This document shows, one piece after another, positions 1 to 40,488 of a stretch of DNA of 40,488 bases. The stretch covers positions 1 to 40,488 of the forward strand of contig JAUSPN010000009.1 in NCBI GenBank assembly GCA_030656555.1. Reading direction: 5' to 3'. Positions within the stretch are counted from its first letter, which is position 1. The number at the start of each line of letters is the position of its first letter. Under the pieces are notes generated by a model, which worked only from the letters and a program-made list of their open reading frames with translations, was not told the DNA's origin and did no database searches. This stretch comes from Candidatus Desulfaltia sp. Lineage in GTDB: Bacteria; Desulfobacterota; Desulfobacteria; Desulfobacterales; ETH-SRB1. The translations under genes and the position numbers were made by a program.

Positions 1-111
1 TCTAAAATGATTATGATCAGACAATACTCCAGGGACAAGTGGGAGAAATACTGGAAAGAAAAACTCGGCATCAAGGGCTATTTCAACATTGAGATTTTAG
101 TGGTTTCGTAA
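1..111 (+). CDS. 3' end of an unidentified gene (36 codons)
   Basis: An open frame enters from the left edge and ends at TAA (109-111). It encodes a basic, aromatic-rich tail (QYSRDKWEKYWKEK, then GYFNIEILVVS). I do not recognise the family. The stretch directly abuts the point where the histidine kinase on the other strand loses homology (about base 136), so it is probably the end of an inserted or rearranged segment. Transposase identity is possible but not supported by any motif. It could also be a chance frame. Confidence 0.3.
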   Translation, partial: SKMIMIRQYSRDKWEKYWKEKLGIKGYFNIEILVVS

Positions 112-1342
112 CGATGCCGGAACTTTTGAACGTTACCAATGCATTAAGAATTAAGTTTAAAAATACCTGCTTTAATTGCTGGCCATCACCGCGGGTTCTT
201 GGTAGGTCGGGCTGAATTTGAGTTTCTATTTTTGCTCCGGAAACTTTTACCTGATTGAGTGCCAGCTTAATAGTATCGTTAACCAGCGCTCCAAGATCAA
301 GAGGTTCAGAAATAGATTCACTTTCTCTTGCAAAATCCAGAAGATTGCGAACTATACTCCTGGATCTGTCGGCTTCATTAATAAGATCATTGACCATTTC
401 AAGTAGTTCATCTTCTGACAAGTCTTTATAGTCCTCAAGCATCGTATGTGCTGTGAGCATTATGTTGTTAAGGGGGTTGTTTAATTCGTGAGCAACTCCG
501 GCTGTCAGAGTTCCGACTGCCCTAAGTTTATGTGATTCCACCATCGCAGCTTCGTGTGATTTAAGCTGCTCAAGCATACGATTAATAGCCACCTCCACTG
601 TCGTAAACTCATCACGGTATTTACGAATTGGTTTAATGGGTGAAAAATCTCCTGTTGCTATTCTATGAGTGCATTCAACTAGATATTTAAGCGGTTTTAT
701 CAATCTTTGCACAAGAAAACGTGCAACGAATAATCCTATCAACAAAACAACTACAAGACTGTAAATGGGTATTCTCTGGATAAGGTGGAGCATTGCATTC
801 ATGGAATCCTGCTCCTTATCAACAAGAGCAGCCGCTACCTTAACCATTTCAGCCCCATATTTTCTTAAGGAATTCTCAATTTTGCTCTTTTTTGCACTAC
901 TATCAATCCCGTTTTTCTCCAAAACCATAAGTTCCTGCAACAGGCTCCGGTATCTATCAAGATGCACAACAATAGTTTCTGTCTGTTCTGCTGATAAAAC
1001 AGTTACTATTTTCTGCAAGTTCTGTGATAAAATGGATTTTGCATTACTAGCGTTTTGAACCGCATTTTCGAGATTTGTGCCATACAAAAAGTAATTTTTT
1101 TCCGATCTCCTTGCCTGTTCAATTTCAAAGAGGTATCTTTCAGAGGCTTGAACAAAGTGCAGTTTTTTCTGTATCCGGTTTATGGCTATAACTGAACCTA
1201 CAATAATTGCCATCGAAAATAAGGAGAAAAAAATGAACACCAGAGATATATGCAAACGAAAGCTAAATTGGGGTCGTTCAAGCAACCCATTGTCAGCAGT
1301 AGTCGAAACAAGCTTTTTTTGAAATATGTTTTTTTTATACAT
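83..1342 (-). CDS. Sensor histidine kinase, C-terminally truncated
   Basis: Membrane two-component sensor kinase that would autophosphorylate on His and pass phosphate to a response regulator. Visible in order: a hydrophobic segment near residues 30-53, an extracytoplasmic helical region, a second membrane segment near 193-213, a HAMP linker, then HisKA with the H-box HELNNPL (His285). The N-box of the ATPase domain begins (QQLKQVFLNLILNAL), but homology stops there and about 17 unrelated residues run to a stop. The G1, F and G2 boxes that bind ATP are therefore missing, and the protein should be unable to autophosphorylate. The break lies at base 136, at one end of a 6-bp inverted repeat. 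The next gene, a receiver-only regulator, is the likely partner. I read the gene as broken by insertion or rearrangement. Confidence 0.85.
   Translation of the reverse strand: MYKKNIFQKKLVSTTADNGLLERPQFSFRLHISLVFIFFSLFSMAIIVGSVIAINRIQKKLHFVQASERYLFEIEQARRSEKNYFLYGTNLENAVQNASNAKSILSQNLQKIVTVLSAEQTETIVVHLDRYRSLLQELMVLEKNGIDSSAKKSKIENSLRKYGAEMVKVAAALVDKEQDSMNAMLHLIQRIPIYSLVVVLLIGLFVARFLVQRLIKPLKYLVECTHRIATGDFSPIKPIRKYRDEFTTVEVAINRMLEQLKSHEAAMVESHKLRAVGTLTAGVAHELNNPLNNIMLTAHTMLEDYKDLSEDELLEMVNDLINEADRSRSIVRNLLDFARESESISEPLDLGALVNDTIKLALNQVKVSGAKIETQIQPDLPRTRGDGQQLKQVFLNLILNALVTFKSSGIVTKPLKSQC
108..136. repeat. Small inverted repeat at the histidine kinase break point
   Basis: GTAACG (108-113) and CGTTAC (131-136) form a dyad separated by 17 bases. 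Its outer edge coincides with the last base before kinase homology resumes at 137. It may be the end of an inserted element, or only a chance hairpin. Nothing else identifies the element. Confidence 0.4.
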
Positions 1343-1460
1343 TGTTTTTAAGTTTCAGAGCATTTAACATATAAAGCACTAACCTGTTTACAATTGTATT
1401 TTATCTCATGCTAAGTATCAATTTTCAAACAATAAATTTTCCCCTCTCCGCTAAAATTAA

Positions 1461-1862
1461 TTATGCTGCTGCTACAATTTCTCTTTTATAACCAAGGGAA
1501 TCAGCTGCTTTTGCAATTACAGCAAGGAAATCCTTAGGCCTGAATGGCTTGGCTATAATATCAAAAGCGCCTTTGTCCATTGCTTCACGAGCCAGAGCTA
1601 CCGTCGCATACCCTGTAATAATAATAACTTTAGTTTTGTCTGATTTTTTTCGTACCTCTTCCAGAACCTGAATTCCGTTCACATCAGCCATCATTATATC
1701 AGTAACAACAACATCAAACTCCTTTTCATTGATCCTGTTTAGAGCTTTTTGGGGATCTTCAAACACTTCTACATTACAACCAGCTTTTTTAATTGCAGGT
1801 CCCAACCTGTTTCCGACTATAGCTTCATCATCCAGTAACAGGATCTCTAATTTTTCTTTCAT
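1461..1862 (-). CDS. Receiver-only response regulator (CheY-like)
   Basis: Single-domain receiver that accepts phosphate from a histidine kinase. The acidic pair (DDE), the phospho-acceptor Asp in VVTDIMM, the switch Thr in IIITGYA and the Lys in IAKPF are all present, so the active site looks complete. There is no DNA-binding or enzymatic output domain. The start used is the second ATG (1862), because GGGGGGT lies 6 bases before it. An in-frame ATG at 1877 would add five residues (MGGKK) that consist of this ribosome-binding site. It lies about 120 bases downstream of nothing else on this strand but upstream of the truncated kinase, its likely cognate sensor. It probably signals by protein-protein contact or as a phosphorelay intermediate. 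Confidence 0.9.
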   Translation of the reverse strand: MKEKLEILLLDDEAIVGNRLGPAIKKAGCNVEVFEDPQKALNRINEKEFDVVVTDIMMADVNGIQVLEEVRKKSDKTKVIIITGYATVALAREAMDKGAFDIIAKPFRPKDFLAVIAKAADSLGYKREIVAAA

Positions 1863-1934
1863 TTTTTTACCCCCCATATGTGTTAAAATAGATTATTTAT
1901 GCTTTTTACGCTATAAACAAGATATTAGAACAGA

Positions 1935-2765
1935 TTACTGCCCATGCGCAACCTTTGTAAATAAATCATAATCTATAAAAACTTCGATGTGTTTGACCCC
2001 TTCGATTCTCATGACCTTTTGTTTCATTTCTAATACTTTATCATGTGCCTTTTTCTTTATTGCTTTGGTATATGTATATATGGTTCCTTCATCGGATTTT
2101 ACCTGCATTTTTGAATCTATATCAGCCAGAGTCGCCCGGACGCGACATGACATTGCAACATTTTTCATGCATCTTAATGAATATGTCATGGGCTGAAATT
2201 TCTTGTGTTTTACGGTACTAATAATGGTCTCCAGAGCATCTTCCACATCATCATCCTTCATATGCCCTATGTTTATTACAAGATCATATAAGCTCGAATT
2301 TTTGATGTCTATATCGTAAACAGCTGCAGCCCACTTCGCCTGCTCCTCATCTTCCTTTTCAATCACTTTACGGGCCTTATCATAAGATAGATTATCCGGC
2401 TTCATTCTGTTTTTTATCCTGTCCTCCAAGTTAGCAATAATCTGGACATTGAGGACATGAGGAACCTCCTGGATAAGTGGAAGTCCGACGACACCATAAT
2501 ATACTATATTATTTTTTAACAAATACTCTGCGATCAAAGTCTCAATAAATATAATATATTCGGGTTTAGTCTTGGAAAACATGCCAATGCCTGATGGTGC
2601 TTCTTTAAGAGCTCGAACAAGCTTTGATTCAGGAACACCGAATTCCTTAGAAACAAGTGATAAAATATTTTTACTATCTACATACTCGTAATCCAATCTT
2701 TTGGCGGCACTTTTAGCTATTTGCCTTCCGATGTAGGAACCTGCGGTAATAGTTATAATAGACAC
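1935..2765 (-). CDS. Cytidylate-kinase-like family protein with C-terminal BON-like region
   Basis: The first 190 or so residues resemble the cytidylate-kinase-like P-loop family: an N-terminal strand followed by a glycine-rich loop (TAGSYIGRQIAKSAA), then VDSKNIL and a helical lid region. The loop lacks the classical GKS/T, so kinase activity is uncertain. The last 85 or so residues (KSDEGTIYTYTKAIKKK to IEVFIDYDL) look like a BON-type or stress-adaptor fold. The start is GTG with a GGGGG ribosome-binding site about 5 bases upstream. The gene sits downstream of the SLC13 permease and stress protein on the same strand. Members of this family often sit in stress or signalling clusters, and the substrate is unknown. 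Function is inferred from fold resemblance only. Confidence 0.7.
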   Translation of the reverse strand: MSIITITAGSYIGRQIAKSAAKRLDYEYVDSKNILSLVSKEFGVPESKLVRALKEAPSGIGMFSKTKPEYIIFIETLIAEYLLKNNIVYYGVVGLPLIQEVPHVLNVQIIANLEDRIKNRMKPDNLSYDKARKVIEKEDEEQAKWAAAVYDIDIKNSSLYDLVINIGHMKDDDVEDALETIISTVKHKKFQPMTYSLRCMKNVAMSCRVRATLADIDSKMQVKSDEGTIYTYTKAIKKKAHDKVLEMKQKVMRIEGVKHIEVFIDYDLFTKVAHGQ

Positions 2766-2824
2766 TTTTGCCCCCTTCCAAAATATATTTTAAAGTTTTT
2801 TATATATTTTTTCCCATGACCTGA

Positions 2825-4642
2825 TTAAACTCCGTAAAATAAATAAAGCATACCGATTAATACTACTATAAATAATACTGTCATAATTCCGCCGGCCTTT
2901 ATATAATCTATACTTCTATATCTGCCCGGCCCCATATAAAGCGCATTAACCTGATGTGTCGGCAGCATAAACGAATTTGAAGTCGCCAGGCCTACCACAA
3001 GTGCCGCCATCCTGGGATCTGTGCCTGCAGCTACAGCCATATTAACCACAAGCGGCACAAGAAGTACTGTAGCGCCCACATTTGAAATAACGAGAGTAAA
3101 AAAAGTGGAAAGCACTGCGATAGCTGTCAACAGTACAACAGGAGAAACATCGCCTATTAAATTAAGAATAGTATGAGCAATCCACGCCGCCGTACCTGTT
3201 TTTTCGGTTGCAATCCCCAAAGGAATAAGTCCTGCCAGGAGGAAAATCGTCCGCCAGTCAACAGACTTGTATGCCTCGTCTATAGTCAGCACCCGGCATA
3301 CAATCATTCCAAAGGCTCCGGTCATAAGACATACTGACAACTGAATTTTGAATATAATTATCATTACAAGCGCTGCTGCAAGCCAAAAACCGGCTATTAA
3401 AGATTTCTGCGGTTTAAGAACTTCACTTACCGGAGTTGTAAAAATAAAATTGTGGCTCTCCTGTAAAATATTAAACCTTTCCCAGGTACCTTGAAGTAGT
3501 ATTGAATCACCTGAACGCAATTTAAAATCTGAAAGCCCGGAATAAAAAGTCTTGTCTGAACGATAAATAGCCAACGGGTTTACCTGAAACTGTTCCCAGA
3601 AATGTGCCTTTCTCAGGGTTTTGCCGATTAACTCGGAACGAGGTGCAACAACGGCCTCAATAGTTCCGGATATTGCTGGAGACATTTCATTCTGAAATAA
3701 TTCCAAAGAGTCTTTAATCTGCATTCCAAGTTCTTTGGCCATTTTCTCAATATTTTCCTGCAGTCCGTAAACAACCATATTAACATCAGACCTTATCTCT
3801 GTGTCTGAATCAACGGAAAGCAGCTTAAAACCATCCCTTCCGGCAATCGCAACAACATTTACCAAATATTTTTCCCTTAAATCTTTAACCGTTAAGGGAT
3901 CTCTGAAATCGGTAAAATCACCAGGCACTTTTAATTCAAATGGATCACCAATATTTTCATAAGAACTCGCAAGTCCCTGAATAGATTCATCAGAAGAACC
4001 GCTGTCTCCGGTTTTTTCTTTGGGAAGCACAAACCGTCCGAAAAAAATAAAGAATGCGATTCCAGACCCGACCAACGCCAAACCAATAGGAGTCACATCA
4101 AACAGGCCGAATGGCTTAAGATTAAAGGGAGCTATCAAATCGTTTAAAAGAATCAACGGACTGCAACCCACCAGAGTTATAGTACCACCAAGAATTGCGC
4201 AAAAACCTATAGGCATAAGCATCAGGGAAAGCGATATATTCATTGATTTGCTTACACGCCTGATAGCAGGCAGAAAAAGAGCAGCAGCACCGATGTTCTG
4301 CATAAAACTCGAAATTCCAGCTACAGTTGCGCCCATAGCTATAACAACCCGAGACGCGCTGTTACCGGCTATTTTCATAACAGGCTTAACCAATCTGTTT
4401 ATAAGGCCGGTTTTGTCAAGACCGGCACCTATAATAATAACTGCAATAATGGAAATAACTGCATTACTGCTAAAACCGGAGAACGCTTCTTTGGGCGTAA
4501 CCAAATGAAGCAAAGGTAGTGTAACAGTCATTAGTATAGCTACCATATCAACGCGAATCCATTCGACAATAAAAAGGAACACCGCTACTCCAATCATTAT
4601 CATGACCAAGATCATTTCTGTTGTTAACACATTCGCTTCCAT
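2825..4642 (-). CDS. SLC13/DASS-family permease with two RCK_C (TrkA-C) domains
   Basis: Inner-membrane anion permease of 605 residues. About five or six membrane segments span residues 8-215. A soluble insert of roughly 225-395 contains two RCK_C-like domains (VNVVAIAGRDGFKLLSVDSDTEI and APRSELIGKTLRKAHF). A second membrane block spans 405-605. The repeated Ser/Gly-rich transport loops (AFSGFSSNAVI and GLATSNSFMLPTHQVNALYMG) are typical of the family, which moves sulfate or di/tricarboxylates, often with Na+. Bacterial members with RCK_C inserts are commonly annotated as sulfate or generic SLC13 permeases, and the substrate cannot be read from sequence. GGAG lies upstream of the ATG. The preceding stress-protein gene ends 31 bases before, so the two are probably cotranscribed from the sigma-54-type promoter near 5350. 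Confidence 0.92.
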   Translation of the reverse strand: MEANVLTTEMILVMIMIGVAVFLFIVEWIRVDMVAILMTVTLPLLHLVTPKEAFSGFSSNAVISIIAVIIIGAGLDKTGLINRLVKPVMKIAGNSASRVVIAMGATVAGISSFMQNIGAAALFLPAIRRVSKSMNISLSLMLMPIGFCAILGGTITLVGCSPLILLNDLIAPFNLKPFGLFDVTPIGLALVGSGIAFFIFFGRFVLPKEKTGDSGSSDESIQGLASSYENIGDPFELKVPGDFTDFRDPLTVKDLREKYLVNVVAIAGRDGFKLLSVDSDTEIRSDVNMVVYGLQENIEKMAKELGMQIKDSLELFQNEMSPAISGTIEAVVAPRSELIGKTLRKAHFWEQFQVNPLAIYRSDKTFYSGLSDFKLRSGDSILLQGTWERFNILQESHNFIFTTPVSEVLKPQKSLIAGFWLAAALVMIIIFKIQLSVCLMTGAFGMIVCRVLTIDEAYKSVDWRTIFLLAGLIPLGIATEKTGTAAWIAHTILNLIGDVSPVVLLTAIAVLSTFFTLVISNVGATVLLVPLVVNMAVAAGTDPRMAALVVGLATSNSFMLPTHQVNALYMGPGRYRSIDYIKAGGIMTVLFIVVLIGMLYLFYGV

Positions 4643-4656
4643 AAAAAATCGATCTC

Positions 4657-4686
4657 CTTTTTAGATTCGCTCGCTATTGCGGTTCA
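4657..4686. repeat. Collapsed third copy of the double-hairpin repeat
   Basis: This stretch matches the 3' part of the composite repeat seen at 6231-6289, but hairpin 2 is missing. TTTTTAGATTCGCTCGC is joined directly to TATTGCGGTTCA. In the full copy hairpin 2 is bracketed by CGCTCG direct repeats, so a slippage deletion explains the collapse. The copy lies over the 3' end of the stress-protein gene and provides its last codons (Glu-Pro-Gln-stop). Confidence 0.6.
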
Positions 4687-5123
4687 GATTTCTTTGCTTT
4701 TTCCTTTACAGTTAATACACGGCATGACGTCATATGAACCAGCAAAGATATATTTTTTTTGATTGCCTGATAATGCTCATCCTGTTTATCAGGAACGGCA
4801 ATCATTATCTCTGCTATATTCAAATCCCGCACGAACTCGCAGACCTTTTCTATATATTCACCACGGCACTCGTGCTGCTCAATGTTGATTCCTTCCATAG
4901 TACTCTTGTCTATAAGCAGCTCTACTCTTTCCCTGATTTTTCTTTCCCTGTCCTTTTCTTGAAGAACGTCTGTCAAAAAATAATCTGACTTTGCTCTATC
5001 ATTTTTTGATAAGAACAGGAAAATTGGCTTAGAGCCGCTTCTCTTGGCGAATTCAACAGCATAACGAGCTGCATTCAGCGATATCTCAGAAAAATTATCC
5101 AAAGGTACGAGTATCTTGTTCAA
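4674..5123 (-). CDS. Universal stress protein (UspA family)
   Basis: Cytoplasmic protein of 149 residues with the UspA fold. It opens with the strand ILVPLDNFSEISLNAARYAVEFAK, and a second conserved block IAEIMIAVPDKQ appears near the C-terminus. The usual ATP-binding G-2x-G-9x-G-S/T signature is not evident, so it may belong to the non-nucleotide-binding class. The start is TTG at 5123. It is preceded immediately by an in-frame TAG, so no upstream start is possible, and GGGGGATGAAG provides a ribosome-binding site. The last codons and the stop fall inside a remnant of the dispersed double-hairpin repeat. It is followed 31 bases later by the SLC13 permease, a common Usp-transporter pairing. 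A sigma-54-type promoter with upstream dyad (5345-5438) points at this gene. Confidence 0.88.
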   Translation of the reverse strand: MNKILVPLDNFSEISLNAARYAVEFAKRSGSKPIFLFLSKNDRAKSDYFLTDVLQEKDRERKIRERVELLIDKSTMEGINIEQHECRGEYIEKVCEFVRDLNIAEIMIAVPDKQDEHYQAIKKNISLLVHMTSCRVLTVKEKAKKSEPQ

Positions 5124-5200
5124 CTAACTTCATCCCCCATTTATTAAACAAATTATACAGCTCAGGCCATAAAGGCCACCACAGTCTCTTTTAATCAATT

Positions 5201-5316
5201 GAAGCTCCCCGCCGCAAGCAGCGGGGAGCTTCGACCGTAAGGAAGTTTGCTATTTTTGTATTCGCTCACTAACCCCGCCGCAAGCAGCGGGGAATGCGCT
5301 CGCTTTTGCGGTTCAA
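5201..5316. repeat. Composite double-hairpin repeat, copy 1
   Basis: Hairpin 1 is 5201-5232, with 12-bp perfect arms GAAGCTCCCCGC / GCGGGGAGCTTC around CGCAAGCA. A linker with GACCGTAAGGAAGTT follows. Hairpin 2 is 5273-5292 (CCCCGC / GCGGGG), and then CGCTCG and TTGCGGTTCAA. The same order of blocks recurs at 6173-6290. The arms differ between copies but pairing is kept, which suggests selection on structure or a REP-like mobile palindrome. Confidence 0.8.
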
Positions 5317-5344
5317 TAAAATACAAACTTAATAAAAACTATAA

Positions 5345-5359
5345 TCAAGAAATATGCCA
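5345..5359 (-). promoter_or_regulatory. Sigma-54-type promoter upstream of the stress-protein gene
   Basis: Read on the minus strand the sequence is TGGCATATTTCTTGA, with -24 GG at 5358-5357 and a -12 element TTGA instead of the usual TTGC, separated by 10 bases. It is almost identical to the plus-strand element at 6391-6405. The stress-protein start codon lies about 220 bases downstream, with the double-hairpin repeat between them. A dyad enhancer sits 73 bases upstream of the GG. Confidence 0.55.
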
Positions 5360-5421
5360 AATAATTATATTCAATAATTACGAATTGTTATATTTTGAAG
5401 ATCAGGAAAGAGCCGTGGGTA

Positions 5422-5440
5422 GCGTTTCAATATGAAACGC
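5422..5440. promoter_or_regulatory. Palindromic enhancer site GCGTTTCA-ATA-TGAAACGC
   Basis: A perfect 8-3-8 dyad whose core is GTTTC-N5-GAAAC (5424-5438). It is centred at 5431, 73 bases upstream of the -24 GG of the minus-strand sigma-54-type promoter. Related dyads occur at 6098-6131 and 6313-6327. This placement is what is known for NtrC-type enhancer binding proteins; the actual protein is not identified here. Confidence 0.6.
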
Positions 5441-5503
5441 GTAGAACATGTCGCAGATATTTGTCTATATTAAAGCCTAATAAGAGTAGATGGTTGGAAA
5501 TAC

Positions 5504-5542
5504 GTTTCATTTTGGGACTATGTTTCATTTTGGAATTGAAAC
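5504..5542. promoter_or_regulatory. Degenerate tandem copies of the GTTTC-N5-GAAAC site
   Basis: GTTTCATTTTGGGAC (5504-5518) and GTTTCATTTTGGAAT (5522-5536) keep the left half-site but not the right one. A TTGAAAC half-site follows at 5536-5542. They lie between the second receiver gene and the perfect dyad at 5422-5440, and may be weak or decayed enhancer sites. Confidence 0.35.
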
Positions 5543-5574
5543 TAAAAGGCAGATAAAAGAAAGTGGATTTATAT

Positions 5575-6003
5575 TCATTCTGGATCGTTCGAGGTCATTT
5601 CCGGTATATTGACAGCATCTATACCTTTTTCATTAAATAATCTTTTCTCACAAGCCAACCGCAACTTTTCAATAAGTTCATCACGATCAAAAGGCTTCAT
5701 AAGATAGTCAAATGCCCCCAGCCTCATGCCTTCAATGGCAACCCGAACCGAGGCATGGCCGGTAAGCATTATTACTTCTGTAATCGGCTTGATTTTCTTT
5801 ATTTCTCTGAGGGTTTCTATGCCATCCATTCCCGGCATTAAAACATCCAGCAATACTGTAATAAAATCCTGCTGTTTAATCTTCTCCAAGGCTTCACTGC
5901 CATTCATTGCCGTACTTATATCAAAACCCTTTTTTATCAAGAATCTTGAAAGGTACTTAAGCATTATCTCCTCATCATCAACAAGTAATATCTTGTGCTT
6001 CAT
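5575..6003 (-). CDS. Receiver-only response regulator
   Basis: Receiver domain with an intact acidic pair (Asp9, Asp10), phospho-acceptor Asp53 (VLLDVLMPGMDG), Thr81 and Lys103 (LMKPF). It resembles the receiver of NtrC-family regulators, but the protein stops after about 20 further residues and has no AAA+ or DNA-binding domain. It therefore cannot itself bind the GTTTC dyads that surround its gene. The length (142) is typical of single-domain regulators. A sigma-70-like promoter (TTGACA, 17 bases, TTGATA) lies 38 bases upstream, and AAGGAG precedes the ATG by 7 bases. It may act in a phosphorelay with an unlinked kinase. Confidence 0.9.
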   Translation of the reverse strand: MKHKILLVDDEEIMLKYLSRFLIKKGFDISTAMNGSEALEKIKQQDFITVLLDVLMPGMDGIETLREIKKIKPITEVIMLTGHASVRVAIEGMRLGAFDYLMKPFDRDELIEKLRLACEKRLFNEKGIDAVNIPEMTSNDPE

Positions 6004-6040
6004 TGTCCACTCCTTGTTATAAATTCATTTAGAACACGGC

Positions 6041-6069
6041 TATCAATCAAAAAATTTTGATGCTGTCAA
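6041..6069 (-). promoter_or_regulatory. Sigma-70-like promoter of the receiver gene
   Basis: On the minus strand TTGACA (6069-6064) is followed after 17 bases by TTGATA (6046-6041). It is 38 bases from the ATG of the receiver gene. Two GTTTC-type dyads (6098-6131) lie 29-67 bases upstream of the -35, where an activator or repressor could act. Confidence 0.45.
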
Positions 6070-6097
6070 TAGGGGGCAGTTCCAAACAACCATAAAT

Positions 6098-6131
6098 ATT
6101 TCAATATGAAACGTTGGTTTCATATTGAAAC
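6098..6131. promoter_or_regulatory. Tandem enhancer dyads
   Basis: ATTTCAATATGAAAC (6098-6112) and GTTTCATATTGAAAC (6117-6131) are centred 19 bases apart, nearly two helical turns, as expected for cooperative binding by a dimeric regulator. They lie between the divergently transcribed receiver gene and the PEP-binding gene, about 270-290 bases from the sigma-54-type promoter of the latter. Confidence 0.55.
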
Positions 6132-6172
6132 TTTAATCAAAAAACCTGACTGTTTTGGCCATTAGAATGATT

Positions 6173-6290
6173 GAAGATTCCCTGTAGCAAGCTACAGGGA
6201 ATCTTCGACCGTAAGGAAGTTAGCCATTTTTAGATTCGCTCGCTAACCCCGCAGCAAGCTACGGGGAATACGCTCGTTATTGCGGTTCAA
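6173..6290. repeat. Composite double-hairpin repeat, copy 2
   Basis: Hairpin 1 (6173-6206) has perfect 16-bp arms, GAAGATTCCCTGTAGC and its complement around AA. The linker GACCGTAAGGAAGTTAGCC is shared with copy 1. Hairpin 2 (6247-6266) is CCCCGCAGC/GCTACGGGG with one mismatch, and then come CGCTCGTTATTGCGGTTCAA. Arm sequences differ from copy 1 at paired positions. Confidence 0.8.
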
Positions 6291-6312
6291 AATATTACCG
6301 CTAAGGAATGAG

Positions 6313-6327
6313 GTTTCGTTTTGAAAC
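6313..6327. promoter_or_regulatory. Enhancer dyad GTTTC-GTTTT-GAAAC
   Basis: Centred at 6320, 72 bases upstream of the -24 GG (6392) of the plus-strand sigma-54-type promoter. The spacing is practically the same as in the minus-strand pair at 5422-5440 and 5345-5359. Confidence 0.6.
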
Positions 6328-6390
6328 ATCTTTATTGCCTCCCAAGATACCGCATAAATATAACTATTTGTAATTTAAGGAAATCCGATC

Positions 6391-6405
6391 TGGCACATTT
6401 TTTGA
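6391..6405 (+). promoter_or_regulatory. Sigma-54-type promoter of the PEP/pyruvate-binding gene
   Basis: TGGCACATTTTTTGA: a consensus -24 TGGCAC and -12 TTGA (consensus TTGC), with the GG and the -12 G in correct register. It lies about 60 bases before the ATG at 6468. Bases 6391-6408 match the minus-strand element upstream of the stress-protein gene in 16 of 18 positions. Confidence 0.6.
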
Positions 6406-6467
6406 TTACAATTCTATGCAATATACATGCTAAAAATTAATCTACTAAATTGAAGTCCGGAGTAAAG

Positions 6468-9113
6468 ATGTTTGGATTAAGGCGATCAATAAAAAAAATC
6501 TTTTCAGGTAAAAAAGGGGAAAGCCCAGCCTCCGAAAAAACGCCTGAAGATATCATCCGTTCCCTATTCAAAACAAAGTACTGGAATTTTAAAAGCCTTC
6601 TAAGCATTAATAACACAATCCTTGAGATCATGTCGGAAATGGAATTGGCACTGCAGGGAAACAAAAAATTCAGCATGGAATTCATTCGTGCGAACTGCAT
6701 ATCCATCTCGGTAAATATATATAAACTAATTGAAAAAATAAACGATATTTCCGGCCATCGTTATGAAACGCTCTATCATGCTTTTGCTGATATTCAATAT
6801 AAAATAAATCAAACACTGGAAGATAGGGGGAAATCAATTGAGGGTGAGCTGGTACTGTCAATTGAAGAAATAAATAAAGACAGCTCAAAACACACCGGCA
6901 GCAAAATGGCTAATTTGGGCGAAATTATGAACATGACAGATCTTAGTGTTCCGCATGGTTTTGTTGTTACTGCCACTGCATATAATCTGTTTTTGGATCA
7001 TAGTGCCCTTCAAAAAAAGATTAACCAGCAGCTCCAATCTGTTGATATTGAAGACATAAAAATGCTGGAAATAGCCGGTTCAAATATACAAAAACTTATC
7101 ATGGAGTCTCCCGTTCCTCCAGAACTTGAAAGAGCAATACTTGAAGAATACAGACGCCTGGAAGAAAAAACAGAAAAAGGTGTAAAAGTTTCTATGCGTA
7201 GCAGCGCCTTAGGTGAAGATAGTCAGAACTCCTCTTTCGCAGGCCAATACCACACAGAACTGAATGTCAGTTATAAAACACTGATTAACTCATATAAAAT
7301 AATTCTTGCCAGCAAGTATTCTCCTCGGGCTATTACATATCGCTTTAACAAAGGCTTTCGTGACGAAGATATTGTTATGTGCGTCGGATGCATGACCATG
7401 GTTGAATCTGTTTCCAGCGGAGTTATGTATTCAAAAGACCCGGAAGATATTCACAATGACCTGATATTCATAAATGCAGTGCCTGGGTTGGGAAAATCAG
7501 TGGTTGAGGGCAGCATATCGCCTGATTTGTTTGTAACCTCCAAGGGAAATACGATTCGACTCCTTAAAAAAGAAATTCATGTTAAAAATCAGAAAATTTT
7601 ATCGTTTTCAAATAAAGAATTACATTCTATTGAATTAAATAGAGAAGAACAGGATAAACCGGCAATCACAGATTATCAATGCCTCTCTCTATCAAAGATA
7701 GCCGTTATCCTTGAAAATCACTTCAGAATGCCTCAAGATATTGAATGGGCTATAGAAAAAGATGGTTCAGTCAAAATACTGCAAAGCCGTCCCTTGAAAC
7801 AGTTAGATAAAGAAGATAGTAATATTAAAGACACCTTTAATATAAGAGTTCAAAACAAAATAATACTAAATGGAGGTATTGCAGCCAGCCCTGGTGTAGC
7901 CTGCGGTCCTGCATTTATACTCAACTCAGCAGATGAAATAAAACAATTTCCTAAAGGGGCTGTTTTAGTAGCAAAAAACTCTTTACCCCAGTGGGCTACA
8001 CTATTAAACAGAGCTGTTGCAGTTGTAACCGACCGCGGAGGGATTTCAGGACATCTTGCCACAGTTTCAAGGGAATTCAGTATCCCGGCACTTTTTGATA
8101 CTCTCGTAGCTACCGACAGAATTAAAAATGACGACATAATCACAGTTGATACCTATGCGAGGAAAGTTTATGAGGGAAAAGCAGAAGCATTATTAAGAGA
8201 GTCTTCTGCACGAGGCATCAGTACAATTAAAGGAAGCCCTGTTTATATAACGCTTAAAAGGATACTAAAGCATATTGCCCCGCTAAATCTTATTGATCCA
8301 AAAGGTGATAATTTTACGCCTGATGGCTGCCACACACATCATGATATTACCCGATTTTGCCATGAAAAGGCTGTAAAAGAAATGTTTGATTTCGGCAAAA
8401 ACAACAGGAAAATCAAGGCTGGGAAAAGACTGATTATAAATGATGTGCCAACACAGTGGTCGATTGTTGACCTGGGCGATGGCTTAAAAGAATCAAAGGG
8501 AAAAGATACTGTAAGACTCGACAATATAGCCTCATCCCCCATGTTAGCCCTCTGGGAGGGAATGACTGCGGTAGAATGGGATGGCCCCCCTCAGATAGAT
8601 ACCAGGGGGTTTATGTCCATAATGGTTGAATCTACCATGAATAGTGATTTATACGCATCAAGTCGGTCCAGTTATACGCAAAACAATTGCGCTATTATTT
8701 CAAAAAACTTTTGCAATCTCAGTTGCAGATTTGGCTATCATTATTCGATTGTACAGACCTTTGTCAGCGATATGCCCAGAGAAAATTACATAAGGTTTTG
8801 TTTTAAAGGTGGTGCGGCAGATCATGACAGAAAATTCCGCAGGATGAAGCTTATAGAAGAAATCTTAACCAGCCATGATTTTCAGGTCGAAATCAATGAA
8901 GATTATATGAATGCCAATATCGAAGGATATAATAAATTTTTTACAATAAACTGTGTTAAGATACTTGGATATCTTACAATGCATACAAGACAACTTGATA
9001 TGATAATGGGCAACCCTGCCAGAGCAGCTTATTACAAGGAAAAATTGCTGAAAGACATCAGCTTCTGGTTCCCACGACCTGCTCAATCGGAAGTTGCTCA
9101 ATCGGAAGTTTGA
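6468..9113 (+). CDS. PEP/pyruvate-binding phosphotransferase-like protein with novel C-terminal domain
   Basis: Large cytoplasmic protein of 881 residues. Residues 1-135 or so are an unassigned helical region. About 145-465 form the PPDK N-terminal ATP-grasp domain (GSKMANLGEI, VSMRSSALGED, then LQSRPLK at its end). About 475-585 form the swivelling phosphohistidine domain (TDRGGISGHLATVSRE, with His529 in the catalytic position). The C-terminal 290 residues are not the PEP-binding TIM barrel of PEP synthase or PPDK. They carry a conserved-looking motif, CHTHHDITRFCHEKAVKEMF, and no domain I can name. Domain order recalls rifampin phosphotransferase and other atypical PPDK-N/PEP-utilizer proteins, so the phosphate acceptor is unknown. 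The start is ATG 6468, 5 bases after GGAG; a TTG at 6450 is in frame but lacks a site. The promoter looks sigma-54 dependent. Confidence 0.82.
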   Translation: MFGLRRSIKKIFSGKKGESPASEKTPEDIIRSLFKTKYWNFKSLLSINNTILEIMSEMELALQGNKKFSMEFIRANCISISVNIYKLIEKINDISGHRYETLYHAFADIQYKINQTLEDRGKSIEGELVLSIEEINKDSSKHTGSKMANLGEIMNMTDLSVPHGFVVTATAYNLFLDHSALQKKINQQLQSVDIEDIKMLEIAGSNIQKLIMESPVPPELERAILEEYRRLEEKTEKGVKVSMRSSALGEDSQNSSFAGQYHTELNVSYKTLINSYKIILASKYSPRAITYRFNKGFRDEDIVMCVGCMTMVESVSSGVMYSKDPEDIHNDLIFINAVPGLGKSVVEGSISPDLFVTSKGNTIRLLKKEIHVKNQKILSFSNKELHSIELNREEQDKPAITDYQCLSLSKIAVILENHFRMPQDIEWAIEKDGSVKILQSRPLKQLDKEDSNIKDTFNIRVQNKIILNGGIAASPGVACGPAFILNSADEIKQFPKGAVLVAKNSLPQWATLLNRAVAVVTDRGGISGHLATVSREFSIPALFDTLVATDRIKNDDIITVDTYARKVYEGKAEALLRESSARGISTIKGSPVYITLKRILKHIAPLNLIDPKGDNFTPDGCHTHHDITRFCHEKAVKEMFDFGKNNRKIKAGKRLIINDVPTQWSIVDLGDGLKESKGKDTVRLDNIASSPMLALWEGMTAVEWDGPPQIDTRGFMSIMVESTMNSDLYASSRSSYTQNNCAIISKNFCNLSCRFGYHYSIVQTFVSDMPRENYIRFCFKGGAADHDRKFRRMKLIEEILTSHDFQVEINEDYMNANIEGYNKFFTINCVKILGYLTMHTRQLDMIMGNPARAAYYKEKLLKDISFWFPRPAQSEVAQSEV

Positions 9114-9193
9114 CAATGAGGTTGTTTTTTTATAAGATGATAATAATCTTTTTATTGGTAAGCGGCTTGGTGTAAACACGGGAGGTGAGATAA

Positions 9194-9556
9194 ATGAGTA
9201 GTTGGATCGAAGTCGGCAAGACCGACGAGTTTGTCAAAGGAGCCATGAAAGAAGTTGTAGTCAAAGGACAAGAAATACTTCTGGTCAGGGTTGGCGACAA
9301 TTACTACGCTTCCGACAACCGCTGCCCACACATGGGAGGAAAACTATCACTTGGCCGGCTTGATGGCGCCATAGTAACCTGCCCGCGGCATGGGTCTCAA
9401 TTTGATGTTACTGACGGAAACGTAGTCCAATGGCTAAAGGGAACGGGGCTCTTAACAACCCTGGGAAAAATGTTCAAATCGCCAAGGCCGATTAGTACCT
9501 ATCCTGTAAAGCTGGAAGACGACCGGATCATGGTGCAGATCCCGGATAGTATGTAG
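9194..9556 (+). CDS. Rieske [2Fe-2S] ferredoxin-like protein
   Basis: A 120-residue soluble Rieske-domain protein. The cluster ligands are complete: Cys44-x-His46 (CPHMGG) and Cys63-x2-His66 (CPRHGSQFD). There is no membrane anchor or oxygenase domain, so it is an electron carrier or small ferredoxin component rather than a bc1 Rieske subunit. GGAGGTGA lies 8 bases before the ATG. It follows the PEP-binding gene by 80 bases and is closed by a strong intrinsic terminator at 9568-9591. Confidence 0.92.
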   Translation: MSSWIEVGKTDEFVKGAMKEVVVKGQEILLVRVGDNYYASDNRCPHMGGKLSLGRLDGAIVTCPRHGSQFDVTDGNVVQWLKGTGLLTTLGKMFKSPRPISTYPVKLEDDRIMVQIPDSM

Positions 9557-9567
9557 AAAGCCGCCAT

Positions 9568-9591
9568 GCCTTTTGGATAAAAAGGCTTTTT
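9568..9591 (+). terminator. Intrinsic terminator after the Rieske gene
   Basis: GCCTTTT / AAAAGGC stem with a GGATA loop, followed by TTTTT. It is 12 bases past the stop codon of the Rieske gene and faces the end of the minus-strand tRNA-Leu. Confidence 0.85.
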
Positions 9592-9603
9592 AGAAAGAAA
9601 ACG

Positions 9604-9689
9604 TGGTGCCGAAGGCCGGACTTGAACCGGCACGAGTTGCCCCACTGCCCCCTCAAGACAGCGTGTCTACCAAATTCCACCACTTCGGC
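9604..9689 (-). tRNA. tRNA-Leu (GAG)
   Basis: The minus strand reads GCCGAAG at the 5' end and CTTCGGC-A-CCA at the 3' end, giving a 7-bp acceptor stem and an encoded CCA. The anticodon arm is CTGTC-TTGAGGG-GGCAG, so the anticodon is GAG. A long variable arm follows, as in class II tRNAs, and the T arm is GCCGGTTCAAGTCCGGC. It is the last element after secG in the minus-strand run. Confidence 0.95.
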
Positions 9690-9718
9690 ATTTTGAAGAA
9701 CCTGAAAAAAGCAAGAAC

Positions 9719-10075
9719 TTATTGAGCCGGTTTTGACGGCAACGAGTCCTCAGCCTTGGGAGGAACGGTTTTTTCAGGTGCAGCCGGCGCCGACTGTTTT
9801 TCCGCCGGGGCCTTTTGTTCCATCACAACAGAATCGCCGATTCTATGAGAAGATATATATGCAAGCCCCAGCGATGTTATCATAAAAACAATTACCGCAG
9901 CTGTTGTCGCCTTGGTCAGAAAGGTTGATGCGCCTGTGCTGCCGAAAAGGGTCTGGCTGGAACCCCCTCCAAAAGCAGCGCCCATATCCGACCCCTTTCC
10001 GGTCTGCAATAGAATGATCATAATGAGGGCTATACATACTATAACGTGTATTATTATCAATATTGTTGGTATCAT
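9719..10075 (-). CDS. secG: Preprotein translocase subunit SecG
   Basis: Small inner-membrane subunit of SecYEG. Two membrane segments (about residues 3-22 and 55-75) flank the conserved loop QTGKGSDMGAAFGGGSSQTLFGSTG, which is diagnostic. The C-terminal tail is Pro/Ala/Lys-rich (APAEKQSAPAAPEK). It lies 4 bases downstream of tpiA, and the order gap-tpiA-secG-tRNA-Leu is common in bacteria. Confidence 0.95.
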   Translation of the reverse strand: MIPTILIIIHVIVCIALIMIILLQTGKGSDMGAAFGGGSSQTLFGSTGASTFLTKATTAAVIVFMITSLGLAYISSHRIGDSVVMEQKAPAEKQSAPAAPEKTVPPKAEDSLPSKPAQ

Positions 10076-10079
10076 AATT

Positions 10080-10856
10080 TTAGGTTTGAAAATTAATTAT
10101 TTTGCTAAATGTCTCTGCGTTCAGGCTTGCACCTCCTACAAGTGCGCCGTCAACATCGGGCATTAGCATAAGCTCTTTTATATTGTCCGGTTTGACACTG
10201 CCTCCATACAATATCCTTACGGAACAAGCAAGATTATTACCGAATTTTTTTTCGATCAATGAACGTAAATACTGATGAACCTCCTGAGCCTGTTTGCTTG
10301 TCGCTGTTTTCCCTGTCCCAATGGCCCATATAGGCTCATAAGCTATAATTAGTGTCTCAAGATCACTTAAAGTCAAGCTTTCTAACCCCTTTGCAACCTG
10401 TTTGTCAAGAACGGAAAATGTATGGTTTGACTCACGCTCCTTTTCCGATTCTCCTACGCATAGAATAGGTATCAAACTATCTTTAATCGCAGCCTTTATT
10501 TTTTTGTTAACAGTTATATCGGTTTCTCCAAAATATTGACGCCGCTCAGAATGACCTATTATAACATAACTGCATCCGGCTGATACGAGCATGCCGGATG
10601 ATATTTCACCTGTATATGCCCCTTCGGGTTCCCAGAAAAGATTCTGGGCGCCAAGCGCAACACAACTTCCTTTCACAACATCTGAAACAGGCATGAGAGA
10701 TGTAAACGTAGGAGCAATCATAACATCAACTGCATTGTCGGCGGCTACAAGCTTAACAAGCTGCCGTGCTGTTTCCACAGCCTCTTCGCAGGTTTTAAAC
10801 ATTTTCCAGTTGCCGGCAATCACTGGTTTTCGACTCTTTATGTTCGATCCCAACAT
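10080..10856 (-). CDS. tpiA: Triose-phosphate isomerase
   Basis: Glycolytic and gluconeogenic enzyme interconverting dihydroxyacetone phosphate and glyceraldehyde 3-phosphate. The catalytic Lys (AGNWKMFKT), His (IIGHSERRQYFGE) and Glu (AYEPIWAIGTG) motifs are all present, and the phosphate loop GGSVKPDN is near the end. Length (258) is normal. I use the ATG at 10856, which overlaps the TGA of gap; a GTG one codon upstream is the alternative. It is translationally coupled to gap. Confidence 0.96.
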   Translation of the reverse strand: MLGSNIKSRKPVIAGNWKMFKTCEEAVETARQLVKLVAADNAVDVMIAPTFTSLMPVSDVVKGSCVALGAQNLFWEPEGAYTGEISSGMLVSAGCSYVIIGHSERRQYFGETDITVNKKIKAAIKDSLIPILCVGESEKERESNHTFSVLDKQVAKGLESLTLSDLETLIIAYEPIWAIGTGKTATSKQAQEVHQYLRSLIEKKFGNNLACSVRILYGGSVKPDNIKELMLMPDVDGALVGGASLNAETFSKIINFQT

Positions 10857-11860
10857 CACAGCAGCCCCCCTATCATAGCTGCAAGATCAACCATCCTGTT
10901 TGAGTAGCCTGTTTCATTATCGTACCAGGAAAGCACTTTTACCATGTTATCGACAACATATGTAGTCGGCGCATCAACAATGGAAGATAGCGGCGATCCA
11001 TTGTAATCGATTGATACCAGGGGTAGTTCGCTATACCCTAATATGCCGGAAAGAGCTCCTTCTGCGGCTGCTTTAAGGGCAGCATTAACATCAGAAACAG
11101 TAACTCCGGATTTTTCCACTGTTACCACCAAATCAACAAGCGATACATTCGGCGTTGGAACGCGGATCGCAAGACCGTTGAGCTTTCCTGACAATTCAGG
11201 AAGCACAAGAGCAACCGCTCTTGCAGCGCCTGTTGTCGTCGGAATCATTGACAGGGCAGCGGATCGTGCTCTGCGCAGGTCCTTGTGAGGAAAATCAAGG
11301 AGACGCTGATCTCCTGTGTAAGAATGTATGGTAGTCATCAGCCCGCATCTAATGCCGAAATTTTCCAGAAGCACTTTGGCAACAGGTGCAAGACAGTTTG
11401 TTGTACATGAGGCATTTGATATAATATGATGTTGCGCTGGATTATACTGATTTGAATTAACACCCATGACGATTGTAATATCGGGATCCTTGGCAGGAGT
11501 GGATATAATAACCTTTCGGGCCCCTGCGGCAAGATGCTTTAACGCGTTTTCGGAATCTCTGAAAAGTCCGGTACATTCGGCGACAATATCAACCCCAAAG
11601 TCTCTCCAGAGAAGGTTGGCAGGATCCTTTATGGATGTAATGCCAACGGATTTTCCTGCCACCTCAATTGAGTCGTCTTTGGCTGTAACTTCAACGCCAA
11701 GTTTACCGTGCACAGAATCATAGGCAAGAAGATGGGCCATTGTGGCTGAATCTGTAAGATCATTAATTGCCACAACCTCAACTTCAGGATGATTAATAGC
11801 GGCCCTGAAAACAAGACGTCCTATTCTTCCAAAACCGTTGATGCCTATTTTTATGCTCAT
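10856..11860 (-). CDS. gap: Glyceraldehyde-3-phosphate dehydrogenase, type I
   Basis: Oxidises glyceraldehyde 3-phosphate to 1,3-bisphosphoglycerate with NAD. The Rossmann start GINGFGRIGRLVFRA, Asp34 (NAD preference), nucleophile Cys152 (SNASCTTNCLAP) and His179 are all visible. Length is 334 residues, as usual. It heads the gap-tpiA-secG group, 27 bases after the PTS EIIA gene, and overlaps tpiA. Confidence 0.96.
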   Translation of the reverse strand: MSIKIGINGFGRIGRLVFRAAINHPEVEVVAINDLTDSATMAHLLAYDSVHGKLGVEVTAKDDSIEVAGKSVGITSIKDPANLLWRDFGVDIVAECTGLFRDSENALKHLAAGARKVIISTPAKDPDITIVMGVNSNQYNPAQHHIISNASCTTNCLAPVAKVLLENFGIRCGLMTTIHSYTGDQRLLDFPHKDLRRARSAALSMIPTTTGAARAVALVLPELSGKLNGLAIRVPTPNVSLVDLVVTVEKSGVTVSDVNAALKAAAEGALSGILGYSELPLVSIDYNGSPLSSIVDAPTTYVVDNMVKVLSWYDNETGYSNRMVDLAAMIGGLL

Positions 11861-11887
11861 AATGCCCCCTTATTTTAAAATATCAAA

Positions 11888-12301
11888 CTATTCGCGTTTG
11901 TTTCCTTTTAAAACACCACTTGCAAGGGAAATGCTCTTCTTCCCAAAAGCTTCCAGATTTTGCCCAAGGTTACTAAGCTCGGTGTTTTTTCGAGTGTTAA
12001 CCGCTTTTAATAAAATCGGGAGGTTAACACCAGACAAAACCTCTACCTTTCCTTCTTCAAGAAATGAATAGCTCAGATTGGAAGGGGTTCCACCAAACAT
12101 GTCGGTTAAAACAAGCACGCCTTCTTTGGTTTTTACCCTGTTTATTGCTTGGGCAATTTTCAACCGAAGCATATCTGCCTTTTCATTCAAATCTATGGAA
12201 ACCGACTCCATAGCTTCCGGCTTGCCGCCAAGAATGAATTCAGCAGCATCAATCAATGAATCCCCAAGCTGTCTGTGCGTAACAATAACTATGCCAATCA
12301 T
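11888..12301 (-). CDS. PTS EIIA component, mannose/fructose family
   Basis: A 137-residue phosphocarrier domain of the mannose-type EIIA fold. His9 (VIVTHRQLGD) is the expected phosphorylation site, and LTDMFGGTPSN is a family signature. No EIIB, EIIC or EIID genes are nearby, so a regulatory role in the nitrogen-type PTS is more likely than sugar uptake. It starts 39 bases after ptsN. The rapZ gene often found between these two in related genomes is absent. Confidence 0.9.
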   Translation of the reverse strand: MIGIVIVTHRQLGDSLIDAAEFILGGKPEAMESVSIDLNEKADMLRLKIAQAINRVKTKEGVLVLTDMFGGTPSNLSYSFLEEGKVEVLSGVNLPILLKAVNTRKNTELSNLGQNLEAFGKKSISLASGVLKGNKRE

Positions 12302-12340
12302 AAAACTCCTTATTAATGGTGATGAATCCGTAAAAAATGT

Positions 12341-12799
12341 TTAAAATCTATCATCTTCCTCCTTTATGATGGAAAGGATTTCCTCACTGCTGGCAGCCTC
12401 CATAAGTTTTTTCTTAAAAAGATCGTTTTTAAGAATTCTGGAAATTCTGGCAAGCATTTTCAAATGAAGGCCCGTAGAATTTTCCGGTGTAACTAGAAGA
12501 AAAAAGATGTGGGTAGGCTTGCCGTCCATAGATTCAAAGTCAACCCCTTTTCGGCTAAGGCCAAAACCAAGCACCAGTGATTTCAGGCTCTTTAGTTTGC
12601 CGTGCGGGATGCCGATTCCTCCGCCTATGCCGGTACTGCCTAATTGTTCCCTCTCCAGTAGTACTCGCATCACTTCTTCATTCTTTACGCCTGCAATACG
12701 GGCAGCAGGCATGACAAGTTCTTCAAGCACCCCCTTCTTGTCATCTGATTTAAGCTCAATAATAATTGCTTCTTTATCTAAAACTTCAAGAATCTTCAT
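12341..12799 (-). CDS. ptsN: PTS-Ntr EIIA component PtsN
   Basis: Regulatory EIIA of the fructose/nitrogen family, 152 residues. His66 lies in the conserved GIGGGIGIPHGKLKSL motif, followed by PTHIFFLLVTPENSTGLHLKMLARI. It lies downstream of rpoN and hpf in the order typical of proteobacteria, where PtsN phosphorylation responds to nitrogen and potassium status. No transport partner is encoded nearby. Confidence 0.93.
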   Translation of the reverse strand: MKILEVLDKEAIIIELKSDDKKGVLEELVMPAARIAGVKNEEVMRVLLEREQLGSTGIGGGIGIPHGKLKSLKSLVLGFGLSRKGVDFESMDGKPTHIFFLLVTPENSTGLHLKMLARISRILKNDLFKKKLMEAASSEEILSIIKEEDDRF

Positions 12800-12886
12800 T
12801 TCATATTCACCTATGTTTGTGGACAGTGATCAGGTGGACAACAGGGCATTAACCACACACCGCACTGCTGCCCCCCCACCAACACA

Positions 12887-13420
12887 CTAACTACTGGGCT
12901 GGATCAAGCCGTAGTGGCCATCCTTACGGCTGTAAAGAACATTAACCTGATTAGTCCTGGCGTTTGCAAACACAAGAAAATCACTGTTTATAAGATCCAT
13001 CTGCATTATAGCTTCTTCTATATCCATTGGCTTATATTCAATATTTTTAATCTTGACATCTCTTTCAACATTTACATCGCGATGAGCAATGTCTTCAACA
13101 AAGGCGCTTTTTGCTCTGTCTTTTGAACCGCTTCTGTATCCTCTGTTTTTTTGCTTGTTTTTCTTTATCTGTTTTTCAAGCTTATCTAAAACCATATCAA
13201 TAGCTGAATACATGTCGTCTGTTTCTTCTTTGCCGTTTACATTTAGTCTGTCGCCAACAATATTGATTTCCGCTATATGACGAAACTTTTCAACCGAAAG
13301 GACAACCTTTGCTTCTGCCGGATTGTACAAGTATTTATCAAACCGGTTAAGTTTTTCTTGAACATATGATTTTAAATTTTCAGACGAATCCAAATTTTTA
13401 AAAGTTACTGATGTCTGCAT
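12887..13420 (-). CDS. hpf: Ribosome hibernation-promoting factor, long form
   Basis: Binds the 30S subunit in stationary phase and promotes 100S ribosome dimers. The N-terminal S30AE domain (about 1-100) is followed by a basic linker and a C-terminal dimerisation domain (KPMDIEEAIMQMDLINSDFLVFANA). At 177 residues it is the long form that acts alone. It starts 12 bases after rpoN, the classic neighbour, so it is likely cotranscribed with it. Confidence 0.94.
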   Translation of the reverse strand: MQTSVTFKNLDSSENLKSYVQEKLNRFDKYLYNPAEAKVVLSVEKFRHIAEINIVGDRLNVNGKEETDDMYSAIDMVLDKLEKQIKKNKQKNRGYRSGSKDRAKSAFVEDIAHRDVNVERDVKIKNIEYKPMDIEEAIMQMDLINSDFLVFANARTNQVNVLYSRKDGHYGLIQPSS

Positions 13421-13432
13421 GTAAAAGCCTCC

Positions 13433-14860
13433 CTAAAATTGTTTACGTTTGCTTGACGGCAGCAGTTTTAGCCTTTCCCGATACTTGGCTACCGTCCTTC
13501 TGGCAATATCAATATTCAGCTGCTTCAAAAGTTTTGAGATTTTATCATCGCTGTAAGGTTTTTTGGGATTTTCACCAGCAATAATCTGCTTTATCTTTTC
13601 CTGAACGCTGATAGAGGCCATTGCCTCACCATCTATTCTATTAATAGAACTATTAAAAAAATATTTCAATTCAAAAATACCCTGTGGAGTATGAGCATAC
13701 TTGTTTGTTGTAACCCTGCTGATTGTTGATTCGTGCATGCCTATATCCTGAGCCACATCCTTTAGCACCATCGGCTTTAAGTATGCTATTCCCTTTTCGA
13801 AAAAGTCTTGCTGGAATTTCAATATGCTTTCCATAACCCTGTAGATAGTTTTCTGGCGCTGATAAATGCTTTTGATTAACCATGTTGCTGAACGCATTTT
13901 TTCCTGTACATAGTTCTTTGCAATGCCGGAGATCTTTTCTCCACTTTTTATTGCATTTTTATAAAAAGAACTGACTCGGAGCTTTGGAATTCCGTCATCA
14001 TTTATCATTATCACAAACTCATTTTCCGATTTATAAACAAAAATGTCAGGAATAATATATTGAGGCTCTTCATCGGAAAATTGCCGTCCGGGTCTTGGCT
14101 CCAGCGCTTTAATAACATTTACAGCAGAAAGAATCTCTTCAATGCTTACTTTTAATGCTCTTGCTACGGCTTTATAATTTTTATTTTCAAGATGCTTGAG
14201 ATGGTTACTGATAATATCGGTTACTACCGTATTATCAAGCCCAAAATGCCTTGCCTGAATGAGGAGACATTCGCCGAGATCTCTGGCACATACTCCGATC
14301 GGGTCAAAAGTTTGTATTAATAACAAAATTTTATTTACTTTTTGGGTTGTTGAGTTGCTTAAAGCAACAAGCTCTTCGACAGAAACCTTTAGATACCCGT
14401 CTTTATCCAGGTTTCCGATAATTAAGTCTCCAATCCTTTGTTGCTCCTTTGTCTGAACTATCATAAGCAGCTGCCAGAGAAGGTGTTCATTTAAAGATTC
14501 TTTACGTGCTACAAAGGATTCAAAATTTGGCGTATCCTTCTTTTCGGTTTCAAAATGGATTCTGCCGGCTGAATTGTATTCATCAAGATAATTGCTCCAG
14601 TCAATGTTATCATTAATTTTTTCTTCTATTGCAACTTCTTTGTTCGGTTTTTCAGTCACCGCAGCTTTAGATTGCTCCGCAGACGGTTCTTCTGAAGCAA
14701 CATCCATCACCTCTTCCAGCGCTGGATTTTCCTCCAGTTCCTTCTGGATAGTATCCATAAGCTCCAGACGGGATAGCTGCAGGAGCTTAATAGCTATCTG
14801 AAGCTGCGGTGTCATGATAAGCTGCTGAGACAATTTTAGCTGTTGTCGTAATTCAAGCAT
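13433..14860 (-). CDS. rpoN: RNA polymerase sigma-54 factor
   Basis: Alternative sigma factor that recognises -24/-12 promoters and needs AAA+ activators. The N-terminal activator-interacting region is Gln/Leu-rich (RQQLKLSQQLIMTPQLQIAIK). A variable acidic region II (about 55-110) and the core-binding domain follow, then a helix-turn-helix (KDVAQDIGMHESTISRVT) and the RpoN box ARRTVAKYRE near residue 453. Length (475) is full. It lies between lptB and hpf with 12-base gaps. The two sigma-54-type promoters at 5345 and 6391 in this window are candidate targets. Confidence 0.97.
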   Translation of the reverse strand: MLELRQQLKLSQQLIMTPQLQIAIKLLQLSRLELMDTIQKELEENPALEEVMDVASEEPSAEQSKAAVTEKPNKEVAIEEKINDNIDWSNYLDEYNSAGRIHFETEKKDTPNFESFVARKESLNEHLLWQLLMIVQTKEQQRIGDLIIGNLDKDGYLKVSVEELVALSNSTTQKVNKILLLIQTFDPIGVCARDLGECLLIQARHFGLDNTVVTDIISNHLKHLENKNYKAVARALKVSIEEILSAVNVIKALEPRPGRQFSDEEPQYIIPDIFVYKSENEFVIMINDDGIPKLRVSSFYKNAIKSGEKISGIAKNYVQEKMRSATWLIKSIYQRQKTIYRVMESILKFQQDFFEKGIAYLKPMVLKDVAQDIGMHESTISRVTTNKYAHTPQGIFELKYFFNSSINRIDGEAMASISVQEKIKQIIAGENPKKPYSDDKISKLLKQLNIDIARRTVAKYRERLKLLPSSKRKQF

Positions 14861-14872
14861 CGTTTTACCGTT

Positions 14873-15595
14873 TTACAATCTGAACTCTTCCCCCAAATAT
14901 ATACGCCTGGCTATTTCACTGGAGGCTATTTTTCCCGGATTACCGGATTCAATAACTTTCCCTTCATTTAATATATATGCCTTGCCGCAAACCTCAAGCG
15001 TTTCCCTGACATTATGATCGGATATCAAAATTCCAATTCCTCGTTTTTTAAGGTGTTCAATTATGTTTTTTATATCAATAACAGCCAGAGGATCAATACC
15101 TGCAAAAGGTTCATCCAGTAAAATAAATGATGGATTGGCAGCTAATGCACGCGTAATTTCGAGCCGCCGCCGCTCCCCTCCTGAAAGCATATTAGCCTTT
15201 TGATCTGCAAGGTGCTTAATGCCCAGTTCGTTAAGAAGCATGTTTGTGCGATAATTTTGTTCCGACTTTGAGATAGACAGCGCTTCAAGAATCGCTAAAA
15301 TATTTTGTTTTACAGAAAGCTTTCTGAATATTGAAGGCTCCTGAGGAAGATATCCAACACCCTTGCGGGCTCTCATATACATGGGGTAATCGGTGATATC
15401 TTCATCGTCAATAAAAACCTTCCCTTCATCAGGCTTTATAATTCCAATAGCCATATAAAAAGTGGTGGTTTTGCCGGCGCCGTTAGGACCAAGAAGGCCG
15501 ACAACACTGCCGCCTTCAACATCCAGACTTACGCCGCTTACTACCCGCTTTCCATTATAGGTTTTAATCAATTTTTGAAGAGATAATTTTGCCAT
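14873..15595 (-). CDS. lptB: LPS export ABC transporter ATP-binding protein LptB
   Basis: Cytoplasmic ATPase of the LptB2FGC complex that extracts LPS from the inner membrane. Walker A (GPNGAGKTT), Q-loop (PQEPSIFRKL), signature (LSGGERRRLEI), Walker B (FILLDEPFAGID) and the switch His (ISDHNVRET) are all intact. It has 240 residues, normal for the family. It follows lptA by 27 bases and precedes rpoN. Confidence 0.96.
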   Translation of the reverse strand: MAKLSLQKLIKTYNGKRVVSGVSLDVEGGSVVGLLGPNGAGKTTTFYMAIGIIKPDEGKVFIDDEDITDYPMYMRARKGVGYLPQEPSIFRKLSVKQNILAILEALSISKSEQNYRTNMLLNELGIKHLADQKANMLSGGERRRLEITRALAANPSFILLDEPFAGIDPLAVIDIKNIIEHLKKRGIGILISDHNVRETLEVCGKAYILNEGKVIESGNPGKIASSEIARRIYLGEEFRL

Positions 15596-15622
15596 GGTTT
15601 TGTTTATTGAGCGCTTGGCTTG

Positions 15623-16231
15623 CTATTTAATGTTGTTATCTTTTGAATAAAATACAGCTTCAACCCGTTTTTCTTTGCCGCCCTCAACGATCATGTGGTC
15701 ATCAGATCTGTACATGGTTATTTTTTCGCCTGAAATAAAATTGTTTCCGCTTGTAACCTTCGAATCCGGACCGGTTAAAACAGTAATCCCTGTTTCCGCC
15801 GTATAAACCGCCTGTTGTGCCGTTGCAACCTTGTCATCGAATTTTATTACTACATTGCCGTTTGCGACAATCTTTTTTATCATTTCCTCTCCGGCTGCTG
15901 GTTTTTCCTTTTTATCAACACCCTTTTTATAAAAAATCTTCAGCCTGTCGGATGTAATAACATCGGTTTCTCTAATTGCTACAACATTCCCAATAAATTC
16001 AGCAAACATGGCTTCGTTATCGGTAACCAGCCTGTCGGATGTAATATGAATTTTATTGCTGTCTTTTTCCGGGTTTTTTGCCGGATTTATTGTCGGATCG
16101 CCGGCATATGCAAAAGACGCCTTAAAAACACATACAAACAACAAAACTACAACCAGGGCACAGGATGCCCGACAACCTGTTATTCTATAAAGTAATGGTC
16201 TCACTAAAACTGCCCTTAATCCTTCCTTCAA
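15623..16231 (-). CDS. lptA: LPS transport periplasmic protein LptA
   Basis: Periplasmic bridge protein that carries LPS between LptC and LptD. A hydrophobic signal sequence (about residues 20-42) ends in AYA before Gly-Asp. An OstA-type beta-jellyroll follows (ITSDRLVTDNEAMFAEFIGNV, then GNVVIKFDDKVATAQQAVY). The start overlaps the end of lptC by 47 bases; a shorter start inside would reduce the overlap, so the N-terminus is uncertain. The order lptC-lptA-lptB is standard. Confidence 0.9.
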   Translation of the reverse strand: MKEGLRAVLVRPLLYRITGCRASCALVVVLLFVCVFKASFAYAGDPTINPAKNPEKDSNKIHITSDRLVTDNEAMFAEFIGNVVAIRETDVITSDRLKIFYKKGVDKKEKPAAGEEMIKKIVANGNVVIKFDDKVATAQQAVYTAETGITVLTGPDSKVTSGNNFISGEKITMYRSDDHMIVEGGKEKRVEAVFYSKDNNIK

Positions 16232-16766
16232 ACAAGATCCTGTTGGTATTTAAATCAAAACTCATCGAGTCGGCTGTAAGATTGAGTGAATCACCGACAA
16301 TTTCCACAGGAACTTTTGAAAAAATAATCCGTTTGGCGTATTCGTAATTAAGTTTTTTGGTTCTCAGCCTGTAAGTTTCATTTTGCACAACAACGTCGCC
16401 TGTAACCTCTATGTCATTTGAATCTGTTTTCAGAATACCTTTATCAGCCGTCAGATAAACCTTTCTTTCATCTTTAAGAAAAAATGTTACAATAACATCC
16501 TGGAGATTTGCCTGTTTGGTTGCATCAACATAATATGCTGATTTAGCCTCCAGGCTCCATTCCTTTATCCCATCACGCGTCGCTGTTTGGTAAACCTTGC
16601 TTATTGATATGTTTGCCTTGGTGTTAAGAAATGAAATGAACTTGCCCTGTTTATTCAAAAATAATCGATAACCTATAAAAACAGCTGAAATAGCGCATAG
16701 GGAAACAAGCATAATTGTAACTAAAAAAAATTTCAGTCTTTTATTTTTAGTATTTTTTTTCTTCAT
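16185..16766 (-). CDS. lptC: LPS export protein LptC
   Basis: Bitopic inner-membrane protein that receives LPS from LptBFG and passes it to LptA. A basic N-terminus (KKKNTKNKRLK) and one membrane helix (about 12-34 from this start) precede a periplasmic OstA-like domain (WSLEAKSAYYVDATKQANLQDV). I start at ATG 16766; a TTG at 16781 would add five residues. No strong ribosome-binding site is seen. It overlaps lptA at its 3' end. Confidence 0.88.
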   Translation of the reverse strand: MKKKNTKNKRLKFFLVTIMLVSLCAISAVFIGYRLFLNKQGKFISFLNTKANISISKVYQTATRDGIKEWSLEAKSAYYVDATKQANLQDVIVTFFLKDERKVYLTADKGILKTDSNDIEVTGDVVVQNETYRLRTKKLNYEYAKRIIFSKVPVEIVGDSLNLTADSMSFDLNTNRILFEGRIKGSFSETITL

Positions 16767-16839
16767 AAAAAGCACTATCAATGACTAAGTAAAAAGGTTC
16801 ATATACAAGACGCAGTAGATGGGCCTTTTGACGACGCCA

Positions 16840-17355
16840 TCAAAACCGCCTGATAATATTTTCTAAAAGCCCCTGAGCTTTTAATATGGTTTCGCAAACC
16901 TCTCTTACAGCACCAAAGCCGCCCTTTGCCAATGTAACCATATCGGCTTTTTCCAGCAGCTTTTCGTGTGCATCGGCTACGGCAATGGAAAGACCGACCA
17001 GTTTCATCAAGGGAAGATCGGGCAAATCATCGCCAATAAATGCAATCCCTTCGGGCAGCACGCCTGTCCGCGTAATAATAGAATCCATAACAGAAGCCTT
17101 ATCACCGACTCCGTCGAACACATATGAAATGCCAAGATTTTTACACCTGTGCAAAAGAGCCTTTGATGTTCTCCCTGTTACGACACATACATCTATTCCT
17201 TCTTCGATAAGAAGCCTTATCCCAAGCCCGTCTTTAACATTAAAAACTTTGGTCTCCTCGGCATTGTCATTATAGATTATACTGCCGTCGGTAAGAACTC
17301 CGTCTACATCAAGGAGAAGAAGTTTTATCCTTTTTAATTTATCAACAACCATCAT
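16840..17355 (-). CDS. kdsC: 3-deoxy-D-manno-octulosonate 8-phosphate phosphatase
   Basis: HAD-family phosphatase giving KDO from KDO-8-phosphate. Motif I is LLDVDGVLTDG (Asp16, Asp18), motif II is VVTGRTS, and motif III/IV is FIGDDLPDLPLM. At 171 residues it is a capless C0 HAD enzyme, as expected for the tetrameric family. It follows kdsA and precedes the lpt genes, which fits KDO and LPS assembly. Confidence 0.94.
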   Translation of the reverse strand: MMVVDKLKRIKLLLLDVDGVLTDGSIIYNDNAEETKVFNVKDGLGIRLLIEEGIDVCVVTGRTSKALLHRCKNLGISYVFDGVGDKASVMDSIITRTGVLPEGIAFIGDDLPDLPLMKLVGLSIAVADAHEKLLEKADMVTLAKGGFGAVREVCETILKAQGLLENIIRRF

Positions 17356-17413
17356 CCCTTACTGTCCCCTGAACCCTGGCACCAGAACCCTTCCCGATTA
17401 AGTCTTTGCTCAA

Positions 17414-18232
17414 TTAAACCAATACACCTCTAATCGCAACAAGTTGTGAAAGAAGCTCGTAAAGATCATCAAGTTTTAACGAATTAGGTCCATCACAAAG
17501 CGCCCTGTCCGGATCTTTATGAACCTCCACAAATATTCCATCCGCACCTGCGGCAACCGCGGCTTTTGCAAGGATCGGCGCAAATTCACGCTGCCCTCCG
17601 GAACTTGAACCAGCCCCTCCTGGAAGCTGGATGCTGTGAGTAGCGTCAAATATTATCGGACAGCCTGTATCCTGCATTATCTTTATGCCGCGGAAATCTA
17701 CAACCAGATTGTTATAGCCGAACATTGTGCCCCGTTCCGTAATAATGATCTGTTTGTTTCCTGCAAAGGTTATCTTTTCAACAATATTGAAAACATCCCA
17801 GGGAGCAAGAAACTGTCCTTTCTTAATATTTACCGGCTTTCCGGCCACGGCAACCTCTGAAATAAAATCGGTTTGTCTGCACAAAAAAGCAGGAATCTGT
17901 ATTATATCGAGTACCTGTGCAGCTCTTTCCACTTCGGTTATTCTGTGAACATCTGAAAGAATCTTTATGCCGAGTTCTGACTTTATTTGCGCAAGAATTT
18001 TAAGCCCATCAACCAGTCCAGGACCCCTGAAAGAATTTATTGATGTGCGGTTGGCCTTGTCATAGGATGCCTTGAATATAAATGGAATGCCTAATTCTTG
18101 CGTAAGTTCTTTGAGAAATAAAGCTATTTCAAAACTGGTCTCATAATCCTCTATCACACATGGACCTGAAATAAGTACAAGAGGCGCTCCCTGCCCGATT
18201 GATATATTACCTGTTTTGACTATATTACCCAT
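17414..18232 (-). CDS. kdsA: KDO-8-phosphate synthase
   Basis: Condenses PEP with arabinose 5-phosphate to KDO-8-phosphate. The substrate-binding motifs KASYDKANRTS, FRGPGL and PAFLCRQTDF are present, and the end carries DGPNSL. Cys25 (SGPCVIED) stands where the metal-independent enzyme of E. coli has Asn, so this is probably the metal-dependent class; His and Glu ligands are available in DATHS and FVEVH. It heads the minus-strand run behind a good sigma-70-like promoter. Confidence 0.95.
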   Translation of the reverse strand: MGNIVKTGNISIGQGAPLVLISGPCVIEDYETSFEIALFLKELTQELGIPFIFKASYDKANRTSINSFRGPGLVDGLKILAQIKSELGIKILSDVHRITEVERAAQVLDIIQIPAFLCRQTDFISEVAVAGKPVNIKKGQFLAPWDVFNIVEKITFAGNKQIIITERGTMFGYNNLVVDFRGIKIMQDTGCPIIFDATHSIQLPGGAGSSSGGQREFAPILAKAAVAAGADGIFVEVHKDPDRALCDGPNSLKLDDLYELLSQLVAIRGVLV

Positions 18233-18265
18233 AATGTGTCAGACCTCGTCGAATAGAATAAAAGA

Positions 18266-18294
18266 AATTTATCTTACACATGGTTAAAAGTCAA
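18266..18294 (-). promoter_or_regulatory. Sigma-70-like promoter of the kdsA run
   Basis: On the minus strand TTGACT (18294-18289) is followed after 17 bases by TAAATT (18271-18266), 34 bases before the kdsA ATG. GAGG lies 11 bases before that ATG. Confidence 0.55.
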
Positions 18295-18311
18295 GAAACG
18301 AAAACTTTACC

Positions 18312-18340
18312 TTGATTACACGCTTTTTAGCTGTTATATT
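18312..18340 (+). promoter_or_regulatory. Sigma-70-like promoter of the M23 peptidase gene
   Basis: TTGATT (18312-18317), 17 bases, TATATT (18335-18340), about 40 bases before the TTG start at 18379. It is divergent from the kdsA promoter, with the two -35 boxes 17 bases apart. Confidence 0.55.
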
Positions 18341-18378
18341 TTACTAATATATTAAAATTAAAAACGGAATGTAACCCA

Positions 18379-19749
18379 TTGAAAACCAAGACAAAATATA
18401 CAAAATATCAGTTTACAGTTCTAATCTGTTTTATATTGATTGTTCCAACAGCGTGGTTTTTCTCAACCAGATTTGAGGGCGAAAGACCGTCTGTTACGCT
18501 GGAACTCCCCTCTTTGTCAATAAAAGCATCTCAAGAGCTTTCCGTTTCGGTGTCTGATACTAAAAGCGGTGTGCGAATGATGTGGATCGGTCTTTATAAA
18601 GACGGCAAAGAGGTTGTGCTGCTTGATAAGGACTTTCAGTCGCCAGAGTATAAGGGCGGAAAAATTCATAAAGAAACCTTCAAGATCAAGATAGAGCCAG
18701 GGAAAATAGGAATTAGCGACGGCAAGGCAATTTTGCGTATTGTTGCGAGGGATTTTTCCTGGCGCGGATTGTGGCACGGCAATAAAACATATATTGAAAA
18801 AAATATAACCATCGACACTCTGGCGCCTGAAATAGATATTCTGAGCAGAGCCCACAATATAAGCCAGGGAGGGGCAGCCCTGGCTATATACAGGCTGTCC
18901 GAGCCATGCCCAAAAAGCGGAATATATGTTGGAGAAAATTTCTTCCCGGGCTATTCAGGATATTTTAAGGATCCTGATATCTTCATGGCCTTTTTTGCAC
19001 TCAGTTACGACAAGGGGCCAAAAACCGAAATTTTTGTTAAAGCAACCGACCCGGCAGGCAACAATGCAATAGCCGGATTGTCTTATTATATAAAAAAGAA
19101 GGAATTTAGAAAAGATGTGATTAACATTTCAGATAAATTTCTAAACTATAAGATGCCGGAATTCGAAATTGATGCTCCGTCAGATTCCAAAACATCCGTG
19201 CTGGATAAATTTTTAAAAATAAATCGTAATCTTCGTCAAAGCAACTACAGGCAGGTAACGGAAATAGGGCAAAAAACCGACAACGTGTTGTACTGGAACG
19301 GGCCATTTCAAAGGTTGCCAAACTCGGCAAACAGGGCTGGATTTGCTGATCATCGAACATACAAATACAAAGGACAAACAATCGACCAGCAGGTACACCT
19401 TGGCATAGATCTGGCATCTGTTGCGAATTCGCCGGTGCCTGCATCCAACAGGGGAAAGGTAGTTTTTACCGGCTATCTTGGTATTTATGGAAAAACCGTT
19501 ATACTCGACCATGGATTCGGGTTGCTTAGCATGTATTCTCATTTAAGCAGTTATAATGTGCAAAAGGATCAGCTTGTATCAAAGGGTGAAATTATAGGCC
19601 GCACAGGCATGACAGGCCTTGCAGGCGGCGATCATTTGCATTTCGGCATTCTTATCCATAACACATTTGTAAACCCTGTTGAATGGTGGGATGCGACCTG
19701 GATAAAAAATAATATTTCAAGCAAAATAAACAATGCTAAGTCCGGATAA
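18379..19749 (+). CDS. M23 family metallopeptidase (LytM domain)
   Basis: Envelope-located peptidoglycan endopeptidase. A membrane anchor lies near residues 12-30. A long beta-rich region with Ig-like features follows (about 40-250), then the LytM domain at about 315-440. The zinc ligands His340 and Asp344 (HLGID) and the HxH pair His419/His421 (DHLHFGI) are intact, so it should be catalytically active on peptide crosslinks. The start appears to be TTG; no better upstream codon is seen. The long non-catalytic region may position the enzyme or regulate it. Confidence 0.88.
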   Translation: MKTKTKYTKYQFTVLICFILIVPTAWFFSTRFEGERPSVTLELPSLSIKASQELSVSVSDTKSGVRMMWIGLYKDGKEVVLLDKDFQSPEYKGGKIHKETFKIKIEPGKIGISDGKAILRIVARDFSWRGLWHGNKTYIEKNITIDTLAPEIDILSRAHNISQGGAALAIYRLSEPCPKSGIYVGENFFPGYSGYFKDPDIFMAFFALSYDKGPKTEIFVKATDPAGNNAIAGLSYYIKKKEFRKDVINISDKFLNYKMPEFEIDAPSDSKTSVLDKFLKINRNLRQSNYRQVTEIGQKTDNVLYWNGPFQRLPNSANRAGFADHRTYKYKGQTIDQQVHLGIDLASVANSPVPASNRGKVVFTGYLGIYGKTVILDHGFGLLSMYSHLSSYNVQKDQLVSKGEIIGRTGMTGLAGGDHLHFGILIHNTFVNPVEWWDATWIKNNISSKINNAKSG

Positions 19750-19828
19750 ATAGTAACAGTTCAACCAGGTACAAAGCCATGGCAATAATTGAGTAGCCAA
19801 CCATATGTTCTGCCGGGAGTATTTTGAA

Positions 19829-20998
19829 ATGAAAAGACATAAAGTCAACAAAACTTATAAAGAAATCAATGAAAAAATCAAATCAGGCAAAGTGGTTGTG
19901 GTTACAGCAGAGGAAATGATTGATATTGTCAAAAACAAAGGCCCGATTGAAGCTGCAAGACATGTTGATGTGGTAACCACAGGAACCTTTTCCCCTATGT
20001 GTTCTTCAGGAGCCTTTATTAATTTCGGGCATTCTGTTCCGGGAATTAAGGCTTCCAAGGTCTGGCTGAACAAAGTGCCCGCATATGCTGGAATTGCCGC
20101 CGTAGACTGCTATATCGGGGCCACGGAACCGTGCGAGGATGATCCGTTAAACAAGGTATATCCCGGTGAATTCAAATACGGAGGGGGCCATGTAATCCAG
20201 GATCTGGTTGCAAAAAAGAAGGTATATTTAAAAGCAACATCTTATGGAACAGCGTGCTATCCAAACAGGATGATGGAAAAGGAAATAACTCTGCGCACCC
20301 TTCCCAGCGCAACGCTTTGCAACCCAAGAAACGGGTATCAGAATTATAACTGTGCTGTAAATCTTACCAACAAAACTGTTTATACTTATATGGGCGCTCT
20401 TAAACCCAAAGCAGGCAATGCAAACTACTGCTCTGCAGGACAATTAAGCCCTCTTTTTAATGACCCTTATTACAAAACCATCGGACTTGGAACCAGGATT
20501 TTTTTAGGGGGCGGCACCGGGTATGTAGCATGGCACGGAACCCAGCACAATCCTTCTGTAAAGAGAACTGAAGGGGGTGTTCCTGTCGCACCTGCCGGAA
20601 CATTATGGGTTATGGGAGACATGAAAACGATGAGTCCTGGCTGGCTGGTTGGTGTTAGTCTCCAGGGTTATGGATGTTCGCTGGCCGTAGGTCTGGGTAT
20701 TCCGATCCCGATATTAAACGAAGAAATTGCGCAACACACTGCTATATCCGACGAGGAAATTTTTACCCAGATAATTGATTATGGACATGATTATCCAAAC
20801 GGCATTTCAAAAAGCTACGGCCAAGTCAGTTATGCCGAGCTTAAAAGCGGCCATATAAAATTTCAGGGAGAAACTGTCCCAACCGTGCCTATTTCCAGCA
20901 TAGTAAAGGCCCGTGAAATCGCTGAAATATTGAAAAACTGGATTTCAGACGGTAAATTCACATTGGGCGAACCGCAGTTTACTCTTCCAAATGCCTGA
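19829..20998 (+). CDS. Homocysteine biosynthesis protein (DUF39/HcyBio family)
   Basis: Member of the HcyBio family found in methanogens and anaerobic bacteria, implicated in making homocysteine from aspartate semialdehyde and a reduced sulfur donor. Family landmarks include the Cys in GTFSPMCSSGAFINFGH, GGGHVIQDLV, SYGTACYPNR and GGGTGYVAWHGTQHNP. It has the HcyBio part only (389 residues), without the CBS or ferredoxin extension seen in some members. I start at ATG 19829, 9 bases after GGGAG; an ATG at 19805 is in frame but has no site. It overlaps thpR by 8 bases. Confidence 0.88.
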   Translation: MKRHKVNKTYKEINEKIKSGKVVVVTAEEMIDIVKNKGPIEAARHVDVVTTGTFSPMCSSGAFINFGHSVPGIKASKVWLNKVPAYAGIAAVDCYIGATEPCEDDPLNKVYPGEFKYGGGHVIQDLVAKKKVYLKATSYGTACYPNRMMEKEITLRTLPSATLCNPRNGYQNYNCAVNLTNKTVYTYMGALKPKAGNANYCSAGQLSPLFNDPYYKTIGLGTRIFLGGGTGYVAWHGTQHNPSVKRTEGGVPVAPAGTLWVMGDMKTMSPGWLVGVSLQGYGCSLAVGLGIPIPILNEEIAQHTAISDEEIFTQIIDYGHDYPNGISKSYGQVSYAELKSGHIKFQGETVPTVPISSIVKAREIAEILKNWISDGKFTLGEPQFTLPNA

Positions 20999-21569
20999 CA
21001 TCATACGCACTTTCATAGGTTTTGAACTGCCGGAAAAAATAAGATCCTTTATCGGCAGTATTCAGGAAAATTTAAAGTCTAATCAACTGGATGCACAGTG
21101 GGTTCAAACAAAAAACATCCACCTTACACTGAAATTTTTAGGCAACATCAATAAAGACGACTCACAAAAGGTAGGTGAAGCAATATTTAAATCTGCCGCA
21201 GATCATGCTCCGATATCTCTAACTGCAAAAGGGATCGGCGCCTTTCCAGGCATTAACCGTCCCAGTGTCTTATGGGTTGGCATCAAAGGGCAAATTGACA
21301 TGCTTATTCAACTGCAAAGGAGTCTTGACGATCAATTGGAGAAGATAGGTTTTTCAAGGGAGAACAGGCCGTTTAAAGGGCATCTGACGCTGGCTCGTGT
21401 AAAAAAACAGCTTGACCAGGCAAAACTTATTGATGCGATAAAAAAATATAAAGAACTTGAATCAGAGCCATTTATTGCAGATAATATTGTTCTGTTTAAA
21501 AGTGATTTAAAATCAACCGGTGCTATTTATACAAAGCTGGTCAGCGTATCATTAAAAAACCCGGGTTGA
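20991..21569 (+). CDS. thpR: RNA 2',3'-cyclic phosphodiesterase (2H family)
   Basis: 2H phosphoesterase that hydrolyses 2',3'-cyclic phosphate RNA ends. The two catalytic HxTx motifs are His44/Thr46 (HLTLKFLG) and His131/Thr133 (HLTLARV). Length (192) matches the LigT/ThpR family. It begins inside the end of the homocysteine gene (ATGCCTGA overlap), so translation is coupled. Confidence 0.92.
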   Translation: MPDIIRTFIGFELPEKIRSFIGSIQENLKSNQLDAQWVQTKNIHLTLKFLGNINKDDSQKVGEAIFKSAADHAPISLTAKGIGAFPGINRPSVLWVGIKGQIDMLIQLQRSLDDQLEKIGFSRENRPFKGHLTLARVKKQLDQAKLIDAIKKYKELESEPFIADNIVLFKSDLKSTGAIYTKLVSVSLKNPG

Positions 21570-21570
21570 G

Positions 21571-21665
21571 CGGTTCAACGTTCACGGTTCACGGTTGAAA
21601 AGCCCTAACTCACTATTAACAAAAGGATACCAGCAGACTATAACCTTTGAACCTTGAACCTGAAA
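21571..21665. repeat. Short-word inverted repeat upstream of recA
   Basis: GGTTCA/GGTTGA words (21571-21599) face TTGAACC words (21641-21665) in inverted orientation with several mismatches. Similar low-complexity inverted cassettes occur at 36001-36124, 36811-36864 and 38134-38274. Confidence 0.5.
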
Positions 21666-21704
21666 CCGATTACTTTAGATAAAAATATATTTTGGGAGGA
21701 TATT

Positions 21705-22727
21705 ATGAGCATTTCACCGGACAAAGAAAAAGCTGCAGCAAGCGCCATAGTTCAAATTGAACGTCAGTTCGGCAAAGGTTCTATTATGAAGTTGGGCGGC
21801 CAGCCGATTGTTGATGTTCCCGTAATACCGACAGGGTCCCTCGCTCTTGACAAAGCGCTGGGCATAGGAGGATTGCCAAGGGGCAGGGTCATAGAAGTTT
21901 TTGGCCCGGAATCATCCGGCAAAACAACTCTGACCCTTCAGGTTATTGCAGAAGCTCAGAAACGGGACGGCATTGCCGCATTTATAGATGCTGAGCATGC
22001 TCTTGATATCGGGTATGCAAAGAAGCTTGGCGTAAATTGTGACGAGCTTTTGCTTGCGCAGCCTGATACGGGTGAACAGGCGCTTGAAATAACAGATATG
22101 CTGGTTAGAAGCGGAGCAATAGATATCGTGGTTATAGACTCCGTTGCAGCGCTTGTTCCCAGAGCGGAAATCGAAGGGGAAATGGGTGATTCCCACATGG
22201 GGCTCCAAGCCAGGCTCATGTCGCAGGCGCTTAGAAAGCTGACCGCTTCAATAAACAAAACCATGACATCGGTTATTTTTATCAACCAGATACGCATGAA
22301 AATAGGTGTGGTGTTCGGCAATCCTGAAACAACTACCGGTGGAAATGCCCTCAAGTTTTATTCTTCTGTAAGGCTTGATATCAGACGCATCGGAGCTATA
22401 AAAGACGGCCAGGATATTATGGGAAGCCGCACAAGGGTGCGTGTTGTAAAAAACAAGATGGCGCCCCCTTTCAAGGAGGCTGAATTTGATATTGTTTATA
22501 GTGAAGGCATATCAAAAACAGGTGACCTTGTTGACGCAGGCGTCGAAGCAGGCATAATTGAAAAAAGCGGGTCATGGTACTCATATGATGGAGAGAGAAT
22601 CGGCCAGGGTCGTGAAAATGTAAAAAAATTCTTGAGCGAAAATCCGGATATTTATAATTCCGCTTTTAAAAAAGTTAGAGAAAAACTGGGGCTTTCTCAC
22701 AAAGAAGAATTGAAGGTTGAAGGTTGA
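21705..22727 (+). CDS. recA: Recombinase RecA
   Basis: Central homologous recombination ATPase and SOS co-protease. Walker A is GPESSGKTT, Walker B is [11 protein letters not shown], and loops L1/L2 ([21 protein letters not shown] and [15 protein letters not shown]) are intact. I use ATG 21705, because GGAGG lies 5 bases before it; a frame extension to 21654 is not supported. The last residues (LKVEG) and the stop are encoded in a TTGAAGG tandem repeat. No recX follows, and alaS comes next. Confidence 0.97.
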
Positions 22728-22743
22728 AGGTTGAAGGTTGAAG
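22710..22743 (+). repeat. TTGAAGG tandem repeat at the recA 3' end
   Basis: Nearly five copies of a 7-base unit. The first two to three units are translated as the RecA C-terminus and contain its TGA. A unit-number change would alter the RecA tail or stop position. Confidence 0.85.
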
Positions 22744-22846
22744 ATTTGCAGAAAAATCTGTTTAATCTGTGGATTAAAATTGACAGGATTCCTTCAATAT
22801 TCAATCAACAACATTCAATTGACCACTAACGAGTAACCAGCAACTT

Positions 22847-25492
22847 ATGAAAATGACGAGCGATGAAATACGCATTCAATTCCTTGAATATTTTAAAAAG
22901 CACGATCATCGGATTATAAGAAGTTCTTCACTTGTTCCTTCAGATGATCCCACTTTGTTGTTTACAAATGCCGGTATGGTACAGTTTAAACGCACCTTTC
23001 TGGGCGAAGAAAAAAGAAGCTATGTAAGGGCGGTAACATCACAGAAATGCGTGCGCGCAGGAGGTAAACATAACGACCTGGAAAACGTGGGTTATACTGC
23101 CAGGCACCATACCTTTTTTGAGATGTTAGGAAACTTTTCCTTTGGTGACTATTTCAAGGAAAAAGGGATTGAGTTTGCATGGGATCTGCTTGTTAACGGC
23201 TATGGCCTGCCGGCAGAAAAGCTATGGGCTTCAGTCTACCTTGATGATGACGAAGCATATAATATCTGGAGTAAAAATACCGGCGTGCCGGAAGAGCGGA
23301 TTGTGCGGTTTGGGGAAAAGGATAATTTCTGGTCAATGGGAGATACAGGCCCATGCGGCCCGTGCAGTGAAATACTCCTTGACAGGGGAAAAGAGTTCGG
23401 TTGCAACAGTCCTGATTGCAGAGTTGGATGTGAATGCGACAGGTATCTTGAGCTGTGGAATCTTGTCTTTATGCAGTATAGCCGCGATGCCGCAGGAAAA
23501 ATGACCCCCCTTCCAAAACCCAGCATTGATACTGGAATGGGTCTTGAACGGATAGCCTCTCTTATGCAGAATGTGCCTACAAACTTTGATACTGATCTTA
23601 TCCGCCCTATTATTACAATGGTGGAAACTCTTTCAGAAAAAAAGTTCGGCAATTCTATGCAAAACGACATAGCCATGAAAGTAATTGCCGACCACACCAG
23701 GGCTGCCGCATTTCTTATAGGCGACGGAGTACTTCCATCTAATGAGGGAAGAGGATATGTGCTTCGCCGAATCATACGTAGAGCAATACGTTATGGCCGC
23801 AATATAGATCTTTCAAAGCCGTTTCTTCATAAAACAGCAGGTGTGGTTTTTGATATAATGAAAACACCCTACCCTGAGCTTTTAAATGCTTCTGCTTTTA
23901 TCAAAAATGTAATTCAAAATGAAGAAGTCAGATTTTTAGAAACCCTTGATAACGGGCTTAAGCTTTTAAACGAAACTCTTGCCGATATAAAAGCAAAAAA
24001 TCAAACCCAGGTGCCTGGAAATATAATATTCAAACTTTACGACACCTATGGATTTCCTGTCGATATCATCAGGGATGTGGTAAGGGATGAAAACATGACC
24101 CTGGATATGACCGGCTTTAACGAAGCCATGGAAGGGCAGCGAACCAGATCCAGGTCTGTGGCTTCCTTTTCAGGTATCGGCGAAGCCTACAAAAAGCTTG
24201 CGGCTAAAGGAATAAAATCGCTGTTTGTCGGTTATGAAAGCCTGTCATGCAAATCAAAGGCCATTGTTGTCGTGGTTGAAGGCAACGAAGTCCAAGAGGC
24301 TGCAACCGGAAGTGAAATTGAAGTTGTAACTGAAACCACCCCCTTTTATGGTCAGGCGGGCGGGCAGATTGGAGACACAGGAAGGATAACCGGACAAAGT
24401 CATAACCAGACGCTTGATATCACTATATTTGATACGATTAAAGATCCAACAGGACTGATAATCCACAAAGGCAAAATAATTTCAGGAAGCATTAAAAGGG
24501 GCGATAGTGTAACACTTGTTGTTGAAAAAACAAGCCGTGAGGCTATTGCCTGTAACCACACTGCCACCCATATACTCCATTTTGCATTACGCAAGGTGCT
24601 GGGCGACCATGTAAAACAGGCTGGTTCATTTGTATCACAAGACAGGCTTCGTTTTGATTTTAACCATTTTTCTCAGGTTGATGGCGATACTTTAAATAAA
24701 ATTGAAACCATTGTAAACAATCAGATACGCGAAAATGTTTTGGTTGAAACAAAAGAAATGGATGCTGAAGAAGCATTAAAATCAGACGCTACAGCCCTTT
24801 TTGAAGAAAAATATGGAGACAGAGTCAGGGTTGTTTCCCTTGCATCTTTCAGCAAGGAACTCTGCGGAGGAACTCATACCATCCGCACCGGTAACATAGG
24901 CCTTTTCAAGATAATCGGAGAATCCAGCGTAGCATCGGGAATAAGAAGGATCGAAGCCCTGACAGGCGAAGCAGCGCTTGAATATATCCAGAAGACTTCA
25001 AAAATAGTTCAGGAAACAGCCCGCCTGATAAAAGAAAGGCCGGAAGATATTCCAAAGAGAATTGATAAAATAATCAGCGAACATAAGTCCGCTGAAAAGG
25101 AAATAGAACAACTTAAAGCAAAAATTGCGGCAACAAAGGCGGATAGCTCTGAAGATGGCATTAAATTAATAAACAATATAAAGGTTCAGGTAAAAAAGGT
25201 CGCAGTTGACACGCCTGCAGCCATTAGAGATCTGGCTGACAGATTCAAGGAAAAAATAAAATCCGGAATCGTTGTGCTTGGCAGTGTCGCAGGCCCCAAG
25301 GTCCTGCTTATCGTGATTGTAACAAAGGATTTAACAAATCGTTTTAATGCAGGAAGCATTATAAAACAGGTTTCAGCAATAGTAGGCGGCGGCGGCGGCG
25401 GAAGGCCCGATATGGCGCAGGCCGGCGGTTCCATGCCTGAGAAACTTGATCAGGCGCTTGAAAAAGCATACGAAATCGTAGAAAAAATGTAG
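22847..25492 (+). CDS. alaS: Alanyl-tRNA synthetase
   Basis: Charges tRNA-Ala and edits mischarged Ser and Gly. The class II aminoacylation core (RAVTSQKCVRAGGKHNDLENVG, GPCGPCSEI), the editing-domain zinc motifs HTATH and CGGTH, and the C-terminal glycine-rich module (VGGGGGGRPDMAQAGG) are all present. Full length (881). The start may be this ATG or the one two codons on. It appears intact. Confidence 0.96.
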   Translation: MKMTSDEIRIQFLEYFKKHDHRIIRSSSLVPSDDPTLLFTNAGMVQFKRTFLGEEKRSYVRAVTSQKCVRAGGKHNDLENVGYTARHHTFFEMLGNFSFGDYFKEKGIEFAWDLLVNGYGLPAEKLWASVYLDDDEAYNIWSKNTGVPEERIVRFGEKDNFWSMGDTGPCGPCSEILLDRGKEFGCNSPDCRVGCECDRYLELWNLVFMQYSRDAAGKMTPLPKPSIDTGMGLERIASLMQNVPTNFDTDLIRPIITMVETLSEKKFGNSMQNDIAMKVIADHTRAAAFLIGDGVLPSNEGRGYVLRRIIRRAIRYGRNIDLSKPFLHKTAGVVFDIMKTPYPELLNASAFIKNVIQNEEVRFLETLDNGLKLLNETLADIKAKNQTQVPGNIIFKLYDTYGFPVDIIRDVVRDENMTLDMTGFNEAMEGQRTRSRSVASFSGIGEAYKKLAAKGIKSLFVGYESLSCKSKAIVVVVEGNEVQEAATGSEIEVVTETTPFYGQAGGQIGDTGRITGQSHNQTLDITIFDTIKDPTGLIIHKGKIISGSIKRGDSVTLVVEKTSREAIACNHTATHILHFALRKVLGDHVKQAGSFVSQDRLRFDFNHFSQVDGDTLNKIETIVNNQIRENVLVETKEMDAEEALKSDATALFEEKYGDRVRVVSLASFSKELCGGTHTIRTGNIGLFKIIGESSVASGIRRIEALTGEAALEYIQKTSKIVQETARLIKERPEDIPKRIDKIISEHKSAEKEIEQLKAKIAATKADSSEDGIKLINNIKVQVKKVAVDTPAAIRDLADRFKEKIKSGIVVLGSVAGPKVLLIVIVTKDLTNRFNAGSIIKQVSAIVGGGGGGRPDMAQAGGSMPEKLDQALEKAYEIVEKM

Positions 25493-25603
25493 AATTACTT
25501 AACTATTTAATTTGAAAAAGGTGCGACTCAGAGCGCAAACCTTCTTGATTGATTAAAGGGACAGCGGTACGAATGTTGTTTGATGAGGGAGGTGAAATAA
25601 CCG

Positions 25604-26653
25604 ATGGCTATATCCGCATGGAAGCCTTTCCTCGTCCAATATTTTACGCGATGGTGGGAGCTCCAGCTCATGCCGCATCTCGATTGGATACAGATTGACG
25701 TCACGTCGCGGTGTAACGCTTTGTGCAGCTATTGTCCAAGAACTGCCTACCTTTCTCGCTGGAACAACAGGGATCTTTCACCCGACACCTTCGAGGCGCT
25801 TCTGCCTGTTTTCTCCGCAACAAAGATGGTGCATCTCCAGGGGTGGGGTGAACCACTTCTGCACAAGCGTTTTTTTGAAATGGTGGCCAGTACGAAAAAA
25901 GCCGGTTGTCAGGTGGGAACAACCACCAATGGAATGCTGCTCGACGGTTCGGTGATAAACAGACTCATCAAAAGCGGTATCGACTACGTCGCATTCTCAA
26001 TGACCGGTATCGATGAAAAAAACGACATGGCACGTAAAGGGACTGAATTCAGCAGGATCATTCAGGCCATCTCGGACCTCGCCGTACAAAAAAAGGTTTT
26101 TCAGGTCGAGGCGCCGGTGATCAATGTAGCCTATCTCCTCCTCCGTTCACACTTGCCGGACATCGGCAAGATCATCCCCAGGCTCAAAGGACTCGGAATA
26201 CAGCAAGTGACCGTCAGCACCCTTGATTTCGTTGCGTGCAAAGATCTCCGGAAAGAGCTCCTGCTACCGGAAAATGAGGGCGAGTACCGGGAACTGAAAT
26301 CTCTGCTCGATGGATTGGTGAGGGACGGAGAACGGGCGGAGATCCTTGTTAATTACCATTTGGTTTTGCCCGGAAAGAGAAACCAGATCTGTACGGAAAA
26401 CCCCCGACGGTCATTGTTTGTCTCTGCAGATGGCAGTATCTCGCCCTGCGTGTTTTTGAATATCCCCGCCCCGGGATCATCCCGCGTAGCAGGTGAAGGT
26501 GAGTGTGAGTACCAGCGTCTCACCTTCGGCAACCTTTCCAGCGAATCGTTACCGGCCATCTGGAAAAGTCAGTGCTACAAGGAGTTCAGAAATTCCTTTG
26601 ATTCGACGCCTCATCCCTTCTGTCTAAAATGCCCTAAGCTCCATGAGGTGTAA
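25604..26653 (+). CDS. Radical SAM protein with SPASM-like C-terminus
   Basis: Radical SAM enzyme with the 4Fe-4S motif Cys37-x3-Cys41-x2-Cys44 (TSRCNALCSYC) followed by the SAM-binding GWGEPLL. A C-terminal Cys set (ICTENPRRSLFVSADGSISPC, then FCLKCPKL) fits a SPASM or twitch auxiliary cluster. The substrate is unknown. No precursor peptide or partner is seen adjacent. GGAGGTGA lies 9 bases before the ATG. Codons are clearly richer in G and C than in alaS upstream or the genes downstream, which suggests horizontal acquisition. Confidence 0.85.
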   Translation: MAISAWKPFLVQYFTRWWELQLMPHLDWIQIDVTSRCNALCSYCPRTAYLSRWNNRDLSPDTFEALLPVFSATKMVHLQGWGEPLLHKRFFEMVASTKKAGCQVGTTTNGMLLDGSVINRLIKSGIDYVAFSMTGIDEKNDMARKGTEFSRIIQAISDLAVQKKVFQVEAPVINVAYLLLRSHLPDIGKIIPRLKGLGIQQVTVSTLDFVACKDLRKELLLPENEGEYRELKSLLDGLVRDGERAEILVNYHLVLPGKRNQICTENPRRSLFVSADGSISPCVFLNIPAPGSSRVAGEGECEYQRLTFGNLSSESLPAIWKSQCYKEFRNSFDSTPHPFCLKCPKLHEV

Positions 26654-26887
26654 TAAAAGGAATCTCCACATAGGTTTTTTCATCATGCGTTTGAACCATG
26701 CGCCTTATTACCCTCTTTATTACCTCTTTGCTCGAACGAGTTACTTGTTTTTTAATAGATATTCCCCCGTGGGTTTCCTTCTTGACAATATAAACTTATA
26801 AACTGAGCTGCGTCCTCTAATCCCCTGTTTCATCTGCCTCACAAGTTTAAAAATTGAAGATGTCCCGCAAGTCCCCCTATCCAAGGT
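26654..26887. other. Intergenic stretch between the radical SAM gene and radC remnant
   Basis: I see no convincing gene, hairpin or promoter here. A 30-codon minus-strand frame exists but has no recognisable motif or ribosome-binding site. The stretch probably belongs to the degraded accessory segment continuing to 27600. Confidence 0.4.
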
Positions 26888-27157
26888 TCAACCAATCAAC
26901 CCTGCCTCCTGGAAGCTGAAATACTTCTTTTTGGCAATTATAATGCGGTCGAGAATTCGAAGGCCGAGGATTTTGCCTGCTTCTGTAAGCTGCCTGTGAG
27001 TTTTTGCGTGGGTTTCGCTTGGTTTTGGGTCGCCGGATGGATGGTTGTGAGCAAGGATAGCGGCAACCAGTTCCTCATCGGTCAGGGCGAATGCGCCTTT
27101 TCCCAGCGGTTTCTCGCGGGGCCGGCTGTGTTCGGGCGTGTCTTTAATGGTTTTCAT
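26888..27157 (-). pseudogene. radC: RadC/JAB-domain protein with large internal deletion
   Basis: Residues 1-35 match the RadC N-terminus (SRPREKPLGKGAFALTDEELVAAIL). The next residue jumps to the C-terminal JAB motif (AHNHPSGDPKPSETHAKTHRQL, then LGLRILDRIIIAKKKYFSFQEAG). About 110 residues between them are missing, including most of the HhH-like region and the upstream Glu expected to complete the JAMM metal site. The two ends meet within AIL, which occurs in both places in normal RadC proteins, so recombination at a short direct repeat is a likely cause. The remaining frame is open. It overlaps the ORF6N remnant (ATGA). Confidence 0.82.
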
Positions 27158-27579
27158 GCTTTTTCTTTTCCTTCGCCCACTTTTTTGCCATAAGCAGTTT
27201 GTTTTTCCTTTACCACAAATCCAATCTTCTTGCGTGGTTTTACAGGCGGTATCATAAGTTGCTGGATCGCCTCAAAAACAATTTTGAACTGCTCATCGTA
27301 TTTTTGCTCTAAGTCAGTTAGCTTGCGTTCGAGATCCTTGTGTACAGATAGCATTCGGCGCAAGCGAACAAAGGCGCGCATAATTTCGATATTAACCTGC
27401 ACAGCACGCTTGCTTTTCAGAACACTTGAAAGCATTGCAACTCCTTGTTCTGTAAAAGCGTAAGGTAAATATTTTGAATGCCGGCCCTTCTCTAAAATTC
27501 CAAAATGGAATCTTAGAGATTTATATTCTTCCGCTGTCAATTGAAACATAAAATCATTCGGGAAACTTGGGGCCGCCCT
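27154..27579 (-). pseudogene. ORF6N-domain protein lacking its N-terminus
   Basis: The frame holds the C-terminal part of an ORF6N-type phage/island protein ([48 protein letters not shown]) and a coiled-coil tail. Conserved residues FPNDF are coded upstream of the first Met (27549), so the gene was once longer. A TGA lies at 27580-27582, and the cyclophilin stop is only 35 bases further on, leaving no room for the missing 50 or so residues. The longest ATG frame is 27154-27549. ORF6N proteins are typical of prophages and islands and may bind DNA. Confidence 0.78.
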
Positions 27580-27616
27580 TCACATTTGCAGTTTAAAGCA
27601 GCCTTATTTCTTTCGC

Positions 27617-28117
27617 CTAAGCTTCTTCGACCACTTCGGCCTTGATAATAGTGACCGGCTCAAGTGGTACATTGTCGCAAAATCCTTTTTTGCCGGTAGC
27701 AACAGTCTTGATTTTGTTGACTATACCGTGACCTTTGGCTACTTTGCCGAATACAGCATATCCCCAGCCCTGAGGGGTTTTTGATGTGTGATCCAGAAAA
27801 TCGTTGTTTTTGACATTGATGAAAAACTGCGAAGTGGCGCTGTGCGGTTCATTGGTGCGCGCCATCGCAACCGAGTAGGACATGTTTTTCAGTCCATTGC
27901 CGGCCTCGTTTTCAATGGGTTCCATTGTAGGTTTTTCCCGCATGTCAGCGGTCATGCCACCGCCTTGTATCATAAACCCGTTAATAACCCTGTGGAATAT
28001 GGTACCATCATAATGCCCTGAATTAACGTATTCCAGAAAGTTGGCGACAGTTTTGGGCGCTTTTTCAGCGTCGAGTTCCAGAAAGATATCTCCCATACTG
28101 GTTTCTAATTTTATCAT
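27617..28117 (-). CDS. Peptidyl-prolyl cis-trans isomerase, cyclophilin type
   Basis: Catalyses proline isomerisation in protein folding. The cyclophilin core is clear: FHRVINGFMIQGGG and ATSQFFINVKNNDFLD, with the catalytic Arg in FHRV. There is no signal peptide from this start, so it is cytoplasmic. I use ATG 28117, preceded by GGAG at 7 bases; a longer frame to 28174 would read through a hairpin repeat and is unlikely. Confidence 0.93.
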   Translation of the reverse strand: MIKLETSMGDIFLELDAEKAPKTVANFLEYVNSGHYDGTIFHRVINGFMIQGGGMTADMREKPTMEPIENEAGNGLKNMSYSVAMARTNEPHSATSQFFINVKNNDFLDHTSKTPQGWGYAVFGKVAKGHGIVNKIKTVATGKKGFCDNVPLEPVTIIKAEVVEEA

Positions 28118-28142
28118 AAAACAACTCCTTTTCCGACAAATA

Positions 28143-28183
28143 ATTAGACCTTTGCAAAATCGAGCATTTTTCAAAGGTCTAAT
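28143..28183. repeat. Perfect-arm hairpin ATTAGACCTTTG / CAAAGGTCTAAT
   Basis: 12-bp perfect arms enclose an inner AAAAT/ATTTT pairing. The right part, AGCATTTTTCAAAGGTCT, recurs exactly at 39616-39633. It lies between the solute-binding gene and cyclophilin. There is no T-run in the right place for a terminator, so it is more likely a miniature-element end or remnant. Confidence 0.65.
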
Positions 28184-28255
28184 ATCATTACATTAAGAAA
28201 TATATAATGAATATATTGACGCACCTGATGAATTCGTTTTTTTTACGAATGCATC

Positions 28256-30010
28256 TTATTTAAATATTTCATCAAAATATATTAAAGATTCTTTTGGAGG
28301 CAAAAAGCCTTTGCTTTTTACAGCATCCTGGAGATCGGCCTCTGAGTCCTGGTCCAGCCACCAGTACCAGTAGGCGCTGCTTTCATTTCCATATTTGGAT
28401 AAAACAGTATCCGGCGTCCCGAATTTATTCCAGTAAAGAAGCCGTGTATAATTAATATTCCATAAAAGCACATACGGATAGGCATTATAAATAATCTGAT
28501 CAATTTGCCGGTATATTTCATTCCGCTTTGTTATATTAAAAATAGACTTCTGTTTTTCTATAAGCTTATCCACCATCGGGTTTTTAAAGCCCGTAATATT
28601 GTTTCCCGCCTTCCTGTCGGCCTCTTTTGACGACCACATGCTCTCCGGGTCTTTAAAAACACCTGAACCCCACGCAGCCCATGTCATCTGAAAATTATAC
28701 TCATCCATATCCTTTGCCCATGCAGCCCAGTCCTTTTTATCAATGACGAGTTCTATCCCAACATCTTTCAGGTCTTCGGCATATATTGCAAGGAACTTAT
28801 CGGAAGAAGCGCTTCGGGTTAAAAATTTAAAAGCAAACCTTGCTCCATCTTTTTCCAAAAACCCTGTTTTTGGATTTACCTTCCATCCAGCCTGCCCAAG
28901 AAGATTTCTGGCCTTTTCCTTGTCCATCTCAACCAATTGGCTGGAACATGGATTCTGTTTTGTATATAGATCTTCAAAATATGACTTATGAAGAAAATAC
29001 TGACCGTACATCAGGGCAGAGTTCATTTTTCTTCTGTCAAAAAGAAACGCCATCGCCTTGCGGACTCTAATATCATCAAAGGGCGGCCTTCTCATATTCA
29101 TCGCAAATCCCTGAAACCCGATCGGGTTATAATTATAGATCTTTTGCTTTACTATCCTGTTTTTTAAAAAATCATCCCCTTTGGTTTCATTAACCCATAT
29201 CCTGGCGGTATATATGGGAAAAAGATCAATCATGCCCTTTTTAAATGACTCGAATGCATTTTCCCTTTCAGCAAAAAACTTGAACTTCATTGATTGAAAG
29301 TTACCTGTCCCCTTAGATCTTTTGGAGCTTATATCCCACCAGTCTTCACGTCGTTTTAAAGTAATATAAAGTCCTTCGTTGATCTCTCCGAGACTGTAAC
29401 GACCGGAAACTACAGAAAATTCAAAATTGAGTTTGTTGAAATCATTGTCTTCGTATGCATGCTTGCAAAGAATATGAAAACCTCCTGCAATGCCAAGATT
29501 TTTCCAGTGAACAGTTTTAGCAGTAAAACGTATTGTATGTTTATCGATCACGACAGGAGGCTGAAAACGCTCCATTTCCAGTTTGTACGAGCCTGTGAGG
29601 TTCCTGGAATCCATTATGGTATCATAAGTCCATTTTACATCATATGCGGTTATTGCGGCCCCATCACTCCATCTGGCACTTGTGTTAATATAAAAGGTAA
29701 AGCTCTTTTTATCGTCAGATATCAACCATTTTTCAGCAATGCCCGGTTCATACTCCAGCGTAACAGGATTTATGGATAACAAAGACTCGAACATGGCTCC
29801 AAATATCTCTGCAGACAAAAAATTGTTATCCAGGTAGTAATTGAGGCTTTTCGGGTACTGGCCTGCAAATATGGAAATCTCTCCCCCGAGAACTGCCTCC
29901 GTGCTTGCAAGAGGATCCGGTTTATCTGACCAGCCTTTTTTGGGAAACAGTTCACCGGCAATAGAAGGAACAGCTAAAAATAAAATAAGAATAAATATTA
30001 GTTTTTTCAT
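28256..30010 (-). CDS. ABC transporter substrate-binding protein, family 5
   Basis: Periplasmic peptide/nickel/oligosaccharide-type binding protein of 584 residues. A Sec signal is present (KKLIFILILFLAVPSIAG); there is no lipobox Cys. SBP_bac_5 features include FAGQYPKSLNYYLDNN, EPGIAEKWLISDD, and RVRKAMAFLFDRRKM. No permease or ATPase gene is in the window, so it may serve a transporter elsewhere. I start at ATG 30010, 9 bases after the dapB stop; a TTG one codon upstream is possible. It is likely cotranscribed with dapB. Confidence 0.9.
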   Translation of the reverse strand: MKKLIFILILFLAVPSIAGELFPKKGWSDKPDPLASTEAVLGGEISIFAGQYPKSLNYYLDNNFLSAEIFGAMFESLLSINPVTLEYEPGIAEKWLISDDKKSFTFYINTSARWSDGAAITAYDVKWTYDTIMDSRNLTGSYKLEMERFQPPVVIDKHTIRFTAKTVHWKNLGIAGGFHILCKHAYEDNDFNKLNFEFSVVSGRYSLGEINEGLYITLKRREDWWDISSKRSKGTGNFQSMKFKFFAERENAFESFKKGMIDLFPIYTARIWVNETKGDDFLKNRIVKQKIYNYNPIGFQGFAMNMRRPPFDDIRVRKAMAFLFDRRKMNSALMYGQYFLHKSYFEDLYTKQNPCSSQLVEMDKEKARNLLGQAGWKVNPKTGFLEKDGARFAFKFLTRSASSDKFLAIYAEDLKDVGIELVIDKKDWAAWAKDMDEYNFQMTWAAWGSGVFKDPESMWSSKEADRKAGNNITGFKNPMVDKLIEKQKSIFNITKRNEIYRQIDQIIYNAYPYVLLWNINYTRLLYWNKFGTPDTVLSKYGNESSAYWYWWLDQDSEADLQDAVKSKGFLPPKESLIYFDEIFK

Positions 30011-30019
30011 CAACCTATT

Positions 30020-30853
30020 TTAAACATCGCCTTTTAACACATCAATCATCGTAAACATTCTCCCCTTTGCCCCATCTTCTATTTTTTTGTAAAGATAGGA
30101 AATAGCATCAAGGGTTCCTTTAGCATATATATCGCGGCCGTTTACGTTGTGTGTAAACTCAAAGCGCACTGTCCAGTCTTCTGAAATCAGTGTATATGTG
30201 TGCCACCCGTGCCCTGAAAGATATTTTTCCGGAATGCCGAGCTTTGCTTTTTGAGTTTCAGGATCACGTTCCATTATAATTTCCTCTTGGTTAAAAGGCA
30301 TGCCGAATTCATTAAAATACCTTATCATTGCCTTAGCGGTCCCGCTGGTATCTGCCTTGCCTTTTTGATGACTTTCCCTTACCTGAAGTGAGTATCCTTT
30401 AAAAAGATCGGGAAAGGATTTTGCCCCGTACTCCATCATGGCCTGGAAACCAACTATCTGTTTTGCCATGTTGGGCGCTACTACAGCTGGAATGGAAGAT
30501 TTTTTTATCGTATCTTCAATAAGCTTTCTGTCCCCTCCTGTAGTGCCCATCACAAATGGAAGATTGTGTTTGCAATAAAACTCTGCATTTATGTTTACAG
30601 CCGAAGGATGTGTATAATCCACGCTAATAAAGGAAACCTCCCTGTCAACTATTTCGGTTATAGCCTGGTTCCTTTTTTCCGGCTGGACAAGGGTTATGCC
30701 TGAAGAATCTATAACATATTTAGTCTCGGCGATTTCAGGGCCGGTAAAAGAGTATGGAATAACTTCAAATCTCTCGTCATCAAGGGCATGTTTTGCCACA
30801 TTCACCGCCATATTGCCTGGAATGCCGTTTACCATGATTTTTATCCTGTTCAT
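30020..30853 (-). CDS. dapB: 4-hydroxy-tetrahydrodipicolinate reductase, plant-type
   Basis: NAD(P)H-dependent reductase of the lysine and diaminopimelate pathway. The N-terminal nucleotide loop is VNGIPGNMA. The central motif PNMAKQIVGFQAMMEYGAKS and VRESHQKGKADTSGTAKA match the plant-type DapB subfamily rather than the E. coli type. The ATG at 30853 follows GGGGGAAG at 5 bases; a longer frame to 30877 would include this site. Confidence 0.9.
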   Translation of the reverse strand: MNRIKIMVNGIPGNMAVNVAKHALDDERFEVIPYSFTGPEIAETKYVIDSSGITLVQPEKRNQAITEIVDREVSFISVDYTHPSAVNINAEFYCKHNLPFVMGTTGGDRKLIEDTIKKSSIPAVVAPNMAKQIVGFQAMMEYGAKSFPDLFKGYSLQVRESHQKGKADTSGTAKAMIRYFNEFGMPFNQEEIIMERDPETQKAKLGIPEKYLSGHGWHTYTLISEDWTVRFEFTHNVNGRDIYAKGTLDAISYLYKKIEDGAKGRMFTMIDVLKGDV

Positions 30854-30892
30854 TTTTACTTCCCCCTTGTTTTTCAATGAATTCTGTCAATT

Positions 30893-31087
30893 TTGATGAA
30901 CTCGTAAAAAGTCATTTTGCTAGCGATATTGAGCAATTTTGGAGAAAGATTCAGGTCGAGCCTGGCGTTAAAAATTGCAAGCTGTTTGAGGGCGTTAGCC
31001 CGAGTTCTTGCAATTTAGCCAGGTGAAAGCTGAATCCCAAAATTGGTCACAGAGAGAGCAAAATTAGACTTTTTGCGAGTTCATCAA
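30893..31087. repeat. 195-base long palindrome (MITE-like)
   Basis: Ends are TTGATGAACTCGTAAAAAGTC and its complement with one mismatch. Successive inner pairs line up: ATTTTGC/GCAAAAT, CAATTTTGG/CCAAAATTG, GATTCAG/CTGAATC, CCTGGC/GCCAGG, AATTGCAAG/CTTGCAATT, and the apex GGGC-GTTA-GCCC. The whole element could fold as one imperfect hairpin. The left-end sequence recurs at 35566-35583. No coding frame is inside. Confidence 0.85.
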
Positions 31088-31173
31088 TTCTGGATTTATC
31101 ACGAAAGCACGAAAAAATATCAGGATTTTCGTGTCTTCGAACTTTTATGATTTCGTGATTAAAATATTTAACT

Positions 31174-32865
31174 TTAATCACTTTTACTTTCTGTGATTTT
31201 CGAAATCGTTAATTTTAACCGTGGAAATTGTGTATCTTCAACAGCCGACAGGTTATATTTCAAGCTCTCTGTTGCTGCTGGAATAAATTGCTCAAAGTAT
31301 GTTTTGCCCTTAACCCGGCTTAAATATCCAAACGCGCCCAGTATCTGAAGGTTTCTTGTTATTGCGCAATAATTATAACACAAACAAAACTTCTTCCTGT
31401 CAATATGAATATGTGGTGAAAGTTTATCAATACAATAATCAAGCAGTTGATGCTGCACATGACGGGGAAGCGCTACGTATGGATCAATCAGCAAAGACGC
31501 AAGATCATACTGAATCGGGCCTGTTCTGCCGCCTTGAAAGTCTATAAAATAAGGCTTTCCGTCTTTAATCATGATGTTTCTGGACTGAAAATCCCTGTGC
31601 ATAAATCCATTAACTGAAAATTCAAGCGCCTTATCGGCAAGCAATATAAACTCATCTTCAAAATCATCATAGCATATGTTGAGCTTGAGATATCTTCTTA
31701 AAAAAGCGTCGACAAAGTAGCGGCATTCATTCTCAAGAATAACTTCTTTGTTATAATATGGTGTCTGGCATGTCCAGGATCGATCAAACTGTTTAGCGCC
31801 GAAAATCGACATTTTTATAAGAAGCTTTATAATTGATTTATAATAAGATAAAATCTTTTTGCCTTCTTTAACCTTTGCCTGGAGATTGACATCGCCTAAA
31901 TCTTCCAGAAAAACAATCCCTGAAAAAGTATCGTGCAGATATATTTTGGGCGCTGGTATTCTCTTGTCGTACAGATGACGACCTATTAAAACAAATGAAT
32001 CTATCTCAAAGGTTCCCGGCTCTTTTCTGATACCGTGATCAACCATAACAAGGGATTGCCCTGCTGCGGTCAGCCTGTGCCACTTTCTGTCCGAACCATC
32101 CCCTTTCAGCTTTGAGCATTCTATTTTTTTGCACAGACAACCCGGAAAAGCCCGCTTAAAAGCTTCGGGCGCCATCTTGTCAAAAACCGTCTCTTTATAT
32201 CTTTCGGGTGTTCCAATATCCTTCCAGTAATATTTTTTTGAAATATAAGCTTTTACCTTTTTGCCTGATAATATTAACTTCCTGTACACGCCTACGCTGC
32301 CTGAAAAGATCCCGTCCGGTATAAATTCGAGAATTTCAGGATCAAGGACCTGTATTCCGGTAAAGGTAAGTTTCCTCAAATAATCTAGGTTTGCTTCTTT
32401 TCCCTGAGCTTCAATGCCTGTGATAAAATTGTTTTTATCCACCAGTACATTGTTAAACTCTGCGCAATCATGAAGAACCAGCGTTGCCTGATGGTTATGA
32501 CTTAAGTGAAAATCATATACCTCCCGCAAATCAATATCTGTAACAATGTCGCTGTTTATAACCATAAAAGGTTGATTGTCCCAGAAATCAGCCGCATTCT
32601 TTATCGCTCCCGCTGTGCCTAAAATCAGCGGTTCGTAACGGGTACATACGGGAATGGCATATTGTTGTGATGCTAAAAAGGAATCTATTTCTTTATACAG
32701 ATGATGGGTATTTATGATAACTGCTTTACAACCCGCTGACTGAAGGCTCTGAATTATGATGTCCAGTAAGGAACGACCTGAAATAGTAAACAGAGGTTTG
32801 GGTGTGAATTCGGTAAAGGGAAGAAGCCGCGTGCCCAGGCCTGCTGCAAGTATCATCGCCTTCAT
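31174..32865 (-). CDS. Fused sugar-1-phosphate nucleotidyltransferase / APH-type sugar kinase (MurU-AmgK-like)
   Basis: Two enzymes in one chain of 563 residues. Residues 1-235 or so are a nucleotidyltransferase (GLGTRLLPFTEFTPKPLF; VINSDIVTDID), like MurU and mannose-1-P guanylyltransferases. About 265-520 are an aminoglycoside-phosphotransferase fold with catalytic HRDFQSRN (His423, Asp425) and metal-binding Asp442 (IDFQGG). In Pseudomonas, AmgK and MurU are separate proteins acting in sequence on MurNAc to make UDP-MurNAc; a fusion would couple the steps. Another sugar is possible. It follows plsB by 16 bases. Confidence 0.82.
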   Translation of the reverse strand: MKAMILAAGLGTRLLPFTEFTPKPLFTISGRSLLDIIIQSLQSAGCKAVIINTHHLYKEIDSFLASQQYAIPVCTRYEPLILGTAGAIKNAADFWDNQPFMVINSDIVTDIDLREVYDFHLSHNHQATLVLHDCAEFNNVLVDKNNFITGIEAQGKEANLDYLRKLTFTGIQVLDPEILEFIPDGIFSGSVGVYRKLILSGKKVKAYISKKYYWKDIGTPERYKETVFDKMAPEAFKRAFPGCLCKKIECSKLKGDGSDRKWHRLTAAGQSLVMVDHGIRKEPGTFEIDSFVLIGRHLYDKRIPAPKIYLHDTFSGIVFLEDLGDVNLQAKVKEGKKILSYYKSIIKLLIKMSIFGAKQFDRSWTCQTPYYNKEVILENECRYFVDAFLRRYLKLNICYDDFEDEFILLADKALEFSVNGFMHRDFQSRNIMIKDGKPYFIDFQGGRTGPIQYDLASLLIDPYVALPRHVQHQLLDYCIDKLSPHIHIDRKKFCLCYNYCAITRNLQILGAFGYLSRVKGKTYFEQFIPAATESLKYNLSAVEDTQFPRLKLTISKITESKSD

Positions 32866-32881
32866 AAAGGCCCCGCTATGA

Positions 32882-35515
32882 TTAAAGACAATTTAGATAA
32901 CGCTGTATCGCTTTGGTGTAATATTCAATCTTCTCGACATCCTGCGAAGATTTAACTCCATGGGTAGCAAAATAATCCACGGCATTTTCATAATTGATTT
33001 TTGAAAGAGCTTCTTTGCGCTCGATTTCTCTTTTTTTATACATACGATTCCCGGTGGCCTGTATTTTTTTCAATATATCCTTTGTGTGAGGCAAACTATT
33101 CGACGCACCCCCCAAGTACTTCAAAACTATCAAGTATGATTCAAAATATGTTTTAAGGAAGCCGGAAAAGAGCTTCAGATCTCTAAAGCCCGCCGAAGTC
33201 AGATTATATGTGTCCGGCAGTGTCGGATGAGGCATTAACACAGCTTCGTTAATAAATGCCTTTATGTTTTTCCGAATAAAATATTCTGATGTCTGGTCCA
33301 CATTATATGCAAATTCGTTTTTAAAGAACCCCTGAAGAAAATTATATCCAACGTTAAGATCAGATGCGGAAAACTGAAATGCATCCTTTTCTAAAATAGC
33401 AAGAGCTGTAAAGGCCGCGGGAATAAAAAAGGCAATGCAGTTATTTTTATAATATTCCAGAATCGGTCTCTTGTTTTCATTTACCATAAATTGTGCGCCG
33501 GCGAATCGACCGTCCATATTCTTTGAAGTCTGTATGATGAATTTTATGTTAAGATAAGAATCAATAACCTGTTCAACAGCATAAACATTGTCGAGTAAAA
33601 GGGTGTCAGCCATCTCGACTTTCTGTGACAACAGATAATTCATATAGATTTCCACATGTGACATAAAATGTTCATAAGTAAATATTTTTTTAGAACAATT
33701 CAAAAGCACGCTTGCGACAAGGCCGTGTGGAGTCACCACCGAAACATTGTTTATGGCATTTATGATCCTGAACCCAAGATTACGGGTCAGTGAATTCCGT
33801 TCTTTTGATGTCATATCCTGGATTAAAATATTGTCTTGTGATAAAAGCTCGTTGAGCGAAAGAGGCTCGTGAAATTTAATATATATTTTCCCGCACTTTT
33901 TCTTAAGCAGTTTTCTTGCCTTAATAATCTGCAATAAATTTTCCGGCTCTTTTTGTCCACCTTCAATTTCGTTAAGATATGAACTCTCCTCCACAACTCT
34001 GTCATACCCGATATAAATAGGCACAAATATCATGTCATCACAGGCCCCGTCTTTATAGGCATTGAGCAAAATGGAAAGCAGCCCCAACTTGGGCAGCATT
34101 AACTTGCCGGTTCTACTTCTGCCGCCTTCGATAAAAAATTCTATATTAAATCCGTCTTCAAGAAGTTTATGAATATATTCTACAAAAACCTTTGAATAAA
34201 GCACGGCCCCCTTGAATGTTCGCCTGATAAAAAATGCGCCGCCCCCTCTGAATATTGGGCCCATGGGCCAGAAAGAAAGATTCTTGCCCGCAGCGACAAG
34301 CGGGCATGGCATATTATTAACATAAAGAATATATGACAGTATCATGTAGTCTATGTGGCTCTTATGGCAGGGAATCAGAATCAACGGCCCTTTTTTCGAC
34401 ATGCTTTTTACCTTGTTAAGCATATCCATGTTGACCGTAACTCCTTCAAATATTGTGTTTACAATCCACTTAATCAGTCCGGCAAAAATCTTTATTATTA
34501 CAATATTATATTGGGCGGCAATTTCATCAAGATATTTATCCGCCTTTTTATGTACCTTCTGAATCGACATATCATGCTTTTTCGAATAATTTTCCATAAA
34601 GCTTTGAAGACGATCATTTGTCAGGATGCTTTCCTTAAGCTCTTCCCTTGATTCCAGGGTGGGCCCGAGAGTGCTCTGGCGATGGCGGTTTATCTGACGC
34701 AAAAGATTGCGTCTCAACACAAGCGACTGATATTCAATATCCCGCTGCCGGATTTGCTCTGATTCTAAAAAATCCTTTAAATTAACCGGTTCAGATATTT
34801 CCATAAATACCTTATCGGGATTTTTGAAAAGGGTAACCAGTCGCCTTATTTTTCCTGGTTTTTCTTTGGCGCCAAGCAGAATATCTTTTATAGTAGGAGT
34901 AGATCTAAGCGGTTCTTTACTAAAAAACATCAGTTGAGGAACAAGGAAAATCGGCCTGCCACCTGTTTCAATAGATTGCTGCATTTTAATAAGATATTGC
35001 AGGGGGTCTGTCTTTTGTTGAATAAATCTGCGGTAAAAGCCTTTTTTTTCAACAAGAGACAGCAGGCCTGACCGGCCGTTTATCAGTTCCTGCTTAATAT
35101 AGCCGCTTGCATAAGGATCTGGCAAAGACAGGTTACTGAACATATAATCAAGATGGGATAAAAAAATCCTCAGGATGCGCGAAACAGGCTGCCATATAAG
35201 CACCTTATAATCAAAGCCTATTTCAGGAAAGGCAAGTCCATCCTGCTTATAGCGTGTATAATAAAAAAGATACTCAAAATAACTTTTATGTTTAGTAACA
35301 TAAACAACGATTCCTTCTTCTTTGAGCTTTTTAAGCGCCAGGGTCTGTTCCTTGTTAATCTTAATTCCTGAAAAGAAAAGTTTCAAAATCCAGGAGGATA
35401 AAAAACCTGTCTTTCCGGGCAAAAAGCAAAGATAGTGGTTATGTGTACTCTGAAGGGCTTTATCGATCCACATCCTTACCATGTTTTTAAATTGCATCCA
35501 TCTATATTTTATCAT
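32882..35515 (-). CDS. plsB: Glycerol-3-phosphate acyltransferase (PlsB family)
   Basis: Membrane-associated enzyme that acylates glycerol 3-phosphate at sn-1, starting phospholipid synthesis. Acyltransferase block I is His384-x4-Asp389 (HKSHID), block II is GGAFFIRR, block III is FFIEGGRSRTGK, and block IV is FVPIYIGYD. It has 877 residues, somewhat longer than E. coli PlsB, with long N- and C-terminal regions. It is upstream of the MurU-AmgK-like gene in the same unit. Remnants of the long palindrome lie on either side of this two-gene unit. Confidence 0.9.
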   Translation of the reverse strand: MIKYRWMQFKNMVRMWIDKALQSTHNHYLCFLPGKTGFLSSWILKLFFSGIKINKEQTLALKKLKEEGIVVYVTKHKSYFEYLFYYTRYKQDGLAFPEIGFDYKVLIWQPVSRILRIFLSHLDYMFSNLSLPDPYASGYIKQELINGRSGLLSLVEKKGFYRRFIQQKTDPLQYLIKMQQSIETGGRPIFLVPQLMFFSKEPLRSTPTIKDILLGAKEKPGKIRRLVTLFKNPDKVFMEISEPVNLKDFLESEQIRQRDIEYQSLVLRRNLLRQINRHRQSTLGPTLESREELKESILTNDRLQSFMENYSKKHDMSIQKVHKKADKYLDEIAAQYNIVIIKIFAGLIKWIVNTIFEGVTVNMDMLNKVKSMSKKGPLILIPCHKSHIDYMILSYILYVNNMPCPLVAAGKNLSFWPMGPIFRGGGAFFIRRTFKGAVLYSKVFVEYIHKLLEDGFNIEFFIEGGRSRTGKLMLPKLGLLSILLNAYKDGACDDMIFVPIYIGYDRVVEESSYLNEIEGGQKEPENLLQIIKARKLLKKKCGKIYIKFHEPLSLNELLSQDNILIQDMTSKERNSLTRNLGFRIINAINNVSVVTPHGLVASVLLNCSKKIFTYEHFMSHVEIYMNYLLSQKVEMADTLLLDNVYAVEQVIDSYLNIKFIIQTSKNMDGRFAGAQFMVNENKRPILEYYKNNCIAFFIPAAFTALAILEKDAFQFSASDLNVGYNFLQGFFKNEFAYNVDQTSEYFIRKNIKAFINEAVLMPHPTLPDTYNLTSAGFRDLKLFSGFLKTYFESYLIVLKYLGGASNSLPHTKDILKKIQATGNRMYKKREIERKEALSKINYENAVDYFATHGVKSSQDVEKIEYYTKAIQRYLNCL

Positions 35516-35565
35516 TGTTTATTTGATGACCTTTATATAAATTTAAAATTATTTTTATCTAAAAA

Positions 35566-35583
35566 TTGATAAACTCGTAAAAA
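35566..35583. repeat. Solitary end of the long palindrome
   Basis: TTGATAAACTCGTAAAAA differs by one base from the first 18 bases of the palindrome at 30893, and a weaker match continues to TTGC. No partner arm follows, so this is a remnant. Confidence 0.6.
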
Positions 35584-35589
35584 TTAAAC

Positions 35590-35618
35590 TTGCGTTACTA
35601 TTTTTAATATGATAATTT
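35590..35618 (+). promoter_or_regulatory. Weak sigma-70-like promoter before the small membrane protein
   Basis: TTGCGT and TAATTT separated by 17 bases, about 75 bases before the ATG at 35693. The match is modest. Confidence 0.3.
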
Positions 35619-35692
35619 TTAGGAAAATATAATTCAACAAAAAATTAAAAACAACTTCTAATGCATTTTAGTTCAATGGAGGATGGCTTTTT

Positions 35693-35989
35693 ATGAAAAC
35701 ATTAATTGGCGGTGGAATTGCGGCTGTGTTAGGCATCATCGGCGTATCAATTTGGTGGAAACCTTTTTTACAACTTTTAGCTGGTGCTATCCCAATAATG
35801 CTTTTGTTAGGAGGCGGATTAGCTCTTTATCTTGGCTTTGATGAACTCAAAGATTCCTGGAAGAAAGAAGATAAGGCAACAAGCAGTCCACTAAACGTAG
35901 AAGATGCGGAATCGGTTGATAAATACAAGCAGGAAATAGATGATCTGAAAAAAGAGATTGATACATTAAAAACAAAAGAAACACAATAA
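35693..35989 (+). CDS. Small membrane protein with coiled-coil tail
   Basis: 98 residues. Two hydrophobic helices (about 4-20 and 27-48) are separated by WWKPF. A charged helix with heptad character makes up the C-terminal third (KYKQEIDDLKKEIDTLKTKE). The pattern of a small two-helix protein with a WW in the loop and a glycine-rich second helix recalls MamI of magnetosome islands, but no other magnetosome gene is here. GGAGG is 9 bases before ATG. Function unknown. Confidence 0.75.
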   Translation: MKTLIGGGIAAVLGIIGVSIWWKPFLQLLAGAIPIMLLLGGGLALYLGFDELKDSWKKEDKATSSPLNVEDAESVDKYKQEIDDLKKEIDTLKTKETQ

Positions 35990-36000
35990 ATAAAGTAAGA

Positions 36001-36124
36001 GTTCACGGAACGTTGAAAATAGAAATTGGAAATTGGAAATTTGGCCTCCATGCTTTTGTACTGTCAACTCGTAAGCTCGTTTCATCTCTTCCAAATTTCC
36101 AATTTCAAGTTTAAAGCCGTGAAC
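36001..36124. repeat. Inverted repeat between small membrane protein and rnhA
   Basis: Outer arms are GTTCACGG (36001-36008) and CCGTGAAC (36117-36124). Inner perfect 16-bp arms are GAAATTGGAAATTTGG (36029-36044) and its complement (36091-36106). It lies between two convergent genes and could act as a bidirectional terminator-like structure. Confidence 0.7.
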
Positions 36125-36126
36125 GG

Positions 36127-36780
36127 CTACATCTTTTCTTTATTCATTGCTGTTTTTATAGCTGAGGTTGCAAGAAAGTCCGCCTTTTCATTCCCGTCAA
36201 AACCGTCATGCCCTTTTATCTTAATTAGTTCCAGGTCACTGAATCTTGAAATCAGTTTTTTAATTGAGTTTATCAGCTCCCTGTTTTTTATTGCCTTCCA
36301 GCCAAGGGTAAGCACCCCGTGGGCATAGCTACTGTCCGTAAAAAGCCTCACGGGATAATCATAATGCTTTAGTTCCAAAAGGGCTGTTTTAATTGCTTCA
36401 AGCTCCGCAATATTGTTAGTTGCCGTTCCTATATTTATTGATATTTTCTTTTCATGATCTTTAAAACGCAGCAAAATCCCTATCCCTGAAGGGCCTGGAT
36501 TACCGGAAGAAGCGCCATCCGTATAGATAAAAATTGTATTATCGCACTCCGTTTTTATACCTGCCGGCGATTCTTCGCAATGCGAGGCAGGCGGGTCAAG
36601 CAATGAATCAACAGGCATAATCCCATTTTCGTTGACCCAGTATTCATAGTCCTGGTTAAGCTGATACTTTATCAATACCTTGCCGCTTTTTAAAATCGGT
36701 TTTCCGTTCTGATTTATTGCCAGCCATACCTTGTTTCCCTTAAATAGCATCCGTTTCCAGTCTGTTTGCTTTTTCTCCAC
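36127..36780 (-). CDS. rnhA: Ribonuclease HI with N-terminal extension
   Basis: Cleaves RNA in RNA-DNA hybrids. The acidic catalytic set is present: Asp in YTDGASSGNPGP, Glu in NNIAELEAIKTAL, Asp in FTDSSYAHGV, and Asp in GNEKADFLA. Before the nuclease domain (from about residue 78) is an extension carrying KVWLAINQNGKPI, of unknown role. The start is GTG 36780 with AAGGAG 7 bases upstream; no in-frame ATG replaces it. Confidence 0.9.
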   Translation of the reverse strand: MEKKQTDWKRMLFKGNKVWLAINQNGKPILKSGKVLIKYQLNQDYEYWVNENGIMPVDSLLDPPASHCEESPAGIKTECDNTIFIYTDGASSGNPGPSGIGILLRFKDHEKKISINIGTATNNIAELEAIKTALLELKHYDYPVRLFTDSSYAHGVLTLGWKAIKNRELINSIKKLISRFSDLELIKIKGHDGFDGNEKADFLATSAIKTAMNKEKM

Positions 36781-36816
36781 GCCAAAACTCCTTAAATAAA
36801 TTAGTAAACGTTCACG

Positions 36817-36862
36817 GTTGTCGGTTCACAGTTCACAGTTTTTTCAACCGTGAACCGACAAC
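36817..36862. repeat. Hairpin upstream of rnhA
   Basis: GTTGTCGGTTCAC (36817-36829) and GTGAACCGACAAC (36850-36862) are perfect 13-bp arms within a longer stretch of GTTCACGGTT-type words (36808-36882). It lies between the DUF1343 gene and rnhA. Confidence 0.7.
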
Positions 36863-36887
36863 TGTAAACGGTAAACGGTCACATAAC

Positions 36888-38087
36888 CTATTCGCTGTAA
36901 AGATAAAATTGGCGACTTATCTTAACAAACTCATCCAATTCACTCTTCCATGATGCCGCCATCTCATCAATGTCATCGAAATTTTCTATTTGCCTTCGTA
37001 TCTCCTTGTCGCCGGTTATAAGATCAATCGGAATCCTTTCAAATTCATATTCATATGGCGGAAGCTTCCACTCAAACCGATCCCTGTGATGAAAAAATAC
37101 AGACTGGAGCAGCCTGAGTGTAGTTATGTACGGCAGGTAATTATCCGGCTCAATTATATGTATCTGGAAACCATTGCATCGGTTTCCCAGCCATTTGTTT
37201 GATGTTGGTTCAAATACGGTTTGCCTTAAAGTCACACCAGGCAACCTGCCCGAACCCAGAGAGGATAAAACCTTTTCCGTATCAATAAACGGAGCCCCAA
37301 AAAGCTCAAAAGGCTGGGTTGTTCCCCTCCCTTCGGAGATATTGGTTCCTTCCCATAATACCTGCCCCGGATAAACCATGGCAGATACCGGTGTCGGAAG
37401 ATTCGGTGACGGCGGGATCCAGGGAAGGCCTGTATCCTGGAAATACATATTTCTGCGCCACCCTTTCATGGGAATAATCTCCAAATCACATCCGATCCCG
37501 AAATAATTGTTGAGCATAAGGGAAAGTTCACCGATAGTTAATCCATACCGCATCGGTATTGGATATCGCCCGACAAATGACGCACATTCAGAAGACAGAC
37601 AGTTTCCTTCTACCATTAAGCCGTTTATGGGATTCGGCCGGTCAAGAACCAGCACTTTTTTGCCGAACCTTCTGGCAGCTTCAAGGCAAAAAGCCACGGT
37701 ATAAATAAAAGTATAAACACGTGTTCCAACATCCTGCAGATCAACAATAAGAATATCAATCAAATCAAACATTTCTTTAGTTGGAATTCTGGTTGTGCCG
37801 TAAAGGCTGAAAACAGGAACTTTCAACAAAGGATCGATTGTATCATCAGACTCGATCATGTTATCCTGTTTTTCCGCAAAAAATCCATGCTGCGGAGCAA
37901 ACAATGCCGCAAGTCGGCCGGGAAATTGTTTGCTTATCAATTCGCGGGCATGAAAAAACCTTCTGTCAACCGAAGCAGGATTACTTAAAAGACCCAGACG
38001 GTTCCCTTTTATCCATCCGGGCGGGCTCTCGATAAAGCTCTCAAGACCGGTCTGAACCATAGCGGATTTAAAATTAAAAGGTTCCAT
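36888..38087 (-). CDS. DUF1343 protein, exo-beta-N-acetylmuramidase NamZ-like
   Basis: 399 residues, full-length DUF1343. Family motifs include GLLSNPASVDRR, LAALFAPQHGFF, FDLIDILIVDLQDVGTRVYTF, LDRPNPINGLMVEG, and EGTNISEGRGTTQPFELFGAPF. Characterised family member NamZ of Bacillus releases MurNAc from the non-reducing ends of peptidoglycan fragments. There is no signal peptide, which suggests action on fragments inside the cell or a missed N-terminus. The MurU-AmgK-like fusion 4 kb away could use the MurNAc released. Confidence 0.85.
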   Translation of the reverse strand: MEPFNFKSAMVQTGLESFIESPPGWIKGNRLGLLSNPASVDRRFFHARELISKQFPGRLAALFAPQHGFFAEKQDNMIESDDTIDPLLKVPVFSLYGTTRIPTKEMFDLIDILIVDLQDVGTRVYTFIYTVAFCLEAARRFGKKVLVLDRPNPINGLMVEGNCLSSECASFVGRYPIPMRYGLTIGELSLMLNNYFGIGCDLEIIPMKGWRRNMYFQDTGLPWIPPSPNLPTPVSAMVYPGQVLWEGTNISEGRGTTQPFELFGAPFIDTEKVLSSLGSGRLPGVTLRQTVFEPTSNKWLGNRCNGFQIHIIEPDNYLPYITTLRLLQSVFFHHRDRFEWKLPPYEYEFERIPIDLITGDKEIRRQIENFDDIDEMAASWKSELDEFVKISRQFYLYSE

Positions 38088-38133
38088 ATAACCCTCATCA
38101 AAACAATGCTTATTATACCTAAGATGAGCGATT

Positions 38134-38274
38134 AGCTCTTAGCAATTAGCTGTTAGCTCTTATTATTTCAGGTGGTTACCAGCGATTAGGTTTTAACCCA
38201 TTGGGTGAAATGTTGACCTTTAGCAATATATTGAAATTGTTGTGGTAACGGCTAAAAGCTAACTGCTAAAAGCT
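38134..38274. repeat. Short-word inverted repeat downstream of lhgO-like promoter region
   Basis: AGCTCTTAGCAATTAGCTGT (38134-38153, continuing) faces GGCTAAAAGCTAACTGCTAA (38250-38269, continuing) as an imperfect inverted repeat of about 25 bases, with some 90 bases between. It lies between the divergent DUF1343 and flavoprotein genes. Apart from this the 280-base gap holds AT-rich sequence. Confidence 0.6.
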
Positions 38275-38366
38275 CAATTGAGATTATAGACATATTTACG
38301 AAATTCACAATCCTTAACTATCACAAATCAGATGACATGAGATAAAAATTATTATATAAATTTCTT

Positions 38367-39476
38367 ATGAATAATACTGTATTCAACATTACCATCATCG
38401 GCGCCGGAGTGGTCGGCCTTGCTGTTGCCGAGGAGCTTTCTTCTCAATACAGTGATATATTGGTGGTAGAAAAAAATCGGTCTTATGGAATGGAAACAAG
38501 CAGCCGGCATAGCGGAGTTGTCCATGCGGGCATTTATTATCCGCCTGACTTTTTAAAGGCAGCTTTCTGCAGACAGGGAAACCGCATTCTATACGAAGTT
38601 TGTAAAAAAAGGAATATCCCCCATAAAAGGTTGGGGAAACTCATCGTGGCCGCGAATGATGATGAAGCGCATGAACTGGAACAAATTAAAAAACACGCTG
38701 AACAAAATAAGGTTATGGACCTGCGCTTTCTTTCACAAAACCAGATCCGCGCCCTTGAACCGGATGTCAGCGCAAAAGCAGCCCTGCTTTCTCCATCCAC
38801 AGGCATCATTGATTCACACAGTCTCATGCAATCCTTTTATATAAATTCAGAGTCAAACAACGCCACTGTTGTTTTTAATTCAAAAATAACCAATATATAT
38901 TTTGACAACAATAACTATGAATTAGAAATCAACAATGATTTCCGGTTTAAAACAAGGATATTAATAAACTGCGCCGGTCTTTTTGCAGATAAAATCTGTT
39001 CTCTCGCAGGAATTGATATTAACAAGGAAGGATATTGCTTGAAATATTGCAAGGGCAATTACTTTTCTGTTTCTCCCTGCCCTAAGATCCGCCATCTTGT
39101 GTATCCTGTGCCTCAAAAGGGGAATGAAGGCCTTGGCATTCACGCCACCTTAGATCTTGACGGCCGTGTGCGATTCGGGCCTGATACCCAGTACGTAACT
39201 GATCTGGATTACAGCGTTAACGATGGAAGAAGGGAATCTTTTTTCAGGTCTATCAGAAGATACCTTCCAAAAATAAAGAAGGACGACCTGCATCCTGACA
39301 TGTGCGGAATAAGGCCAAAACTTCAGGGGCCGGGTGAACCATATAAAGATTTTGTAATTAAGGAAGAACGAAAGCTCGGGTATCCGGGTCTAATTAACTT
39401 AATCGGCATAGAGTCTCCCGGCTTGACATCCTGCATACCAATAGCGCGATATGTTTCATCGCTGGTTCATTTGTAA
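38367..39476 (+). CDS. FAD-dependent oxidoreductase, L-2-hydroxyglutarate oxidase-like
   Basis: DAO-type flavoprotein of 369 residues. The FAD-binding Rossmann motif is IIGAGVVGLAVAEELS at the N-terminus, followed by the LhgO-like SSRHSGVVHAGIYYPP and, near the end, CGIRPKLQGPGEP and GIESPGLTSC. E. coli LhgO oxidises L-2-hydroxyglutarate to 2-oxoglutarate with electrons to quinone. Orthology to LhgO is likely but other 2-hydroxyacids are possible. Confidence 0.85.
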   Translation: MNNTVFNITIIGAGVVGLAVAEELSSQYSDILVVEKNRSYGMETSSRHSGVVHAGIYYPPDFLKAAFCRQGNRILYEVCKKRNIPHKRLGKLIVAANDDEAHELEQIKKHAEQNKVMDLRFLSQNQIRALEPDVSAKAALLSPSTGIIDSHSLMQSFYINSESNNATVVFNSKITNIYFDNNNYELEINNDFRFKTRILINCAGLFADKICSLAGIDINKEGYCLKYCKGNYFSVSPCPKIRHLVYPVPQKGNEGLGIHATLDLDGRVRFGPDTQYVTDLDYSVNDGRRESFFRSIRRYLPKIKKDDLHPDMCGIRPKLQGPGEPYKDFVIKEERKLGYPGLINLIGIESPGLTSCIPIARYVSSLVHL

Positions 39477-39501
39477 AAAACAGATTTGGAACAATCGGGT
39501 A

Positions 39502-39553
39502 TTCAATATTTTAGACCCAAAAAAAATCCTCGACAAATTAGACAAATATTGAA
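39502..39553. repeat. Inverted repeat TTCAATATTT / AAATATTGAA
   Basis: Perfect 10-bp arms (39502-39511, 39544-39553) with a 32-base spacer, 25 bases past the flavoprotein stop. No T-run follows, so terminator function is doubtful. Confidence 0.45.
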
Positions 39554-39615
39554 CTCTACGGCTATTGGCGGTGAAAAAATCGCAAAAGAAAATCAATATT
39601 TACTTTTTAAGGCAT

Positions 39616-39633
39616 AGCATTTTTCAAAGGTCT
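39616..39633. repeat. Second copy of AGCATTTTTCAAAGGTCT
   Basis: Identical 18 bases to 28163-28180, where they form the right half of a hairpin. Here the left half is absent. A likely remnant of a dispersed element. Confidence 0.55.
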
Positions 39634-39731
39634 CGGGCAGATAAAAAACATCTATAAAACCGGTGAATCGGGCAATAAAAAAGGGGGATAGATTTATAGC
39701 CTGGACACAGTTATTTCTGCAGCGCTCGCCA

Positions 39732-40349
39732 TTAGTCCACGACCTGTATAGTTACGGAAGGCTTAGTGGGATAGGCAATAATCATAGCATTATCGAAAGT
39801 TGCCGCATTTGTAACATCAAATTTAACCCTCGCCTTTTTTGTTATTCCCTTTTTTACAATAATAGATGATGAGAAGTCATATTCCTCGATGTAGTAGTCC
39901 CCGCTGACACCAGACACTGATGCCGGGATAACAGCGGTTCCTTCAGCGTAATCAGCGATGACTGTGCTTGCTTTTATGGCGGTATTAACTCCGTCGGATA
40001 TCTGAGTAACGGTTGTATAGTAAGGCCCGCCCCCCAGTGTCGAATCCGTCGCCTTGATCGTTATATTCCTGCTCAATGTCGCCCTGATTCTGGTGTATGT
40101 CCCTTCAGGAATAGCGGAAGCAGAGACATAACTGCCGGCCACGGCGCCTGCGTTAACAGATGCAATATCAAAGATCATATCTCCTTCACCAACCGTAACC
40201 CATGTCGCTGTATCGGAACTGTAAAACTCCATCTTGCTTATGGTTATCTTATAAATTGTCGGTGTCGCCATTGCTGTTGCGGCGTTTAGATTGACTGAGA
40301 AAAAAAACGTGAGCAGAACACAGAACAGGCACGTTGTCAGTCTCTTCAT
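39732..40349 (-). CDS. Secreted beta-rich protein of unknown function
   Basis: 205 residues with a Sec signal (KRLTTCLFCVLLTFFFSVNLNA, cut after LNA or TAMA). The mature part is Thr/Ser/Ala-rich and beta-strand-like, with no Cys. The segment IPEGTYTRIRATLSRN resembles the DUF4382-type pattern of lipoproteins, but I cannot assign it. The ribosome-binding site (GAGGAG) lies in the terminal repeat of the adjacent ISL3 element, so the insertion edge is directly at the gene start. Confidence 0.75.
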   Translation of the reverse strand: MKRLTTCLFCVLLTFFFSVNLNAATAMATPTIYKITISKMEFYSSDTATWVTVGEGDMIFDIASVNAGAVAGSYVSASAIPEGTYTRIRATLSRNITIKATDSTLGGGPYYTTVTQISDGVNTAIKASTVIADYAEGTAVIPASVSGVSGDYYIEEYDFSSSIIVKKGITKKARVKFDVTNAATFDNAMIIAYPTKPSVTIQVVD

Positions 40350-40351
40350 AT

Positions 40352-40488
40352 GGCTCCTCGCTGTTTCATGTGGGTAGGTTGAAATTTAACTTACCGCTGA
40401 TTAAGTAAATCATGGTGATCAGATATCGGTTGTTACGGTAGCCTCTTGCTCTGGCTTTAGCGGCCTGAACCATGCTGTTGATTCCTTC
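40352..40488 (-). mobile_element. End of an ISL3-family insertion sequence (runs off window)
   Basis: The stretch starting at 40352 (GGCTCCTCGCTGTTTCATGT) has the GGCTC start usual for ISL3-family terminal repeats, and is followed directly by the 3' end of a transposase gene. The other end is outside the window. Confidence 0.7.
40366..40488 (-). CDS. ISL3-family transposase, C-terminal 40 residues
   Basis: Partial gene reaching the right window edge. The frame codes for EGINSMVQAAKARARGYRNN, then RYLITMIYLISGKLNF and a stop (TGA, 40368-40366). This matches the C-terminal signature of ISL3 (IS204/IS1001/IS1165-type DDE) transposases. Whether the full gene is intact cannot be judged. Confidence 0.85.
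   Translation of the reverse strand, partial: EGINSMVQAAKARARGYRNNRYLITMIYLISGKLNFNLPT

Follow-up and report, generated by a model that had tools for sequence, protein, structure and literature searches.

The locus raises the question of whether two divergent promoters, each of which reads as an activator dyad, an AT-rich block and a sigma-54-like element, answer to one regulator, and if so to which. It lies in a marine relative of the sulfate reducers, within a stretch of 40,488 nucleotides that was analyzed as a whole and is called the window below. The reading set out here, which we regard as very probable on sequence grounds, is a two-promoter sigma-54 regulon run by an NtrC-type activator, EBP9, encoded at the end of one target operon. 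The genes concerned are the following.

4674-5123, minus strand: universal stress protein (USP; Pfam Usp), first gene of the operon
2825-4642, minus strand: SLC13/DASS-like anion transporter with TrkA_C domains
1935-2765, minus strand: cytidylate-kinase-like protein (Pfam Cytidylate_kin2)
1461-1877, minus strand: stand-alone receiver protein RR1
138-1342, minus strand: N-terminal part of a histidine kinase (HK), HAMP-HisKA, cut by an insertion sequence
5575-6003, minus strand: stand-alone receiver protein RR2, between both promoters
6468-9113, plus strand: PEP-synthase-like protein (PPDK_N and mobile His domain)

The DASS score of the transporter is under the cut-off (103.5 against 198.6). The PEP-synthase-like protein has no Pfam PEP-binding C-terminal domain, and about 300 of its C-terminal residues are without a Pfam match; in relatives, paralogues of it at 36-50% identity recur beside genes for EBPs, HKs and receivers. 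Two direct copies of a REP-like element with CCCCGC-NGCAAGCNGC-GGGG hairpins (5201-5324 and 6173-6298) are also present, 84% alike over a 102-nt repeat (5223-5324 and 6197-6298). The 5' leader of the USP operon contains one copy, the other is between the distal and proximal dyads of the PEP-synthase-like promoter, and shorter versions occur in the related genome G004.

In a canonical sigma-54 promoter, 10 bases separate the GG at -24 from the GC at -12. The two candidate elements are these.

5342-5359, minus strand: TGGCATATTTCTTGATTA, sigma-54-like, for the USP-SLC13 operon; transcription expected to begin near 5333; conserved in G002, G004, G005, G007, G009, G012 and G015
6391-6408, plus strand: TGGCACATTTTTTGATTA, sigma-54-like, for the PEP-synthase-like gene; transcription expected to begin near 6417; conserved in G004, G007, G008, G012 and G015

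Both were re-located in the window where a preliminary description of this DNA had placed them (5359-5342 on the minus strand and 6391-6408 on the plus strand), and a pattern search of the window for TGGCAYNNNNNTTGA with zero mismatches returned these two occurrences only. Each has the GG at -24 and the correct spacing, and its -12 reads GA, not GC. The preliminary description had noted TTGA in place of TTGC and called it unusual; the substitution is indeed present at both sites, but it is common in the promoter family, and the last base of the -12 element varies in relatives between A, T and C.

Upstream of each element lie dyads that are predicted to bind the activator.

5424-5438, no strand: proximal activator dyad (predicted) of the USP promoter, GTTTCAATATGAAAC; centre 5431
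6313-6327, no strand: proximal activator dyad (predicted) of the PEP-synthase-like promoter, GTTTCGTTTTGAAAC; centre 6320
5504-5518, no strand: distal degenerate dyad GTTTCATTTTGGGAC, 80 bases past the proximal dyad; conserved in relatives
5522-5536, no strand: distal degenerate dyad GTTTCATTTTGGAAT, 98 bases past the proximal dyad; conserved in relatives
6098-6112, no strand: distal dyad ATTTCAATATGAAAC, one mismatch, in tandem with the next
6117-6131, no strand: distal dyad GTTTCATATTGAAAC, exact, in tandem with the preceding one

The centres of the proximal dyads are 73 and 72 bases, respectively, from the first -24 G, both distances as originally reported. In genome G015 the distal dyads on the PEP-synthase-like side are at distances of about 80 and 99 bases from the proximal one, and the corresponding pair of the window (6098/6117) is farther out because the repeat element sits between distal and proximal dyads. 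Dyad pairs 79-82 bases apart recur at other loci of EBP9-like activators (L132, L135, L137, L140 and L146). The possibility that the 6098/6117 pair serves RR2 was considered and rejected: where RR2 and the PEP-synthase-like gene are separated (G005 and G009), the dyads adjoin the latter.

The dyad is rare. GTTTCN5GAAAC has six matches in the 2.73-Mb genome, of which three fall in this interval and three in open frames of at least 312 aa, and TTTC-N5-GAAA followed at 40-90 bases by GGYAY-N5-TTG has four, two of them being these promoters and the other two (on contigs C61 and C63) lacking the outer G..C of the dyad. A promoter-module profile run over the whole genome gave E values of 1.3e-20 and 6.5e-20 for the two sites and 0.014 for the next, partial match; this profile was made from sequence only, from 23 modules that include the two sites, so its information lies in the lack of any third site. 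The genome scan for the dyad upstream of a sigma-54 element, which had been proposed beforehand, thus yields only these two full sites, and the initial judgment that such repetition is hard to explain by chance is borne out by the six dyads, the two full modules and the conserved spacing. Because the profile and pattern scans give nothing comparable beyond the two sites, the regulon in this genome most likely consists of two promoters.

A third element common to both modules was absent from the preliminary description, as were the distal dyads.

5376-5395, minus strand: AT-rich block AAATATAACAATTCGTAATT between dyad and -24, in an IHF-like position; 90% identical to 6356-6375
6356-6375, plus strand: AT-rich block AAATATAACTATTTGTAATT between dyad and -24, in an IHF-like position; 90% identical to 5376-5395

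The likeness of these 20-base blocks was taken from an ungapped alignment; a global alignment of the two promoters was uninformative against shuffles, which when gapped reach 0.72 identity. For the relation to IHF, a positional test replaced a best-hit test per promoter. Outside the window's family the block ends 18-20 bases before the -24 GG, and the IHF consensus YAANNNNYTGATW has a mean of 1.2 mismatches at this fixed position; at other offsets the median is 4.4. Within the family the block has about two or more mismatches to the consensus and was mostly no better than shuffles in the best-hit test, yet it is conserved while departing from the consensus, and "IHF-like" is therefore the apt word. 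Seven genes of the HU/IHF family are present in this genome.

At orthologous loci of the family, the module is kept at one or both promoters in G002, G004, G005, G007, G008, G009, G012 and G015. Conservation in the alignments is concentrated in the dyads, the AT-rich block at the center and the -24/-12 element, and the remaining intergenic DNA drifts. The original proposal of two sigma-54 promoters with matching enhancers gains comparative support in this way, from dyad, spacing and -24/-12 alike. In G005 and G009 the PEP-synthase-like gene is found elsewhere, with dyads and without a recognizable sigma-54 element.

Which protein would act at these sites? The preliminary description had predicted an NtrC-type activator encoded outside the window, and such a gene is found at the end of another contig.

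Contig C13, 136467-137846, minus strand: EBP9, NtrC-type activator, intact, following the ATPase part of HK

In relatives (L075, L148, L149 and L053) EBP9 is the last gene of a one-strand operon, USP-SLC13-cytidylate kinase-RR1-HK-EBP9, and it is contiguous with that operon in G004, G005, G007 and G009. The expectation that the gene of the activator would itself carry the dyad holds at the level of the operon, which starts at a dyad-bearing promoter and ends with EBP9. In the present genome the operon is split within HK. The window contig (C39) carries the gene up to HK position 1205, and the end of C13 carries it from position 1197 onward; the halves overlap by 9 bases, align to one HK gene, and the overlap is of the kind that an insertion sequence leaves. 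Positions 1-137 of the window are the end of an insertion sequence, overlooked at first, which splits the operon and ends the window; five identical copies of this end are present in the genome, and two (C39 and C40) coincide exactly with the start of a contig, as expected where repeats break assemblies. From the two HK halves and the gene order in relatives we infer that EBP9 adjoins the operon of the window across the split HK gene. C13 ends at 138332, beside the C-terminal part of HK, and this remnant also has a one-base frameshift, which may be an assembly error at the contig end. The insertion sequence and the frameshift may have broken both the kinase input and the read-through into EBP9 in this strain.

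The sequence of EBP9 itself retains GAFTGA, Walker A and the Fis-type helix, and the REC-AAA-Fis architecture was assigned by Pfam on its 93% identical orthologue in G004. It shares this architecture and GAFTGA with AtoC, NtrC and ZraR, but scores far below the NCBIfam equivalog cut-offs for all three (for AtoC, 420 against 714 bits), and these names are therefore not applicable. In a quick tree the EBP9 clade has a support of 100 (SH-aLRT), and its sole member from this genome is L009; EBP9 is thus alone among the EBPs of this genome in belonging to the dyad-associated clade.

The strongest competitor, although an unlikely one, is that a different regulator, either another EBP or a repressor, binds the dyads and that EBP9 is a mere neighbor; the genome encodes 17 further EBPs that might serve. 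Within this genome, however, the recognition helix PRTTLWR is confined to the EBP9 clade, being present in 18/18 aligned clade members and in 0/16 of the genome's other aligned EBPs. Family genomes without EBP9 are also without the module: a perfect match to its pattern occurs in nine of the ten that carry the operon, whole or in fragments, and in 0/7 without EBP9 (Fisher 4e-4, with relatedness ignored). In the tenth genome of the first group, G011, the operon tail is on a contig of 4.6 kb, which stops short of the promoter.

Across families, moreover, the dyad tracks the EBP9 clade even beside differing operons. The gap of 61-66 bases is kept across many families. In a pattern-only search of 389 genomes of the order, among loci outside the window's family, chosen by pattern and not by EBP, an EBP9-clade activator is nearby at 8/11 with this gap and at 0/19 with other gaps (p = 3e-5, an optimistic value as some loci are close relatives of each other). 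Among the profile matches from outside the training set are the same operon (G269, G205 and G234) and EBP9-clade neighbors (L220, L223, L227 and L228). EBP9 is therefore most likely the activator that works both promoters. The earlier prediction of a small regulon under one activator is supported from the comparative side by the two genome sites and the association of EBP9 with the dyad.

Loci of L012-like activators (L224, L233, L236 and L238) were set aside from the module matches, as their motif is different: they have direct repeats of GTTTCAT-type half sites together with the same AT-rich block. They are probably a separate regulon.

The likeness of the two promoters might also be a relic of promoter duplication and no sign of shared control. 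The 90% identity of the 20-base blocks in this genome would fit such an origin. So would genome G477 of another family, in which the profile found the same divergent pair outside the training set, with promoters (L274, 2489-3505) that are 88% identical over 99 bases, a likeness that suggests an origin by duplication or continued homogenization by gene conversion. As a rival to shared control, the relic is nevertheless quite improbable: the promoters of the window's family have diverged elsewhere, yet the dyad, the block and the -24/-12 element are kept separately in every species having them. Duplication may be the origin of the pair, with the sites kept by selection since. That the promoters owe their likeness to chance or to structural repeats with no regulatory role is scarcely credible, for in spite of the 102-nt repeats nearby and of TGGCAY-N5-TTGA alone, which with one mismatch is no commoner in the window than chance, the sites lie outside the repeats and are rare, regularly spaced and conserved as a footprint in relatives.

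For regulation by EBP9, then, the sites with their conservation and spacing, the operon, the domains of the activator and its association with the dyad are the evidence from sequence; binding by EBP9, phosphorylation, the action of IHF and autoregulation are the steps that we infer. In sigma-54 systems, phosphorylated activator dimers sit at dyads, DNA bending carries them to the polymerase, and the promoter is opened by ATP hydrolysis. Here, the histidine kinase encoded in the operon would phosphorylate EBP9, whose dimers would occupy the dyads of GTTTCA-N3-TGAAAC type that lie some 97 bases upstream of either start, as well as the farther dyads. IHF or a similar protein would bend the AT-rich block between dyad and -24, and the AAA+ ring of EBP9 would then remodel the sigma-54 polymerase at both divergent promoters. 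The predicted outputs are the PEP-synthase-like protein on one side and USP, SLC13, the cytidylate-kinase-like protein, RR1, HK and EBP9 on the other. Since one of the target operons ends with EBP9, the activator is predicted to feed back positively on its own operon, so that the two-promoter regulon is probably subject to positive autoregulation.

The type of switch is already known, and the particular switch seems undescribed; no description of the regulon was found in the texts of open-licence papers. The closest case is orp1/orp2 of D. vulgaris Hildenborough with its EBP DVU2106, in which divergent sigma-54 promoters likewise form a small dedicated regulon of one activator with palindromic sites, and in which IHF sites between palindrome and promoter are required (PMC3897727). 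The genes of the orp cluster are different, and DVU2106 is expressed from a sigma-70 promoter with negative feedback (PMC3897727), whereas at the present locus the activator belongs to the sigma-54 operon, positive feedback is predicted and a whole receiver gene lies between the promoters. D. vulgaris also belongs to another taxonomic order than the window organism. Its sigma-54 regulome comprises 36 regulons, with most EBPs controlling one to four operons; as at the present locus, EBP genes are often co-localized with their targets and small regulons are the rule (PMC4641369). The main text of that account contains neither the words searched for the gene set of the window nor the motif letters, its motifs being given in a figure and in supplements. 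In Desulfosarcina, clusters of DASS sulfate transporters occur with two-component systems, so that, as here, an SLC13/DASS-type transporter of Desulfobacteraceae stands beside a sensor kinase and response regulators; the regulators there are reported as WalR-type with CBS proteins (PMC11887813), whereas that of the present locus is an NtrC-type sigma-54 activator.

The regulon offers a complete and testable cis/trans pair (activator, recognition helix, dyad and spacing) for uncultured Desulfobacteraceae, whose regulation is little worked out, and it joins an SLC13-type transporter, a stress protein and a PEP-synthase-like enzyme in one switch. If the transporter carries sulfate, which is speculation, the switch would place the substrate of sulfate respiration under sigma-54 control. 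A wider and distinctly tentative proposal is that an undescribed sigma-54 circuit runs across sulfate-reducing Desulfobacterota and couples a transporter of SLC13 type, for an anion that may be sulfate, to a PEP-synthase-like enzyme; its geometry of activator, dyad, IHF and -24 would be conserved and used again by paralogous circuits, and selection would have kept its non-canonical -12 elements.

The gene for the sigma factor itself lies within the window.

13433-14860, minus strand: rpoN, sigma-54, with all three Pfam domains (Sigma54_AID/CBD/DBD)

In the span 11888-14860, which is 4-8 kb from the regulon, rpoN is followed by HPF-like, EIIA-Ntr-like and EIIA-Man-like frames, the latter three judged from sequence, and this order is the usual sigma-54 neighborhood.
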